Part shown: one piece after another, positions 1-64,000 of the stretch
How positions within the stretch are numbered: the stretch's first letter is position 1
Layout: each line of letters opens with the position of its first letter
From: Methylovorus menthalis
GTDB taxonomy: Bacteria > Pseudomonadota > Gammaproteobacteria > Burkholderiales > Methylophilaceae
DNA length: 64,000 nucleotides
NCBI RefSeq assembly: GCF_020523625.1
Contig: NZ_JAJAQH010000001.1
Coordinates: 74,930 to 138,929 of the forward strand
Reading direction: 5' to 3'
Program-made: the position numbers and the translations under genes
Notes under the pieces: generated by a model
Databases searched by the model: none
Told to the model about the DNA's origin: nothing
What the model saw: only the letters and a program-made list of their open reading frames with translations

Positions 1-131
1 GAATTTCAAAATGAAATTCCCTTTCTTTATTGAGTAGTTACGCGCAACACTAATAATTTACATTAAATGCTAGCAACAAGTTTAAATAGTGTAAAGCGAA
101 TTATATTTTTCCATTTGCCCGATCAGACTCA

Positions 132-137
132 TATAAT
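132..137 (+). promoter_or_regulatory. Candidate -10 box ahead of mrcA
   Basis: A perfect TATAAT lies 32 bases before the mrcA start codon. No good -35 hexamer is seen at 16-18 bp spacing, so this is a candidate only. The first 169 bases hold no gene that I can support; they are AT-rich compared with the rest and probably also carry the promoter of a gene transcribed leftwards out of the window. Confidence 0.4.
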
Positions 138-169
138 GTGCTCACATCGTTTACTGATTAAATCTCTCC

Positions 170-2533
170 ATGCTTCCCAAAAAATGGTGGCAGTTTCTGA
201 TTCTGATTGCCCTGGTGCTCGGATTGGTTTTCACTGCGCTCATCGGCCTCGCGGCTACCCTTATCTATCCCGAATTACCCTCGCTTGATGCCCTGACGGA
301 TTACAAACCCAAGGTGCCATTACGGGTGTACTCCGAGGATAATTACCTCATCGGTGAATTTGGTGAAGAGCGCCGCGCCTTCATCAAAATCGAGGATGTG
401 CCCGCCTCACTCAAACACGCCATTCTTGCCGCTGAAGATGAACGCTTTTACAAGCATGGCGGGGTAGACACCATGGGTATCCTGCGCGCCGCCATTGCCA
501 ACGTCACCTCAGGCAGCTTCAAGGAAGGCGCCAGCACCATTACCATGCAGGTCGCCCGCAACTTCTTTCTTTCCAGCGAAAAAACCGCGTCTCGCAAACT
601 CAGCGAAGCCCTGCTCGCGATCAAGATTGAACACAACCTGACCAAGGATCAGATCCTTGAGCTTTACATCAACCAGATCTACCTGGGGCAGCGTTCGTAT
701 GGTTTTGCCGCAGCTTCACAAGTCTATTACGGCAAGCCTTTAAATAAATTGAGTGTTGCAGAAGCCGCGATGCTGGCCGGACTGCCAAAAGCACCTTCGC
801 GCTACAACCCGTTTGCCAATCCAAAACGCGCAACAGCGCGCCAGCACTACGTTTTGCGGCGCATGAAAGAATTGCGTTACATCGATGAAAATACTTACGA
901 CAACGCATTAAAAGAACCGCAAAAATTCCGCCAGACCAAGCAGGTGCGTGACCTGGCCGCCGACTATGTGGCCGAGATCGCCCGGCAAATGATGTATCAG
1001 CGTTACAAGGATGACATCTATACCAGCGGCCTCAAGGTCTACACCACTATCCGCAAATCCAATCAGGAAGCCGCCAACAAGGCCGTCCTCCAAGGCATAC
1101 TGGATTACGACAGCCGCCACGGTTATCGCGGCCCGGAAAAAGTAATTCATCCCCCGGCACACGGCACGGAAGAGGAAGCCAATTGGGTGGACAAGGCGCT
1201 GGATGAAATAGAGGTCTCCAATGGCCTGATGCCCGCCATGATCATCAACCTGAGCCCCAAGCTGGTGACTGTGCACTCGCAGAGTGGTGAAGATATCCAG
1301 ATCACCGGCAACGGCCTGTCCCTGGTGCAGAAAACACTGAACGAAAAAGACCCGAGCAAGCGCAAGCTGCAACCGGGTGCCATCGTGCGCATCGTCAAGA
1401 CCACCGACGGCTGGCAGATCACCCAACTGCCCCAGGTGCAGTCAGGCTTTATTGCACTGGACCCAGCGACAGGAGCTGTACGTGCACTGGTCGGCGGCTT
1501 TGATTTCAACCGCAACAAATTCAACCACGTCACGCAGGCTTGGCGCCAGCCCGGCTCCAGCTTCAAGCCATTCATCTACTCGGCTTCACTGGAGAAAGGT
1601 TTCACTCCAGCCAGCATGATTGAGGATGAACCTCTCACGCTTTCTGCGGCAGAAACTGGCAGCGGCTCGGCGTGGGAACCCAAAAACTTCGACAATACTT
1701 ATGAAGGTCCGATGCGCATGCGCACCGCCCTGACCAAATCCAAGAACATGGTATCCATCCGCATACTGCAAAGCATAGGTGTGCGTTACGCTCAGGACTA
1801 CATCACCCGCTTTGGCTTCTCGCCCAAGGATCACCCGCCCTACCTGGCCATGGCACTGGGTTCAGGCTCGGTCACCCCATGGCAGATGGCGGGTGCGTAC
1901 GCCGTGTTTGCCAATGGCGGCTATCGCGTGCGCCCTTACATCATCAGCAAGATCGTGGACCCGCGTGGCAAAGTGGTGGAAGAAACCAAGTTTGACGAAG
2001 TGGGCAAAAATGCGGTGCGGGTGATTGATGCCCGCAATGCCTTCCTCATGACATCGATGATGCAGGATGTAGCGCGGATCGGCACTGCCGCCAAGGCACG
2101 CCAGATTGGCCGCTACGATCTCGCAGGCAAAACTGGCACGACCAACAGTCAGGTAGATGCCTGGTTCGCTGGCTTCAACCCGAAACAGGTGGCCATCACA
2201 TGGATCGGTTATGACCAGCCACGCTCACTCGGCAGCAATGAAACCGGCGGCCGGGCGGCCTTGCCTATCTGGATTGATTACATGACCAATGCCTTGCGCA
2301 ATGTGCCGGATGAACCATATTCCGTGCCGCCGGGTATCACTTCGGTCAAGATCAACCCGCACACTGGCATGCGCGTGAGCGACGATGAAAGCGGAATATA
2401 CGAATACTTCTATCAGGAATTCATGCCGCCAGAAACCGAAGACAATACATTCAGTCCAATACCGGGATTCCCGACCAGCAAACCGCCGGAATCCACGGCA
2501 ACGGATCCTACACGGGCTGATCAGTTATTCTAG
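170..2533 (+). CDS. mrcA: Penicillin-binding protein 1A (bifunctional peptidoglycan glycosyltransferase/transpeptidase)
   Basis: Class A PBP of 787 residues that polymerises and crosslinks peptidoglycan at the periplasmic face. An uncleaved N-terminal membrane anchor spans about residues 8-30. The GT51 glycosyltransferase domain follows, with the EDERF motif (Glu89, Glu91) and the STITMQ stretch. After an OB-like insert comes the transpeptidase domain with SSFK (catalytic Ser463), SKN (524-526) and KTG (654-656). The protein has the usual length of proteobacterial PBP1A. No clear Shine-Dalgarno precedes the ATG, but the next Met would remove the anchor. In related bacteria the pilMNOPQ genes lie divergently upstream; that region is outside the window. 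Confidence 0.95.
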   Translation: MLPKKWWQFLILIALVLGLVFTALIGLAATLIYPELPSLDALTDYKPKVPLRVYSEDNYLIGEFGEERRAFIKIEDVPASLKHAILAAEDERFYKHGGVDTMGILRAAIANVTSGSFKEGASTITMQVARNFFLSSEKTASRKLSEALLAIKIEHNLTKDQILELYINQIYLGQRSYGFAAASQVYYGKPLNKLSVAEAAMLAGLPKAPSRYNPFANPKRATARQHYVLRRMKELRYIDENTYDNALKEPQKFRQTKQVRDLAADYVAEIARQMMYQRYKDDIYTSGLKVYTTIRKSNQEAANKAVLQGILDYDSRHGYRGPEKVIHPPAHGTEEEANWVDKALDEIEVSNGLMPAMIINLSPKLVTVHSQSGEDIQITGNGLSLVQKTLNEKDPSKRKLQPGAIVRIVKTTDGWQITQLPQVQSGFIALDPATGAVRALVGGFDFNRNKFNHVTQAWRQPGSSFKPFIYSASLEKGFTPASMIEDEPLTLSAAETGSGSAWEPKNFDNTYEGPMRMRTALTKSKNMVSIRILQSIGVRYAQDYITRFGFSPKDHPPYLAMALGSGSVTPWQMAGAYAVFANGGYRVRPYIISKIVDPRGKVVEETKFDEVGKNAVRVIDARNAFLMTSMMQDVARIGTAAKARQIGRYDLAGKTGTTNSQVDAWFAGFNPKQVAITWIGYDQPRSLGSNETGGRAALPIWIDYMTNALRNVPDEPYSVPPGITSVKINPHTGMRVSDDESGIYEYFYQEFMPPETEDNTFSPIPGFPTSKPPESTATDPTRADQLF

Positions 2534-2640
2534 GTAACCGGGTACTGCAGGATTTAGCAATATTTGTTGTTCTGGCGAGCGATTTACAGGGATTTATAAA
2601 GCGTTAGCAATGCCCCGACGGGCGAGGTAGAGCAGGCATC

Positions 2641-3300
2641 ATGGCAAAAGACAGTTCAGGCCGACAGCAGCATCTGAGACAGCTGATTGCACAGCAGGCG
2701 GCACGCATGATGGCCGAGGAAGGGATATCCGACTTCAGCCATGCCAAGCGCAAGGCAGGCAAGCAGCTGGGGGCCACCGACATTAACTGCCTGCCGACCA
2801 ATAGCGAGATCGAGGAAGAGATACGGCTTTATCACGAGATCTACAACAGCGAGGATCAGCCGGAAAACCTGCGCCAATTAAGGGCCGACGCCGTGATTGT
2901 GATGCGGCTGCTTGAACGCTTCAACCCGCACCTGACGGGGCCGGTACTGGACGGCACCGCCGGCAAGTTTGCCGAAACCCATATTCATCTCTTCGCTGAC
3001 AGCCTCAAAGATGTCGAGATGTTCCTGCTGAATCAGCAGATTCCGTACGAAACCAACGAAAAATCCTACCGCATCAATGACAGGCGCAGCAGTGACCGTA
3101 AAGGCGGGGACCGCAAGAAGGTTCCGGTATTTACACTGGAAGGGCCGCATGGCCTGATCAGGCTCAGCGTATTTGAAATTGACGACCTCCGCACCCCCAC
3201 CCGCAGTCCGGCAAACGGACAGGCTTCGAGTCGTGTCAACCTGGATGGCCTTAAAGCGTTGATCGCCTTGTCCCGGTTAAATCCGGAACTTGAAATGTAG
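2641..3300 (+). CDS. Conserved hypothetical protein
   Basis: Soluble protein of 219 residues without signal peptide or membrane segment. The N-terminal 75 residues are rich in Gln, Glu and Arg and look helical. The middle (about 75-190) is mixed alpha/beta, with the stretch DGTAGKFAETHIHLF and a charged DRRSSDRKGGDRKK loop. It lies between mrcA and the convergent hemB. I recognise it as a type of protein kept next to hemB in betaproteobacteria, sometimes carrying unconvincing names in databases, but I cannot give it a function. A weak GGTAG Shine-Dalgarno precedes the ATG. Confidence 0.8.
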   Translation: MAKDSSGRQQHLRQLIAQQAARMMAEEGISDFSHAKRKAGKQLGATDINCLPTNSEIEEEIRLYHEIYNSEDQPENLRQLRADAVIVMRLLERFNPHLTGPVLDGTAGKFAETHIHLFADSLKDVEMFLLNQQIPYETNEKSYRINDRRSSDRKGGDRKKVPVFTLEGPHGLIRLSVFEIDDLRTPTRSPANGQASSRVNLDGLKALIALSRLNPELEM

Positions 3301-3313
3301 CTGTTGAATTGTC

Positions 3314-3331
3314 GCGTTTTTGAAGAAACGC
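3314..3331. terminator. Weak hairpin between convergent genes
   Basis: GCGTTT and AAACGC form a 6-bp stem with a 6-base loop in the 32 bases between the ends of two converging genes. There is no real U-tract on either strand, so terminator function is only suggested by position. Confidence 0.3.
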
Positions 3332-3332
3332 A

Positions 3333-4346
<1,014 letters not shown>

Positions 4347-5135
4347 TCAGGCGAAAACGCGGGCGAGTTCGGTACCTGGCTCAGGCTGGCGCATGAACGC
4401 CTCGCCCACCAGGAACGTGTGGACATCATGCTGACGCATCAGTGCCACATCTTCGGGGGTAAAGATACCGGATTCTGTGACGACGATTTTGCCGGCCGGA
4501 ATGCGCGCCAATAACCCCAGCGTGGTATCCAGCGTCACCTCAAACGTGCGCAGGTTGCGATTATTAATGCCCAGCAAAGGCGTATCCAGCTGCAGCGCCA
4601 GATCAAGCTCTTCCCCGTTATGCACTTCTACCAGCACCGCCATGCCCAGGTCATGGGCAATAGTTTCCAGCTGGCGCATACGGGGCAAGTCCAACGCTGC
4701 AGCGATCAGCAGTATGCAATCGGCACCCATGGCACGTGCTTCGTATACCTGATAGGCCTCGATCATGAAATCCTTGCGCAACACAGGTAACGCACACGCA
4801 GCCCGCGCCTCTTTCAAGTACTCTGGGGAGCCCTGAAAGAAATCTGCATCAGTCAGCACAGAAAGGCAGGCAGCGCCGCCCTTTTCATAGCTTGCCGCAA
4901 TCTGGGCTGGCTGGAAGTCTTCGCGAATCACCCCTTTGGAGGGGCTGGCCTTTTTGATTTCGGCAATCACCGCCGCCTGACCTGCGGCTATCTTCTGGCG
5001 AATGGCGCCCACAAAGTCACGCGGTGCTGGCATGGCCTGTGCGTCGCGCTGCACCACGACAAGCGGATGGGCTGCCATGGCGGCCTGCACTTCCGCCTGC
5101 TTCACGCGGAGGATTTTATTCAAGATATCGGACAT
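4347..5135 (-). CDS. trpC: Indole-3-glycerol phosphate synthase
   Basis: Closes the indole ring in tryptophan synthesis, turning carboxyphenylamino-deoxyribulose 5-phosphate into indole-3-glycerol phosphate. It is a 262-residue TIM barrel. The N-terminal MSDILNKIL start, [13 protein letters not shown] (catalytic Lys), [17 protein letters not shown] and [10 protein letters not shown] segments are those of stand-alone TrpC. The reading frame stays open for another 73 codons upstream, but the ATG at 5135 has a GGAA Shine-Dalgarno and the family N-terminus, so the longer version is rejected. Last gene of the rpe-gph-trp run; a DUF3465 gene separates it from trpD. Confidence 0.95.
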
Positions 5136-5175
5136 GCTTGTTCCAATTGAAAAATACGCTAACGGACAGGGCTTG

Positions 5176-5637
5176 CTACTGATACGTTTTACCCTGGTAT
5201 TCGAGCCAGCCGGGCGTATGGCGTTGCTGCGGGTCATGGTGCGTCCAGTGCACCACGCCACCTTTGGCATTCCAGGCATATTCGCCAAAAAACGCCAGCT
5301 CGTCGCCAACGCCCAGTGCGGGAATACGCGGGGCGAGGTCAATATTATGTGCAATCAGCACGGTGATGCCATTTTCAAGGCGAACCAGTATGCGCTGATG
5401 CCGATTACCGTCATTGTCATCCTTGAGCACTTTGATCACCCGGCCACGCGCCTTGACCTGCACATGGCTAAGCCTGTGATCAAACGCCTGACGGATAACC
5501 GCATCACCATCCTGCCAAGTGGCGGGCCGCGCCAGCTCGACGGGCTGGGCAACAGGCGCTACTTCAGTCGCGGCGGAGGAAAAATGCCAAATGGTATACC
5601 CAGCGGCAATCGCCGCTGCCAGTATCAAGCGCTTCAT
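5176..5637 (-). CDS. DUF3465 family protein, secreted or membrane-anchored
   Basis: Protein of 153 residues with an N-terminal hydrophobic segment (about residues 3-22) that ends in FSSAATE, so it is exported or anchored. The remainder contains the core I recognise from the DUF3465 family: [33 protein letters not shown], [35 protein letters not shown], with a final [12 protein letters not shown]. The compact beta-rich core may be OB-like. Function is unknown. The start codon overlaps the end of trpD by 4 bases, so it is translationally coupled into the trp operon, between trpD and trpC. Why such a protein is in this operon is not evident. Confidence 0.85.
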
Positions 5638-6659
5638 ACGGATGCAGCCAGGCTACGCAAGGCGTCCAGTTTTTGCATGGCAGCGCCGCTATCAATCGCC
5701 TCGGCAGCACGCAGAATCCCTGCCTGCAAGGTAGCTGCCTGACCGGCCACATAAATGGCCGCCCCTGCATTCAGCAGTACGATATCGCGCGCAGGGCCTT
5801 GCTCACCACGCAAGACAGCCGTGATCAGCTCGGCAGATTCCGCCGCATTTTCCACGCGTATGCTATCCACATCATGCAAAGGCATCCCGAAATCACGCGG
5901 GTTCAGCGTGTACTCGGTGACGACGCCATCTTTCAGTTCCGCCACATAGGTATCGCCCGAGAATGAAATTTCATCCATCTCATCGGCGCTGAATACCACC
6001 ATGACATGCTCGCTGCCCAGCCGTTGCAATGCATGCGCCAGCAAAGGCACCAGGTCTTTATGGAATACGCCCATCACCTGCCGCTTGGCTCCCGCAGGAT
6101 TGGTCAGCGGGCCCAGCAGATTGAACAGCGTACGCACACCCAGCTCACGACGCACCGGACCTGCATGCTTCATGGCGCTATGGTGATTAGGGGCAAACAT
6201 GAAGCCGATGCCAACTTCATTCACGCAGCGGGCTACCTGTCCTGGCTGCAGGTTGATATTGACGCCCAGAGCCTCCAGCACATCCGCGCTGCCGGTCTTG
6301 GACGAAGCAGCCCGATTGCCATGCTTGGCAATGCGTGCCTGCGCACCGGCGGCAACAAACGCCGAGCAGGTCGACACATTGAATGCCTTGTTCACGGCCC
6401 CGCCCGTGCCACAGGTATCAATCAGGTAAGCGTCATCCGCCACCACCACCTTGGTGGAAAGCTCGCGCATGACTTCGGCGGCCGCTGCAATTTCATCCAC
6501 CGTTTCGCCCTTGACGCGCAAGCCGATCAGCAGCCCGGCAATCTGGGCAGGCGTGAGCTCGCCGCCCATCACCTGCCGCATGATGGAGAGCATTTCACCA
6601 TGGGTGAAATTCTGATGCTGGATCAGCTTTTGCAGCGCGGCCTTGATGGTCATGTCCAT
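5634..6659 (-). CDS. trpD: Anthranilate phosphoribosyltransferase
   Basis: Transfers the phosphoribosyl group of PRPP to anthranilate, second step of the tryptophan branch. The 341 residues match the monofunctional family. Visible motifs are the PRPP-binding CGTGGAVNKAFNVST (about residues 83-97), the KHGNRAASSKTGSADVLEALG segment with the anthranilate and metal contacts, and the FMFAPNHHSAMKH and RTLFNLLGPLTNPA signatures. Its ATG shares one base with the trpG stop codon (TGATG), and its end overlaps the DUF3465 gene, so trpG, trpD and the DUF3465 gene are tightly coupled. Confidence 0.96.
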   Translation of the reverse strand: MDMTIKAALQKLIQHQNFTHGEMLSIMRQVMGGELTPAQIAGLLIGLRVKGETVDEIAAAAEVMRELSTKVVVADDAYLIDTCGTGGAVNKAFNVSTCSAFVAAGAQARIAKHGNRAASSKTGSADVLEALGVNINLQPGQVARCVNEVGIGFMFAPNHHSAMKHAGPVRRELGVRTLFNLLGPLTNPAGAKRQVMGVFHKDLVPLLAHALQRLGSEHVMVVFSADEMDEISFSGDTYVAELKDGVVTEYTLNPRDFGMPLHDVDSIRVENAAESAELITAVLRGEQGPARDIVLLNAGAAIYVAGQAATLQAGILRAAEAIDSGAAMQKLDALRSLAASV

Positions 6660-7225
6660 CAGTAGGCTTTCAGGAAATTATTCAGGAGATCGTGCCCGTG
6701 CTCCGTCAAGATGGATTCTGGGTGGAACTGCACGCCTTCCACCGGCAGGGTTTTATGACGCACGCCCATGATCTCGCCATCGTCGGTCCATGCCGTGATC
6801 TCCAGGCAATCCGGTATCGTCTCGCGCTCGATCACCAGCGAATGGTAACGGGTTGCCGTGAAGGGGTTCGGCAAACCACTGAATACACCCACATTGTTGT
6901 GGGACACCTGCGAGGTTTTGCCGTGCATCAGCTGCTTGGCGTGGATGATGCGCCCGCCAAACGCCTGACCTATGCTCTGGTGGCCGAGACACACACCCAG
7001 CAGGGGAATCTTGCCAGCAAATTCATGGATCAGCGGCACTGAAATACCCGCCTCATTGGGCGTGCAAGGGCCGGGCGAAATCACAATGTGATCCGGCTTC
7101 AGTTCGGCCACCTTGGCCAGGTCAATTTCATCGTTGCGGTAGACCTGCACATCCTGACCCAGCTCACCCAGATACTGCACCAGGTTATAGGTGAACGAAT
7201 CGTAGTTATCGATCATCAGCAGCAT
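6659..7225 (-). CDS. trpG: Anthranilate synthase component II (glutamine amidotransferase)
   Basis: Class I glutamine amidotransferase that feeds ammonia to TrpE; in bacteria with a single copy it can also serve aminodeoxychorismate synthase. The 188 residues start [14 protein letters not shown], and the triad is Cys79 in GVCLGHQ with His168 and Glu170 in GVQFHPES. The frame is open for 36 more codons upstream, but these overlap trpE and lack the family N-terminus. The ATG at 7225 lies 2 bases after the trpE stop codon, with AAGGAA ahead of it. Confidence 0.95.
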
Positions 7226-7227
7226 GA

Positions 7228-8742
7228 TTATTCCTTCCCTTGAGCCAGTTGACCGGCATTGCTGTCCAGACCGGCGAGCACAATCTCGGCGGCGCGAATC
7301 ACGGCTCTTGCCTTGTTCTGCGTTTCCATCCATTCGTTCTCGGGCACCGAGTCAGCCACAATACCGGCACCGGCTTGCACATAAAGCGTCTTGTCCTTGA
7401 TCACGGCGGTCCGAATGGCAATCGCCAGATCCATATCGCCATTAAAGCCGAGATAACCAACAGCACCTGCATAAATGCCGCGCTTGGAAGGCTCCAGTTC
7501 GTCTATGATTTCCATGGCACGCACCTTGGGCGCTCCGCTCACCGTACCGGCAGGGAAGGTGGCCTTCAGAACATCAATCGCCTGCATGCCGGGTTTGAGT
7601 TTGCCCTCCACGTTGGACACGATATGCATGACATGCGAGTAGCGCTCAATCACCATGCTGTCTGTCACTTTGACCGAACCCGTGACTGCGACGCGGCCCA
7701 CATCGTTACGGCCGAGGTCCATCAGCTGCACATGCTCGGCACGCTCCTTGGGGTCCGCCAGCAGCTCTTCGGCCAGCGCTACGTCATGCTCGCGCGTCTT
7801 GCCACGAGGACGGGTGCCGGCAATTGGGCGGGCAGTGACCATATCGTTTTCCAAGCGCACCAGAATTTCAGGTGAAGCACCGACCACATGGTGGTCACCC
7901 ATATCGTAGTAAAACATGTAAGGCGATGGGTTCAGGCTGCGCAATGCGCGATAGAGCGACATGGGGGATGCAGCAAACGGTTGCGACAAGCGTTGCGCCA
8001 GCACCACCTGCATGATGTCGCCATCAAAGATATAGCGCTTGGCCTGCTCGACGGCTGCCTTGAAATTGGCTTCGCCAAACTCCGACACCGCTTCACTCGG
8101 CGCCATCGCAGGCGCTTGGGGAATGGCGACGGGCTGACGCAGCTGCGTCAGCAATTGCTGCAGGCGCTGATGCGCTGCCTCATAGGCGTTATCCGTCGCG
8201 GGGTCCGCATACACGATGAAATAAAGCTTGCCTGACAGGTTATCCACCACAGCCAGCTCTTCGGACACCATGAGCAGAATATCGGGGACACCCAGCGCAT
8301 CGGTCTTGGCATGCGCGTTGCGCGTGAGCCGCGGCTCGATATAACGCACGGTTTCATAGCCGAAATAACCAGCCAGGCCGCCGGTAAAGCGCGGCAAACC
8401 CTGATAAGGTGGTGTTTTGAAACGCGCCTGATACTGTTTGACGAAATCCAGCGGATTAATATCAGCGGCGGACTCAATCACGAGATCGTCCTGCAACACC
8501 TTGATATCACGATCATGAGCCACGATACGGGTACGGGCAGGCAAGCCTATGATGGAATACCGGCCAAAACGCTCACCACCCTGCACAGATTCCAGCAGAT
8601 AGGAGAACGGGCGATTAGCCAGCTTGAGGTAAAGAGAAAGTGGAGTATCGAGGTCGGCGAAGGTTTCGACGACCAGGGGAATACGGTTGTAGCCCTGGTC
8701 CGCCAGGGCCTTGAACTCGTGCTTAGTGATGGTATGTAACAT
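7228..8742 (-). CDS. trpE: Anthranilate synthase component I
   Basis: Chorismate-binding subunit that makes anthranilate with ammonia from TrpG; the committed and usually feedback-inhibited step. At 504 residues it is of normal length. The N-terminal part carries [17 protein letters not shown], which holds the LLES tryptophan-binding element. The C-terminal chorismate domain shows [52 protein letters not shown] and [11 protein letters not shown]. Upstream, a leader region of 78 bases follows a tiny Trp-rich ORF, so expression is probably controlled by attenuation. Confidence 0.96.
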
Positions 8743-8770
8743 AGTAATTCCAAGTCTTGTATGTGCGTCA

Positions 8771-8849
8771 GGCGCAGCTGTGCGCCCTCCAGATTCGTCC
8801 CAATGGACGTTCGTCAGAGTTCAGCGCCACCATCGCCAGCTGGGCTGGC
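8771..8849 (-). promoter_or_regulatory. Candidate trp attenuator region with three hairpins
   Basis: Reading the minus strand from the leader peptide to trpE, three perfect hairpins can be drawn: GCCAGC-CCA-GCTGGC (8835-8849, inside the leader ORF and covering its first Trp codon), CGTCC-ATTG-GGACG (8796-8809), and GGCGCA-CAGC-TGCGCC (8771-8786). The GGCGC over the last Trp/Arg codons (8823-8829 area) can pair with the GCGCC of the third hairpin instead, giving an alternative fold. The third hairpin is not followed by a U-tract, so it is not a classical intrinsic terminator. Regulation could act through Rho or on trpE translation. Structures were drawn by eye. Confidence 0.5.
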
Positions 8850-8871
8850 ATTTAAAGTCCTGGAAATTCAT
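8821..8871 (-). CDS. trpL: trp operon leader peptide (16 residues)
   Basis: An ATG at 8871 opens a 16-codon frame reading MNFQDFKCQPSWRWWR and ending in TGA at 8821. Three of its last five codons are Trp (TGG CGA TGG TGG CGC). AAGG lies 7 bases before the ATG and overlaps the end of gph, whose stop codon is only 4 bases upstream. The position, directly upstream of trpE with hairpins following, is that of an attenuation leader: ribosome stalling at the Trp codons would change the folding of the downstream RNA. Three TGG codons within five at this exact place are very unlikely by chance. I infer function; there is no protein homology to lean on at this size. Confidence 0.75.
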   Translation of the reverse strand: MNFQDFKCQPSWRWWR

Positions 8872-8875
8872 CTAT

Positions 8876-9562
8876 TTACCTTGGATCACACGTTAATAAA
8901 AAAGCCGCCTCTTGCAGACTGTCAATCACCGCATCAGCCCCCAGCATATCGGCAGGCTGCCCGCGATTATACCCATACGAAACCGCAATCGCCGCACATC
9001 CAGCGGCACGCGCCGCATCGACATCCGCCGAGGAGTCGCCTATCATCACCATCTGCGCTGGGCTTACGCCAAACATTTCGGCCATATGCAGCAAAGGCAG
9101 AGGATCCGGCTTTTTCCGCGGCAAGCTGTCTCCGGACAGCACCAGTGAAAAATACGGCAGCATGTCCATCGCTTGGAGCAGTGGCAGCGTAAAGCGTTCC
9201 GGTTTGTTGGTAATACAGGCCAGCTTGTAGCCGACCGCATGCAACTGCTTTACCCCTTCCATCGCGCCGGGGTAAGGCGCACTGCGCCGTGTCAACACTT
9301 CGGCATAGTGCTCAAAAAACAAGTCCTGCGCCTGCTCAAATGCCGCGGCATCAGGCTCCGCCTCCATCTCCCCCGTGAGCAGACGCTTGACCAGCCGCGC
9401 CGCGCCATTGCCCACATAGGTCATGACCAGCGCTTCTGGCAGGGTTGGGCGTCCCAGGGCGAGCAGCATGCGATTAGCCGCATCAGCAAGATCCGGGGCG
9501 GTATGCAGAAGCGTACCATCCAGATCCAGCGCCACGGCGCGCACCGGGATCGGAAAATTCAC
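8876..9562 (-). CDS. gph: Phosphoglycolate phosphatase (HAD family)
   Basis: HAD-superfamily hydrolase that removes 2-phosphoglycolate. The 228 residues begin NFPIPVRAVALDLDGTLLHTAPDLADAANR: motif I is DLDGTL (Asp nucleophile), motif II lies near ACITNKP, motif III/IV is KPDP plus MIGDSSADVDAARAAG. The frame is open up to 9736, but that would overlap rpe by 119 bases; a GTG at 9562 gives the family N-terminus and is preferred, though only a weak GGA precedes it. Placed between rpe and the trp genes, as in many betaproteobacteria. Confidence 0.9.
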   Translation of the reverse strand: MNFPIPVRAVALDLDGTLLHTAPDLADAANRMLLALGRPTLPEALVMTYVGNGAARLVKRLLTGEMEAEPDAAAFEQAQDLFFEHYAEVLTRRSAPYPGAMEGVKQLHAVGYKLACITNKPERFTLPLLQAMDMLPYFSLVLSGDSLPRKKPDPLPLLHMAEMFGVSPAQMVMIGDSSADVDAARAAGCAAIAVSYGYNRGQPADMLGADAVIDSLQEAAFLLTCDPR

Positions 9563-9617
9563 AACGGGGATTCCGCAGAGCACTCCATGTGCCACCGCTT
9601 GTGCGATGGCAGCAGGA

Positions 9618-10316
9618 TTACACCTTGGCCAGCTCGGCGCGCAGGTTGCCGAGGATGGTGTCGTAACGGTTAGGATCGGTATCCTTGCCAGCACCGAACA
9701 CGGCAGAACCCGCCACAAACGTATCGGCACCCGCACGGGCGATCTCGGCGATATTGGCCGTATTCACACCACCGTCGATTTCCAGCCAGATTTCACGGCC
9801 AGTCTTTTCGGTGTAGGCATCAATGCGGGCACGGGCCTGACGCAGCTTGTCCAGCGTGCCAGGAATAAACTTCTGACCGCCAAAGCCAGGGTTAACCGAC
9901 ATCAGCAGAATCATGTCGACCTTGTCCATGACGTAGTCGAGGTAATCCAGCGGAGTAGCTGGGTTGAATACCAGGCCGGATTTGCAGCCCAGCTCACGCA
10001 CCAGCGAGAGGCTGCGATCAATATGGTCGGAAGCTTCAGGGTGGAAGGTAATGATGTTGGCGCCAGCCTTGGCAAAGTCAGGGATGATGCGATCCACGGG
10101 CTTCACCATCAAATGCACATCAATGATGGCATCGGTCACTGGGCGGATGGCCTCACAGACCAATGGACCAATGGTCAGGTTGGGAACGTAGTGGTTATCC
10201 ATTACGTCAAAGTGAACGATATCGGCACCGGAAGTGATGACATCGCTGATTTCCTGGCCCAGCTTGGCAAAGTTGGCGGAAAGAATACTTGGGGCAATTC
10301 TGAATGGTTTGGCCAT
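9618..10316 (-). CDS. rpe: Ribulose-phosphate 3-epimerase
   Basis: Interconverts ribulose 5-phosphate and xylulose 5-phosphate. In a ribulose monophosphate methylotroph this also feeds regeneration of the formaldehyde acceptor. The 232-residue TIM barrel shows the metal and catalytic signatures [56 protein letters not shown] and EIDGGVN, which include the catalytic aspartate pair. It is the first gene of the leftward run; the 171 bases to hemA probably hold divergent promoters. Confidence 0.96.
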
Positions 10317-10487
10317 GGCTACGAATCAATCAGTTGAAAAACCCGCATTTTACCCGGATTTGTCACGTCAAGACAGCCCTTTAGCCCTGCCAGAGGTCAA
10401 CATTTCGCCCAACTGGCCGTTACTAGGGAAGATATCTATCTGACTGAAATTGTTGCTTATGCTGGCGCGATACTGGAAAATTACGAA

Positions 10488-11735
10488 ATGCATCTATTCA
10501 CCGTCGGTGTGAACCACACCACCGCCCCCATTGCGATCCGCGAGCACGTAGCCTTTCAGAGCGAAACCCTGGAAGAAGCCCTGCGCGATCTCAGCACGCA
10601 TGGCGTGCGCGAGGCGGCCATCCTGTCCACCTGCAATCGGACGGAGCTTTACTGCAATACCGACGACCCGCAAAAAGCCCTAGATTGGCTGGCAAAATAC
10701 CACCAGCTGCAAACCCACAATATCCAACCCTATATGTACACTCTGCCCAGCGAAGATGCCGTGAAGCACGCCTTCCGCGTGGCGGCAGGGCTGGATTCCA
10801 TGGTGCTGGGCGAAGCGCAGATTCTGGGGCAGATGAAGCAGGCGGTGAAAATCGCCGAACACGCAGGCACCCTTGGCACCCTGCTGCACAAGCTGTTCCA
10901 GCGCACCTTTGCCGTCGCCAAGGAAGTCCGCAGCACCACTGATATTGGCGCCAGCTCCATTTCCATGGCAGCCGCCTCAGTCAAGCTGGCGCAGCGCATT
11001 TTTGGCAATCTGCATGGCCTGCATGTACTGTTCATCGGCGCGGGTGAAATGATAGAACTCTGTGGCGAGCACTTCGCCACCCACAAGCCAGCCTCCATTA
11101 CCGTAGCGAACCGCACCATGGAGCGCGGCAGCGAACTGGCTGCCCGTATTGGCGGCCACGCCATGCTGCTGGGCGACATTCCGGACCGCCTGGCCGATTT
11201 TGATATCGTCGTCACCTCCACCGCCAGCCAGCTGCCAATTGTCGGCCTCGGCATGGTGGAGCGCGCCATCAAGACGCGCAAACACCGCCCCATGTTCATG
11301 GTGGACCTGGCCGTGCCGCGCGATATTGAAGCCGAAGCAGCCGAGCTGGATGACGTCTTCCTGTACACGGTGGATGACCTGGCGCAAGTCGTACAGGAAG
11401 GCCTGGTGAATCGTCAGGAAGCCGCACGTGAGGCCGAGAAGATTATTGCCCTGCGCGTAGACAATTTCATGCACTGGCTGAAAACCCGCGATGCTGTTCC
11501 CACCATACGGGCACTGCGCGATCAGGCCGAGCACTTCCGCCGCAGCGAGCTCGAAAAAGCGCAGAAGCTGATCGCCCGCGGCGAAGACCCGATTGCCGCC
11601 CTTGAAGCGCTAAGCACCGCGCTCACCAACAAACTTTTGCATGGCCCCAGCCACGCACTGAATCAAGCCCATGGCGACAACCGCGAACAACTGGAAAGCC
11701 TGTTGCGCCAACTCTACCAGCTCCACCACGATTAA
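10488..11735 (+). CDS. hemA: Glutamyl-tRNA reductase
   Basis: Reduces glutamyl-tRNA(Glu) to glutamate-1-semialdehyde, the entry step of C5-pathway tetrapyrrole synthesis, with NADPH. The 415 residues show the N-terminal [14 protein letters not shown], the catalytic cysteine in [13 protein letters not shown] (Cys49), [17 protein letters not shown], the NADP-binding segment [17 protein letters not shown] and a C-terminal helical dimerisation domain. It leads a four-gene rightward run with prfA, a DUF2127 gene and prmC, a common proteobacterial arrangement. A GGAA about 9 bases before the ATG may serve as ribosome binding site. Confidence 0.96.
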
Positions 11736-11744
11736 GAATCCGTA

Positions 11745-12827
11745 ATGAAACCCTCCATGCTGAAAAAGCTCGCCACCCTGAGCGAGCGCCTTGATGAATT
11801 GAACCGCCTGCTATCCAGTGAAGACGCCACGTCGGATATGGATAACTACCGCAAGATTTCGCGCGAGCACGCCGAAATCACGCCTATCGTGGAGCAATAC
11901 CGCGCCTATGAGCAATGCGAGAGCGACCTCAAGGAAGCCCATGCCATGCTGGGCGACCCTGAGATGAAAGCCTTTGCGCAGGAAGAAATCGAGGCAGGCA
12001 AAGCACGGCTGGAAGAGATTGCCATGGCCCTGCAGAAACTGCTGCTGCCCAAAGACCCCAACGACGAACGCAACATCTTCCTCGAAATCCGTGCCGGTAC
12101 CGGCGGCGATGAATCGGCGCTGTTTGCCGGGGACTTGTTCCGCATGTATTCGCGCTATGCCGAACGCCAGCGCTGGAAAGTGGAAGTGGTCTCCGCCAGC
12201 GAATCCGAAGTCGGCGGCTACAAGGAAATCATCGCCAAGATTGAAGGCTTTGGCGCTTACTCCAAACTCAAGTTTGAGTCGGGCGGCCATCGCGTGCAGC
12301 GCGTGCCGGAAACCGAAACCCAGGGCCGCATCCACACCTCAGCCTGCACCGTGGCAGTATTGCCTGAAGTTGACGAAGTCAGCGATGTCACCATCAACCC
12401 GGCCGATATCCGCATCGATACCTTCCGCGCCTCCGGCGCCGGTGGTCAGCACATCAACAAGACCGACTCCGCCGTGCGCATTACCCACTTTCCTACCGGC
12501 ATCGTGGTGGAATGTCAGGATGGCCGCAGCCAGCACTCCAACAAGGCGCAGGCCATGCAGGTGCTGGCTGCCCGCATCAAGGCCAAGCAGGTCAACGAAC
12601 AACAGAGCAAGATTGCCAGCGAGCGCCGCAGCCTGATCGGCAGTGGGGATCGCTCCGAACGCATCCGCACCTACAATTATCCGCAAGGCCGCATCACCGA
12701 CCACCGCATCAACCTCACGCTGTACAAAATCGACGCAATTACCGAGGGTGACATGGACGAACTGATCAATACGCTTGCCAATGAGCACCAGGCCGACCTG
12801 CTGGCAACGCTGGGCGAAGACAACTAG
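11745..12827 (+). CDS. prfA: Peptide chain release factor 1
   Basis: Releases finished peptides at UAA and UAG codons. The 360 residues carry the stop-codon-reading PxT motif as P-E-T at 188-190 and the GGQ motif at 233-235 ([17 protein letters not shown]), whose Gln235 contacts the peptidyl-transferase centre and is N5-methylated by PrmC, encoded two genes downstream. Positions agree with those in the enterobacterial protein. It starts 9 bases after hemA. Confidence 0.97.
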
Positions 12828-12836
12828 GCAAGCGCC

Positions 12837-13277
12837 ATGAAATCTGCCGCCAGCCTGCGCAGCATCGCCCTGCTGGAAGCCGCCAAAGGCGCCCTGATCC
12901 TGCTGACCGCCCTTGCCGTGCTGACACATCTGCATACCGACTGGCAGGCCGCTGCCGAGCAACTGGTGGCGCACTTTCACCTGAATCCCGCCCGACAAAC
13001 CCCGCGCTTTTTATTGCAATTGGCCGCCGATGCCAGCCAGCCGCGCCTGCTTGCCATCACCGCTGGCGCGCTGGTCTATGTGGGACTTCGCTGGGCAGAA
13101 GCCTATGGGCTGTGGCACGACCGGCCATGGGCAAAATGGCTGGGCTTGGTCAGCGCGGGTGTCTATCTGCCGTTTGAAATCATTGAAATCCTGCGGCAGC
13201 CATCGGTGCTGAGCTACGCCCTGCTTCTGATCAATCTCGGCATTGTCATCATCCTCTGGCGACACCTGCGCAAGTAA
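12837..13277 (+). CDS. DUF2127 family inner-membrane protein
   Basis: Protein of 146 residues with about four hydrophobic segments (roughly 8-28, 62-82, 96-116 and 122-142), separated by short polar stretches including HLHTDWQAAAEQLVAHFHLNP. The RWAEAYGLWHDRPWAKWLGLVSAGVYLPFE region is the part I recognise from DUF2127. Function unknown. It is inserted between prfA and prmC with gaps of only 9 and 3 bases, so it is surely cotranscribed, but nothing suggests a part in translation termination. Confidence 0.85.
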   Translation: MKSAASLRSIALLEAAKGALILLTALAVLTHLHTDWQAAAEQLVAHFHLNPARQTPRFLLQLAADASQPRLLAITAGALVYVGLRWAEAYGLWHDRPWAKWLGLVSAGVYLPFEIIEILRQPSVLSYALLLINLGIVIILWRHLRK

Positions 13278-13280
13278 GTC

Positions 13281-14177
13281 ATGTCCTCCATTCAGCAAGC
13301 CTTGCGCGCAGCCCAGCAGCAACTCGCCTCCAACCTCCATCTGGAAGCCCGAGAAGCCCGCAATGAAGCACGCATGCTGATGAGCCATGCCTTGGGCAAT
13401 GTGGAGCATGCCTGGCTGATCGCCCATGAAAGCGATGCCTTGCCCTCGGCGGCCGCATCAACATTCCATGATTTACTGCACAGGCGCCTGGCGGGCGAAC
13501 CTGTCGCCTACATTCTCGGCAACCGCGAATTTTTTGGATTACGTCTCGCGGTATCGTCAGCCACACTGATCCCGCGGCCGGATACCGAAACGCTGGTGGA
13601 AACAGCTCTGGCGCGCATTCCCATTGACGAAACTCGCGAGGTGCTGGATCTAGGCACTGGCACCGGTGCCATCGCACTGGCCATAGCGGCGCACCGCCCG
13701 CAATCCCGCGTGATAGCTGTCGACGCCTCCGCGGCGGCCTTGCAGGTTGCCCGACAAAATGCGGAAGCGCTGGGGTTGGCTGCCCCGGAAGCCGGTGATC
13801 AGGGCGCGACGAAAGGTAATGTGGAATTCAGATTGGGCAGCTGGTTTACCCCGCTGACCTGCTTGAAGTTTGATGTCATCGTCAGCAATCCACCCTACAT
13901 CCGCAAGGACGACCCGCATTTGCAGCAGGGCGACCTTCGCCACGAACCCCTCAGCGCACTGGCTTCCGGAGCGGATGGGCTGGATGACATTCGCATCATC
14001 ATCCAGCACGCCCCGACGCATCTCCAGCCATCAGGCTGGCTGCTGCTGGAGCATGGCCATGATCAGGCCGAGGCCGTCGCCACCCTGATGCGAGATACTG
14101 GCTTTAGAGATGTTCAGCATGCGCACGATCTGGCAGGCATAGCCCGCGTGACGTTCGGGCAATGGCTTGGCGAGTAG
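13281..14177 (+). CDS. prmC: Release factor glutamine N5-methyltransferase
   Basis: Methylates the glutamine of the GGQ motif in RF1 and RF2 with S-adenosylmethionine. The 298 residues have an N-terminal helical substrate domain, [14 protein letters not shown] and [11 protein letters not shown], motif [15 protein letters not shown] (121-134) and the catalytic NPPY at 203-206. A short insert rich in Gly, Ala and Thr (about 168-180) is longer than in most homologues. The ATG is 3 bases after the DUF2127 stop and has no Shine-Dalgarno of its own, so translation is probably coupled. Confidence 0.95.
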
Positions 14178-14297
14178 ATCATGCTAGCGTGGAGAATATT
14201 CCGGCAGCGGAATCCACCAACAGCGAAAAGTAAAATAGGAAGAGAGTGCTTGATAGAGCCCGCACACCGAGACACTCCCGGCTTGCGGGAAAACGGG

Positions 14298-14843
14298 TTA
14301 GTGCAAACGGCGGCGATCACTACCACCTGGCGTCAGGCCGACACTGAAATCATTGGCCTGCAGGGCATGGCCCTGACGCCGGAACAGCTGATCGACCAGC
14401 CCCAGCACTTCGTCAATTTCACCCTGACCAAAATGCCGCGCCAGCAGACCACCCACATCCGCCAGCATTTCGCGCCGCTGCGCATCCAGAATCGCAGCTG
14501 CCGTCGGGCCAACAAAAATCAGTTGCAGCTCGTCGCGCCCATCTTCATGGTAGGTACTGACCTCAACCGGTGCCGCCTTTTCGCATAAAGGCCCCAGTGC
14601 CACCATGGCGGCTTCCAGCGCCTTGAAGAAAGTCTCTTCCACGTCCAGCGTGCAGCACATCTCCAGCGCCCAATTGCCCGCATTGTAGAAAAAGCCGGGC
14701 TGTTCGGGCTCCATGCTTTTCAACTCACTCAGTTGCGCCACTTCCATTTCCTGCAGCAAAGGACGACAGGCATCCTCCACCTGACGCGCGCTCACGCCCT
14801 CAACCAGCTCAAGATAGCCATGCACATGGACTTCGGTAGGCAT
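14298..14843 (-). CDS. Conserved hypothetical protein
   Basis: Soluble acidic protein of 181 residues. It starts MPTEVHVHGYLELVEGVS after an AAGGAG Shine-Dalgarno; the 24 codons open upstream are not used. Features that stand out are MEPEQPGFFYNAGNWALEMCCTLD, a central VSTYHEDGRDELQLIFVGPTAAAILDAQRREMLADV segment and a C-terminal helical part. No motif I can assign. The N-terminal part looks like a small ferredoxin-like alpha/beta domain, but that is only an impression. It is convergent with prmC and 40 bases downstream of the carbonic anhydrase gene on the same strand. Confidence 0.8.
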   Translation of the reverse strand: MPTEVHVHGYLELVEGVSARQVEDACRPLLQEMEVAQLSELKSMEPEQPGFFYNAGNWALEMCCTLDVEETFFKALEAAMVALGPLCEKAAPVEVSTYHEDGRDELQLIFVGPTAAAILDAQRREMLADVGGLLARHFGQGEIDEVLGLVDQLFRRQGHALQANDFSVGLTPGGSDRRRLH

Positions 14844-14884
14844 GCCCACTCCTTCATTAAAATCAAGGGGATGATTATACCTGA

Positions 14885-15427
14885 TCAGGCCGTCGCATCC
14901 GGATGCAGATAGCAATCCTTGAGCCGTATGTAGTGTTGGGCAGAATAGGTGAAATGCGCGATTTCGGCTTCGGTGAGGGCACGCACTTTCTTGGCGGGAC
15001 GGCCGATATACAAATAACCGCTTTCCAGCACCTTGCCTTCGGGCACCAGACTACCAGCACCCAGCAACACATGCTTTTGCACCACGACTTTGTCCATGAC
15101 AATACTGCCCATACCGATCAGGCATTCATCTTCCAGCGTGCAGCCATGCAGGATCACGCTATGGCCGACCGTGACGTGGTTGCCGATAATCAAGGGAGCA
15201 CCCGGCGGATCCCAACTGGATTGATGGCTGACATGCAGCATGCTGAGGTCCTGAATATTGGTGCCATGGCCAATGCGGATGAAATTCACATCGCCGCGTA
15301 TCACCACCCCAGGCCAGACGGAGGCATCATCGCCCAGGCTGACCTGACCAATAATAGTGGCGGCATCATGCACAAACACGCGGGAACCGAACTCGGGAAA
15401 ATGGCTCTGAAAAGCACTGATAGACAT
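14885..15427 (-). CDS. Gamma-type carbonic anhydrase family protein (left-handed beta helix)
   Basis: Member of the YrdA/PaaY/CaiE group of the gamma carbonic anhydrases; 180 residues. Hexapeptide repeats such as ATIIGQVSLGDDASVWPGVVIRGDVNFIRIG and GNHVTVGHSVILHGCTLEDECLIGMGSIVMD build the left-handed beta helix. The three zinc-binding histidines lie in MLHVSH and VTVGHSVILHG. Activity in this subgroup varies, so hydration of CO2 is likely but not certain. The start at 15427 has GGA 7 bases upstream; an ATG at 15448 is also possible but overlaps the metX promoter more and has no Shine-Dalgarno. Confidence 0.85.
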   Translation of the reverse strand: MSISAFQSHFPEFGSRVFVHDAATIIGQVSLGDDASVWPGVVIRGDVNFIRIGHGTNIQDLSMLHVSHQSSWDPPGAPLIIGNHVTVGHSVILHGCTLEDECLIGMGSIVMDKVVVQKHVLLGAGSLVPEGKVLESGYLYIGRPAKKVRALTEAEIAHFTYSAQHYIRLKDCYLHPDATA

Positions 15428-15464
15428 GTTGTTATCCAGATAGGGCATAGGGCTTTAGCCATAG

Positions 15465-15470
15465 TATAAT
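15465..15470 (+). promoter_or_regulatory. TATAAT giving a likely leaderless metX transcript
   Basis: A perfect TATAAT ends 6 bases before the metX ATG. Transcription normally starts about 7 bases past a -10 box, which would be the A of the ATG itself. No Shine-Dalgarno is present before the ATG. A good -35 is not seen. Together these suggest a leaderless metX messenger. Confidence 0.45.
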
Positions 15471-15476
15471 CGCGAA

Positions 15477-16616
15477 ATGTCAGAATCCTCCTCCATCGGC
15501 ATTGTAGCCCCACAGATTGCGCACTTCACTGAACCGCTGCCCCTGAAAAGCGGCGAAGTCCTCCCGCAATACGACCTCGTTTATGAAACCTATGGCACGC
15601 TGAACGCGGAAAAATCCAACGCGGTAATGATCTGTCACGCACTGTCCGGCCATCACCATGTGGCAGGCAAATACGCCGAAACCGACAAGCATGCCGGCTG
15701 GTGGGATAACCTGATCGGCCCCGGCAAGCCCCTGGATACCAACCGCTTTTTCGTCATTGGCCTCAATAATCTGGGCGGCTGTCACGGCAGCACCGGCCCA
15801 TCGAGCATACATCCGCAAACCGGCAAGCCATGGGGTTCCGCATTTCCGGTACTGACGGTGGAAGACTGGGTCACCTCGCAAGCGCGCCTGGCCGATTACC
15901 TCGGCATCAAACAACTGGCCGCCATCGTCGGTGGCAGCCTAGGCGGCATGCAGGCCTTGCAATGGACCATAAGCTACCCCGAACGCGTGCGTCATGCGCT
16001 GGTGATTGCCGCTGCGCCCAACCTCACGGCGCAGAATATCGCCTTCAACGAAGTAGCACGCCAGGCCATCATCACCGACCCCGAATTCCACGGTGGCGAT
16101 TACTACGCGCACCAGGTTGTGCCGCGTCGCGGCCTGCGTATTGCCCGCATGCTGGGGCACATCACCTATCTGTCAGACGATGCCATGGGTGCCAAGTTTG
16201 GCCGCAAACTGCGCGAAGGCGAGATCAAGTACAGCTTTGACGTCGAGTTCGAAATGGAATCCTACCTGCGTTATCAGGGCGATAAGTTCGCGGGTGAGTT
16301 TGATGCCAATACCTATCTGCGCATGACACGGGCGCTGGATTACTTTGACCCAGCCCTGCCTCACAGTGGCGATCTTTCGCGAGCACTGGCGCCTGCCCAG
16401 GCCGACTTCCTGGTGATTTCATTCACCAGCGACTGGCGCTTCTCGCCGGCACGCTCGCGCGAGATCGTAAAAGCGCTGCTGGATAATGAGCTGTCCGTCA
16501 GCTATGCCGAAGTAACAGCAGCGCACGGCCATGATGCGTTTTTGATGCAGGATGCCCACTATCACGCCATTCTGCGCAATTACCTCAAGAAAATTAAACT
16601 CGGAGGCCCAGCATGA
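15477..16616 (+). CDS. metX: Homoserine O-acyltransferase (MetX)
   Basis: Alpha/beta hydrolase that acylates homoserine at the start of methionine synthesis. The 379 residues show [16 protein letters not shown], the oxyanion region [14 protein letters not shown], the nucleophile elbow [13 protein letters not shown] (Ser154), the acid in FTSDWRFSP and the catalytic His in AHGHDAFL. MetX proteins that pair with MetW in proteobacteria may use succinyl-CoA rather than acetyl-CoA, and I cannot settle the acyl donor by eye. It overlaps metW by 4 bases (ATGA). Confidence 0.93.
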
Positions 16617-17233
16617 GCAATACCTCCATCAAGTTTGCCGATGCTGCAAAATCAAGGCACGACTTCGCACTGATTGCCAAGTGGATCAAGCCCGGCGCCA
16701 AGGTGCTGGATCTGGGATGTGGGGATGGCACCCTGCTGGGCTATCTGCGCGATACCCTGCAAGTTCGTGGTTACGGCGTAGAAAAAGACGATGCCAACTG
16801 GCTGGCCAGCATGAGCAACGGTGTCGATGTCATTCAGATGGACCTGGAAGCTGGACTTTCCGGCTTTGAAGCCAAGTCATTTGATGTGGTGATTTTGTCG
16901 CAAACCTTGCAGGCGGTGCTCAACACCGAAGGCATCGTGCAGGAAATGCTGCGCGTAGGCCACGAAGCCATCGTCACTTTCCCCAATTTTGGGTACTGGC
17001 GCCATCGCTTTCAGCTGATTGCCGGGCAGATGCCGGTCTCCAAGAATCTGCCCTACCAGTGGTATGACACGCCGAACGTGCACCTGTGCACCATCAAGGA
17101 TTTTGACGAGTTTTGCATCAATCATCATATTGAAGTGATGGAACGGCTGGTACTGACCGAGCAGGAGCCCATCCACATGATGCCAAATCTGCGTGGCAGT
17201 CTGGCCATGTACCACCTGAAGCCCGCTGAGTAA
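16613..17233 (+). CDS. metW: Methionine biosynthesis protein MetW
   Basis: SAM-methyltransferase-like partner of MetX, 206 residues. Motif I is [15 protein letters not shown] (about 32-46), followed by GYGVEKDD and [12 protein letters not shown]. The family signature [38 protein letters not shown] is present. MetW is thought to act together with MetX rather than as an independent methyltransferase; its substrate is not known. Its ATG lies in the metX stop codon, so the pair is translationally coupled. Confidence 0.93.
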
Positions 17234-17236
17234 GGC

Positions 17237-17264
17237 AAGCCTGACGACAGCCTTTCAGGCTTTT
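17237..17264 (+). terminator. Rho-independent terminator after metXW
   Basis: AAGCCTGA and TCAGGCTT make an 8-bp stem with a 10-base loop, directly after the metW stop, followed by TTGGTCTTTT. The U-run is interrupted, so efficiency is uncertain. Confidence 0.5.
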
Positions 17265-17298
17265 GGTCTTTTACCAGCGACTCGGTCTTTCCAGGCGA

Positions 17299-17961
17299 TT
17301 ACAGCAAGCGGTAAAGCCCGAGCAGGCCAAACAGTATCACCGCAAAACCGCTCAACCTTCTAAGCCAGCCTTGCTGCAATACCTTTTTAAGTCTCACGGC
17401 AGCCATGCCCATCGCCAGCAAAGTGGGCAGGGTGCCCAGGCCAAACGCCAGCATCAGCAAACCACCCTGCAACGCACTGCCCGCTGCCAACGCAGCCACC
17501 AGCACGCTATAGACCAAACCACAGGGCAACCAGCCCCATACGGCGCCCAGCAATATCGCCTGCCAAGGCGACTGCACCGGCAACAAGCGCTTGGACAAGG
17601 GCTGCAACTGCTTCCATAGCACACTGCCCAGCCGCTCAAGATAGGTCACGCCATGCCAGACGCCTGCCAGGTACAAGCCCAGCAACACCAGCATCAGGCT
17701 GCTGAGTGCATAGAGTATTTTTTGCACGGGGAGGATATGCCCCAGAAAAAAGCTGCTGGCCCCCAGGGCGCCAGCCAATACCCCGGCCAGGGTGTAGCTC
17801 AAAATACGCCCGCCATTGTAGGCAAGCAGAAACGGCAAGCGTGGCCGTGCGCCCGGCAAGCTCATGCTGACCGCGCCGACGATGCCACCGCACATCCCGG
17901 CGCAATGCCCGCCACCCAGCAAGCCGACCATGAACACGCCAAATAAAGTGAATTCCAACAT
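17299..17961 (-). CDS. SafE/TauE-like membrane protein (CcoH-cluster type)
   Basis: Inner-membrane protein of 220 residues with about six hydrophobic segments. It starts at MLEFTLFGVFMVGLLGGGHCAGMCGGI, and the conserved GHCxGMCGG with its two cysteines marks the subgroup usually annotated as sulfite exporter TauE/SafE and often found near cbb3 oxidase assembly genes; a role in metal handling has been proposed for such proteins. A second conserved segment, AVWGWLPCGLVYSVL, is typical too. The frame is open for 19 codons upstream, but the chosen ATG begins the first membrane segment. Convergent with metW, divergent from the AmpG-like permease. Confidence 0.8.
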   Translation of the reverse strand: MLEFTLFGVFMVGLLGGGHCAGMCGGIVGAVSMSLPGARPRLPFLLAYNGGRILSYTLAGVLAGALGASSFFLGHILPVQKILYALSSLMLVLLGLYLAGVWHGVTYLERLGSVLWKQLQPLSKRLLPVQSPWQAILLGAVWGWLPCGLVYSVLVAALAAGSALQGGLLMLAFGLGTLPTLLAMGMAAVRLKKVLQQGWLRRLSGFAVILFGLLGLYRLL

Positions 17962-18008
17962 CCTGATATTGTGGCATGCGGCACCCGATTTCGGGTAATG
18001 TGTCGCCC

Positions 18009-19274
18009 ATGAACGCACAACCTGTCTGGCTTAAGGCGCTGCTCAATCGGCGCATGCTTATCTGCATTTTCACCGGCTTCAGCTCGGGGCTTCCCTTATT
18101 CATACTGATCAGCCTGCTGCCGGCCTGGCTGCGTTCAGAGGGCGTCAACCTAAAGGCCATTGGCCTGTTTGCGCTGATTCAGCTGCCCTTCACCTGGAAA
18201 TTCATCTGGGCACCGCTGTTTGATCGTTACATTCCACCCATGGGCAGGCGACGCGGCTGGCTGCTGGTGACGCAAGTTGCCCTGCTACTCAGCATTCCCA
18301 TGTTCGGCAAGCTGCATCCGGTGCTGGATATCTGGACCATCGCCTATCTGGCCGCGGTGGTGGCGTTTTTCAGCGCCAGCCAGGATGTGGTGATTGATGC
18401 CTATCGCCGTGAAATCCTGCCCGATGCCGAGCTGGGCCTGGGCAATGTCATTCATGTGAATGCCTACAAAATTGCCGGCCTGATTCCGGGCTCGCTGTCG
18501 CTGATTCTCGCCGACCACATGGCGTGGGATAGCGTGTTTCTGATTACCGCGCTTTTCATGCTGCCTGGCATGGTGATGACGCTGCTGGTCAAAGAGCCAG
18601 AGCTGAAGCCCGGACGGCCAAAAACCCTAGCCGCAGCTGTCATCGAGCCATTCAATGAATTCATCCACCGCAATGGCTGGCGCTCCGCCCTGCTAATTCT
18701 GGCGTTTATCTTTTTGTACAAGCTGGGCGACAGCATGGCCGTGGCGCTGGCTACGCCGTTTTATCTGGACATGGGATTCAGCAAGACCGAAATCGGCCTT
18801 ATTGCCAAGAATGCCGGGCTCTGGCCCAGCGTGATTGGCGGCCTGCTGGGCGGCATCTGGATGGTGCGATTGGGCATACATCGCTCGCTATGGGTGTTTG
18901 GCGCGGTGCAAATGCTGGCGATCCTGGGCTTTGCCTGGCTCGCCGTGGTCGGCCACGATCTGCTGTGGCTGGGCATCGTGATTGGTGTGGAAGCCTTTGG
19001 CGTGGGCCTGGGCACCGCCGCCTTTGTCGCCTATATCGCCCAGACCACGCATCCGCTTTATACCGCCACGCAGTTTGCGCTGTTCACCAGTCTGGCGGCG
19101 GTGCCACGCACCTTTGCCAACGCCACTACCGGCTATCTGGTGGATATGCTGGGCTGGGTGAATTTCTTCCTGCTGTGCTTTGTGGCGGCGATTCCCGGCA
19201 TGCTGTTGCTGCTCAAGATCGCGCCATGGCATGGCAAGCCGCTTGCCACGCCCACCATCAGCGCCCCCAAGTAA
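18009..19274 (+). CDS. ampG: AmpG-family MFS permease
   Basis: Twelve-helix major facilitator permease of 421 residues, most like AmpG, which imports anhydromuropeptides released from the wall for recycling. Seen are the N-terminal ICIFTGFSSGLPLFILISLLPAWLRSEGV, LPFTWKFIWAPLFDRY, GRRRGWLLVTQ, ASQDVVIDAYRREILPDAELGLGNVIHVNAYKIAGLIPGSLSL and VGLGTAAFVAYIAQTTHPLYTATQFALFTSLAAVPRTFANATTGYLVDMLGW, all AmpG hallmarks. The start at 18009 is preferred over 17976 because it begins closer to the first helix; neither has a good Shine-Dalgarno. The wall-synthesis genes in the window fit a muropeptide role, but substrate is inferred. Confidence 0.85.
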   Translation: MNAQPVWLKALLNRRMLICIFTGFSSGLPLFILISLLPAWLRSEGVNLKAIGLFALIQLPFTWKFIWAPLFDRYIPPMGRRRGWLLVTQVALLLSIPMFGKLHPVLDIWTIAYLAAVVAFFSASQDVVIDAYRREILPDAELGLGNVIHVNAYKIAGLIPGSLSLILADHMAWDSVFLITALFMLPGMVMTLLVKEPELKPGRPKTLAAAVIEPFNEFIHRNGWRSALLILAFIFLYKLGDSMAVALATPFYLDMGFSKTEIGLIAKNAGLWPSVIGGLLGGIWMVRLGIHRSLWVFGAVQMLAILGFAWLAVVGHDLLWLGIVIGVEAFGVGLGTAAFVAYIAQTTHPLYTATQFALFTSLAAVPRTFANATTGYLVDMLGWVNFFLLCFVAAIPGMLLLLKIAPWHGKPLATPTISAPK

Positions 19275-19291
19275 CGCGAACCCAAGGCAGC

Positions 19292-20068
19292 TTAGCGCTG
19301 GTAATCAATGATCAGCGGCGCGTGGTCGCTAAAACGCTCCAGCTTGTAAATGCTGGCGGCCACCGACCTGGCAGCGAAATCCGGCGTCGCAATCTGGTAA
19401 TCAATACGCCAACCCACATTCTTGGCCCATGCCTGCCCGCGGTTACTCCACCACGTATAGCATTCGTCGGTGGTAGCAGGATGCAGCACCCGGTAGACAT
19501 CCACCCAGCCCACGCGATCAAACAGATCGGTCAGCCAGGCGCGCTCTTCCGGCAAAAAGCCTGAGTTCTTTTTGTTGCCTTTCCAGTTTTTAAGGTCAGC
19601 TTCCTTGTGCGCGATATTCCAGTCGCCACAGATCACCACATCGCGCCCGGCAGTGCGCAAGGCTTCCAGATGCACCAGGAATCGCGTCATCACACTGAAC
19701 TTGAACGCCTGACGCTCTTCACCGCTGGAACCTGACGGCAGATACAGGGATACCACGCTGAGGTTGCCGAACTGCAGCTCCAGATAACGCCCCTCGGCAT
19801 CGATATCTTCAATACCCAGGCCCACGATCACCGCATCCGGCTGCACGCGGGTATAGATGCCCACGCCGCTGTAGCCTTTCTTTTCGGCATAGTGGAAATA
19901 GCCAAAGTACCCTTCAGGATTCAGCATTTCCGGCGTCATGTCCGCCAGTTGCGCCTTCAGCTCCTGCATGCAGACGATATCGGCATTCTGCTGTTGCAGC
20001 CATGGGTAGAACCCTTTATTGGCCGCTGACCGGATGCCATTCAGATTTGCAGATATAATTCGGTACAA
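19292..20068 (-). CDS. xth: Exodeoxyribonuclease III
   Basis: AP endonuclease and 3'-5' exonuclease of base excision repair, 258 residues. The metal and catalytic residues lie in [13 protein letters not shown] (Asn), [10 protein letters not shown] (Glu), [18 protein letters not shown] (Asp and Asn) and [13 protein letters not shown] (Asp-His pair). The frame runs open to 20827 because it reads antisense to pyrE, which is not coding. A TTG at 20068 gives [11 protein letters not shown], the family N-terminus, with AGAGG 6 bases before it, and is taken as start. It is divergent from pyrE, with 24 bases between the two starts. Confidence 0.92.
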
Positions 20069-20092
20069 GCTCAACCTCTTTTCTATATTCTC

Positions 20093-20752
20093 ATGCCTGA
20101 TCAAGCCCTCGATTTTACGCAACAATTCATTGCCTTTGCCATCGATAAGCAAGTATTGCGCTTTGGCGAATTCAAAACCAAGGCGGGCCGCCTTAGTCCC
20201 TACTTTTTCAACGCAGGGCTGTTCAATGACGGCGAAAGCCTGATGAAGCTGGGCGAATATTACGCCGCCGCCATTGTGCAATCCGGTATCCCTTTCGACA
20301 TGCTGTTTGGCCCCGCCTACAAAGGCATTACGCTGGCCGCCAGCATCTCGATTGCCCTGGCCCGCCGAGGCATCAACCTGCCTTACGCCTACAACCGCAA
20401 GGAAGCCAAAGACCATGGCGAAGGCGGCACCATCGTCGGCGCCCCACTCAAAGGCCGCGTGCTGATTGTGGATGACGTAATCTCGGCAGGCACCTCGGTG
20501 CGTGAATCGGTGGAGATGATACGCGCGGCAGGTGCCACGCCCGCAGCGGTTGCGATTGCCATAGACCGGCAGGAACGCGGCCTGGGCAGCCTGTCTGCGG
20601 TGCAGGAAGTCGAGCAGCAATCCGGCATGCCCGTGATTAGCATCGCGAGCCTCAGCAGCCTGATTGATTACCTCAAGCATGCGCCCGAACTCGCCACCTT
20701 CCAGCCTGCGATTGAAGCCTACCGTAACGAGTACGGCGTAAGTTGCGCTTAA
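20093..20752 (+). CDS. pyrE: Orotate phosphoribosyltransferase
   Basis: Joins orotate to PRPP in pyrimidine synthesis; 219 residues. The N-terminal half has [37 protein letters not shown], the PAYKGITLA loop and [13 protein letters not shown] catalytic loop. The PRPP-binding motif is [17 protein letters not shown]. Divergent from xth with only 24 bases between the start codons, so the two promoters must overlap each other's coding regions. Confidence 0.96.
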
Positions 20753-20787
20753 GCAGCTATTCCAAATAGTGCGGGCATCATTGCACC

Positions 20788-21327
20788 ATGGCCAGCATTG
20801 AAGGCTTCCCCGCCATTGCCGAGGCAAATGCCCGCGTCCTGATTCTGGGGTCCATGCCCGGCATTGCCTCGCTAACGCAGCAGCAGTACTACGGCCATCC
20901 GCACAATCTGTTCTGGCCCATCATGGGCGAGCTGGTCGGGGCTCACCCCCATCTGCCGTATGCAGAACGTCTGGCCCAGCTAACCCGCCACCACATTGCG
21001 CTGTGGGATGTCATGCACCAGTGCTTCCGCCCCGGCAGCCTGGATAGCGCCATTGAAGAAGACAGCATTGTTGCAAATGATTTCGCCGTTTTTTTTGCCA
21101 CGCATCCACAGATAAGTCATGTGTTTTTCAACGGGCAAAAAGCAGCGCAGGCATTTCAGCGCCATGTGCTGAAAGCAGGAAAATTAAGTACGGAAGTAAT
21201 GGCAAACTTGGCGTTGACTACCTTGCCATCCACCAGCCCGGCGAACGCCAGCATTCCTCAAAAAATAAAACTGCAGCAATGGCAAGGCATCCTGCGGGCA
21301 CTAGAGGACACCGCGATGCGAAAATGA
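20788..21327 (+). CDS. DNA-deoxyinosine (hypoxanthine) glycosylase, uracil-DNA glycosylase superfamily
   Basis: Uracil-DNA-glycosylase fold of 179 residues. Motif 1 reads LILGSMPGIASL, followed by QYYGHPHNLFWPIMGEL and ALWDVMHQC; the late motif is LPSTSPANAS. GSMPG and the LPSTSPA motif are those of the family-6 type hypoxanthine-DNA glycosylases rather than Mug or Ung, so removal of hypoxanthine from deaminated adenine is the likely job. It lies 35 bases behind pyrE and close to xth, which would act on the resulting abasic site, but whether it shares the pyrE transcript is not clear. Confidence 0.85.
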   Translation: MASIEGFPAIAEANARVLILGSMPGIASLTQQQYYGHPHNLFWPIMGELVGAHPHLPYAERLAQLTRHHIALWDVMHQCFRPGSLDSAIEEDSIVANDFAVFFATHPQISHVFFNGQKAAQAFQRHVLKAGKLSTEVMANLALTTLPSTSPANASIPQKIKLQQWQGILRALEDTAMRK

Positions 21328-21355
21328 AAAAAGCCGGGATATCCCGGCTTTTTTC
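21326..21355. terminator. Bidirectional terminator between the glycosylase gene and gatB
   Basis: A perfect palindrome, AAGCCGGGATATCCCGGCTT (21331-21350), flanked by A-run on the left and T-run on the right, so it can terminate both converging genes. Confidence 0.85.
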
Positions 21356-21384
21356 ATGCGAACCACATCTATCGCGCTACCTGA

Positions 21385-22815
21385 TCAGGCGCCCAGTTTG
21401 CGTCTGAGTACCTCATTCACCTGCGCCGGGTTGGCCTTGCCCTTGGAGGCTTTCATGGCTTGGCCCACCAGTGCGTTGAAGGCTTTTTCCTTGCCAGCAC
21501 GGAACTCTTCCACCATGGCAGCGTTGGCAGCCAGCACTTCATCGATAATGGCTTCGATGGCGCCGCTATCCGTCACCTGCTTCAGGCCTTTTTTCTCGAT
21601 GATGCTGTCAGCATCGCCTTCGCCAGCCCACATCGCGTCGAATACTTCTCTGGCGATCTTGTTGGAGATGGTGTTGTCAGCAATGCGCTTGAACAAACCA
21701 GCCAGTTGCAGCGGGCTTACCGGCGAAGCGCTGATGTCCTGATCCTGCTCGTTGAGCTTGGCCGCGACGGTACCCATGACCCAGTTAGCGGCCATTTTAG
21801 GCTCGGCACCCTGCACGACCACGGCCGTAAAGTAGTCGGCAATACCACGTGAGGATGTCAACCCTGACGCGTCATAGGCTGAGAGCGAATACTCACGTTC
21901 AAAGCATTCTTTCATGTCGCCAGGCAATTCGGGCATCACGGCTTTCACCTTGGCAATGTCTTCCAACGTAATCTGCAAAGGCAGCAAATCAGGATCAGGG
22001 AAGTAACGATAGTCGTTGGCTTCTTCCTTGCTGCGCATGGCACGGGTTTCACCGGTATCCGGGTTGAATAGTACGGTGGCCTGCTGGATGGTGCCGCCAT
22101 CTTCCAGCGTCTCGATCTGCCAGCGGGTCTCGTATTCAATCGCCTGCTGCATGAAACGGAAGGAGTTGAGGTTCTTGATTTCGCGGCGCGTGCCGAGCTT
22201 GTCTGATCCTTTGGGGCGGACAGAGACGTTCACATCGCAGCGGAAACTGCCTTCCTGCATGTTGCCATCGCAAATGCCTATCCACTGCACCAGCTCGTGC
22301 AGCTTTTTGGCATAGGCCACGGCCTCGGCGGCGGAACGCATGTCCGGTTCGGTCACGATTTCCAGCAGCGGCGTACCGGCGCGGTTGAGGTCTATGCCAG
22401 ACATGCCAACAGAGGCGCCATGCACCGACTTGCCTGCATCCTCTTCCAAATGCGCGCGGGTAATGCGGATGGTCTTCTCCTGATCGCCCACCTGCACGGT
22501 GAGCGAGCCCTTACCCACCACCGGCAGCTCGTACTGGCTGATCTGGTAGCCCTTGGGCAAGTCAGGATAAAAGTAATTCTTGCGGGCGAAGACCGAACGC
22601 GGCGCGATCTCGGCATTCACTGCGAGGCCAAACTTGATGGCGCACTGCACGGCTTCCGCATTCAGCACTGGCAACACGCCTGGCAGGGCGATATCCACCG
22701 CGCTGGCCTGGGTATTGGGCTCGGCACCAAAGGCAATGCTGCTGCCAGAAAAAATCTTGGACTTGGTTTGAAGCTGGGTATGTGTTTCCAGCCCGATGAC
22801 AACTTCCCACTGCAT
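21385..22815 (-). CDS. gatB: Aspartyl/glutamyl-tRNA amidotransferase subunit B
   Basis: Subunit of GatCAB, which converts Glu-tRNA(Gln) and/or Asp-tRNA(Asn) to the amidated forms. The 476 residues begin [26 protein letters not shown] and carry the kinase/tRNA domain signatures [46 protein letters not shown] and [18 protein letters not shown]; the C-terminal YqeY-like tail domain ends [16 protein letters not shown]. Last gene of gatCAB; the start is 2 bases after gatA. Confidence 0.96.
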
Positions 22816-22817
22816 GA

Positions 22818-24281
22818 TTAAAGCCCCTCCGGCATACGGCTATGCCAATCCGTCACTTGCTGATAGGCATGGCCCACATTCAGCATGCGCGCCTCGTCAA
22901 AATAGTTACCAATCACCTGCAAGCCAACTGGCAATTGCTTGCCATCCACACTGGCGAACCCGGCTGGGATGCTCATGCCAGGCAAACCGGCCAGATTGAC
23001 GGCAATCGTGTACAAGTCTTCGAGGTACATGGCGACCGGATCATTGGCTTTTTCACCGCTACGGAACGCGGTACCAGGCGCGGTTGGCCCCATGATCACA
23101 TCACACTGGGTGAATGCCTTGGCAAAGTCCTCGGCAATCAGGCGGCGAATCTGCTGCGCCTTGAGGTAATAGGCATCGTAATAGCCAGCCGACAGTACAT
23201 AGGTACCGATCAGGATACGGCGCTTGACTTCGGCGCCAAACCCTTCGGCGCGGCTCTTGCAATACATGTCCAGCAGATCGTCATACTCCGCCGCGCGATG
23301 CCCATAGCGCACGCCATCAAAGCGCGACAGGTTACTGGAGGCTTCAGCCGGGGCCAGCACGTAGTACACCGGAATGGATAATTGGGTATTGGGCAGGCTG
23401 ATTTCGACAATCTCGGCACCCAGCTTGCGGTATTCGGCAATCGCCGATTCCACCACGGCAGCGACTTCACTGCTGAGGCCGTCGGCAAAAAACTCCTTGG
23501 GCAGGCCAACGCGCAAGCCTTGTAGCGGCTTGCCCAGCTCACGCTCGTAATCTTCCTTGTCGCGTTGCAGGCTGGTGGAGTCACGCTCATCAAAGCCGGT
23601 CATGACATTCATCATCAGCGCCATGTCTTCACAAGACTTGGCCATGGGGCCAGCCTGGTCCAGGCTGGAGGCAAACGCGATCATGCCATAGCGCGACACC
23701 AGGCCGTAGGTAGGCTTCAGGCCGGACAAACCGCACAGCGAGGCTGGCTGGCGGATGGAGCCGCCGGTATCGGTACCGGTAGCGGCGGCACACAGGCGCG
23801 CGGCCACGGCGGCGGCACTGCCACCCGAGCTGCCGCCCGGTACGCGCGTGCGATCCCATGGATTTTGCACCTTGCCGTAGTAACTGGTTTCGTTGGAAGA
23901 GCCCATGGCGAACTCGTCCATATTGGTCTTGCCCAGATTGACAGCGCCCGCTTCATCAAACAGCTTGATCACGGTGGCGTCGTAAGGGCCGATAAAGTTG
24001 TCCAGCATTTTGGAACCGCAGGTGGTTTTCCAGCCATTGGCGACAAAAATGTCTTTCTGCGCAATGGGAATACCGGTAAGCGGCTGCGCAGTGCCAGCCG
24101 CAATGCGGGCATCGGCCGCCTTGGCCTGCGCGAGGCTGCGCTCTGCGTCTATGGTGATATAGGCATTGATCTCGGGATTGTGCTGATCAATGCGCTGCAG
24201 GAACTCCTGCGTCAGTTCTGTACTGGATACCTGCTTCGACTGAAGCATGGCACCCAGCTGTTTGAGGCTGCTGTTTATCAT
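22818..24281 (-). CDS. gatA: Aspartyl/glutamyl-tRNA amidotransferase subunit A
   Basis: Amidase-signature subunit that hydrolyses glutamine and passes ammonia to GatB. The 487 residues have the Lys of [13 protein letters not shown], the first Ser in [17 protein letters not shown] and the nucleophilic Ser in [16 protein letters not shown], which together form the Ser-cisSer-Lys triad. The C-terminal part with [11 protein letters not shown] and GLPVG-like LPVGLQVIG is typical. Between gatC and gatB in a tight leftward operon. Confidence 0.96.
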
Positions 24282-24305
24282 GGAGTTGATTCGCGAACGT
24301 TAGGG

Positions 24306-24593
24306 TTATTCGATGACTTTGGGAACAAGGTACAGGCCGTTTTCAACGGCAGGCGCGATGGCCTGGAAAGCGGCCCGTTGATCGGTTTCGGTGACCACAT
24401 CCGGGCGCAAACGCTGCACGACATCCTGCGAATGCGACATGGGCACGATACCAGTGGTATCCACCGCCTGCATTTGCTCAATCAGCCCAAGAATGCCGGA
24501 TAATTTCTGCAAGGTAGCTTCGGCTTCCTCATCGCTCACCTCAATTCGCGCGAGATGCGCGATGCGCTTTACATCTGAACTGCTCAGTGACAT
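24306..24593 (-). CDS. gatC: Aspartyl/glutamyl-tRNA amidotransferase subunit C
   Basis: Small 95-residue subunit that stabilises GatA and GatB. It starts [24 protein letters not shown] and has the family's [19 protein letters not shown] and [12 protein letters not shown] segments. Twenty-one further codons upstream are open but lack the family sequence and would reach into the promoter region shared with mreB; the ATG at 24593 is chosen. First gene of gatCAB, divergent from mreB. Confidence 0.94.
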
Positions 24594-24718
24594 GGGTTTA
24601 TTCCAGAACGCGTAAAGATTAAGCCGCCTTGACGGCCAATGTGGACAGGGGAGCAAACTGCTCGCCAGCCCAAATTTAAAACTAGTCTTAAAATTCGTGA
24701 CTATATCGGGTATTATAA

Positions 24719-25837
<1,119 letters not shown>

Positions 25838-25863
25838 GCAGATCCGCGTATCTGCATAACCGT

Positions 25864-25888
25864 AACAGGCCGGCAACGGCCTGTTTTA
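25864..25888 (+). terminator. GNRA-loop hairpin between mreB and mreC
   Basis: AACAGGCCG and CGGCCTGTT form a perfect 9-bp stem closed by a GCAA tetraloop, followed by TTAATTG. The U-run is short, so the hairpin may terminate part of the mreB transcripts and let the rest run on into mreC, or stabilise the mreB 3' end. Confidence 0.6.
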
Positions 25889-25965
25889 ATTGATAAGCGT
25901 AGTTTGTTTGGTGCCCAGCCTACCGGGCCCGCCACTACAGGATAGACTCAGGGCTGAACCTATCG

Positions 25966-26910
25966 ATGCCGCGTCCGCTTGAACCTCAACACTCACCGGC
26001 CTTCTTTGTCCGCGGCCCCAGTCCGTTTGCCCGCCTTATTTTCTTTGCCGCTGTCTCACTCACGTTGATGGCCACAGACTCACGGCTGCATTACCTGGTA
26101 GAGGTACGCCAGGGTTTCAGCGCCTTGATGCATCCCCTGCAGGTGCTGGCCAATGCGCCGTCTGACCTGATGCACGATGCCAATGAATACCTGACCACGC
26201 ACAGCACCCTGCTCAAGCAGAACAGCCGGTTGACCGAGCAGGCCCTGCTGCAAAGTGCAGAGCTGCAACGCTACCGCTCGCTGGAGCAAGAAAACGAACA
26301 CCTGCGCAACCTGCTGGGTGCTGCTCGCATCTCGCCACAAAATGCGCGTTTGGGCGAGATATTGCATATCGGCCGCGACCCCTTCACCCATCGCGTCGTG
26401 ATCAACCTTGGCAGCCGCCATGAGGTGATCGCCGGGCAGGCTGTGATTGATGCCGATGGCGTCATCGGGCAGGTCACCCGGGTCTACCCGTTTACCAGCG
26501 AAGTCACGTTGATTACCGACCGCGAACTCTCCGTGCCCATTCAGGTGGAACGCAACAGCTTGCGTGCCATTGCCTTTGGTCATGGTCGCGACACCATGCT
26601 GGACCTGCCTTACTTGCCCGCCAATGTGGATATCCGCAAAGGTGATCGACTGGTGACCTCGGGGATTGATGGCGTTTATCCCATGGGGCTGGCAGTAGCA
26701 GAAGTCGTCAAGGTGGAGCGCAACCCCAACTCGCCATTTGCGCATATCGTTTGCAAACCGCTGGCCGGCATCGAAAATCATAAACAGGTACTGCTGCTGG
26801 ATATGCCGAAACCCGAGCCTGTGGTCAATCAGACAAAAAATACAGCGCCCGCCGCAACCCCCACTGGCAAAAAAGCGCCTGCCACCAAAAAACCTACGGC
26901 TCCCCAATAA
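25966..26910 (+). CDS. mreC: Cell-shape-determining protein MreC
   Basis: Bitopic inner-membrane protein of 314 residues that links MreB to PBP2 and RodA in the periplasm. One membrane segment (about residues 22-42) is followed by a coiled coil (about 80-115, with LKQNSRLTEQALLQSAELQRYRSLEQENEHLRNLL) and the two beta-barrel lobes, containing IGQVTRVYPFTSEVTLITDRELSVPIQ and GDRLVTSGIDGVYPMGLAVAEV. The C-terminus is a Lys/Pro/Thr-rich low-complexity tail of about 30 residues, longer than in enterobacteria. Confidence 0.94.
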   Translation: MPRPLEPQHSPAFFVRGPSPFARLIFFAAVSLTLMATDSRLHYLVEVRQGFSALMHPLQVLANAPSDLMHDANEYLTTHSTLLKQNSRLTEQALLQSAELQRYRSLEQENEHLRNLLGAARISPQNARLGEILHIGRDPFTHRVVINLGSRHEVIAGQAVIDADGVIGQVTRVYPFTSEVTLITDRELSVPIQVERNSLRAIAFGHGRDTMLDLPYLPANVDIRKGDRLVTSGIDGVYPMGLAVAEVVKVERNPNSPFAHIVCKPLAGIENHKQVLLLDMPKPEPVVNQTKNTAPAATPTGKKAPATKKPTAPQ

Positions 26911-26916
26911 TCTGAC

Positions 26917-27393
26917 ATGCGCCCCAATCTCAGCACCATTTACCTGACTCTACTTGCGGCCCTGCTGTGCCAGCTTCTGCCCTGGTCGGGTGTGGCATTA
27001 ATCATACGACCGGACTTTGTCCTGCTGGTCTTGCTGTACTGGCTCTTGCGTGCACCGCATCTATGCAATATTGGCACCGCCTGGTTCGCCGGGCTGGTCA
27101 TTGATCTGGCGACGGGCGGCCTGTTTGGCCAAGCAGCGCTAGCCTATGCGCTCACCGCGTTCTTTGCCTTGAGCTATCAGCGCCGCCTTACCCTGTTCAA
27201 TATCTGGCAACAAGCCGCCTATGTATTTGCCTTGCTGATTTTCAATCAGGGCACGCTGCTCATCCTCAAGATGTTTGCAGGCGGTGAAAGCCCGGGCTGG
27301 GGCTATTTCTACCCATGCATCACCGGCATCATGCTATGGCTGGCGGTGATCTTCACCCGGCTTGGCATTCAAGGCCACACGGATCAGGACTAA
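26917..27393 (+). CDS. mreD: Rod-shape-determining protein MreD
   Basis: Polytopic inner-membrane protein of 158 residues with five or so hydrophobic segments. RPDFVLLVLLYWLLRAPHLCNIGTAWFAGLVIDLATGGLFGQAALAYALTAFFA is the core of the family. Works with MreC in the elongasome. It starts 6 bases after mreC. Confidence 0.92.
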   Translation: MRPNLSTIYLTLLAALLCQLLPWSGVALIIRPDFVLLVLLYWLLRAPHLCNIGTAWFAGLVIDLATGGLFGQAALAYALTAFFALSYQRRLTLFNIWQQAAYVFALLIFNQGTLLILKMFAGGESPGWGYFYPCITGIMLWLAVIFTRLGIQGHTDQD

Positions 27394-27399
27394 GCCGCG

Positions 27400-29331
27400 T
27401 TGAACTACCGCTCCGAGCTCCGCAACTACCAGCTGGAACAGCATAATTTCCGCCTGCGTCTGGCATTCATGGCCGTGCTGGTGCTGGTGTGCTTTGGCAT
27501 TCTGGGTAGCCGCTTCTTCTTCTTGCAGATGATGAAGTACGACTATTTTCAGACCTTGGCCGAAAACAATCGCATCTCCCTGGTGCCTATCGTGCCCAAT
27601 CGCGGGCTGATTCTGGATCGCAATGGCGTGATACTGGCGCACAACTTCTTTGCTTACACGCTGGAAATCACGCCATCCAAAGTCAAAAATGTAGAAGACA
27701 CCATTAATGAAATCAGCGATTTCATTGAAGTCAGCGCTGCGGACCGCAAGCGTTTCAAAAAGCTGCGTGCGCAGAGCCACAATTTTGAGAGCGTGCCGAT
27801 ACGCACACATCTGAATGAGGTCGAAGCAGCGCGCTTTGCCGTTAACCGTTACCGCTTCCCCGGGGTTGAAATCCGTTCGCGCCTGTTCCGGCACTATCCA
27901 GAAAACAATCTGGGCGCACACATGATTGGCTATATTGGCCGAATCAACGATCGTGACTTGGCCGCCTTGTCTGAAGCCAACGAGTTATCCAATTACAAAG
28001 GTTCCGACCACATCGGCAAGAGTGGCCTGGAGCAATATTACGAGCGCCATCTGCATGGCACCACCGGTTTCCAGCAAGTGGAAATCGACGCCGACGGCCA
28101 TGCCGTACGTGTATTGTCCAGCACGCCGCCGGTTCCCGGCGACAACCTCATCCTCAGCATAGACAGCAAACTGCAGCGCATAGGCGAAGAGGCCTTTGGC
28201 GATCACCGTGGCGCCCTCGTTGCCATCAACCCAAAAAATGGCGAAGTGCTGGCTTATGTCAGCCAGCCCACGTTTGACCCCAATCTGTTTGTAGACGGTA
28301 TCGACAGCGAAAGCTGGAAAGCCCTCAACGACTCCATCGATAAGCCCTTGATCAATCGCCCCATGCGCGGGATTTACCCACCAGGCTCCACCTTCAAGCC
28401 GTTTGTGGCGCTGGCGGGGCTGGAGGCAGGCAAGCGCGAGCCTCCTTTCAGCATCAGCGATCCCGGTTATTTCATGTTGCCTGGCAGCTCACACCGCTAC
28501 CGGGACTGGAAGCCAGGCGGCCATGGGCAGGTGGATGTGCAACGTGCCATTACCGTGTCATGCGATACGTTTTTTTATGGCTTGGCGCTGGATCTGGGCA
28601 TTGAACGCCTGACCTCCTTTGTCAGCCACTTTGGGTTTGGCCGCAAGACAGACATCGACATGAAAGGTGAAATGAGCGGCCTGCTGCCCTCACCAGAGTG
28701 GAAATGGAAGCGCTGGAAGCAACGATGGTTCCCCGGCGAAACCGTGATTACGGGTATTGGTCAGGGCTACACGCTGGTAACCCCACTGCAACTGGCTCAG
28801 GCCACCGCCATCCTCGCCAACAAGGGGGTTGCCATGCGGCCGCGCCTGGTCAGCAATATTCAGGATGCTCGCAATGGCGTAACCACCCCCAACCCGGCAG
28901 TGGTCGTTGATCGCGTAGCACTTGACCCGCACCATGTGGAAATCGTGACACAGGGCATGGTCAACGTCACCTTGCCGGGGGGAACTGCCGCGAGCGTGGG
29001 GGCTGGCAGCCCGTACGCGATTGCCGCCAAGACAGGCACCGCGCAAGTCATCGGTATCAAGCAAAATGAAAAATACAACGAGAGCAAGATCAACGAGCGG
29101 CACCTGGATCACGCTCTGTTCATTGCCTATGCACCGGCCGATGACCCGACGATTGCCGTGGCCGTGATCGTGGAAAATGGTCGCCATGGCGGCACCACGG
29201 CGGGCCCGATAGCCCGCAAGATCATGGACTACTACCTGCTGGGCAAAGAGCCAGCGCCTCCGGCGCCTGCGGCTGGCGCAGCGGTGGTGAATAGTCCGGA
29301 ACCCACGCACGAGGAAGAATTGCATGATTAG
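27400..29331 (+). CDS. mrdA: Penicillin-binding protein 2 (elongasome transpeptidase)
   Basis: Class B PBP that crosslinks peptidoglycan during rod elongation, 643 residues. One N-terminal membrane segment (about 22-42), a pedestal domain with PNRGLILDRNG, then the transpeptidase domain with GSTFKPF (catalytic Ser330, Lys333), SCD (387-389, the S-x-D form usual in PBP2) and KTG (544-546). The start is a TTG at 27400, 6 bases after mreD, with AGGA 10 bases upstream; the first internal ATG would cut off part of the membrane anchor. It overlaps rodA by 8 bases. Confidence 0.95.
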   Translation: MNYRSELRNYQLEQHNFRLRLAFMAVLVLVCFGILGSRFFFLQMMKYDYFQTLAENNRISLVPIVPNRGLILDRNGVILAHNFFAYTLEITPSKVKNVEDTINEISDFIEVSAADRKRFKKLRAQSHNFESVPIRTHLNEVEAARFAVNRYRFPGVEIRSRLFRHYPENNLGAHMIGYIGRINDRDLAALSEANELSNYKGSDHIGKSGLEQYYERHLHGTTGFQQVEIDADGHAVRVLSSTPPVPGDNLILSIDSKLQRIGEEAFGDHRGALVAINPKNGEVLAYVSQPTFDPNLFVDGIDSESWKALNDSIDKPLINRPMRGIYPPGSTFKPFVALAGLEAGKREPPFSISDPGYFMLPGSSHRYRDWKPGGHGQVDVQRAITVSCDTFFYGLALDLGIERLTSFVSHFGFGRKTDIDMKGEMSGLLPSPEWKWKRWKQRWFPGETVITGIGQGYTLVTPLQLAQATAILANKGVAMRPRLVSNIQDARNGVTTPNPAVVVDRVALDPHHVEIVTQGMVNVTLPGGTAASVGAGSPYAIAAKTGTAQVIGIKQNEKYNESKINERHLDHALFIAYAPADDPTIAVAVIVENGRHGGTTAGPIARKIMDYYLLGKEPAPPAPAAGAAVVNSPEPTHEEELHD

Positions 29332-30418
29332 TCGCTTCGGCTCTTATGTCGTCAGGCATATCGACTCCTTCCTCATGGGCAGCCTGCTGTTTACCATGCT
29401 GGTGGGCTTGTTTGTGTTGTATAGCGCTTCCGGCCAGAATGTGGACCGCGTGCTGTCGCAAGCGGCCAATATGGGCGCAGCGCTTGCCATCATGTGGGTA
29501 GCCGCCAATATCGCCCCCCAGCATCTGGAGCGGCTGGCGTTGCCGCTTTATATCGCGGGCATGGTGTTGTTGGTTGGCGTATTCTTTTTCGGCGAAATCA
29601 GCCATGGTGCGCGGCGCTGGCTGCATATCGGCGTTGCGCGCATCCAGCCATCCGAACTCATGAAAATTGCCGTTCCCATGCTGCTGGCCTGGTATTTTTC
29701 CCGACGCGACAATACCCTGCGCCTGAGCAACCATGCCATTGGTGCTTTGCTGCTGGCGATTCCGGTCGCCTTCATCATGAAGCAGCCTGACCTTGGCACC
29801 TCGTTACTCATTGCCTCTTCCGGCTTTTATGTCTTGTTTCTCGCGGGCTTGAGCTGGCGGCTACTGATCGGGCTGGCGGTGTTTGCCGGCGTCATGGCGC
29901 CCATCTTCTGGACCATGCTGCATGACTATCAGCGCAAGCGTATTGAAATTCTGTTTGACCCTTACCAGGATCCGCTGGGGGCTGGCTATCACACCATCCA
30001 GGCGACCATTGCCCTGGGCTCTGGCGGCATGGCAGGCAAGGGCTGGCTGCATGGCACCCAGTCGCAGCTGGATTTTCTGCCGGAACGCACCACTGACTTC
30101 ATCTTCGCCGTGTTCGGGGAAGAGTTTGGCCTGATGGGCAATCTGCTGCTGCTGTTACTGTTTACGTTGATCATTGGCCGTGGCATGGTGATCGCCGCAC
30201 AAGCACAAAACATGTTCTGCCGCCTGCTGGCAGGCAGTATCACCCTTACCTTTTTTACCTATGTTTTCGTCAATATCGGCATGGTCAGCGGAATTTTACC
30301 GGTCGTTGGCGTTCCATTACCATTGATCAGCTACGGCGGCACCTCCTTGGTGACCCTGCTGCTGGGTTTTGGTATTTTGATGAGCATACACACCCATAAA
30401 AAACTGGTGACTTCCTGA
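29324..30418 (+). CDS. rodA: Peptidoglycan glycosyltransferase RodA
   Basis: SEDS-family polymerase that makes glycan strands from lipid II together with PBP2. The 364 residues have about ten membrane helices. Family signatures are FFGEISHGARRWLHIGVARIQPSELMKI, KQPDLGTSLLIASSGFYVLFLAG, GSGGMAGKGWLHGTQSQLDFLPERTTDFIFAVFGEEFGLMGN (with the catalytic Asp region) and VGVPLPLISYGGTSLVTLLLGFGILMSI. Overlaps mrdA by 8 bases and shares the TGATG junction with rlpA. Confidence 0.95.
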   Translation: MISRFGSYVVRHIDSFLMGSLLFTMLVGLFVLYSASGQNVDRVLSQAANMGAALAIMWVAANIAPQHLERLALPLYIAGMVLLVGVFFFGEISHGARRWLHIGVARIQPSELMKIAVPMLLAWYFSRRDNTLRLSNHAIGALLLAIPVAFIMKQPDLGTSLLIASSGFYVLFLAGLSWRLLIGLAVFAGVMAPIFWTMLHDYQRKRIEILFDPYQDPLGAGYHTIQATIALGSGGMAGKGWLHGTQSQLDFLPERTTDFIFAVFGEEFGLMGNLLLLLLFTLIIGRGMVIAAQAQNMFCRLLAGSITLTFFTYVFVNIGMVSGILPVVGVPLPLISYGGTSLVTLLLGFGILMSIHTHKKLVTS

Positions 30419-31389
30419 TGAGCCTACCTCGTTATCTGATTGCCCTCGCCATTCCACTCTGGTTAAGCGCCTGTGGCGGCAGTACCAGCGTCAAACCCGA
30501 AAGCGCAACACCCGGCGCCAGCAAGCCCGGGACCAGTACAACAACTGCGCCCAAGCGTGGCGGTTACTATCTGGATGATGGCCCTGGCGACAACCCTCCT
30601 GCCGATATCGATGCTATCCCGGATGCCGTGCCACGTGCCGAAGCCCTGTTGCCGCGTGCCAATCGCCCATACATTGCCTTGGGCGTATCGTACAAACCCA
30701 TGACCGAATATCAGCCATACAAGCAGCGTGGAATTGCCTCCTGGTATGGCCGTCGCTATCACGGCCAGAAAACATCCAGTGGCGAAATCTACGATATGTA
30801 CGGCATGACCGGCGCCCACACCACCTTGCCACTGCCCAGCTACGTGCGGGTCACCAACCCCGACAATGGCCGCTCGGTCATCGTGCGTATCAATGACCGC
30901 GGTCCATTTCACAGCGACCGCATCATTGATCTCTCCTACGCCGCGGCGTACAAGCTGCGCCTGAGTGAAAAAGGCAGCGGACTGGTGGACGTCGAAGCCA
31001 TTGATACCCGCCCGGGGGCAAAACCCCTGCCATCCGTAGTGACCCCCACACCTGCCGTACCGACACCACCACCTAGCGCGCCAGTTGCCGATACGCCATT
31101 GCCACAGCCAATCACGGCCAATGCCTTGCCGCAAGTGGATAACACGGCCAGCATTGTCAGCGGGGACTACGTGCAGGTGGGCGCCTTCAAGTTACAGCCT
31201 AACGCAGAAGCATTAAGCAGCCGAATCAGGGAGCAAGGCTTGGCCGGCAATGTCGCCACCCAGAGCTGGTATAATAACGGCACCTATCGAGTGCTGCTGG
31301 GGCCATATAGCAGCCGGGCGGAAGCTGACCGCGCTGCAGCCAACATCAAGCAGACGCTGGGCACGACCGCCATCGTCATCCGCAAGTAA
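30418..31389 (+). CDS. rlpA: Septal-ring lytic transglycosylase RlpA family lipoprotein with SPOR domain
   Basis: Lipoprotein of 323 residues. The signal peptide ends in a lipobox LSAC (Cys19). After a Pro/Thr-rich linker comes the double-psi beta barrel, with GIASWYGRRYHGQKTSSGEIYDMYGMTGAHTTLPLPSYVRVTNPDNGRSVIVRINDRGPF, in which Asp of NDRGPF and the His before TTLP match the catalytic residues of RlpA transglycosylases. A Pro/Thr-rich linker leads to a C-terminal SPOR domain (about 245-323) that binds denuded glycan strands. Sits between rodA and a D,D-carboxypeptidase as in many gamma- and betaproteobacteria. Confidence 0.93.
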   Translation: MSLPRYLIALAIPLWLSACGGSTSVKPESATPGASKPGTSTTTAPKRGGYYLDDGPGDNPPADIDAIPDAVPRAEALLPRANRPYIALGVSYKPMTEYQPYKQRGIASWYGRRYHGQKTSSGEIYDMYGMTGAHTTLPLPSYVRVTNPDNGRSVIVRINDRGPFHSDRIIDLSYAAAYKLRLSEKGSGLVDVEAIDTRPGAKPLPSVVTPTPAVPTPPPSAPVADTPLPQPITANALPQVDNTASIVSGDYVQVGAFKLQPNAEALSSRIREQGLAGNVATQSWYNNGTYRVLLGPYSSRAEADRAAANIKQTLGTTAIVIRK

Positions 31390-31407
31390 TTTTCAAAGTA
31401 GGAAGCC

Positions 31408-32544
31408 ATGTCTTATATCGCACGCATTTTTACCCTGGTTGCTGCTGTTTGCAGTTTCACCGTTCAGGCCGCCGAGATTCCTCCACCACCCTCGCTCGCC
31501 GTTAAATCTTATGTACTGCGCGATTTCAACAGCCAGTCCACCATCGCCCAGCAAGCAGGCGATGAGCGCGTAGAGCCCGCCTCACTAACGAAGCTGATGA
31601 CGGCCTACCTTTCCTTCAAGGCAGTGAAAAATGGCCATCTGCAATTGACCCAAACCCTGCCGATCAGCGTCAAGGCCTGGAAGGTCGAAGGCTCCAAGAT
31701 GTTTGTCGAGCCCAACCGTCCCGTGACGGTGGATGAACTGCTGCATGGCATGATCATCCAGTCTGGCAATGATGCTTCGATTGCGCTGGCTGAAGGCATT
31801 GCCATCAGCGAAGAAGCCTTTGCTGACCTCATGAACAAAGAAGCAGCGCGTCTGGGCATGAAGAATACCCATTTCATGAATGCCACCGGTCTGCCAGATC
31901 CGCAGCATTACACCACGGCGTATGACCTGTCGCTGTTGGCATCCGCATTGATCCGCGACTTCCCAGAAGATTACAAGCGGCTGTATTCGCAAAAGCAATA
32001 CAGCTACAACAATATTACCCAGCCCAACCGCAACCGCCTGCTATGGCTGGACCCATATGTGGATGGCATGAAAACCGGCCATACCAAGACGGCGGGGTAC
32101 TGCCTGATTTCTTCGGCCAAACGCGGCGAGACTCGACTGATCTCCGTCGTGCTTGGCACGCCATCGGATAGCGCCCGCGCCACCGAAAGCCAGAAACTGC
32201 TGAACTATGGCTTCCAGTTCTATGAATCACACCTGGTATACAAACGCGGCCAGCCGATCAACCAGCTCAAGGTCTGGAAAGGTCGGGAGAATGTAGTTGC
32301 TGCCACCGTCCCAGCTGACCTGTCGATCACTCTGCCCAAGGGCGAATATGCCCGTGTAAAAGCCAAGGTCACCAGCCGTCAACCCTTGATCGCGCCGATC
32401 AGCGCAGGCCAGGATGTCGGTACCATCGAGTTCTTCCTGGATGACAAGCTGATCGACAAGCGCACGCTGGTCGCTGCCAAGAATGTAGAAGTAGCAGGCC
32501 TGTTTGGTCGCCTGTGGGATACCATCAAACTCTGGTTTGCATGA
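31408..32544 (+). CDS. dacC: D-alanyl-D-alanine carboxypeptidase (PBP5/6 family)
   Basis: Trims the terminal D-Ala from stem pentapeptides in the periplasm; 378 residues. A signal peptide (cleavage near AA22-AE) precedes the active-site motifs SLTK (Ser59, Lys62), SGN (119-121) and KTG (222-224). The PBP5-type C-terminal beta domain and a final amphipathic helix (GLFGRLWDTIKLWFA) for membrane attachment are present. The released D-Ala would be a substrate of the aminotransferase encoded immediately downstream. dacA or dacC would serve equally well as a name. Confidence 0.93.
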   Translation: MSYIARIFTLVAAVCSFTVQAAEIPPPPSLAVKSYVLRDFNSQSTIAQQAGDERVEPASLTKLMTAYLSFKAVKNGHLQLTQTLPISVKAWKVEGSKMFVEPNRPVTVDELLHGMIIQSGNDASIALAEGIAISEEAFADLMNKEAARLGMKNTHFMNATGLPDPQHYTTAYDLSLLASALIRDFPEDYKRLYSQKQYSYNNITQPNRNRLLWLDPYVDGMKTGHTKTAGYCLISSAKRGETRLISVVLGTPSDSARATESQKLLNYGFQFYESHLVYKRGQPINQLKVWKGRENVVAATVPADLSITLPKGEYARVKAKVTSRQPLIAPISAGQDVGTIEFFLDDKLIDKRTLVAAKNVEVAGLFGRLWDTIKLWFA

Positions 32545-32547
32545 TCC

Positions 32548-33420
32548 ATGTCGCAGATCGTGTACCTGAACGGCGCCTTCATGCCGATAGAAGAAGCCCG
32601 CATTCCGGTACTGGATCGCGGCTTCATCTTCGGCGATGGCGTGTATGAACTGATCCCGGTTTACTCACGCCATCCCTTTCGCCTGCAAGAGCATTTGCGC
32701 AGACTGAGTGCAAGCCTCAGCAGTCTGCGTATACCCAATCTTTACGATACCGCCACCTGGAGCCGCCATGTGGAAGAGCTCATAAAGCGCAATGAAGCGG
32801 AAGATCAGTCTATTTACATCCACGTGACACGTGGGCCTGCGCCGCGCGACCATGCCTTTCCTGCGCATGTGGAGCCCACCGTTTTCATGATGAGCAATCC
32901 GCTGATTACGCCGCCTGCCAGTCTGGTGGAAAGTGGTGCCGTTGCGATCAGCAGCCAGGATATCCGCTGGGATCATTGCGACATCAAGGCCATCTCCCTG
33001 TTACCCAATGTGTTGCTGCGCCAGATGGCAGTGGATGAGGGCGCGGTTGAAACCATTCTGTTCCGCGACGGCATGCTGACCGAAGGCGCTGCCAGCAATA
33101 TCTTTGCCGTGGATAAAGGCGTGCTACTGGCGCCGCCTAAAGACCAGCACATGCTGCCTGGCATTACCTATGATTTGATTCTGGAATTGGCTGAGAGCGA
33201 AGGTATTCCAGTCGATATTGCGTATTTCCCTGAGGCACGCATTCGTGGCGCCGATGAATTGTGGATGACCTCATCGACCAAGGAAATCCTGCCCATCGTC
33301 CGGCTGGACAATACCCCCATTGCAAATGGTTTGCCTGGCCCCATATTCAAGCGCATGTATAAAGCGTATCAGCTTTATAAAAACCACATTATGCGTAGCA
33401 CGGAGACACCCCATGGCTGA
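32548..33420 (+). CDS. dat: D-amino-acid aminotransferase (class IV, PLP)
   Basis: Fold-type IV PLP aminotransferase of 290 residues, interconverting D-Ala and D-Glu with their oxo acids. Signatures are VPVLDRGFIFGDGVYELIPVY-like start (VLDRGFIFGDGVYE), HVTRGPAPRDHAFP, the PLP-binding Lys147 in CDIKAISLLPNVL and LTEGAASNIFAVDKG. A branched-chain L-aminotransferase is the alternative, but RGPAPRDH is the D-specific pattern and the neighbours are wall genes. The start is 3 bases after dacC. Confidence 0.9.
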   Translation: MSQIVYLNGAFMPIEEARIPVLDRGFIFGDGVYELIPVYSRHPFRLQEHLRRLSASLSSLRIPNLYDTATWSRHVEELIKRNEAEDQSIYIHVTRGPAPRDHAFPAHVEPTVFMMSNPLITPPASLVESGAVAISSQDIRWDHCDIKAISLLPNVLLRQMAVDEGAVETILFRDGMLTEGAASNIFAVDKGVLLAPPKDQHMLPGITYDLILELAESEGIPVDIAYFPEARIRGADELWMTSSTKEILPIVRLDNTPIANGLPGPIFKRMYKAYQLYKNHIMRSTETPHG

Positions 33421-33679
33421 TCAAGATACTCTGATTGAATTCCCTTGCGACTTCCCCATCAAGGTCATGGGAGAAACGCACGACACCTTTTCCGACACGG
33501 TAGTGGAGGTCATTCGGGTACATGTGCCTGAATTTGACGCCACCCGCGTTGAGATGCGCGCGAGCTCAGGCGGCCGCTATATCAGCCTGACATGCTATGT
33601 GTATGTGACATCCAAGCCACAGCTTGATGATATTTATCGCGCTCTGACCTCGCACCCAAGCGTCAAGGTCGTCCTGTAA
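33413..33679 (+). CDS. ybeD: YbeD/DUF493 family small regulatory-type protein
   Basis: Protein of 88 residues of the ferredoxin-like YbeD family: [76 protein letters not shown]. The fold resembles the allosteric domain of 3-phosphoglycerate dehydrogenase; function unknown. Its start overlaps dat by 8 bases (GGAG Shine-Dalgarno), and lipB follows 2 bases later, the same order dac-ybeD-lipB-lipA as in Escherichia coli. Confidence 0.93.
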
Positions 33680-33681
33680 GC

Positions 33682-34323
33682 ATGCTCTTGCATATTCGCC
33701 GGCTCGGCTTGAGCGGGTATGAAGACACCTGGCATGCCATGCAGGACTTCACCGCTAGCCGCGACGCCGAAACGCCAGATGAACTCTGGCTCACCGAGCA
33801 TGCCCCCATCTACACTCTGGGGCTGAACCGGCGCGATGCGACGCCGCCGCTGCGCGCCGACATCCCGCTGCTAGCAGTTGATCGCGGTGGCAAGATCACG
33901 TATCACGGCCCTGGCCAAGTGGTGATCTATCTGCTGCTCGATCTCGGCAGGCGCGGCTGGACGATACGCGATGTCGTCAATGCCATGGAGCAAAGCATCG
34001 TAGACTTGCTCGCGCAATACAACGTGACAGCCCATGCCCGCGCCGATGCCCCGGGGGTATATGTCGGCGAGGCCAAAATCGCCTCACTGGGCCTGCGCAT
34101 CAAGCAGCAACGCTGCTATCACGGTCTGGCTTTGAATGTGGATATGGACCTGGGGCCCTTCAGCGCAATAGATCCTTGCGGCTATAAGGGCATGCCCGTC
34201 ACGCAGATACGCGACCTGAGCCTGCCCCTTACCCCGCCCCAAACAGGTGAGCGCCTGCTGGCATTACTGGCAGAGAAGCTGGGGTATACTGAAAATGAAC
34301 TCTTAAGAACCGAATCTCTATGA
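33682..34323 (+). CDS. lipB: Lipoyl(octanoyl) transferase
   Basis: Moves the octanoyl group from acyl carrier protein to lipoyl domains; 213 residues. His75 in [12 protein letters not shown], Lys132 in [13 protein letters not shown] and the acyl-accepting Cys166 in [13 protein letters not shown] are visible. Starts 2 bases after ybeD and overlaps lipA by 4 bases. Confidence 0.96.
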
Positions 34324-35300
34324 GCGATATCCTGGAAGTCACCCCGCCCCCCGCCATTCCTCCACGCAAGGTAGCGGGTGTCAAAGAAACCGGCGCGGCC
34401 AAAACAGCGCGTATTCCTATCAAAATTGTGCCGCAACCTGCCATGCGCAAACCGGAATGGATACGCATGAAAGTGCCGGATAGCGCGCGTTTTCAGGAGA
34501 TCAAACAGGTATTGCGTGAGAACAATCTGCATACCGTATGCGAAGAGGCTTCCTGCCCTAATATCGGGGAATGCTTTAGCGGCGGAACCGCCACCTTCAT
34601 GATTCTGGGCGATATCTGCACGCGCCGTTGCCCATTCTGCGATGTTGCGCATGGCAAGCCGCTCGCGCCAGACGTCAATGAACCAGAAAACCTGGGCCGT
34701 ACCATTGCACAAATGCGTTTACGCTATGTGGTGATCACCAGCGTAGACCGCGATGACCTCAAGGATGGAGGCGCGCAGCATTTTGTCGATTGCATACAGG
34801 CAGTACGCGATCATTCCCCTACGATCCAGATCGAGATTCTGGTGCCAGATTTTCGCGGGCGCCTTGATCGTGCCATGCAGATTCTCACACAAGCCCCACC
34901 AGATGTGATGAATCATAATCTGGAGACAGTGCCGCGCTTGTACAAACAGGCACGCCCCGGTTCTGACTATCAAAACTCACTCGATTTGCTGAAAGCTTTC
35001 GGCGATAAACACCCGGACGTCCCGACCAAATCCGGCCTCATGCTTGGCTTGGGGGAAACAGACGATGAAATTCTTGAAGTCATGCAGGATTTGAGGAAGC
35101 ATGGCGTGACCATGTTGACACTAGGGCAATACCTGCAACCAAGCCCACACCACCTCCCCGTGCTGCGCTTCGTGACGCCACAACGCTTTGCCCAGTTTGA
35201 GCAAGAAGCACTGGCCATGGGCTTCACCCATGCAGCATGCGGCCCCATGGTGCGCTCGTCCTACCACGCAGACCAACAAGCGCACGCAGCGGGTTTGTAA
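34320..35300 (+). CDS. lipA: Lipoyl synthase
   Basis: Radical-SAM enzyme that inserts two sulfurs into octanoyl domains; 326 residues. Both clusters are visible: the auxiliary cluster Cys74, Cys79 and Cys85 in [12 protein letters not shown], and the radical-SAM CxxxCxxC with Cys100, Cys104 and Cys107 in CTRRCPFC. The C-terminal RSSYHAD serine ligand is there too. Overlaps lipB by ATGA. Confidence 0.97.
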
Positions 35301-35318
35301 ACCTGCGTGCAGGAAAGC

Positions 35319-36818
35319 TTAATTCCTCGTAAAGTGAACTCGCATTTCTTTGATTTTCTGGATGAGTTCTCTCATTTGAAACTCGTCCAGATGCGAATAA
35401 CCAAGCAGTAATCCGGGCACTCTACCGCTATCGCCTGCATAGTGAATATTTTGAACCAGTTGAATGCCAGCCTTTTCTGCTTTGTCGGCTAAAAGCTGGG
35501 GCGTAATGTCCATTTTCAGGGTTAGCCAAAAAAACAGACCCGCTTCTGGCATGCGAAACGATACGAAGTCATCAAGTTCGTCTGTCAGCATGTTCGCTGT
35601 ATGCAGACGTCGGATGTTGTAGATCCGGGATGCGCGACGCGCAATTCGATGAAACTCCCCCGTCTGGATAAGTTCTGTAATCGCGGACTGGCTGACCGGA
35701 TCATCCACCTGCCCCATCAACTGGCGTTGCCGTGCACATTTGTCAATAAACTGGGGAGTGTTCGCGATGTAACCCACCTGCCTGTCCGCGGGCAAAATGC
35801 TGGGCAGTGCGCCTATGTAAATAATGCGCTTGCGCATATTGCCTGTGGCAACGGGAGCTACAGCAGGCCGATTGAAATAGAGCTGCTGCGAGTAATCAGA
35901 AGCAATGATGTGAAAGTTAAGCTCCTCAGCCAGCTTAAGTAGTCGCTTCCGACGTGAAACCGGCAATGAAACTGTCGTCGGGTATTGCACCTGATGGGTC
36001 ACAAAAATCGCCTTGACCGGATGATGGCGGCATAACACTTCAACATCGTCATCCTTTACACCTGCCTCATCAATATCGGCAAACAGGATATGTGCCCCCA
36101 GGGACTCAAACACACTGAGCGCCTCGGATGGCGACCATCGTTCAAAAATGACGTAATCCCCTGGCGAGATCAGTGCGCGCGCACTGATGTAAATACTCTG
36201 CTGCAAACCACGGGTAAGACAAAGATTCTCCACGCCCACATTGAATCCGCACTCATCATGCAACAAGGATGCGACCGCCTCTCGAAATACGGCCTGCCCT
36301 TTGTAATCCGGCGTATCCATATTGGATGCGCGCGCCACTTTTGCCATCGCGCGCTTGGATGCGCGTACATATTTGTCATAGGGAATAACCCGTTTATCGG
36401 GCAAGCCTTCACTCAATAGCAACATGTACTTTTGAGGTAACAACGGAGGGATGGAATTGCCATGAGAAGAAAACGCCAGCTCTGGCTCAGGCACTTCAAG
36501 CAATTTGGTTTTGGCCGGGTATGGGAGCGCTTCGGAAACAAAGGTACCGCGACGATGCTGGGTAGTGAGCCAGCCTTGGGCAATCAGTTCATCGTATGAA
36601 AGCACGATGGTTTTACGATTGACGTTAAGCATGGCAGCCAGCTCGCGGCTGCCGGGCATGACGGTACGCGGTTGCAAACGGCCTTGGCGGATTTTCTCGA
36701 TGATCTGCTCAGCGATCTGCAAGTAAAGTGCAGTCCCGGGCTCAAACGGCCTGAAGTCAATATTCAGGTTCCAAGTGCGCCGCATTTCGGGGGCAACAGA
36801 CGGCATCATGCGGGGCAT
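35319..36818 (-). CDS. MocR/PdxR-type GntR regulator with aminotransferase-like domain, PLP lysine replaced
   Basis: Regulator of 499 residues: an N-terminal GntR winged helix (about 20-95, with LYLQIAEQIIEKIRQGRLQPRTVMPGSRELAAMLNVNRKTIVLSYDELIAQGWL), a linker and a fold-type I aminotransferase-like domain (about 130-495). MocR proteins usually bind PLP through the Lys of a G-S-F-S-K motif. Here the matching stretch is IYIGALPSILPADRQVGY, with Ser340 where Lys is expected; Asp308-Tyr309 of the cofactor site are kept. It may therefore sense a ligand other than covalently bound PLP. It is divergent from xoxF and convergent with lipA. Two direct repeats upstream are candidate operators. The real target gene is not evident. 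Confidence 0.85.
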   Translation of the reverse strand: MPRMMPSVAPEMRRTWNLNIDFRPFEPGTALYLQIAEQIIEKIRQGRLQPRTVMPGSRELAAMLNVNRKTIVLSYDELIAQGWLTTQHRRGTFVSEALPYPAKTKLLEVPEPELAFSSHGNSIPPLLPQKYMLLLSEGLPDKRVIPYDKYVRASKRAMAKVARASNMDTPDYKGQAVFREAVASLLHDECGFNVGVENLCLTRGLQQSIYISARALISPGDYVIFERWSPSEALSVFESLGAHILFADIDEAGVKDDDVEVLCRHHPVKAIFVTHQVQYPTTVSLPVSRRKRLLKLAEELNFHIIASDYSQQLYFNRPAVAPVATGNMRKRIIYIGALPSILPADRQVGYIANTPQFIDKCARQRQLMGQVDDPVSQSAITELIQTGEFHRIARRASRIYNIRRLHTANMLTDELDDFVSFRMPEAGLFFWLTLKMDITPQLLADKAEKAGIQLVQNIHYAGDSGRVPGLLLGYSHLDEFQMRELIQKIKEMRVHFTRN

Positions 36819-36928
36819 GCCTTTTGCACCTTGAGATGATCAGGATTGATCAGATTTACAACATCCAGCATGGGAAATTTCAATGAGAAGTCAGCTTATG
36901 AATTGTCGCTCATTGTGGGCCGTTATAA

Positions 36929-36964
36929 ATGTAGCAATTTGTATATAAAATGTTACAATTTGTA
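36929..36964 (-). promoter_or_regulatory. Tandem 15-bp direct repeats, candidate MocR-type operator
   Basis: ATGTAGCAATTTGTA (36929-36943) and ATGTTACAATTTGTA (36950-36964) match at 13 of 15 positions and are exactly 21 bases apart, two helical turns, so both face the same side of the DNA. They lie 110-146 bases upstream of the MocR-type gene. Binding to direct repeats is established for GabR and PdxR, well-studied members of this family. Confidence 0.55.
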
Positions 36965-37087
36965 CTCGATTGCCACCTTGTTATTACAGGGCAGATCACA
37001 CCCATCCCTCGTCGAAGCCCAGCCTGATAACCTTGTCAGGGGAACTCGACTTCACTGAATGCCGCCACTACAGTCAATTCACCGACC

Positions 37088-37127
37088 CTGGACCATGTGA
37101 TTCACATCACACTGGACCATCTGGACC
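37088..37127 (+). promoter_or_regulatory. CRP-type palindrome framed by CTGGACC repeats
   Basis: TGTGA-TTCACA-TCACA (37096-37111) fits the CRP/Vfr consensus half-sites with the right 6-base spacer. CTGGACCAT stands on both sides (37088-37096 and 37112-37120, 24 bases apart), with a third partial CTGGACC at 37121-37127. The site is about 185 bases before the xoxF start. A CRP-family protein is the natural candidate binder; none is encoded in this window. Confidence 0.5.
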
Positions 37128-37294
37128 CTAAAAGTTATTTCATCTGGCTCACGCCATCCATTTTACGTTTCGTTACAGTCGTCCGCTTCAAACCTTAATT
37201 CTCGTTACATATTTGAGGTTTGGTCAGAAAAAGGGGCTCAAGCCCATTCCCCCAGCTATGGTGGCGTAAGACTTAAACAATGGAGATTTTAAAG

Positions 37295-39166
37295 ATGAGC
37301 AAGATGAAATTAGCTCTGGGTGCAGTGATCGGCATGTCCGTCGCTTTACCTATGATGGCTTCTGCTGCACCAGACCAGGAAGCGGCAATGGCTAACCCGG
37401 CAAACTGGGCTGGTCCTCGTGGTCAATACAATGGTCAGGGCTACAGCGCACTGAACCAGATCAACAAATCCAACATCAAGAATTTGAAGTCCGCATGGAC
37501 CTTCTCTACGGGTGTTAACCGTGGTCACGAAGGCTCCCCCCTGGTGATCAATGGTGTGATGTATGTACACACTGCGTTCCCGAACAACGTTTACGCGCTG
37601 GACCTGAACGACGACCAGAAGATCCTCTGGACCTACTTCCCAAAGCAAGACCCCTCCGTACAAGCTGTGTTGTGCTGCGATAACGTCAGCCGCGGCCTGG
37701 GCTTTGGCGATGGCAAGATCTTCTTGCAACAGAATGACGGCATGCTGGTTGCCCTGGATGCCAAGACTGGTGCCAAGGTTTGGGACGTGAAGAACACCGA
37801 TCCGAAGCTGGGTGCCAGCAACACCAATGCACCTCACGTATTCAAGGACAAGGTTCTGACCGGTTGTTCCGGTGGTGAATTCGGCGTGCGTTGCTTCCTG
37901 GTCGCTTACAATCTGAAAGATGGTTCGCTGGCATGGAAGGCCTACTCCACTGGCCCTGACAGCGAAGTGCTGATTGGTGAAGACTTCAACAAGGCTAACC
38001 CACACTACAGCGCCCTGTCTGTTTACCAAGACGTAAACGGTGGCAACAAGGAAGGTGGCTCGTTCAAGGCACTGACCAAAGACCAGCTGAAATTCCCGGA
38101 AAAAGAACTGGGCACCCGCACTTGGCTGAAGCCACAAGCCACCAAGAATGGCTGGGAACACGGCGGCGGTTCCGTATGGGGCTGGTTCTCTTATGATCCC
38201 AAGTTGAACCTGGTGTACTACGGTACTGGTAACCCATCTGTTTGGAACCCAGACGTACGTCCTGGTGACAACAAGTGGTCCATGACCCTGTTTGCACGTG
38301 ATTTGAATACCGGTATCGCCAAGTGGGGTTACCAGATGACGCCTCACGACGAATGGGATTATGACGGCATCAACGAAGTTGTTCTGTTCGACAAGGGCGA
38401 CAAGAAATACGCCTTCCATACCGATCGTAACGGTTTCAACTACACCCTGGACCGCACCAACGGCACTCTGCTGGTGGCTGAGAAGGCTCACCCCTTCATC
38501 AACTGGGCAACCAAAGTTGACCTAAAGTCCGGCGTGCCACAAAAAGACGCCCGCTACTCGACTCACGAAGACTACAACGCCAAGGGCATCTGCCCAGCAG
38601 CGCTGGGTGTCAAGGACCAACAGCCTATGGCTTACTCGCCACGCACTGGTCTGATGTACATCCCATTGAACCACGTTTGCATGACCTACGAGCCCGTGGA
38701 ATCCAAGTACGTGGCTGGTCAGCCATGGGTAGGTGCAAGCCTGACCATGTTTGCTGGTCCTGATGGCGTGATGGGTGGTTTTGAAGCCTGGGATCCATTG
38801 AAGGGTAAAGCAGTTTGGTATAACAAAGAGAAGTTCTCCTCATGGGGCGGCGTGCTGACGACAGCATCTGACCTCGTGTTCTACGGCACTCTGGAACGTG
38901 ACTTCAAGGCAGTGGATGCGTTAACCGGCAAGCTGCTGTGGAAGTTCCAAGTGGGCTCTGGTGTGATCGGCAATGCCTTCACCTACAGCAGCAAGGGCAA
39001 GCAATACGTTGGCGTACTGTCCGGTATCGGCGGTTGGGCAGGTGTTGCGATGAACCTGGGCCTGGATAACGACTCCGATGCACTGGGTGCAGCGGGTGGT
39101 TACAAGGAACTGACCAAGTACAACGCAGCTCCTGGCGGCGGTGCACTGAACGTGTTCAGCTTGTAA
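37295..39166 (+). CDS. xoxF: Lanthanide-dependent PQQ methanol dehydrogenase XoxF
   Basis: Periplasmic quinoprotein of 623 residues that oxidises methanol to formaldehyde, perhaps on to formate. A signal peptide ends near MASAA. The eight-bladed propeller carries the adjacent-cysteine disulfide Cys127-Cys128, metal-site residues Glu195 (GGEFGVR) and Asn313, and the WDYDG motif with Asp355 (catalytic) and Asp357. This second Asp is the known mark of lanthanide-using XoxF; calcium-type MxaF has Ala there. The in-frame ATG at 37280 lies on the GGAG ribosome binding site, so 37295 is the start. Codons are strongly biased to GGT, CGT, GCT and CTG compared with the neighbours, as in very highly expressed genes. 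No xoxG, xoxJ or mxa gene is nearby. Confidence 0.94.
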
Positions 39167-39210
39167 TCAAGCTGCTCTTTCAATTGCCTGGCAACAGGCA
39201 TTGATAAATA

Positions 39211-39242
39211 AAAACCCGCCTCAGATTGAGGCGGGTTTTTTT
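39211..39242 (+). terminator. Strong terminator after xoxF
   Basis: AAACCCGCCTCA and TGAGGCGGGTTT form a perfect stem around a GAT loop, followed by a T-run. It lies 45 bases after the xoxF stop and would also work leftwards for the converging DUF2171 gene. Confidence 0.9.
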
Positions 39243-39271
39243 ATGGCTTCGAGCTGCAAAGCCCGATTGCT

Positions 39272-39505
39272 TCAGTTGGGCTGTGTCAGCCACTCCGACA
39301 CCGCGCGCTTTTCATCACATGAGAGCTTTACTTCAGCATTATCGGTAGAGGCTACCCAGTCCTTGGGAATGTAGTGATGTTGGCCCTGCTCATCCTTGGT
39401 GAGCTTGATCAGGTTGGTGCCTTCAAGGCCATCAACGGTACCCACTTTGGTGTTCTGGGCGGAAAGCACCGGCATGCCGGGCAAAATAGCGTGAGAAACT
39501 GACAT
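39272..39505 (-). CDS. DUF2171 family protein
   Basis: Small protein of 77 residues starting MSVSHAILPGMPVLSAQNTKVGTVDGLEG, after a GGAGG Shine-Dalgarno with 7-base spacing; the 32 open codons upstream are not used. GMPVLSA-x-KVGTVD-LEG-IKLTKDEQGQHHYIP-WV is the PRC-barrel-like pattern I recognise as DUF2171. Members of this family often lie among general stress genes, but their role is unknown. The C-terminus has a short helix with KLSCDEKRAVSEWL. Confidence 0.85.
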   Translation of the reverse strand: MSVSHAILPGMPVLSAQNTKVGTVDGLEGTNLIKLTKDEQGQHHYIPKDWVASTDNAEVKLSCDEKRAVSEWLTQPN

Positions 39506-39622
39506 ATCAAAACCTCCATATCGTCTAAAAATCATCTGGTAAATAATGCTGTTGCATACGGACATGCAAACCATGAATTCACAATGACAGATCAGACGCA
39601 TGCTCAGCGAGAGAGTGAGGTC

Positions 39623-39680
39623 CTATACTGCTGTAGGACTTTGTTAGCCCGTCATGCCCGATTTAGATTTTCCTACAGCA
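39623..39680 (+). promoter_or_regulatory. SigmaS-like -10 inside a pair of TGTAGGA inverted repeats
   Basis: CTATACT (39623-39629) equals the known sigma-S -10 consensus and lies within TCCTATA-CTGC-TGTAGGA. In addition TGCTGTAGGA (39629-39638) and TCCTACAGCA (39671-39680) form a perfect 10-bp inverted repeat 32 bases apart. The 275-base gap between the DUF2171 gene and the small secreted protein gene contains nothing else that I can name. Promoter use is inferred. Confidence 0.4.
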
Positions 39681-39780
39681 CAATAAGAAATCCCTTGATG
39701 TTGCCGGTGGCGCTTAGCTTTCACGATACATCCTTGCACAGTCAACACATCCCATAACTCAAGACTTCAAGGAGATCATC

Positions 39781-40107
39781 ATGAAAACCAATATCTACGG
39801 AAAATACCTCGGCCTTGGCATCCTGCTCGCCTGCCTGCAAACACCATTGGCCTTTGCCGGAGGCACCAACAGTGGCTCGAATACCAACGCCACCCCGGGC
39901 GATAACAGCACCTCCACATCGACCCCAGCCGACGGCAGTGGCAGCCAGCGCAAGGGCACCCACCAGCCAGAAAAAACACAAACACCCAAGCGTTCGGATG
40001 AACTGAATTCAAACCGCGCAGGGACAGGGACAGGCAGCAGTTCTGGCAGTGGCAGCAGCTCGTCTGGCAGTTCCAGTGGTTCAGGCAGCAGCTCTGGCTC
40101 GCATTAA
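39781..40107 (+). CDS. Small secreted Ser/Gly-rich protein
   Basis: Protein of 108 residues with a clear signal peptide (MKTNIYGKYLGLGILLACLQ..., cleavage after AFA at about residue 26). The mature part is disordered: Thr/Asn/Ser-rich first, a charged QRKGTHQPEKTQTPKRSDELNSNR middle, then a pure Ser/Gly tail of about 28 residues ending in SGSH. No domain recognised. A good AAGGAG Shine-Dalgarno, signal peptide and third-position pattern support that it is a real gene. The block GGAGATCATCATG at its start is also found at the start of the gene at 55552. Confidence 0.75.
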   Translation: MKTNIYGKYLGLGILLACLQTPLAFAGGTNSGSNTNATPGDNSTSTSTPADGSGSQRKGTHQPEKTQTPKRSDELNSNRAGTGTGSSSGSGSSSSGSSSGSGSSSGSH

Positions 40108-40185
40108 GCAAGCTCTTGACGCCTGCAGGGTTCCTGGCGGGCGGCGGTCAACCATTCAGCTAATCTCATTTCAGGAGAATTTCGT

Positions 40186-40377
40186 ATGGGTTTGTTCTAC
40201 ATAAGCGCGTGGGATAAATCCGCCCATCGTGACACCCCTATCTGGGAACATTCACTGTCCGCCAAGGATATTGATGAAGCGTATCGCATAGGCAAGGCGC
40301 AATTTCAAACCGAACGGCCCGAGCTGGATTTGCGCCAGTTTCGATTCGAGGCTTCGTGGGGTTCAGTTGAAAAGTAA
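40186..40377 (+). CDS. Small conserved-looking hypothetical protein
   Basis: Sixty-three residues, MGLFYISAWDKSAHRDTPIW at the start, followed by EHSLSAKDIDEAYRIGKAQFQTERPELDLRQFRFEASWGSVEK. One beta strand, a long helix and a second strand are suggested. AGGAG lies 8 bases before the ATG. No function can be assigned. It follows the secreted protein gene by 78 bases. Confidence 0.65.
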   Translation: MGLFYISAWDKSAHRDTPIWEHSLSAKDIDEAYRIGKAQFQTERPELDLRQFRFEASWGSVEK

Positions 40378-40381
40378 TAGC

Positions 40382-40426
40382 GGATATATGGAGATATCTA
40401 GCGCCTGATCAGGCGTCGATATATCC
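40382..40426. repeat. Nested palindromes between convergent genes
   Basis: An inner perfect palindrome CGCCTGATCAGGCG (40402-40415) is framed by GGATATAT (40382-40389) and ATATATCC (40419-40426). It covers the end of the ATP-grasp gene. With no U-run, it may act as an mRNA 3'-end stabiliser or a weak two-way terminator. Confidence 0.4.
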
Positions 40427-41719
40427 CCATTGCCGCAAAAGGTCCAGCTGCCCATTCACCAGGCGCTGGCCTATATCGTTGCGGTAACGCACATTCGGCA
40501 CGATCACCTTGCCCGCCAACGCATAGGCATTGGCACTTGCTTCCTGCACCGTCGAACCGGTGCCGGTAGCCACCCCAATATAACCAATCACCCCACTGGT
40601 CACCAGGTAGTCTCCTACCTGCTCCACTTCTGCCAGAAAAACGCGCTGGCGCTCTGCATCGCTGATATCTGGATGAAAAAGCACCGGCATGCCTTTGGCA
40701 AGATGATCGTAACCATAGGCATAAGGGAAAGGCGGCACGGTAAGCACGACACCGCTGGCAAACCCTGGCGCAGTTGCGAAAGTGGTGGAATCGCGATCCA
40801 GCATTGTCTTGAACATGTTGGCCCAGGACTGGCGATGCAAGGCACTGCAGATGGCAAAGCCGGGGTAGCCAAAGCGGCTGGTGAACTCCAGCGGCCAGAT
40901 ATGCGCTTCATTCACGATCATGTTGAGATTGATATAACCGCAATATCCCCCGGCCGCCAATGCGTCTTCCAGATGCGCCAAAGTACGCTGAAAAAGCGAC
41001 TGCCCACCCGTGTAAGTGACTACTGTGCCCATCTCACCGGTCAACTCGCCGAGGTCGCCGGGGAAGAAATGTTTGTGCTCCCAATCGAGACACACCGGCG
41101 ACAAAAAACGGGTGCCATTGAAATAAGCACCTATGCCCATCTCAATGCCTTGCACATGTTCCATCAGCATGAAGTCCACGGGGGAAGTGTCGGTGGTGGG
41201 TGAGTGCTGGCGATAAAAATCCAGCAGCGCGATGACATCACTGCCATCAGCCAGGGTACCGACAAAATTACGTGTGCGCTCACTATCGGCACCATTGCTC
41301 TTATACACATAGCGGGCAGGGTGATTCTCGATAAAGCGAATCGCCGCCTCTATATCGTAAAAACGCTCGCAACGTGCCACTTCCAGCCCCATGTCCTGCA
41401 TGACCTGCTGGCCAAACAGGCGGTCCCCTTCCAGGCGATCACCATAAGCACTACCGCCAATGACATGGAATCCATCGCGCCGCAGTGCATCCTGCCATTC
41501 GCCTTTGGTCGCCGACTCAAACACGATACAACCATCTTCGCCTGCTGCGCGCACCCACCCCAATTCTGCTTGCCAGTCATCGGTAAATTGCAAGAGGCCG
41601 CGATGGATGCGGCGATAAGCCTCATCCTCCACCCATACGCGTACCTCATGCCCTTCCTGCGCCAGACGACTGTACATGGCAGCGAGGTCGCCATACTCGC
41701 CTATCCCCAATATGCGCAT
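40409..41719 (-). CDS. PurD-like ATP-grasp ligase of unknown substrate
   Basis: Protein of 436 residues with the three-domain plan of glycinamide ribonucleotide synthetase: N-terminal Rossmann-like part (MRILGIGEYGDLAAMYSRL), ATP-grasp core with ARYVYKSNGADSERTRNFVG (ATP-binding Lys) and FMLMEHVQGIEMGIGAYFNG, and INLNMIVNEAHIWPLEFTSRFGYPGF, in which the PurD pattern LEF-x-x-RFGDPE is changed to LEFTSRFGYPG. The lost acidic residues and divergent N-terminus argue against true PurD function in purine synthesis. An ATP-dependent amide or ester bond-forming enzyme is likely; substrate unknown. It follows the methyltransferase gene with a 5-base gap, so the two form an operon. Confidence 0.8.
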   Translation of the reverse strand: MRILGIGEYGDLAAMYSRLAQEGHEVRVWVEDEAYRRIHRGLLQFTDDWQAELGWVRAAGEDGCIVFESATKGEWQDALRRDGFHVIGGSAYGDRLEGDRLFGQQVMQDMGLEVARCERFYDIEAAIRFIENHPARYVYKSNGADSERTRNFVGTLADGSDVIALLDFYRQHSPTTDTSPVDFMLMEHVQGIEMGIGAYFNGTRFLSPVCLDWEHKHFFPGDLGELTGEMGTVVTYTGGQSLFQRTLAHLEDALAAGGYCGYINLNMIVNEAHIWPLEFTSRFGYPGFAICSALHRQSWANMFKTMLDRDSTTFATAPGFASGVVLTVPPFPYAYGYDHLAKGMPVLFHPDISDAERQRVFLAEVEQVGDYLVTSGVIGYIGVATGTGSTVQEASANAYALAGKVIVPNVRYRNDIGQRLVNGQLDLLRQWGYIDA

Positions 41720-41724
41720 GGCGG

Positions 41725-42711
41725 CTATGCCTCGCGCTCGAGCATGAGCACCACGGCAGCAATGCGGTCGGCAATGTCATACGGGGGAAGGTCCAGCTCC
41801 TCCCCAAAAATATCCGGGTCAATTTCCGTGTAATCCCAGGTAAAACCAGGCTGGTTTTGCAGGCGAGCCCCCACTTCTGCAAGAAAAGGATCGGCCCCGT
41901 CCACCATGGCAACGCCGGTATAGAGCACCAGGGCGCCCCCGGGGGCAAGACGTGCCATGGCGGCATCGACCATGCTCAAGGAAAGCTCGGCGCCCAGCGC
42001 CCCTCCGCCATGGCGGTAACTGCGCTGGGCGGCATCTACCAGATACGGTGGATTGGCGATAATGAGATCAAACTCGCCTTGCACATCGTGCAATAAATCA
42101 CTGTGCAGCATCTGCACATGATGGCAGCCATTCGCCATGGCATTGACTCTTGCCAGCGCCAACGCATGCGGGTTGATATCCACGCCCAGCACCTCGGCAT
42201 CAGGGAACAAACTGGCCAACGCAATCGCTCCCACTCCACTGCCGGTTCCGATGTCCACGGCCCGCCGCACCTTGGGCCGTGTGCTCTCGGCATAGTGCTG
42301 CACAGCCCGGACAAAGCGGTAAGTATCCGGGCCAAAAAATACCGACGAGGCCTCCAGGGTCGGGTAGGCCGAATGCAGAAAAAGCTGTCCGTTTAAAGAC
42401 GCCACCCGCACCTTGCTGCGCCAGCCCATTTCCACGGGTTGCAGCACATCGCCAGCCTGCATCAGCCCAAACATCGGCTCGCCTGCGACATCCGCATGGA
42501 AGGGGCGCCCCCAGCCAACGATATCGCGCACGGTCTTAGCCCAGCCCTGGGCATCGCGCTTGTATATACGTGCATGACTCAAGGGGGTGATGGCGACATG
42601 CTGGTAATTCACATGCCGCAGATAAGTGAGCAAATCCACCAACGCAGTCGCCTGCTCCGGAGAAAGCATCTGCTCTGGGGTGATCTGCTCTGCCTGGTTA
42701 TCAGGGTTCAA
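41725..42711 (-). CDS. SAM-dependent methyltransferase with NPPY motif
   Basis: Class I methyltransferase of 328 residues. An N-terminal domain of about 145 residues precedes motif I (VRRAVDIGTGSGVGAIALA, about 149-167), acidic motif II (VLGVDINPHAL) and the NPPY at 220-223 (LIIANPPYLVDAAQR). NPPY marks enzymes that methylate planar nitrogens such as amide, exocyclic amino or ring nitrogens, as in PrmC. The start is a TTG at 42711 with AGAGG 7 bases upstream. Cotranscribed with the ATP-grasp gene and divergent from the HDO gene. Substrate unknown. Confidence 0.82.
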   Translation of the reverse strand: MNPDNQAEQITPEQMLSPEQATALVDLLTYLRHVNYQHVAITPLSHARIYKRDAQGWAKTVRDIVGWGRPFHADVAGEPMFGLMQAGDVLQPVEMGWRSKVRVASLNGQLFLHSAYPTLEASSVFFGPDTYRFVRAVQHYAESTRPKVRRAVDIGTGSGVGAIALASLFPDAEVLGVDINPHALALARVNAMANGCHHVQMLHSDLLHDVQGEFDLIIANPPYLVDAAQRSYRHGGGALGAELSLSMVDAAMARLAPGGALVLYTGVAMVDGADPFLAEVGARLQNQPGFTWDYTEIDPDIFGEELDLPPYDIADRIAAVVLMLEREA

Positions 42712-42928
42712 TGCGGGGCCTCTGCTTTCAGTATGACGATCAAACAGCGCCCTGCCCCATTTCTGAAACGTCAGTGGAACTTCAGGCGCTGACCTATTGA
42801 TGACTCAGCTTAACAAAAGCCACTGGCACCGTCTGTAAGCCGCGTCTGACAGCAATCTCGGAGCCGGGCGGATAAGCAGATGAGTCGACTCCGCCCATAC
42901 TTTTTCGCATCAAAGAGAAGGAACTAAG

Positions 42929-44377
42929 ATGCCCGGAGACCCAAGATTATTTGACGAGGAAGCGGCTACCCCCCCTGCGCCGTTTGAAGCGCCCCTCGTC
43001 ATCAAAACGCTGTATTTTGATTTGCTTAACCCCGACTTGCCAGCAGAGCGGCATGTAGAAGCTTCGCGCCAGGCGCATGCCTTTCTGACCCGGCAACTCG
43101 CACAGATCGATGTGTCGTCCATGGATTCGGACCCCGACTTGCGCGATGCCATTCTCGCAGATTCGCCTCATGCCTTGCATGCCTGGATACAAACCAATGC
43201 GCAGGCCACCGGCCGCCAGTATCAGGAATACCTGGAAGGTCGCAAACGGGGCGAGCCACGACGCTATTTTTCATGTAAATCGCATGCGCTGAATTTTCTA
43301 TTGCAGGTAGCACCCACCAAGATGGTGGACGGTGCCTGGCTCTATGGCCTCACTCGGCAGTGGGATGACCCGCGCTATGCGTCGCTGATCAAGACCTATC
43401 TGGAAGAGCTGGGCGAAGGTCGCAGCGACAAAAACCATGTGGTGCTCTACCAGCAACTGTTGCGCCGCTATGACCTCGATACCGAATGGCATGGCCTGGA
43501 TGACGGCCATTTTCTGCAAGGGCTGACGCAGCTGGCACTGGGACATCATGCAGAAAGCTTCCTGCCAGAGGTGATCGGCTTCAACCTGGCCTATGAGCAA
43601 TTGCCGCTCCATCTCTTGATCACCACGCACGAGCTGGAAGAGCTCAACATCGACCCCTACTATTTCATGCTGCATGTGACGGTGGATAACGCCATGACCG
43701 GCCATGCCATGCGCGCCGCCTGGGCCGTGTTTGAAGCCTTGCCCAGACGCCAGCAACGCCAGGCATTCATGGTGCGCATGCTGCGCGGCATGGCGCTTAA
43801 CTCAGTGGGGCTGGCAACCCCCGCGCTGATCAAGCAGTTTGATCCCGAAACCGAGATAACCAACGTGTTCCGCAAAAAAGCCTCGGTGGGAAAATTCATG
43901 CACGCAAGCCAGTGCAAACTCGGCGCTTACAGCATCAATGAATGGCTATCTGACCCGCAAAAAATCCCTCAGCTGCTGCATGCGCTGGTAGAGGCGGGAT
44001 GGATGACGCGAAACCAGGACCCGGCGCAATCCCGCTTCTGGAAATTGGTGGAAGGGGAGCATGCCAGCATGTTTGGGGTATTCACCCCTTATGAAAAACA
44101 GCTGATGTATGACTGGATGGCCGGAGATGCGCTGGATTCCCTGCCGCGACAAGCCAGGCTGGGCGAGCATTGGCGCAAAAGAGGAATGACAGACAGTAGC
44201 GGCCACCCGGCGGAAACCTCATTTGCCACCTTGCAGTCACTCATAGAGCCCGCCTTGCTCACCCAACCCAGTCGGCAAATGCACAAGATGGCCAAATGGC
44301 TGGCGCCGGGGCAACACCACACCTCCGCCGGGCTGGCCGCCACGCGCCTTTACATGCAGCAGACGGGCATGAGTTAA
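42929..44377 (+). CDS. Heme-oxygenase-like diiron oxidase (iron-containing redox enzyme family)
   Basis: Protein of 482 residues whose middle (about 120-265) shows the HDO metal-site pattern: Glu160 and His170 in YLEELGEGRSDKNHVVLY, then a His/Asp/His set at 249, 253 and 259 in PYYFMLHVTVDNAMTGHA. Known HDOs include UndA, BesC, SznF and CADD, which cleave or N-oxygenate amino or fatty acids. This one has an extra C-terminal 200 residues, containing a possible second helical domain, whose role I cannot name. AAGGA lies 6-7 bases ahead of the ATG, and CCATACT at 42895-42901 may be a -10. Divergent from the ATP-grasp/methyltransferase pair; glgE follows 463 bases later. Confidence 0.8.
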   Translation: MPGDPRLFDEEAATPPAPFEAPLVIKTLYFDLLNPDLPAERHVEASRQAHAFLTRQLAQIDVSSMDSDPDLRDAILADSPHALHAWIQTNAQATGRQYQEYLEGRKRGEPRRYFSCKSHALNFLLQVAPTKMVDGAWLYGLTRQWDDPRYASLIKTYLEELGEGRSDKNHVVLYQQLLRRYDLDTEWHGLDDGHFLQGLTQLALGHHAESFLPEVIGFNLAYEQLPLHLLITTHELEELNIDPYYFMLHVTVDNAMTGHAMRAAWAVFEALPRRQQRQAFMVRMLRGMALNSVGLATPALIKQFDPETEITNVFRKKASVGKFMHASQCKLGAYSINEWLSDPQKIPQLLHALVEAGWMTRNQDPAQSRFWKLVEGEHASMFGVFTPYEKQLMYDWMAGDALDSLPRQARLGEHWRKRGMTDSSGHPAETSFATLQSLIEPALLTQPSRQMHKMAKWLAPGQHHTSAGLAATRLYMQQTGMS

Positions 44378-44840
44378 ATGAGTTAAGCCGATTAAACAAA
44401 GTCCGTGTTCATGTGTATTGCACAGCGGGCTGGTTCTGATGTTCTCAGACAATCAAGACACCCACGCTCATCATTATGGAAGTGAGCTCCATGGTTAGAT
44501 GCCGCATTTGACGCATCCATCACATGCGGTTTCTTTTGCCATAAGCGAAGGCCCCGCCCATAAAAGTGGCCTCAAACTATCCTTACAGACTTTTCCAATT
44601 TCCTCCTACAGCCCTTCTTCGCCTCACCCCTTAGGCTACAAGTGCAAGCCCTGCGGCCTGATTCAGGCGATGGATGGCGCGCTTATGTTGATACCCGCCA
44701 CCTGATTCATCTAGCCGAATTACTCCAGTCACCTTCTATGTAGTGCCCGCCATACCCCTCTGTCAGCAGAGCCATGGCAGGGGAAAGGATGGCTTGCTTG
44801 TTACTCCCATTTTTTCAACAGGATCTCAACCAGGAAAGCA
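44378..44840. other. Intergenic region before glgE
   Basis: No gene that I can support in these 463 bases; a 68-codon frame at 44499-44705 lacks a Shine-Dalgarno and any recognisable sequence. Visible elements are a small hairpin ATGGA-N7-TCCAT (44477-44493), a pair CCGCAT/ATGCGG (44502-44507 and 44524-44529), and TCCTACA at 44604-44610, which is also found ahead of two other stress-type genes. A glgE promoter probably lies here but could not be fixed. Confidence 0.55.
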
Positions 44841-47000
44841 TTGCGGATGATGTTGCCGGAAGACCTTGATCACACGCCAGACCCCTTGCAGCAAAGCAAG
44901 GATGCGGCGGTATTGGAATATCGGTTTGCGATATTGCATCGCTCCCGTATTGCCATTGAAAACGTGACCCCATGCGTGGACAACGGACGCTTTGCCGTCA
45001 AGCGCCAGCAGCAGGAGTCGGTGGTAGTGAGTGCTGACGTATTCATGGATACCCATGACTTGTTGCGGGTGTGCCTGGCCTGGCATAGCGGGGAAGAAGG
45101 ACAGGCGCATTACCTTGCCATGCAAAGCCTGGGGAATGATCGCTGGCAGACCAGTTTTGTGCCGCCGGATATCGGCTGCCATTACTTTTACATTGAAGCC
45201 TGGCATGACGAGTTTGGTACTTATGTTTCCAACTTGCGCAAAAAAGTGCAAGCCCGAATGCCCGTCGAGCTCGAAATCGAAGAGGGTCGCCTGCTCATTG
45301 CCAAATACCTCGCCAGCGCGAATGGCGGGCCTGCGCAAAACAGCTATACGCTGAGCGCCAAGGAGTTTCTGGCGCGACTGGTTTGCGCACTGGAGGCGCC
45401 CGAGATCACCGCCGCCTGCGCCATGCAGGGTGAGCTGCAGCAGGTCGATGCCAGCGGACTCGATCTCTCCGGTTACTCGGGACGCGATGAGGTCAAGCTC
45501 ATCCTGCTGCTATCAGGCGATGTTGCACAGATGATGGATGCGCTGGACCCGCGAAACTTCATGGCACGCAGCATCAAATTCCCGCTCGTGGTAGAGCGCA
45601 AAGCCGCCGCTTTTGCCAGCTGGTATGAGATGTTTCCGCGTTCGCAAAGCGGCGATGCCGAGCGCCATGGCACCCTGCGCGATGTCGTCGCCCGCCTGCC
45701 CGCCATTCGTGACATGGGCTTTGATGTGTTTTATTTCCCACCTATCCATCCCATCGGCATAACCCATCGCAAGGGCCGCAACAATGCGCTGGTCGCCCAG
45801 GCCAGCGACCCTGGCAGCCCGTACGCCATTGGCTCGCATGAAGGTGGACACGAGGCCCTGCATCCGCAGCTTGGCTCCTGGGATGACTGGGATCATCTGC
45901 TGGAACAGGCACGCCTGCATGGCATGGAGATCGCCCTGGATTTTGCCATCCAGTGTTCACCCGACCACCCATGGATTTCGCAGCACCCGGAATGGTTTGA
46001 CTGGCGGCCGGATGGCTCGCTGCGCCATGCTGAAAATCCGCCGAAGAAATACGAGGATATTGTGAATGTGGCATTTTATGCGCCCGAAGCCATCCCGCAT
46101 CTGTGGCTGGCCTTGCGCAATATCCTGCTGCACTGGATCGCCAAGGGCGTGAAGATATTCCGCGTGGACAATCCACACACCAAGCCCCTGCCCTTCTGGG
46201 AATGGCTACTGCGCACCGTGCGCGAGCAGCACCCCGATGTGGTGTTTCTATCCGAAGCCTTCACGACACCCAAGATGATGTATCGGCTGGCGAAAACCGG
46301 CTTCAGCCAGTCTTATACCTACTTCACCTGGCGTAACGACAAACAGGGGCTGACCGACTATCTGCAGGAAATGGCGCAAGGTGAAATTGCGGATTTCTTC
46401 CGCCCCAATTTCTTTGTGAATACGCCGGATATCAACCCGGTTTTCCTGCAGGAATCCGGCCGTCCGGGGTTTCTGATCCGCGCCGCCCTTGCCACTACGC
46501 TCTCCGGCCTGTGGGGTATTTCTTCCGGGTTTGAATTATGCGAATCCGAAGCCCTGCCCGACAGCGAGGAATTCAACCATTCGGAGAAGTATCAGATCCG
46601 CGCCTGGGATTGGCAGCGCCCGGGCAATATCGTGGCCGAGATCAGCCGCCTCAACCAGATTCGCCGCGACAACCCGCCCCTGCAAACCCACCTTGGCGTG
46701 CGTTTTCACCCCAGCAGCAATGATCAGGTGCTGTTCTTCTCCAAGACTGGCCAGCGCGATATCACTCGCCCCAGCGCCACGGTGGTGCTGGTAGCGATCA
46801 ATCTCGACCCGCAGACCACGCAGAGCGCCACGCTGCAAATACCGCTGTATCTGCTGGGCCTGGCGGATGACGCCGATGTAGATGTCCTCGACTTGTGGGA
46901 TAACCAGCCCGCCCGCTGGCAGGGGAAATACCTGTCCGTGGAGCTTGACCCTGCCATTCGCCCCTTTGCCATTTGGCGCCTGGACGCCGGAAACCGTTAA
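44841..47000 (+). CDS. glgE: Alpha-1,4-glucan:maltose-1-phosphate maltosyltransferase
   Basis: GH13_3 enzyme that extends alpha-1,4-glucans with maltosyl units from maltose 1-phosphate; 719 residues. The N-terminal beta-sandwich (about 25-230) precedes VERKAAAFASWYEMFPRSQSGDAERHGTLRDV and FYFPPIHPIGITHRKGRNN. The nucleophile is Asp443 in FRVDNPHTKPLPFW and the acid/base Glu472 in FLSEAFT; their 29-residue spacing is that of characterised GlgE. The track start is a TTG at 44841 with AGGA 5 bases before it; the ATG at 44847 is an equal candidate. Leads a rightward operon and supplies the link between trehalose-derived maltose 1-phosphate and glucan. Confidence 0.95.
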   Translation: MRMMLPEDLDHTPDPLQQSKDAAVLEYRFAILHRSRIAIENVTPCVDNGRFAVKRQQQESVVVSADVFMDTHDLLRVCLAWHSGEEGQAHYLAMQSLGNDRWQTSFVPPDIGCHYFYIEAWHDEFGTYVSNLRKKVQARMPVELEIEEGRLLIAKYLASANGGPAQNSYTLSAKEFLARLVCALEAPEITAACAMQGELQQVDASGLDLSGYSGRDEVKLILLLSGDVAQMMDALDPRNFMARSIKFPLVVERKAAAFASWYEMFPRSQSGDAERHGTLRDVVARLPAIRDMGFDVFYFPPIHPIGITHRKGRNNALVAQASDPGSPYAIGSHEGGHEALHPQLGSWDDWDHLLEQARLHGMEIALDFAIQCSPDHPWISQHPEWFDWRPDGSLRHAENPPKKYEDIVNVAFYAPEAIPHLWLALRNILLHWIAKGVKIFRVDNPHTKPLPFWEWLLRTVREQHPDVVFLSEAFTTPKMMYRLAKTGFSQSYTYFTWRNDKQGLTDYLQEMAQGEIADFFRPNFFVNTPDINPVFLQESGRPGFLIRAALATTLSGLWGISSGFELCESEALPDSEEFNHSEKYQIRAWDWQRPGNIVAEISRLNQIRRDNPPLQTHLGVRFHPSSNDQVLFFSKTGQRDITRPSATVVLVAINLDPQTTQSATLQIPLYLLGLADDADVDVLDLWDNQPARWQGKYLSVELDPAIRPFAIWRLDAGNR

Positions 47001-50000
47001 ATGCCTACACCCAAACATACAGACAAAAAAACCAGCGACAAGAAACGTACCGACCGCCGGAGCAGTGCGTTGCAATTTACGCGCGACCCGCTTTGGTACA
47101 AGGATGCGGTGATTTACCAGGTGCACGTCAAATCCTTTTTTGACGGCAACAATGATGGCATAGGCGATTTTGCCGGGCTGATCCAGAAGCTGGATTACAT
47201 TGTCAGCCTGGGCGTGAATACCCTGTGGCTGCTGCCCTTCTATCCATCGCCCCGCCGGGATGATGGCTATGATATTTCCGACTATCGCGGCGTGCATGCT
47301 GACTACGGCAATCTATTTGATGTGAAGCGGTTTATCGCCGAAGCCCACAAGCATGGCCTGCGCGTGATCACCGAGCTCATCATCAACCACACTTCGGACC
47401 AGCATCCCTGGTTCCAGCGCGCCCGGCAGGCCAAGCCAGGCTCCGCCGCCCGCAATTTTTATGTATGGTCGGACACCGATACCGCCTATAGCCAGACCCG
47501 TATCATTTTTACCGATACCGAAAAATCCAATTGGACCTGGGACCCTGTGGCCAATGCCTTTTACTGGCACCGCTTTTTCTCCCACCAGCCTGACCTCAAT
47601 TACGACAATCCACGCGTATTCAATACGGTCATGAGCATCATGGAATTCTGGCTGGACCTGGGGGTGGATGGCCTGCGGCTGGATGCCGTGCCCTACCTGA
47701 TAGAGCGTGAAGGCACCTCGAATGAAAACCTGCCGGAAACCCACCAGATCCTGAAAAAAATCCGGCAATTCATTGATCAGCGCTACCCCGACCGGATGCT
47801 GCTGGCCGAGGCCAATATGTGGCCAGAAGATGTGCAGTATTACTTCGGCAATAACGACGAATGCCACATGGCGTTCCACTTTCCGCTCATGCCGCGCATG
47901 TACCTCGCGCTGGCGCAGGAAGACCGCTTTCCCATTACCGATATCCTGCAGCAGACGCCGGATATCCCCAGCGATTGCCAGTGGGCGATTTTCCTGCGCA
48001 ATCACGATGAGTTGACGCTGGAAATGGTCACCGATAATGAGCGGGCCTACATGCTCAACTTTTACGCCGCGGATAACCGGGCTCGGCTCAATGTCGGCAT
48101 ACGGCGGCGCCTGGCCCCGCTGTTGCAGCGTGATCGTCGTCGCCTGGAGCTGTTGAACAGCCTGCTGCTTTCCATGCCCGGCACGCCGGTGATCTATTAC
48201 GGTGACGAAATCGGCATGGGCGACAACATCCACCTGGGCGACCGCGATGGCGTGCGCACGCCCATGCAATGGACCCCGGATCGCAATGGCGGATTTTCAC
48301 TCACCGACCCGGCGCGGCTGGTGCTGCCATTGAACATGGATACGCTTTACGGCTATCAGGCCGTCAATGTGGAAGCACAAAGCGCGGACCCGCATTCCCT
48401 GCTCAACTGGATGCGCCGCCTCCTGGCCGTGCGCAAGCAGTTCTATGCCTTTGGCCGCGGTAGCTTCCGCATGCTGTACCCGGCCAACCGCAAGATTCTC
48501 GCCTATCTGCGCGAATACAAGCCGCAAGAAATGCTGGCGCAACCCAGCCCGAATACCGCGTTTGATCCGACTCAGACCGAGCGTGCCCACAGCGCACCTC
48601 CCCCAGAAAAAACCCAGGGCGACATCCCGCCTGAAGAGGCATCAGCAACCCAAGCGGATGGGATCAAGGCGCTGGGCGATGAAATATTGCTGTGCGTGGC
48701 CAATGTCGGCAGTACGGCACAGGCGGTGGAACTCGATCTCTCGGAGTACGCAGGCTACACGCCCACTGAGCTGATGGGCGGAGAGAAGTTTCCTGTGATC
48801 GGCCCTTCCCTTTATATATTGACGCTGGCCCCCTATGATTTCTACTGGTTCCGACTGAGTAACGAGCAAAGCCCGCTGGCTACGCCTTCGCGCCTCAGCA
48901 CCGTACCATTTGTTGCCCCCGAATACCGCACGCTGGTGCTCAATGCCGGCATACATGACCTCATGCAGCCACGCTTGCAACAACGCCTGGAGACCGAGAT
49001 ATTCCCGGCCTATCTGGCACGTCAGCGCTGGTTTTCCAACCAGGCAGACACCGGCAAAAAAGCAGGCGGCCAAGCCAAGGGTCCTATGACGGTCAACCTG
49101 CAATACCTTAGTCATTTGCCGAGACCGGATATCAGTGGCGCGGATTTTCTGCTGGTAAGCGTCGCCGCCAGCGAAAGCAATGCCTGGTTTTTCATGCCGC
49201 TCGGCATTGTGCCGGAGGAGATGTCCACCTCCACGGTGATCCAGCAACATGTGATCTGCCGTGTGCGCCAAGGCGCGAAAGTGGGTTTGCTGGTGGATGC
49301 CTATTGCATGGATGAATTTGCGCACACCCTGCTGGAGCAGTTCCGGAATTCCGACCATTACCGCGAGGGTGCCCGCGAGCTGCACTTTGAATCGACGGCG
49401 GCTTTTGGCGCCCTTGATTTCAAAGGCAGCGATGGCAAAACCGGGCTTGATATTCGGCGGCCGCATGCCGAGCAATCCAACAGCTCGCTGATTATCAACG
49501 ATGTTGCCATTGTCAAAATGGTGCGGCATTACCAGGCTGGCACCCATCCCGAGCTTGAAATGGCACAACGGCTGGACGAGCTGGGTTACCGCAACACCCC
49601 CGCCCTGCTGGGCCATATGGCGTTTACCAATGCCGAGGGCGAGAGCCATACCCAGATCGTCATGCAGGCCTATGTACATAACCAGGGCGATGCCTGGCAA
49701 TGGACCATAGATCGACTGGGCATTGTCATCCAGCAGTTGAATGCAGCAGACATCGCCGCCCAGCCGCTGGCACCGGAAGACACCAATGCCATGAAAGAAC
49801 TGCAGAATTTTGCCGCTACCCTCGGCAAGCGGCTGGCCGAGCTGCACAATCTGCTTTCGCTACCCACAGTGCATGAGGACTTCAAGCCGCAGCAGATGGC
49901 CAAGGCCGATCTCACCGCCCTCAAGCAGCGCATCGTGCACCAATGGCGCGAGGCATTTGCCGGGCTGGTACACTTCAAGGCAGATAATCTGGTGGACCCT

Positions 50001-50615
50001 GAATTGCTGCCAGATGTGCTGGGCCGCCAGAAAGAGGTGTTTGCCTGCGTGGATGCGCTGATAGACCATGCCCGCGGTCAAGCCCTGACGCGGATTCATG
50101 GCGACTTTCACCTCGGCCAGGTGCTGGTAGTGGGCGAGGATGTACTCATCATTGATTTTGAAGGCGAACCGGCACGCCCCCTGCCCGAGCGGCGGCAAAA
50201 AGACAATCCACTGCGCGATGTCGCCGGGCTGATCCGCTCGTTTTCATACGTCGCCGCCTTTATCGAGAAAAGCGAGCTGTATGCCAGCAGTGGCGGCAAC
50301 CTGCCGCGCAGGCAGATTCTGCAACGCTACAAGGACATCTCCGAAACCGCTTTCCTGCAAAGCTACTTTGAACACGCATTACCCCATCCGCTAAGCCAGC
50401 CAGAGCAAACCTTGAATGCGGGGGCGTACGCCCATGCCTCGGATATGGCGTTGCTGCAACTCTACAAGCTGGAAAAAGTAGGCTACGAAATTGCCTACGA
50501 GCTGATGCACAGGCCTTCATGGACAGAAGTGCCACTGGAAGGACTGCAATCGCTGCTGGACGACCTGGCGCATGACAAGCCACCCTCGCCAGGCAAAAAG
50601 GCAGCGAGAACGTGA
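47001..50615 (+). CDS. treS: Trehalose synthase-maltokinase fusion
   Basis: Two enzymes in one 1204-residue chain. Residues about 25-600 are trehalose synthase (GH13_16), interconverting trehalose and maltose: DPLWYKDAVIYQVHVKSFFDGNNDG, LRLDAVPYLIEREGTS (Asp228), LLAEANMWPED (Glu270) and FLRNHDELTLEMV. A low-complexity Pro/Glu insert (about 515-550) breaks the C-terminal beta domain. Residues about 650-1180 are a Pep2-type maltokinase with IHGDFHLGQ (His1033, Asp1035) and IIDFEGEP (Asp1052), giving maltose 1-phosphate for GlgE. Starts directly after the glgE stop. Such TreS-Pep2 fusions are known in proteobacteria. Confidence 0.93.
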   Translation: MPTPKHTDKKTSDKKRTDRRSSALQFTRDPLWYKDAVIYQVHVKSFFDGNNDGIGDFAGLIQKLDYIVSLGVNTLWLLPFYPSPRRDDGYDISDYRGVHADYGNLFDVKRFIAEAHKHGLRVITELIINHTSDQHPWFQRARQAKPGSAARNFYVWSDTDTAYSQTRIIFTDTEKSNWTWDPVANAFYWHRFFSHQPDLNYDNPRVFNTVMSIMEFWLDLGVDGLRLDAVPYLIEREGTSNENLPETHQILKKIRQFIDQRYPDRMLLAEANMWPEDVQYYFGNNDECHMAFHFPLMPRMYLALAQEDRFPITDILQQTPDIPSDCQWAIFLRNHDELTLEMVTDNERAYMLNFYAADNRARLNVGIRRRLAPLLQRDRRRLELLNSLLLSMPGTPVIYYGDEIGMGDNIHLGDRDGVRTPMQWTPDRNGGFSLTDPARLVLPLNMDTLYGYQAVNVEAQSADPHSLLNWMRRLLAVRKQFYAFGRGSFRMLYPANRKILAYLREYKPQEMLAQPSPNTAFDPTQTERAHSAPPPEKTQGDIPPEEASATQADGIKALGDEILLCVANVGSTAQAVELDLSEYAGYTPTELMGGEKFPVIGPSLYILTLAPYDFYWFRLSNEQSPLATPSRLSTVPFVAPEYRTLVLNAGIHDLMQPRLQQRLETEIFPAYLARQRWFSNQADTGKKAGGQAKGPMTVNLQYLSHLPRPDISGADFLLVSVAASESNAWFFMPLGIVPEEMSTSTVIQQHVICRVRQGAKVGLLVDAYCMDEFAHTLLEQFRNSDHYREGARELHFESTAAFGALDFKGSDGKTGLDIRRPHAEQSNSSLIINDVAIVKMVRHYQAGTHPELEMAQRLDELGYRNTPALLGHMAFTNAEGESHTQIVMQAYVHNQGDAWQWTIDRLGIVIQQLNAADIAAQPLAPEDTNAMKELQNFAATLGKRLAELHNLLSLPTVHEDFKPQQMAKADLTALKQRIVHQWREAFAGLVHFKADNLVDPELLPDVLGRQKEVFACVDALIDHARGQALTRIHGDFHLGQVLVVGEDVLIIDFEGEPARPLPERRQKDNPLRDVAGLIRSFSYVAAFIEKSELYASSGGNLPRRQILQRYKDISETAFLQSYFEHALPHPLSQPEQTLNAGAYAHASDMALLQLYKLEKVGYEIAYELMHRPSWTEVPLEGLQSLLDDLAHDKPPSPGKKAART

Positions 50616-50744
50616 GCAGAACACCTCTTTCCAGGATCGCAAGCCAGGCGAATCACCATGCAGGGGCAAACGCTCTTGCGCCCATCGCCCCACTCTCATG
50701 GCATGAAGTCTCCATGATTCAAGGTAAACGCCAAGGAAAACCTT

Positions 50745-52655
50745 ATGTCCAGTTCTACCCCATTCAGGCCTGAGCAGGTGCCTGCCCCGTCATCACGCAA
50801 CACCTTCAGCTACCGGCTGGCAGGGGGTGCGCAGCTGCTCGGGCTGACAGAAACCGACTTCCGGCTGTGGGCACCCGACGCCCGTCAGGTCGACCTTATA
50901 CTCGACAAGGGGCCTGTGGTGCCTATGCGGCCAGACCGCGCTACAGGCTGGTTCCGCACCCTGGCCGAGTGTGGCGCTGGTACGCCTTACCAGTATCGCG
51001 TCATCAATCAGGCCGGCAGCGAGCTCTTGGTGCCTGACCCCTACGCACGCGGGCAAACCGGCAGTGTGCATGGCGCCAGTGTGGTGGTGGACCCGCAATC
51101 CTATCGCTGGCGCAATCTGCAGTGGAAAGGCCGCCCATGGCATGAAACCGTGATCTATGAAACCCATGCCGGATTGATGGGCGGTTTTGTCGGTGTACGC
51201 GCCAAACTGGCCGAGCTGGCCGCCATGGGATTCACCGCCATAGAGCTGATGCCGATTGCCAGTTTCCCCGGAGCCCACAACTGGGGCTATGACGGCGTGC
51301 TGCAATTCGCCCCGCATGTGAGCTATGGATCGCCGGATGATCTGAAGGCACTGGTGGATGAAGCCCACGCTCTTGGCTTATCGATCTTTCTGGATGTGGT
51401 CTACAACCATTTCGGCCCGGATGGCAATTACCTGTGGCACTACGCTCCCGGGTTTTTCACGCATCAGTACAAAACGCCGTGGGGCGATGCCATTGATTTT
51501 GCCGAGCCGCATGTACAGCAGTTTTTTGTCGACAATATTTACTACTGGCTGGAGGAGTTTCGCTTTGACGGCCTGCGCTTTGATGCTTGCCATGCCATCT
51601 GGAACAAACCCTGGCTGGGGGACACCATCAAACAGGTGCGCGAGCATTACCAAGGCAAGCGCCATGTGCATCTGGTGGCAGAAAATGACGACAATGCAGC
51701 GAGCCTGATGGGCGACCGTTTTGTCGCGCAGTGGAATGACGATGGCCACCATGTGCTGCATGTGTTGCTAACCGGCGAAACCGAAGGCTATTACTCGGAT
51801 TATGCCGAAGCGCCCGCCGAGAAACTGGCCCGCTGCCTGGCGGAAGGCTTTGTCTACCAGGGCGAAGTCTCGCATCACCGGCAGGACAGTATCAGAGGGG
51901 AGATCAGCCAGCATTTGCCATTGACCTCGTTTGTACTGTTTCTGCAAAACCATGACCAGATCGGTAACCGTCCCTTTGGCGAACGCCTGACTACGCTGGT
52001 GCCCGAGCCAGCGCTGCGTGCGGCCATGGGGCTGGTGCTGTTAAGCCCGCAGATTCCGCTGCTGTTCATGGGCGAAGAGTTCGGCGCTACCCAGCCTTTT
52101 CTGTATTTCACGGACCATGAAAACCCCGATCTGGCGGCAGCTGTATGGGAAGGTCGCCGCCGTGAATTCGCGACCTTTGAGAAATTCGCCAAGGCGAGTT
52201 TTGCCGAAAAAATCCCCAACCCGAACGATATCGAGAGCTTTAATGCCTCCATCCCCCGCCCGCTGGGCAGTGACGATGCCGACATCAATCGCGCCTCCCA
52301 ATGGCAGGCCTGGGTTCGGCAGCTGCTGAGTTTGCGCCACCAGCATATTGCCCCTTATCTGGAGCATACAAAAACGCTGGCGGCCTATGCCATAGGCCCG
52401 GCGGCGGTCAAGGCACGCTGGCATCTGGGCAATGGCGCCACGCTGGAAATCCTGCTGAATCTGAGTGATATCGCGGTGGATTTCGGCGAGCAGTGGCCAG
52501 AAGACAAACTGGCGCAAACCCTGCTGGATGTGGGCAACACCCGCGAAGCATTAATGCAGGGAACCCTGGGCGGCTATAGCTGCCTGGTATTGCTGGAAGG
52601 CCCGCTGGGAACGGAAAACGAAGCCAGCCTTGAGAGAGGCGACCGGCATCCATGA
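50745..52655 (+). CDS. treZ: Malto-oligosyltrehalose trehalohydrolase
   Basis: GH13_10 enzyme of 636 residues that frees trehalose from malto-oligosyltrehalose. N-terminal sandwich with TDFRLWAPDARQVDLIL, then LMPIASFPGAHNWGYDGVLQFAPHVSYGSPDDLKALVDEAHALGLSIFLDVVYNHFGPDGNYLWHYAPGFF, which is distinctive for TreZ against branching enzyme. The nucleophile region is GLRFDACHAIWN, the acid/base LVAENDDN, and FLQNHDQIGNRPFGERL holds the third carboxylate. It begins 129 bases after treS, with AAGGA, and overlaps treY by ATGA. Confidence 0.94.
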   Translation: MSSSTPFRPEQVPAPSSRNTFSYRLAGGAQLLGLTETDFRLWAPDARQVDLILDKGPVVPMRPDRATGWFRTLAECGAGTPYQYRVINQAGSELLVPDPYARGQTGSVHGASVVVDPQSYRWRNLQWKGRPWHETVIYETHAGLMGGFVGVRAKLAELAAMGFTAIELMPIASFPGAHNWGYDGVLQFAPHVSYGSPDDLKALVDEAHALGLSIFLDVVYNHFGPDGNYLWHYAPGFFTHQYKTPWGDAIDFAEPHVQQFFVDNIYYWLEEFRFDGLRFDACHAIWNKPWLGDTIKQVREHYQGKRHVHLVAENDDNAASLMGDRFVAQWNDDGHHVLHVLLTGETEGYYSDYAEAPAEKLARCLAEGFVYQGEVSHHRQDSIRGEISQHLPLTSFVLFLQNHDQIGNRPFGERLTTLVPEPALRAAMGLVLLSPQIPLLFMGEEFGATQPFLYFTDHENPDLAAAVWEGRRREFATFEKFAKASFAEKIPNPNDIESFNASIPRPLGSDDADINRASQWQAWVRQLLSLRHQHIAPYLEHTKTLAAYAIGPAAVKARWHLGNGATLEILLNLSDIAVDFGEQWPEDKLAQTLLDVGNTREALMQGTLGGYSCLVLLEGPLGTENEASLERGDRHP

Positions 52656-55459
52656 CACCGCAGCATCCGCTCTCTACCCTGCGCCTGCAGTTTCATAAAG
52701 GCTTCACCTTTGCCGATGCACTGGCGCACGTGGGCTATTTTTCCAAGCTGGGCATCAGCCATATTTATGCCTCTCCGATTTTTACTGCGCGGCCCAACTC
52801 CAGCCATGGCTACGACATTGTGGACCCGACGCAGATCAACCCCGAGCTGGGCGGGCGCAAGGGTCTGGCCCGGCTGGTGGAAGCGCTGCGCAATGCACAT
52901 ATGGGCCTGATCGTGGACATTGTGCCCAACCACATGGGCGTGGGCGGCGCGGATAACCCCTGGTGGCAGCATGTGTTCGAGTGGGGGCGCCATAGCCCGT
53001 ATGCCATGTGGTTTGATATCGACTGGCATTCGCCAGACCCTTATCTCCACAACAAAATCCTGGCGCCATTTTTAGGCGATGCGTATGGCGTGGTGATAGA
53101 TCAGGGTGACATCCGGCTGGAATATGACCGCTACGCGCAGCGCATCCAGGCACGCTACTTTGATAATGCCTTCCCTATCGCGCTGGCGGACTATGCGGAT
53201 ATTTTGCAAGCAGCCGATCATGCGGCCCTGGCACCGTTGCTCGAGCAATTTCGGCGCATAGACTACCGCCTGCCTTTTCTGGACATACAGAGCCAGGTGA
53301 ACCAGGTGCTGGCCGCGCTGGCAACACTCAGCCTGCAACCGGCCGTGGAAGCCGCCATCCACCAGGCCCTGGCTACCTACTCGGACCACCGTATCGAGAA
53401 ACTACACCCCTTGCTGGAAAGGCAACACTACCGCCTGACATGGTGGCGCAATGCGTCGGACCAGATCAACTGGCGGCGCTTTTTTGAAGTAAGCGAGCTG
53501 GCGGGTGTCAGGGTGGAACTGGATGAAGTGTTTGAAGCCACGCATTCGCTGCTGTTCGAGCTGTATGCGCAGGGCCTGATTGATGGCGTGCGCCTTGACC
53601 ATATTGATGGGCTGGCGCAACCGCAGCATTATTGCCGCAAGTTGCGCGCGCGACTGGAAGCGCTGATGCCGAACCGGCCACCGCATCTGCGCACGCCACT
53701 CTACATGATTGCCGAGAAGATTCTGGCGCCCGGCGAATGGCTGCGCGAGGGTTGGGGGCTGGATGGTACCACCGGCTATGAGTTCATGGACCAGGTGTCG
53801 GCCCTGCTGCATGACCCGCAAGGGGATCAGCCATTGAATGCCTTGTGGCACCAGCTAAGCCAAGATGAAAAATCGTTTCATCAGCATGTAGAACAGGCAC
53901 GCCGCCAGTTGCTATCGGAAAATCTGGTGAGCGAATTCGAGGCCGCCGTGCATGCCCTGCATGCCATCGCCCGCGCTGACCTGCATACGCGCGATTATTC
54001 GCTGGCATCGATCCGGCGCGTGTTTACCGAGATTCTGGTGCACTTCCCGGTGTATCGCAGCTATGTCACGGTAGAAGGCATGGATGTACAGGACCAGGAG
54101 CTGTTTGAAAGCACAGCCATCAAGGCCAGGCGCACGCTGGGCCATGTCGACAAGCCACTGGTGGACATTATTTTCAGTTGGCTGCGTGGCGACCTGATAC
54201 ATGTGCAGCAGCCGCCAGCGATATCCGACCTGTCGCAGCGTGCCATTACCCGTTTTCAGCAGTTGATGCCGCCCTTGTGCGCCAAATCCATGGAAGACAC
54301 GGCGTTCTACCGCTTTGGCAGGCTGGTTTCCCGCAATGAGGTTGGCAGCGACCCCGATATGTTCACGCTGGATATATCGGCGTTTCATGATGCCTGCCAG
54401 CGGCGGCGTAGCCTGTATCCGGGCAATCTGCTGGCGACTGCCACCCACGATCACAAACGCGGCGAAGACGTGCGTGCGCGCATCGCGGTCATCAGCCAAG
54501 TGCCAGCGCAATGGGAGCTGATGGTCAAGCGGTGGATAGAGATGAACCGTCGCTTTCATCGCCGGGTTTTCCCCGATGAAATGCGATATGTGGCGTATGA
54601 GGCACCCCGCATCACGCATGAATACATGCTGTACCAGATGCTGGTGGGCGCATGGCCGTTTGACTTGCAGGTAAGCGATAAAGCCGGGCTGCAAGCCTAT
54701 GGCGAGCGCATGGAAGCCTGGTTCATCAAAAGCATACGCGAGGCAAAATGGATGTCGAGCTGGGTGCAGGCCAATGAGCCTTACGAAGAGGCCTGTGCTG
54801 GCTTTTTGAAAAACATTCTCGACCCGGAACAAAGTAGCGAGTTTCTGACCTCGCTCGTCCAGTTTATTGAGCTAATCGCCCCGGCCGGGGCCATGAATGG
54901 TTTGGCGCAGACCGTACTCCGCATGACGGTGCCAGGCATACCCGACCTGTATCAGGGCACCGAATTCTGGGATCTCAGCCTGGTCGATCCGGACAATCGC
55001 CGCTCGGTCGATTACCAGCAACGCGCGCAGGCTTTTCATGCTTCGCCTGCCTTGGCAGCCCAGCTTGCCAACTGGCGCCATGGCGGCGTCAAGCAGACCA
55101 TCATCCACCAGCTGCTCCATTACCGTCAGGAGCATCCCTTGTTGTTTGAAGCAGGCGATTATCAGCCGCTGTATGCGCAAGGCATGCATGGCGACAAGAT
55201 TGTGGCCTTTCAGCGGCAGCATGCAGAGCAGCGCCTGTTGGTCGTGGTGCCGCGATTTTGCCATGCCTTGCTTACCCATCATGGCACTCTGCACCTGGGC
55301 AATTGGCAAGATACTCGCTTAGGCAATGGCTGGCATTTACATAGTCGTTATCGCGATATCCTGAGCGGTAACATTCATACGGTGACCGATAATGGCTTGA
55401 CCATGGCACAGCTGTTTTCAACACTACCGCTGGCCGTATTGGCGCTGGAACCTACATAA
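52652..55459 (+). CDS. treY: Malto-oligosyltrehalose synthase
   Basis: GH13_26 enzyme of 935 residues that turns the reducing end of a maltodextrin into a trehalosyl group by intramolecular transglucosylation. Start STLRLQFHKGFTFADALAHVGYFSKLGISHIYASPIFTARPNSSHGYDIVDPTQINPELGG is diagnostic, as are IVDIVPNHMGV, GVRLDHIDGLAQP (Asp nucleophile), YMIAEKILAPGEWLREGWGLDGTTGYEF (Glu), and LLATATHDHKRGEDVRARIAVIS. With treZ it makes trehalose from glucan, the counter-current of the GlgE route. Translationally coupled to treZ. Confidence 0.95.
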   Translation: MTPQHPLSTLRLQFHKGFTFADALAHVGYFSKLGISHIYASPIFTARPNSSHGYDIVDPTQINPELGGRKGLARLVEALRNAHMGLIVDIVPNHMGVGGADNPWWQHVFEWGRHSPYAMWFDIDWHSPDPYLHNKILAPFLGDAYGVVIDQGDIRLEYDRYAQRIQARYFDNAFPIALADYADILQAADHAALAPLLEQFRRIDYRLPFLDIQSQVNQVLAALATLSLQPAVEAAIHQALATYSDHRIEKLHPLLERQHYRLTWWRNASDQINWRRFFEVSELAGVRVELDEVFEATHSLLFELYAQGLIDGVRLDHIDGLAQPQHYCRKLRARLEALMPNRPPHLRTPLYMIAEKILAPGEWLREGWGLDGTTGYEFMDQVSALLHDPQGDQPLNALWHQLSQDEKSFHQHVEQARRQLLSENLVSEFEAAVHALHAIARADLHTRDYSLASIRRVFTEILVHFPVYRSYVTVEGMDVQDQELFESTAIKARRTLGHVDKPLVDIIFSWLRGDLIHVQQPPAISDLSQRAITRFQQLMPPLCAKSMEDTAFYRFGRLVSRNEVGSDPDMFTLDISAFHDACQRRRSLYPGNLLATATHDHKRGEDVRARIAVISQVPAQWELMVKRWIEMNRRFHRRVFPDEMRYVAYEAPRITHEYMLYQMLVGAWPFDLQVSDKAGLQAYGERMEAWFIKSIREAKWMSSWVQANEPYEEACAGFLKNILDPEQSSEFLTSLVQFIELIAPAGAMNGLAQTVLRMTVPGIPDLYQGTEFWDLSLVDPDNRRSVDYQQRAQAFHASPALAAQLANWRHGGVKQTIIHQLLHYRQEHPLLFEAGDYQPLYAQGMHGDKIVAFQRQHAEQRLLVVVPRFCHALLTHHGTLHLGNWQDTRLGNGWHLHSRYRDILSGNIHTVTDNGLTMAQLFSTLPLAVLALEPT

Positions 55460-55551
55460 CGTCTGACGCACATAACAGCCGCTCTCCGATGCCTGTCCTG
55501 TGCATCCATGCTTAAGGTGTATGCCTGATTCCTCAATTTCTGGAGATCATC

Positions 55552-56013
55552 ATGCATTCAGCCCTTATGGCAGGCACTCCCGCCGCCAGCTTTGAATACC
55601 ATCGTAACTGGCAATTCCCCTCTGATCACTTCATGGATGAATCGGGCATCTGCCCGGCCGACGCGGCTTCACGCCATGACGACGATAATCTTGAAAATGA
55701 AAACGTATCCGGCGGCCAGGCTTTCCCGGATGCTGGCAAGCATCCGCGCGACAGGCAGCCCGAAAAACAGCCGCCCTCCCAGCCCGACCTGCTGGATCAG
55801 CCCAACCCACCCACGGCAGACCCCGATTACCGCCAGCATCCACCTGAAACCGTGACCCCCGATCCTCACAAGGCATACCCGCCTGCCAATCACGAGGATA
55901 GCCAGCCTGAGCCGGAGATCATTGATGACAAAGCCAAGGACAAGGCTGACAAATCCAAGCCCGAGGTGATGCCCCCAACCGATGGATTTTTCATCAAGGA
56001 AAACACCAAATAG
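55552..56013 (+). CDS. Disordered Pro/Asp/Lys-rich hypothetical protein
   Basis: Protein of 153 residues with no signal peptide. After the first 35 residues (FEYHRNWQFPSDHFMDESGI) the chain is low-complexity: Pro-, Asp-, Gln- and Lys-rich, with repeated DxP and QP steps, ending DKAKDKADKSKPEVMPPTDGFFIKENTK. It is intrinsically disordered by appearance and acidic. A GGAG Shine-Dalgarno and a terminator shortly after the stop favour a real gene. Unknown function; hydrophilic disordered proteins of this kind next to trehalose genes fit desiccation protection, which is only a guess. Confidence 0.65.
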   Translation: MHSALMAGTPAASFEYHRNWQFPSDHFMDESGICPADAASRHDDDNLENENVSGGQAFPDAGKHPRDRQPEKQPPSQPDLLDQPNPPTADPDYRQHPPETVTPDPHKAYPPANHEDSQPEPEIIDDKAKDKADKSKPEVMPPTDGFFIKENTK

Positions 56014-56047
56014 CGGTTTACCATGGGCTATTGCTACTCAGGATCAT

Positions 56048-56080
56048 AAAAAAACAGGAGCCGCTGGCTCCTGTTTTTTT
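56048..56080. terminator. Bidirectional terminator
   Basis: ACAGGAGCC and GGCTCCTGT around a GCT loop, flanked by seven A on the left and seven T on the right, between the convergent gene at 55552 and the hemerythrin-like gene. Efficient in both directions by appearance. Confidence 0.9.
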
Positions 56081-56107
56081 GGGTAACTCCCCGCAAGCGC
56101 TTGGTGC

Positions 56108-56683
56108 TTAATGCTTGGGCATCGATTGCTGCACGGCCGCTTTCAGTTTCTTGATATCGATACCCCCTTCGGTATTGACGACTTCCGCCATCAGCTGGCC
56201 TTTACGCTTGCTTAGCTCCACTTCCAGTTCTTCCAGGTCAACCTTGGCTTTTTTGACCTTGGGAAACATTTCCTTTTCCTCCTCCTCCACATGGTGATCA
56301 ATATATTCACTGAGCACCGTCATTTTGGCGTCGTACATGGGGTCAGCTGGATTCATGGATTGAATCTGCCCGATCAGGCTTTTGGCACTGCTATGTTCCA
56401 CCACCGCTTCATTCAGAAGATCATCGTCATGAATGGCGGCACGGGCGGCAGGATAGAAAATCTCTTCCTCTACACGGGTGTGCACCGTGAGCTCCAGACA
56501 TATCTGGTTGGCAATGGCGGTCTTGCCCTCAATGTCATCCTTCTCGGCCAGTTTGCTGTATTGCTTGAACAGCTTTTTCACATTCTTGTGATCATCTGTC
56601 AGGTGCTGGATGACGTCTTTTTTCTGCGCGGTGCGCCGGGTAGTCGCTTTTACGGTCGCATCCGCATGGCGTGGCATAGTCAT
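56108..56683 (-). CDS. Hemerythrin HHE-domain protein
   Basis: Protein of 191 residues. A basic N-terminal tail of about 20 residues precedes a four-helix hemerythrin domain with likely iron ligands His32 (LTDDHKNV), His68 and Glu72 (VHTRVEEEIFYP), His97 (VEHSSAKSL) and His121 (IDHHVEEEEKEMFP). The C-terminal 50 residues are charged and helical. The start at 56683 follows AGGAG by 6 bases; 18 open codons upstream are not used. Such proteins may bind oxygen or nitric oxide or buffer iron. Transcribed away from ku. Confidence 0.88.
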   Translation of the reverse strand: MTMPRHADATVKATTRRTAQKKDVIQHLTDDHKNVKKLFKQYSKLAEKDDIEGKTAIANQICLELTVHTRVEEEIFYPAARAAIHDDDLLNEAVVEHSSAKSLIGQIQSMNPADPMYDAKMTVLSEYIDHHVEEEEKEMFPKVKKAKVDLEELEVELSKRKGQLMAEVVNTEGGIDIKKLKAAVQQSMPKH

Positions 56684-57295
56684 TTTCATCTCCTCAAGGT
56701 GGGTTGTAATGCAGCTTGAGAGTGACACTTGCGGCAACGCCGAGCCAGCAGATTACGCTGATTGCCATGTAGGAAATACTGTAGGGAATGACCTGACAGC
56801 AGGGTCTGGTTTCAAGTCGCCATGATCATCAGAAAAAATGATTCAGCAGTGCCATAAACAGTAGAAATATGGCGATACATAGCTCCAAAAAATAATCCTG
56901 ATACCACCTTGAGGGTATTTTTTTATTGGGCTCAGAGTCGTCGTTCAACATAGCGCGCAGAATGCCTTTTCATTCCAGATTGTTGAATAGTGCGTGGATA
57001 ATGTTGCACAACATTTTAGTTATTCAACATGACAGAGGCAAGCCCATCTGGAAATACCCTAAGCCTTTATTTCACCTAGGAATCGTCTGGTTTTCTGGCG
57101 GATTACCATCTTCATTTACCGGCCGTCATGTGTTGAGCAACGCCCATCGTTTAGGGATATTCCGACAGAGATTTCAGCCCAGGACTACTAGGGTTCATCC
57201 ATCTAAGGCTCGAATAATAAGCGTCATGCTGCAGGCAAGTGGAGTCCATGCGCCTGCACCTCATTCATGCCATCCGTTCATGTTCAGGAAACGCT
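56684..57295. other. Long intergenic region between the hemerythrin-like gene and ku
   Basis: A 612-base gap with no gene that I can support. A frame of 148 codons at 56926-57372 overlaps ku and has no recognisable sequence. TGTAGGA (56768-56774) and TGTAGGG (56780-56786) stand 12 bases apart ahead of the hemerythrin-like gene. Nested GTTG/CAAC inverted repeats occupy 56981-57029, and a further GTTG-AG-CAAC lies at 57132-57141. Confidence 0.55.
56981..57029. promoter_or_regulatory. Nested inverted repeats upstream of ku
   Basis: The inner palindrome is AATGTTG-CA-CAACATT (57000-57015), and around it TGTTGAATA (56981-56989) and TATTCAACA (57021-57029) form a perfect 9-bp outer repeat. All four arms contain GTTG or CAAC. 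The inner arm matches a dyad operator of a dimeric regulator; the outer arms look like extra half-sites. About 270 bases before ku. Confidence 0.5.
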
Positions 57296-58189
57296 ATGCC
57301 GCGAGCCATATGGAAAGGTGCCATCAGCTTTGGTTTGGTGCATATACCCGTCGAACTCTATCCCTCACATAACGCGCCAGGGATAGACCTGGATATGCTG
57401 GATCGGCGCGACTTTTCGCCTGTGGGGTATAAACGCTACAACAAAACCACGGGCAAGGAGATTCACACCGAAGATATCATCAAAGGCTATCAGTATGAAA
57501 AAGGCGAATATGTGGTGCTGACCGATGCCGAGATTCGCCAGGCCAATAAAGAGGCTACTCAGACCATCGATATTCAGGCGTTTGTGAACGTGAGCGAGAT
57601 TTCGCCTTTGTATTTTGAGCAGCCGTATTACCTCAAGCCCACCAAAGGCGGTGAGAAAGTCTATGCCCTGCTGCGTGAAACCCTGAAAACCGCTGAGCGT
57701 ATCGGCATCGCCCAGATCGTGATGCGCACCAAGCAGCACCTGGCCGCGCTGATGGTGGTGGATCAGGTGATCGTGCTCAACATGCTGCGCTACGCGGAGG
57801 ATATCCGTCCGGCCGAGGCATTGGGCTTGCCGGAGGAAAGTGCCAGCAAGGTCCGCGTGAGTGACAAGGAAATCAAAATGGCGCATGCCTTGGTCGAAGA
57901 CATGACGGAACCCTGGAACCCTGAGCAGTTTCATGACCATTTTCGCGAAGACATTCTGGCGCTGGTGAAAAAGAAAACTCGCAACAAGCAAACGCATGCC
58001 GTCATGGAGCCCGAAGACGACATCCCGGCCGACACCTCATCCAGCAATATCGTGGATCTGATGGCGCTGCTGAAAGAGAGCATCGGCCGCCGTATAAAGC
58101 CTGAAAAAAAGCCATCTGAAAAAGCCGCAGATAAAAAAGCGGAACAGCATGAGCAACAGCCCGCCCCTCGCAAAGCCACTCGAAGATAG
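57296..58189 (+). CDS. ku: Non-homologous end joining protein Ku
   Basis: Homodimeric ring that binds DNA double-strand ends and recruits LigD; 297 residues, normal for bacterial Ku. Starts MPRAIWKGAISFGLVHIPVELYP, followed by GYKRYNKTTGKEIHTEDIIKGYQYEKGEYVVLTDAEI, LRETLKTAERIGIAQIVMRTKQHLAAL and a basic Lys-rich C-terminal tail that would bind DNA or LigD. AGGA lies 5-6 bases before the ATG at 57296; the upstream open codons are not used. ligD starts 9 bases after its stop. Confidence 0.95.
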   Translation: MPRAIWKGAISFGLVHIPVELYPSHNAPGIDLDMLDRRDFSPVGYKRYNKTTGKEIHTEDIIKGYQYEKGEYVVLTDAEIRQANKEATQTIDIQAFVNVSEISPLYFEQPYYLKPTKGGEKVYALLRETLKTAERIGIAQIVMRTKQHLAALMVVDQVIVLNMLRYAEDIRPAEALGLPEESASKVRVSDKEIKMAHALVEDMTEPWNPEQFHDHFREDILALVKKKTRNKQTHAVMEPEDDIPADTSSSNIVDLMALLKESIGRRIKPEKKPSEKAADKKAEQHEQQPAPRKATRR

Positions 58190-58198
58190 GAGCTCACC

Positions 58199-60802
58199 AT
58201 GGGTCTCAATCATTACTGGCAAAAACGCAATTTCAATATAACCCCTGAGCCTGCAGGCACCGTCGCCAGCGCTGGCGATACCCTGGCGTTTTATATCCAG
58301 CGTCATCACGCGCGGCGCTTGCATTATGACTTTCGGCTGGAGCTGGATGGCGTGCTGAAAAGCTGGGCGATCCCCAAAGGCCCGACCCTGGACCCCAAGG
58401 AAAAGCGCTTGGCGGTACATGTGGAAGACCACCCGCTGGAATACGGGCACTTTGAAGGACAGATTCCCGAGCATCAGTATGGCGCCGGGCGCGTGGTGCT
58501 GTGGGACTGCGGCACCTGGGAACCGCTGGAAGAGCCGCATGCCGGTTACCAGAAAGGCGCTCTCAAATTCATGCTGCATGGCGAAAAATTGTCCGGCAAA
58601 TGGGCATTGGTACGCATGGGTAAAAAGCCTGCGGAGGGATCCTCTGAAAAGGAAAATTGGCTGCTGATCAAGGAAAAGGATGATGTAGCGCAAAGCGGCG
58701 ACGATGCCAATATCACCGAGACGCGGCCGGAAAGCATACGCAATCTTTTCAGCGGGGATGCGCACCGGCCCCTGCAGAGCCCTGACAGAAAAAGCATGAC
58801 TGGCGCAACGTCCACCACGCGCGCGCGCAAGTCCACCAAAACAGAAGAAATACGGCAAGAAGACATTGTGCAATCGTCTGGCAAACCAGAACCCATGCCT
58901 ACCACCATGCAACCGCAACTGGCGTTGCTGGCGAAAAAAGCACCGCTGGGGGAAGACTGGCTGACCGAAGTGAAATTTGATGGTTATCGCATGCTGGCGC
59001 GTCGTGAGCAAGGGAAAGTCAGGCTTTACTCGCGGAATGGCCACGACTGGACGGCAAAATGGAAAGGCATTGCCGACGCCCTCAAGCAATTGCCGGTAGA
59101 CCAGGCCTGGCTCGATGGCGAGCTGGTGGCATTACAGGCCGATGGCAAGGTCAGCTTCCAGGCATTGCAGGATGCCATGCAAACCAATAGTGCAGCCACC
59201 CTGGCCTATTTCATATTTGACCTTATGTACCTGAATGGTCACGATCTTCGGCGGTTACCCTTGATCAAGCGCAAGGCCTTGCTGAAAACGCTGCTGGCGC
59301 ACTCTGCCGAAGATGGCCCGCTGCATTACAGTGACCATATTGCAGGCAATGCGCCGGAAGTGTTTGACCATGCCTGCCTGCATGATCTTGAAGGGGTCAT
59401 TGCCAAGCGCGCAGATGCCCCTTATCAGCCGCGGCGCTCTGACGACTGGCTGAAAGTAAAATGCGGCTTGCGCCAGGAATTTGTCATCGGCGGCTACACT
59501 GATCCCGCGGGTAATCGGCAGGGGTTTGGCGCGCTGCTGCTAGGGGTGTATGACGCCGACGGAGCCCTGCATTATGCTGGACGCGTGGGCACGGGGTTTA
59601 CCGAAACCACGCTGACCCAGCTGAGCCGGCAATTTGGCCGCTTGCAACGGGCAAGCTCGCCATTTCGCGGCAAGCTGACCGGGCTGCAAATGCGCGGCGT
59701 GCACTGGCTGACGCCCAAGCTGGTGGCAGAAGTGCGCTTCGCGCAATGGACCGATAGCCAGATCGTGCGGCATGCCGCTTTTGTCGGTGTGCGTCAGGAT
59801 AAACCAGCACGCGACATCGTGCATGAAACCTCGGTCACACCGCCCCTGCCATCTGCAAATACCGCATCCGCCACCGAGCCCCCCCGACCAAAAAGCCCGC
59901 AACGCGGCGCGTCTGAACGTGATATCGCGGGTGTGCGACTGACGCATCCAGGAAAGATCCTGTTCGCCCAAGCCCAGCTGAGCAAGCAGGATCTGGCGCA
60001 TTACTACGAAGAAATCGCGCCATGGATATTGCCGCAACTGCAGGGTCGCCCCTTGTCCCTGGTGCGCTGCCCGACGGGTGCCGGACAGCAATGCTTTTTC
60101 CAGAAGCATGCCGCCATGACCATCCCGGACAATGTGCGGCGTATTCAGGTGCCGGTCAGCGGATTTTCGGATGATTACATGGTGGTGGATGATCTGCCCG
60201 CGTTAATTTCCCTGGTGCAAATGGGCGTACTGGAGATACACACCTGGGGTTCACGCGAGGGCCATCTGGAGCAGCCGGACCGTATCATTTTCGACCTCGA
60301 CCCGGACGAAACCCTCAAATGGACCACCGTGGTGGAAAGTGCTCAACTGGTGCGTGCATTGTTGCAGGCGCTGGGCTTGGAGAGCTTTGCCAAAACCACG
60401 GGCGGAAAAGGCATACACGTGGTGATCCCGATCGTGCCAGAACATAGCTGGAAGACCATCAAGGCTTTCAGCAAGGCGACCGCGCAGTATCTTGAGAAAC
60501 AACTGCCCGACCGCTTTACTGCAAACATGTCCAAGGAAAAGCGCACCGGCAAAGTGTTTATCGACTATTTGCGCAATGCGCCAGGTGCCACGGCGATTGC
60601 CGCCTACTCCAGCCGGGCAAAACCGACGGCTACCGTGTCCGTGCCGATATCATGGGATGAACTGAATATGGGGATAAGGTCTGATACGTTCACCGTTGCC
60701 ACGTTGCCAGAGCGTCTTGCGCAGCTGAAACAAGACCCTTGGCAGGACTATGAGCGCCTGCGGCAACATATCACCACCGCCATGCTGGAGATGTTTACCT
60801 GA
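58199..60802 (+). CDS. ligD: Multifunctional DNA ligase D (phosphoesterase-ligase-polymerase)
   Basis: End-joining enzyme of 867 residues with all three modules. The 3'-phosphoesterase (about 20-180) has FYIQRHHARRLHYDFRLELDGVLKSWAIPKGP and EYGHFEGQIPEHQYGAG. The ATP-dependent ligase (about 235-540) has EVKFDGYR with the adenylated Lys259, and KRADAPYQPRRSDDWLKVK. The primase-polymerase (about 580-865) has IIFDLDPDE with metal-binding Asp699 and Asp701, plus TTGGKGIHVVIPI. Order PE-LIG-POL is that of Pseudomonas LigD. Operon with ku. Confidence 0.95.
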   Translation: MGLNHYWQKRNFNITPEPAGTVASAGDTLAFYIQRHHARRLHYDFRLELDGVLKSWAIPKGPTLDPKEKRLAVHVEDHPLEYGHFEGQIPEHQYGAGRVVLWDCGTWEPLEEPHAGYQKGALKFMLHGEKLSGKWALVRMGKKPAEGSSEKENWLLIKEKDDVAQSGDDANITETRPESIRNLFSGDAHRPLQSPDRKSMTGATSTTRARKSTKTEEIRQEDIVQSSGKPEPMPTTMQPQLALLAKKAPLGEDWLTEVKFDGYRMLARREQGKVRLYSRNGHDWTAKWKGIADALKQLPVDQAWLDGELVALQADGKVSFQALQDAMQTNSAATLAYFIFDLMYLNGHDLRRLPLIKRKALLKTLLAHSAEDGPLHYSDHIAGNAPEVFDHACLHDLEGVIAKRADAPYQPRRSDDWLKVKCGLRQEFVIGGYTDPAGNRQGFGALLLGVYDADGALHYAGRVGTGFTETTLTQLSRQFGRLQRASSPFRGKLTGLQMRGVHWLTPKLVAEVRFAQWTDSQIVRHAAFVGVRQDKPARDIVHETSVTPPLPSANTASATEPPRPKSPQRGASERDIAGVRLTHPGKILFAQAQLSKQDLAHYYEEIAPWILPQLQGRPLSLVRCPTGAGQQCFFQKHAAMTIPDNVRRIQVPVSGFSDDYMVVDDLPALISLVQMGVLEIHTWGSREGHLEQPDRIIFDLDPDETLKWTTVVESAQLVRALLQALGLESFAKTTGGKGIHVVIPIVPEHSWKTIKAFSKATAQYLEKQLPDRFTANMSKEKRTGKVFIDYLRNAPGATAIAAYSSRAKPTATVSVPISWDELNMGIRSDTFTVATLPERLAQLKQDPWQDYERLRQHITTAMLEMFT

Positions 60803-60850
60803 CGGTGGGCTGAGGGCTGACCTTCATTCCTCACCTTCGTCCCTGACCTC

Positions 60851-61219
60851 TCACCAGCAGGGCGAAAACATCCAGGCCACTATCCATAGCACCAGCACCA
60901 GCAGGGAAAACAGCAATCCACTCCAGACACCAAGATAAGCCACAAAACTAACGGGCGTAGGCTGATCAGCTGTTACATGAGCATGAGCGCTGGATTGCTC
61001 CTGCTGTTTGGCAGCCGCGGTCATGCGCCGCCAAAGGCGCCAGGCATGCATGGCGATGAGAAAATTCACCACAAAAGCCAGGAGTGGCAAGCTCTGCAAC
61101 ACCAGGTCAGGCACATGCAAGGCAGGCACGCCGCAGGCAGGCATCGCCCAGACATACAGCAAGGTGAGGCTGATAAGCGCCAGGGCTGGAGCGAGCAACA
61201 AGGCTAGCCAGCTGCTCAT
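60851..61219 (-). CDS. Small membrane protein, unknown
   Basis: Protein of 122 residues with three likely membrane segments (about 3-24, 41-60 and 93-117) and a cytoplasmic or periplasmic loop RLWRRMTAAAKQQEQSSAHAHVTADQPTP. A Shine-Dalgarno AGGA sits 8 bases ahead of the ATG. No family recognised with confidence; proteins of this design occur next to cytochrome oxidase genes, but none is here. Convergent with ligD. Confidence 0.65.
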   Translation of the reverse strand: MSSWLALLLAPALALISLTLLYVWAMPACGVPALHVPDLVLQSLPLLAFVVNFLIAMHAWRLWRRMTAAAKQQEQSSAHAHVTADQPTPVSFVAYLGVWSGLLFSLLVLVLWIVAWMFSPCW

Positions 61220-61430
61220 GCCAGGCTTCCTGAATAACTCGCCTTATGTTGGATCGTCATGTTCATTCCCGATACGACTGACAAGACTATTCATCATGAG
61301 CTCTACCGTTAGCGCGCGGTATAAGACCTGGCCTTATCGCCATGTCGGATAATTTCATGGCTGGCTGGATTTTCCCGAGCACCCTGGCAAGCCAACGGGT
61401 ATGTATGTCCGGTCTTCAACTCGCCGCCAC

Positions 61431-61463
61431 AAAAGAAAAACGGGGCTAATGGTGAGCCCCGTT
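61431..61463 (-). terminator. Terminator of the 2OG oxygenase gene
   Basis: On the minus strand AACGGGGCT and AGCCCCGTT pair around a 7-base loop and are followed by TTTTTCTTTT. It lies 26 bases after the stop of the oxygenase gene. The 269 bases from here to the preceding membrane-protein gene hold nothing else recognisable. Confidence 0.85.
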
Positions 61464-61488
61464 ATCCTGACTTTTTCAAACCCGCGGA

Positions 61489-62292
61489 TTAACCACGATT
61501 GGGGCGTACGCGCTCCCATAAATAGCGCAGGCTGAATTTATCGCGCGGGCGAGGCTTGTAGTTGGTCTTGTGCACTTCAATATCTTCGTAAATACGCTTG
61601 GAGGCCGTGTAGTAATAAAGCGCCATGGATTTGCGCGTGATGTCATCCGGGGTATTGAGTGGCTCGGGATGTCCGTGGTTACTTTCCTCGTCGGTATTGA
61701 ACACCACACAGCGATTGAAAATGGGCGCCACTTTTTTCACGCACTGGGTCATCTTCTTGTCCCACAATTCCAGATCACCGCCATACTCCGGCTGCCAATC
61801 CTTGTTGAGGTAAATGATCATGTTGAGCCTGCGTTCCAGGTGCATGGATTTATTGATGCGAAAATCCGAATGCACGCCAAGCAGTCCGCCACGGCTGGTC
61901 TCATGAAAGCCGCCGCCATTGAAATAGGGATCGGGGATCAGGCCATCAATGCCTGTCATTTTTTGCAGGAACATCAATACAGGCGCCGAGTTTACAAAGG
62001 CAAACACCTCACGCAACTCGCGATTGCAGGCATTGGGGCTGATCTGGCGTTTATGCAGCCCGCGGTAACCACGCTCGTACACTTTTTCGTTGCTGGTCGC
62101 CTCGCGCGGAAACTGATCAAGAATGGACTGAGCCAGGGCTTCCGGCAAAAAATTGTCGATAACGATATGCGGAAAAGGCTCGGCCGCCTGGTACTGGCTC
62201 GCCAGTGTTTCCCCACAAGCCATGGCTAGAGACTCTTCAAGATAAGGCCCATCCTGCGTTTCAATCGGAAGGGTCAGGCTGACTGTTTGCAT
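61489..62292 (-). CDS. 2-oxoglutarate/Fe(II)-dependent oxygenase family protein
   Basis: Protein of 267 residues of the prolyl-4-hydroxylase-like fold. The iron-binding H-x-D is His141-Asp143 in LGVHSDFRIN, the distal His is 206 or 208 in EESNHGHPEPL, and Arg220 (ITRKSMALYYY) would bind 2-oxoglutarate. Segments PHIVIDNFLPEALAQSILDQFP and NMIIYLNKDWQPEYGGDLELWD are typical of the 2OG-Fe(II) oxygenases found near surface-polysaccharide genes or as stand-alone protein or sugar hydroxylases. The ATG at 62292 follows AAGGAG by 6 bases; eleven upstream codons are discarded. Substrate unknown. Confidence 0.85.
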   Translation of the reverse strand: MQTVSLTLPIETQDGPYLEESLAMACGETLASQYQAAEPFPHIVIDNFLPEALAQSILDQFPREATSNEKVYERGYRGLHKRQISPNACNRELREVFAFVNSAPVLMFLQKMTGIDGLIPDPYFNGGGFHETSRGGLLGVHSDFRINKSMHLERRLNMIIYLNKDWQPEYGGDLELWDKKMTQCVKKVAPIFNRCVVFNTDEESNHGHPEPLNTPDDITRKSMALYYYTASKRIYEDIEVHKTNYKPRPRDKFSLRYLWERVRPNRG

Positions 62293-62650
62293 CAATGCTC
62301 CTTGCGTCTTTCGTGGTGCAAGCACACCTCATGATGTGCGATAGACGATGATTATAAGCGGGCTTGCGCCCTGTCGATAAAGCAAAGCCCCTTCCAAGGG
62401 TGGCAAGGGGCAAAACCGTTACCCATCGGATAAACGGCCATAACTACTGCAAATTTAACGCCATGCCAGCGCATGCCTGCCAGCAAGGTAAATGGCCGCT
62501 GCCGACGGAATACAGGCTCAAATTATCCCATCAACCCACGCGTCTTAGAACAGAAATTACATCTTCAGGCTTTAAAAATGTCAGCGATGGATGGAGGGGA
62601 TGCCTGCGCCAGGATAAGCCTCCTCTGATACTGTACCCCATACCATGCAT
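62293..62650. other. Intergenic region without recognised gene
   Basis: These 358 bases lie between the oxygenase gene and a small unknown gene. The only structure seen is a hairpin-like GCCCCTT...AAGGGGC (about 62387-62411). No tRNA, small gene or promoter pair could be supported. An antisense-looking frame over 62364-62849 has no Shine-Dalgarno and overlaps the next gene. Confidence 0.5.
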
Positions 62651-62947
62651 TCAGCCGCCCTTGCACTCAAGGCCGGGATTCAGCATTTTGAGTTGCTCAA
62701 TTGCCGCTTGTATGGCGCCATCAGTCCCACCCGGCGCTTGGACTTCATCCGGCACCAGCGCCGGGGCATCATCAGACAGGGGGGCCACCTTGGCCACACC
62801 ATATCCACTCGGGGCTTCATTCGGCAGGGCCGCACGACCGCTGATCTGATAACTGCGGTAAATGGAGGGAATCCCTTCTTCGTCCAGGGTGTCACTGGTA
62901 AAAAAGATGCGGATTGATACGGCGGGCAATGAATTCTCGGCTGTCAT
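62651..62947 (-). CDS. Small hypothetical protein
   Basis: Ninety-eight residues starting MTAENSLPAVSIRIFFTSDTLDEEGIPSIYRSY, preceded by GGAGG with 6-base spacing. The middle is Ala/Pro-rich (GRAALPNEAPSGYGVAKVAPLSDDAPALVPDEVQAPGG) and probably disordered; a last helix follows (GAIQAAIEQLKMLNP). No family recognised. The strong ribosome binding site is the chief evidence. Confidence 0.6.
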   Translation of the reverse strand: MTAENSLPAVSIRIFFTSDTLDEEGIPSIYRSYQISGRAALPNEAPSGYGVAKVAPLSDDAPALVPDEVQAPGGTDGAIQAAIEQLKMLNPGLECKGG

Positions 62948-63151
62948 GTCATACCTCCATAAAATGATGATCAGTGCTGGGCCAACTATGCAGGCTGAAT
63001 AAAGCATCATACTACTGATTGAAGAAGAGGCGTTTTACTCCACCTCTCCCTTCGCCTGGCTGCTCAGGAAGCTGCTGTGGCGGCTCACCTTCATGTGAGT
63101 ACAGGCTGGCGCTTGCGTTCCCTGCCTGTAGCGGCACACGAGGTCAACCTG

Positions 63152-63184
63152 CCATTTGCAGGCTCCTCATGTAACGGCAAATGG
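63152..63184. repeat. 8-bp inverted repeat before the PNPOx gene
   Basis: CCATTTGC (63152-63159) and GCAAATGG (63177-63184) are perfect inverted copies 17 bases apart. TTAGAAT at 63186-63192 directly follows and could be a -10. The pair may be an operator for the gene that begins at 63237. Confidence 0.35.
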
Positions 63185-63236
63185 GGTTAGAATGCCTGTC
63201 CAGTCGCTTAACCGTTGGTTTTTTTGGGGGGTGAAC

Positions 63237-63893
63237 ATGAGTGATCTTTATGGCGCGCAGCACCGCGTGTTGCAGCAGCAGTTTGATACCGTCAGCATGG
63301 CTGACCGGGTGAGCGAATTTATCGTCGTTCCCGACATTAGCGATGAGCATCGTGGTTTCATCGAGAGCCGTGACATGTTTTTTCTTTCCACCGTGGATCA
63401 CCGCGGCTTTCCTACCTGCTCTTATAAAGGGGGCAGCACAGGCTTCGTAAAGGTGCTGGACAGCAAGACCCTGGCCTTCCCTAGCCTGGACGGCAATGGC
63501 ATGTATCTGTCCATGGGCAACATGACCCTAAACCCGAAAATCGGCATGCTGTTTATCGACTTTGAGCACCCACACCGAGTGCGCGTGCACGGCACAGCGC
63601 AGATTGTGCCCAATGACCCCTTGTTGCAGGAATACAAGGAGGCAGAACTGGTGGTGCGCGTGACGATAGAGGAAATATTCATCAACTGTCCGCGCTACAT
63701 CCACCCTCACCAGCGCGTGGCGACATCGCGTTATGTGCCGCAAGCAGATTGCCCAACGCCCCTGCCGCAATGGAAGCGTATTGACGGCCTGCAGGATGCC
63801 TTGCCAGCCCGCGACCAGCATGTGGCGGAATCGCTGGGAGGGACGATCAGCTTTGAACAATATGCCGAGCTGGTCATGAAAGGCGAGGGTTAG
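63237..63893 (+). CDS. Pyridoxamine 5'-phosphate oxidase-family protein
   Basis: Flavin-type split-barrel protein of 218 residues: MSDLYGAQHRVLQQQFDT, a leading helix, then MFFLSTVDHRGFPTCSYKGGSTGFVKVLDSKTLAFPSLDGNGMYLSMGNMTLNPKIGMLFIDFEHPHRVRVHGTAQI, which is the PNPOx-like beta barrel with FMN-binding loops. True PNPOx residues for pyridoxine phosphate are absent, so an FMN- or F420-type reductase-like oxidoreductase is more likely. The chosen ATG has GGGGGG close upstream; 27 open codons before it are discarded. Confidence 0.8.
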   Translation: MSDLYGAQHRVLQQQFDTVSMADRVSEFIVVPDISDEHRGFIESRDMFFLSTVDHRGFPTCSYKGGSTGFVKVLDSKTLAFPSLDGNGMYLSMGNMTLNPKIGMLFIDFEHPHRVRVHGTAQIVPNDPLLQEYKEAELVVRVTIEEIFINCPRYIHPHQRVATSRYVPQADCPTPLPQWKRIDGLQDALPARDQHVAESLGGTISFEQYAELVMKGEG

Positions 63894-63934
63894 AAGATCG
63901 CTGCCGCGCATTCGGGACCCAATCCGGAGCCGGC

Positions 63935-63970
63935 ATCTGCCAGCGGGCGCTATAATGCCAGCTGGCAGAT
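63935..63970 (+). promoter_or_regulatory. TATAAT caged in a 10-bp inverted repeat
   Basis: ATCTGCCAGC (63935-63944) and GCTGGCAGAT (63961-63970) are perfect inverted copies 16 bases apart, with TATAAT at 63951-63956 between them. A repressor bound to the dyad would cover the -10. A matching -35 is not convincing. The gene served would lie beyond the window end. Confidence 0.45.
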
Positions 63971-64000
63971 CGGGCGCGTCAGGCGCCAGAAATAACAGGG

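Follow-up and report, generated by a model that had tools for sequence, protein, structure and literature searches.

A short open reading frame rich in tryptophan codons precedes trpE in most of the Methylophilaceae loci examined here and probably acts as a ribosome-sensing leader that controls trpE at translation initiation, that is, by translational attenuation. Sequence comparison shows that the Trp-codon ORF is conserved and where it lies, and it reveals a co-evolving long-range complementarity that covers the Shine-Dalgarno (SD) sequence of trpE. Because the early codons of this conserved ORF can pair with the trpE ribosome-binding site (RBS), tryptophan probably acts on translation rather than by stopping transcription.

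The window, the whole stretch of 64,000 nucleotides that was analysed, belongs to a methanol-using bacterium with a genome of 2.92 Mb in 10 contigs. Its trpE places the genome in the Methylophilaceae, and the closest named trpE loci are those of Methylotenera and Methylophilus. The gene order on the minus strand is rpe, gph, leader ORF, trpE, trpG, trpD, a DUF3465 gene, and trpC, with the identities of rpe, gph, trpE, trpG, trpD, and trpC backed by NCBIfam models. The DUF3465 gene (5176-5637, minus strand; PF11948, E 1.9e-48) thus sits between trpD and trpC within the trp run, and the N-terminal start of its product resembles a signal peptide by eye. The features around the leader are as follows.

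7228 to 8742, minus strand: trpE, the putatively regulated gene (TIGR00564, 566 bits), with its ATG at 8742.
8821 to 8871, minus strand: the trp leader ORF, 16 codons, peptide MNFQDFKCQPSWRWWR followed by the stop, Trp at codons 12, 14, and 15.
8876 to 9565, minus strand: gph (phosphoglycolate phosphatase), the upstream gene (NF009695), start uncertain, end at 8876.
8879 to 8882, minus strand: AAGG, a possible SD of the leader, upstream of its ATG and within the last gph codons.
9618 to 10316, minus strand: rpe (ribulose-phosphate 3-epimerase; TIGR01163).

The leader ORF, with the nucleotide sequence ATGAATTTCCAGGACTTTAAATGCCAGCCCAGCTGGCGATGGTGGCGCTGA, runs from an ATG at 8871 to a TGA ending at 8821. 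The first-pass annotation had described a 16-codon Trp ORF, 4 nt past gph and 78 nt ahead of trpE, with its own AAGG, and the coordinates confirm each of these points. The leader region is more stable than its dinucleotide shuffles (z −2.2; 4 of 200 shuffles equal or better), and positions 8000-10500 of the window have no match to any Rfam family, leader models included, up to an E value of 1. Across this genome, the leader motif has one exact match, the known leader itself, and six matches at one mismatch. A mechanical listing around trpA gives five short ORFs with two Trp codons, and the genome holds three His-run matches.

With a cut-off of E ≤ 1e-100, a family search matched trpE in 173 of the 187 genomes. 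Out of these 173 genomes we examined 130 loci, 30 as returned by the search and 100 that we chose from the matches listed, for a short ORF that lies within the last 200 nt before trpE and has two or more Trp residues near its C-terminus. Such an ORF was found in 116 of the 130 loci, compared with 13 of 127 control windows farther upstream. Correction by hand of this automatic set, in which L124, L136, and L178 were the wrong ORF and L207 was spurious, and in which L136 was reset, leaves a genuine Trp leader in 113 of the 130 loci. The conserved short ORF and Trp codons on which the first reading of this locus depended are therefore present in relatives, and an internal Trp leader within the rpe-gph-trp run is strongly supported. 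The motif WRWW or WR..WR is present in 98 of the 130 loci and in 2 of the 127 control windows. The C-terminus typically reads ...SWRWW or ...SWR.SWR; the N-terminus and the spacer to trpE are variable. An SWRWW or SWR.SWR end that is kept while the remainder drifts is what one would predict for a leader whose Trp codons, rather than its peptide, are important.

The 113 leaders have 12-26 codons, with two to four Trp codons within the last 13 (three or four in 74 leaders). The median spacer to trpE is 79 nt, and the upstream gene is usually close (median gap 19 nt, n=111). An SD-like triplet at −15 to −3 precedes 27 of the 113 leaders, as against 95 of the 113 trpE genes; given how few leaders have one, initiation on the leader may require the ribosomes of the upstream gene. 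The position of the first Trp codon peaks at codons 11-13 (75/113). We considered a fixed distance from AUG to Trp as a ruler for two ribosomes and do not claim it, since with one locus per genus the positions spread over codons 8-19.

The 17 loci outside this set are L091, L108, L124, L133, L163, L174, L175, L178, and L203-L211. By eye, L091, L124, L174, and L178 have Trp-containing leader-like ORFs, and L175 has a single Trp; L163 is cut by a contig end. The L108 leader looks degenerate by eye and is apparently decaying, with a Gly codon seemingly in place of a Trp codon. Inspection by eye found no Trp leader in L133, where it has apparently been lost, or in the nine loci L203-L211 from the small-genome genera g2 and g16. 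In L203 and L204 (g16), trpE as judged by eye directly follows an rpe-like 3′ end, and an inverted repeat is visible ahead of trpE. In L142 and L154 (genus g7), the leader is likewise seen by eye behind an rpe-like 3′ end without gph, which indicates that the leader travels with trpE and not with gph. The exact motif AGYTGGCGATGGTGG was rejected as a marker for such leaders: it occurs in 39 of 150 genomes of the order, and only 3 of its 36 located loci precede trpE, all in the family of the window; a further 15 matches without a locus fall outside the 36.

The feature that points to translation is a predicted long-range pairing between codons 2-6 of the leader (segment A) and the trpE SD region (segment A′) about 110 nt downstream.

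8855 to 8868, minus strand: segment A, complementary to the trpE RBS region; leader nt 4-17; own z −3.7 relative to dinucleotide shuffles (p 0.003).
8746 to 8758, minus strand: segment A′, the stretch upstream of trpE that contains the Shine-Dalgarno GGA (8749-8751).

In folding calculations on the naked RNA of the window, the SD pairs with leader nt 4-18 at a probability of 1.00. The sequence of the helix differs from genus to genus, and the complementarity stays. Thus A is TTCCTTAAAAAG and A′ CTTTTTAAGGAA in L173, CCCGAATCCTGA and TCAGGATTCGGG in L148, and ACCTCAAATTT and AAATTTGAGGT in L094. For the two species sister to that of the window, A AATTTCCAGG complements A′ CTTGGGAATT with two G-U pairs included, and A′ of the window is one G short of theirs, which leaves a bulge in the helix. 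Leaders were read side by side by eye, the spacers of about L139 to L147 lying outside that reading.

Exchange tests used 53 representatives more than 30% apart, with A limited to the codons before the Trp codons. Pairing of A with its own A′ averages −12.1 kcal/mol, compared with −7.2 kcal/mol for A′ of other loci, a difference reached in none of 100,000 permutations. With composition controlled by dinucleotide shuffles of A, the own z is −1.71 and the cross value −0.21 (again 0/100,000), and the own partner ranks in the top 5 of 53 for 28 loci. The same score matrix reduced to one locus per genus (20 genera) gives 0 of 200,000 permutations. Since A pairs less well with a foreign A′, the complementarity is not an accident of composition. 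Taken singly, 26 of the 53 loci reach p ≤ 0.05 against shuffles and 27 fail to do so. Windows from gph of the same genome fall behind at the 5% level in 22 loci and not in the other 31; with A held fixed, control 26-mers do so in 19 loci and not in 34. When about 250 nt were scanned for the best partner of the trpE RBS, it fell within −6 to +33 of the leader ATG in 34 of 53 loci, and at +34 to +43 in 7; for the remaining 12 it lay farther upstream, within the preceding gene. Of 28 strong helices, 26 have an A that ends no more than 18 nt from the first Trp codon, a nearness that is not independent evidence because A was defined to end at that codon. The trpE start is uncertain in L164, L188, and L198, so A′ may be misplaced there. 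Overall, the trpE SD is complementary to RNA that leader ribosomes would cover, and this combination of complementarity and position is the one expected of a translational attenuator.

Covariation was also scored within three clades, which were picked by eye from the listing together with their helices. In genus g17 (six loci), an 11-bp helix has 97.0% of its cells paired, with two-sided changes at 3 of 11 pairs; its covariation score is reached by 3 of 500 shuffles and its count of two-sided pairs by 91 of 500. The g13/g14 clade (six loci) has a 12-bp helix with 95.8% of cells paired and two-sided changes at 2 of 12 pairs, and its covariation is not above column shuffles (69 of 500 reach it). 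In the third clade (10 loci), the helix comprises 17 pairs and is 83.8% paired; no pair has changed on both sides, and column shuffles are not exceeded.

The first-pass annotation had left two mechanisms side by side, Rho-dependent control and control of trpE translation. The comparative evidence favours the latter, although the co-evolving helix is a different one from the hairpins after the ORF to which that annotation had pointed. Under Rho-dependent control, the leader ribosome would expose or hide a rut site, and A:A′ pairing would be secondary or would merely add polarity. The scarcity of intrinsic terminators described below is in keeping with such control, as is the polarity that is expected once trpE initiation is blocked. 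It does not, however, predict that leader codons complement the trpE SD in a species-specific manner, and we regard it as unlikely.

To describe how the leader could act on the RBS, we calculated by folding the cost of freeing trpE from −16 to its ATG, given here as mean values. In naked RNA this cost is 12.1 kcal/mol with the native A, as against 7.5 kcal/mol when codons 2 to Trp are shuffled (Wilcoxon 1e-8). A ribosome at the leader stop brings it to 11.0 kcal/mol, and one placed on the first Trp codon to 8.9 kcal/mol. When the leader start is occupied as well as that codon, the cost drops to 4.2 kcal/mol, a value that is partly built in because the masked leader start includes A. A stall at Trp alone makes opening more than 1 kcal/mol cheaper than a ribosome at the stop does in 28 of 53 loci. 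For the leader of the window, a model with a single ribosome was rejected: a ribosome at the first Trp codon leaves the SD paired at 0.99-1.00, and the cost is 7.2 kcal/mol compared with 7.3 for naked RNA. A second ribosome at the leader start brings the cost down to 3.2, with two SD bases still 0.7-0.8 paired elsewhere. Because a waiting ribosome alone is insufficient in this leader, a queue of ribosomes, or events during transcription, must be assumed.

These calculations bear also on plain translational coupling, in which any translation of the leader would open A:A′ and activate trpE, with the Trp codons merely tuning the rate. Coupling of this kind would account for A beginning within the footprint of the initiating ribosome in 26 of the 28 strong helices. 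It would also account for the 47 of 53 loci in which joint occupation of the first Trp codon and the leader start makes opening more than 1 kcal/mol cheaper than a ribosome at the stop does. Against it, every one of the 113 leaders has between two and four Trp codons near its end, two being the number by which leaders were recognized, which suggests that charged tRNA-Trp is sensed, and we judge plain coupling to be quite improbable.

Translational attenuation, our preferred reading, would proceed in the cell as we infer here. By default, when tryptophan is replete, leader ribosomes would clear the Trp codons and depart, A (codons 2-6) would pair with A′, and trpE would be shut. Upon starvation, a ribosome would wait at the Trp codons and a second would be held behind it at the leader start; together the two would cover A, leaving A′ free so that trpE could be translated. 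The rest of trpEGDC would presumably follow trpE by polarity or coupling.

Three local hairpins had also been described, and all are present.

8835 to 8849, minus strand: hairpin GCCAGC/GCTGGC inside the leader ORF, overlapping Trp codon 12; its stem is preserved in both other species of the genus.
8796 to 8809, minus strand: spacer hairpin CGTCC/GGACG, no U-tract; stem kept and loop variable in the three species of the genus.
8771 to 8786, minus strand: spacer hairpin GGCGCA/TGCGCC, no U-tract; stem kept in the three species of the genus.

The claimed lack of a U-tract after the hairpins was confirmed by eye, and a terminator scan lists no site in the window spacer. Across the family, 8 of the 113 spacers have a terminator-like site by a simple scan, an excess over the 3.8 expected from shuffles; seven are in genus g17 and one is elsewhere. 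That simple scan misses hairpins with long loops, including one visible by eye in L051. Spacer structure is on average slightly more stable than shuffles (mean z −1.0; 15 of 51 below −1.6), which is too weak for naming a conserved spacer hairpin, and some loci have, by eye, a local GGTGGC/GCCACC hairpin. We also considered a conserved helix of the E. coli type between the Trp codons and the spacer; it is not clearly supported, with a mean z of −0.47 against spacer shuffles and 8 of 53 loci at p ≤ 0.05, while the own-versus-cross value was reached in 633 of 100,000 permutations.

Classical transcription attenuation of the E. coli trp kind would use the same Trp-codon sensor, with the leader selecting either an antiterminator or an intrinsic terminator located in the spacer. 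The spacer hairpins, the eight terminator-like spacers, and the U-tracts in the spacers of other Betaproteobacteria (L051, L069) would all suit it. With no terminator-like site in the window spacer or in 105 of the 113 family spacers, and with pairing between Trp codons and spacer not clearly conserved, we think it very unlikely for these leaders. That A:A′ is a chance pairing of pyrimidines with purines, such as any A might form with an SD, would fit the half or so of single loci that are individually non-significant, and is scarcely credible when own beats cross in every permutation and the cross pairs have the same SD and pyrimidine content.

Outside the family, we compared 33 named loci from L009-L081 that were taken to have a Trp-codon leader, a set that omits L070 (runs of N) and includes L053, which probably has no leader. 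Their own z is −0.76, compared with 0.08 when permuted (0/100,000). The clearest helices are in L012 (Gallionellaceae), L023 (Azonexus), L020 (Hydrogenophilales), L028, L038, and L042 (three beta- or Burkholderiales MAGs), and L054 (a gammaproteobacterial MAG). Loci of Microbulbifer and Pseudomonas show no A:A′ helix. The loci of Massilia, Collimonas, Glaciimonas, and Pseudoduganella (L051, L052, L065, L069), genera that we take to be Oxalobacteraceae, have spacer U-tracts instead, as judged by eye. In L009, a betaproteobacterial MAG whose trpE is 76% identical to that of the window, a terminator-like site with a U-tract, GCGGCGCGCTTTGCGCCGT then TTTTT, follows an SWRW-type segment by eye, which is the classical design. 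It is conceivable, and we put it forward tentatively, that many Betaproteobacteria use translational trp attenuation, with early leader codons that mask the trpE SD and a two-ribosome queue that opens it, that Massilia-like lineages have a U-tract terminator with the leader in the same position, and that related lineages have exchanged the output of the sensor between transcription and translation.

Textbooks present the trp attenuator as the model of transcription attenuation; in the E. coli-type leader (trpL), the ribosome reads a short ORF that contains tandem Trp codons and lies immediately ahead of trpE. The leader in the window is likewise a short ORF with clustered Trp codons just before trpE. 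Unlike trpL, it lacks a terminator-like site and an Rfam match, is internal to an operon, behind gph, and appears to have the trpE SD as its output. In the translational attenuators of erm and cat genes, a drug-stalled ribosome on the leader ORF frees a sequestered downstream SD. On the proposed reading a stalled leader ribosome would similarly free the trpE SD here, although the signal would presumably be a shortage of tRNA-Trp charging rather than a drug, and the present analysis describes no second, mutually exclusive set of hairpins. The LEU element predicted before leuA in Actinobacteria, for which a leucine codon run that pairs with the SD and a pseudoknot are described (PMC1262725), is the nearest published design among the literature searched, and is a prediction as well. 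The regulatory run itself pairs in the LEU element, whereas in our leaders it is mainly the codons before the Trp codons that pair with the SD. The ilvB-II motif of Corynebacterium likewise has a conserved uORF rich in end-product amino acids before a biosynthetic gene, for which its authors propose transcription attenuation (PMC10272879). Other authors have predicted translational attenuators, according to PMC2965389. No report of a translational trp leader is among the literature matches listed, a coverage that leaves out the comparative proteobacterial attenuator papers of 2004-2008. The components are known, from erm-type attenuators, the predicted LEU element, and the E. coli trp leader, and their combination was not found in the literature searched.

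Attenuator searches that demand a terminator miss leaders of this kind, and the 53 divergent leaders form a natural series on the choice between terminator and SD. Translational attenuation would explain how trpE is controlled inside the rpe-gph-trp run. A trp leader that is family-wide, mostly without a recognisable terminator, and co-evolving with the trpE RBS suggests that translation, too, can be the output of this sensor.
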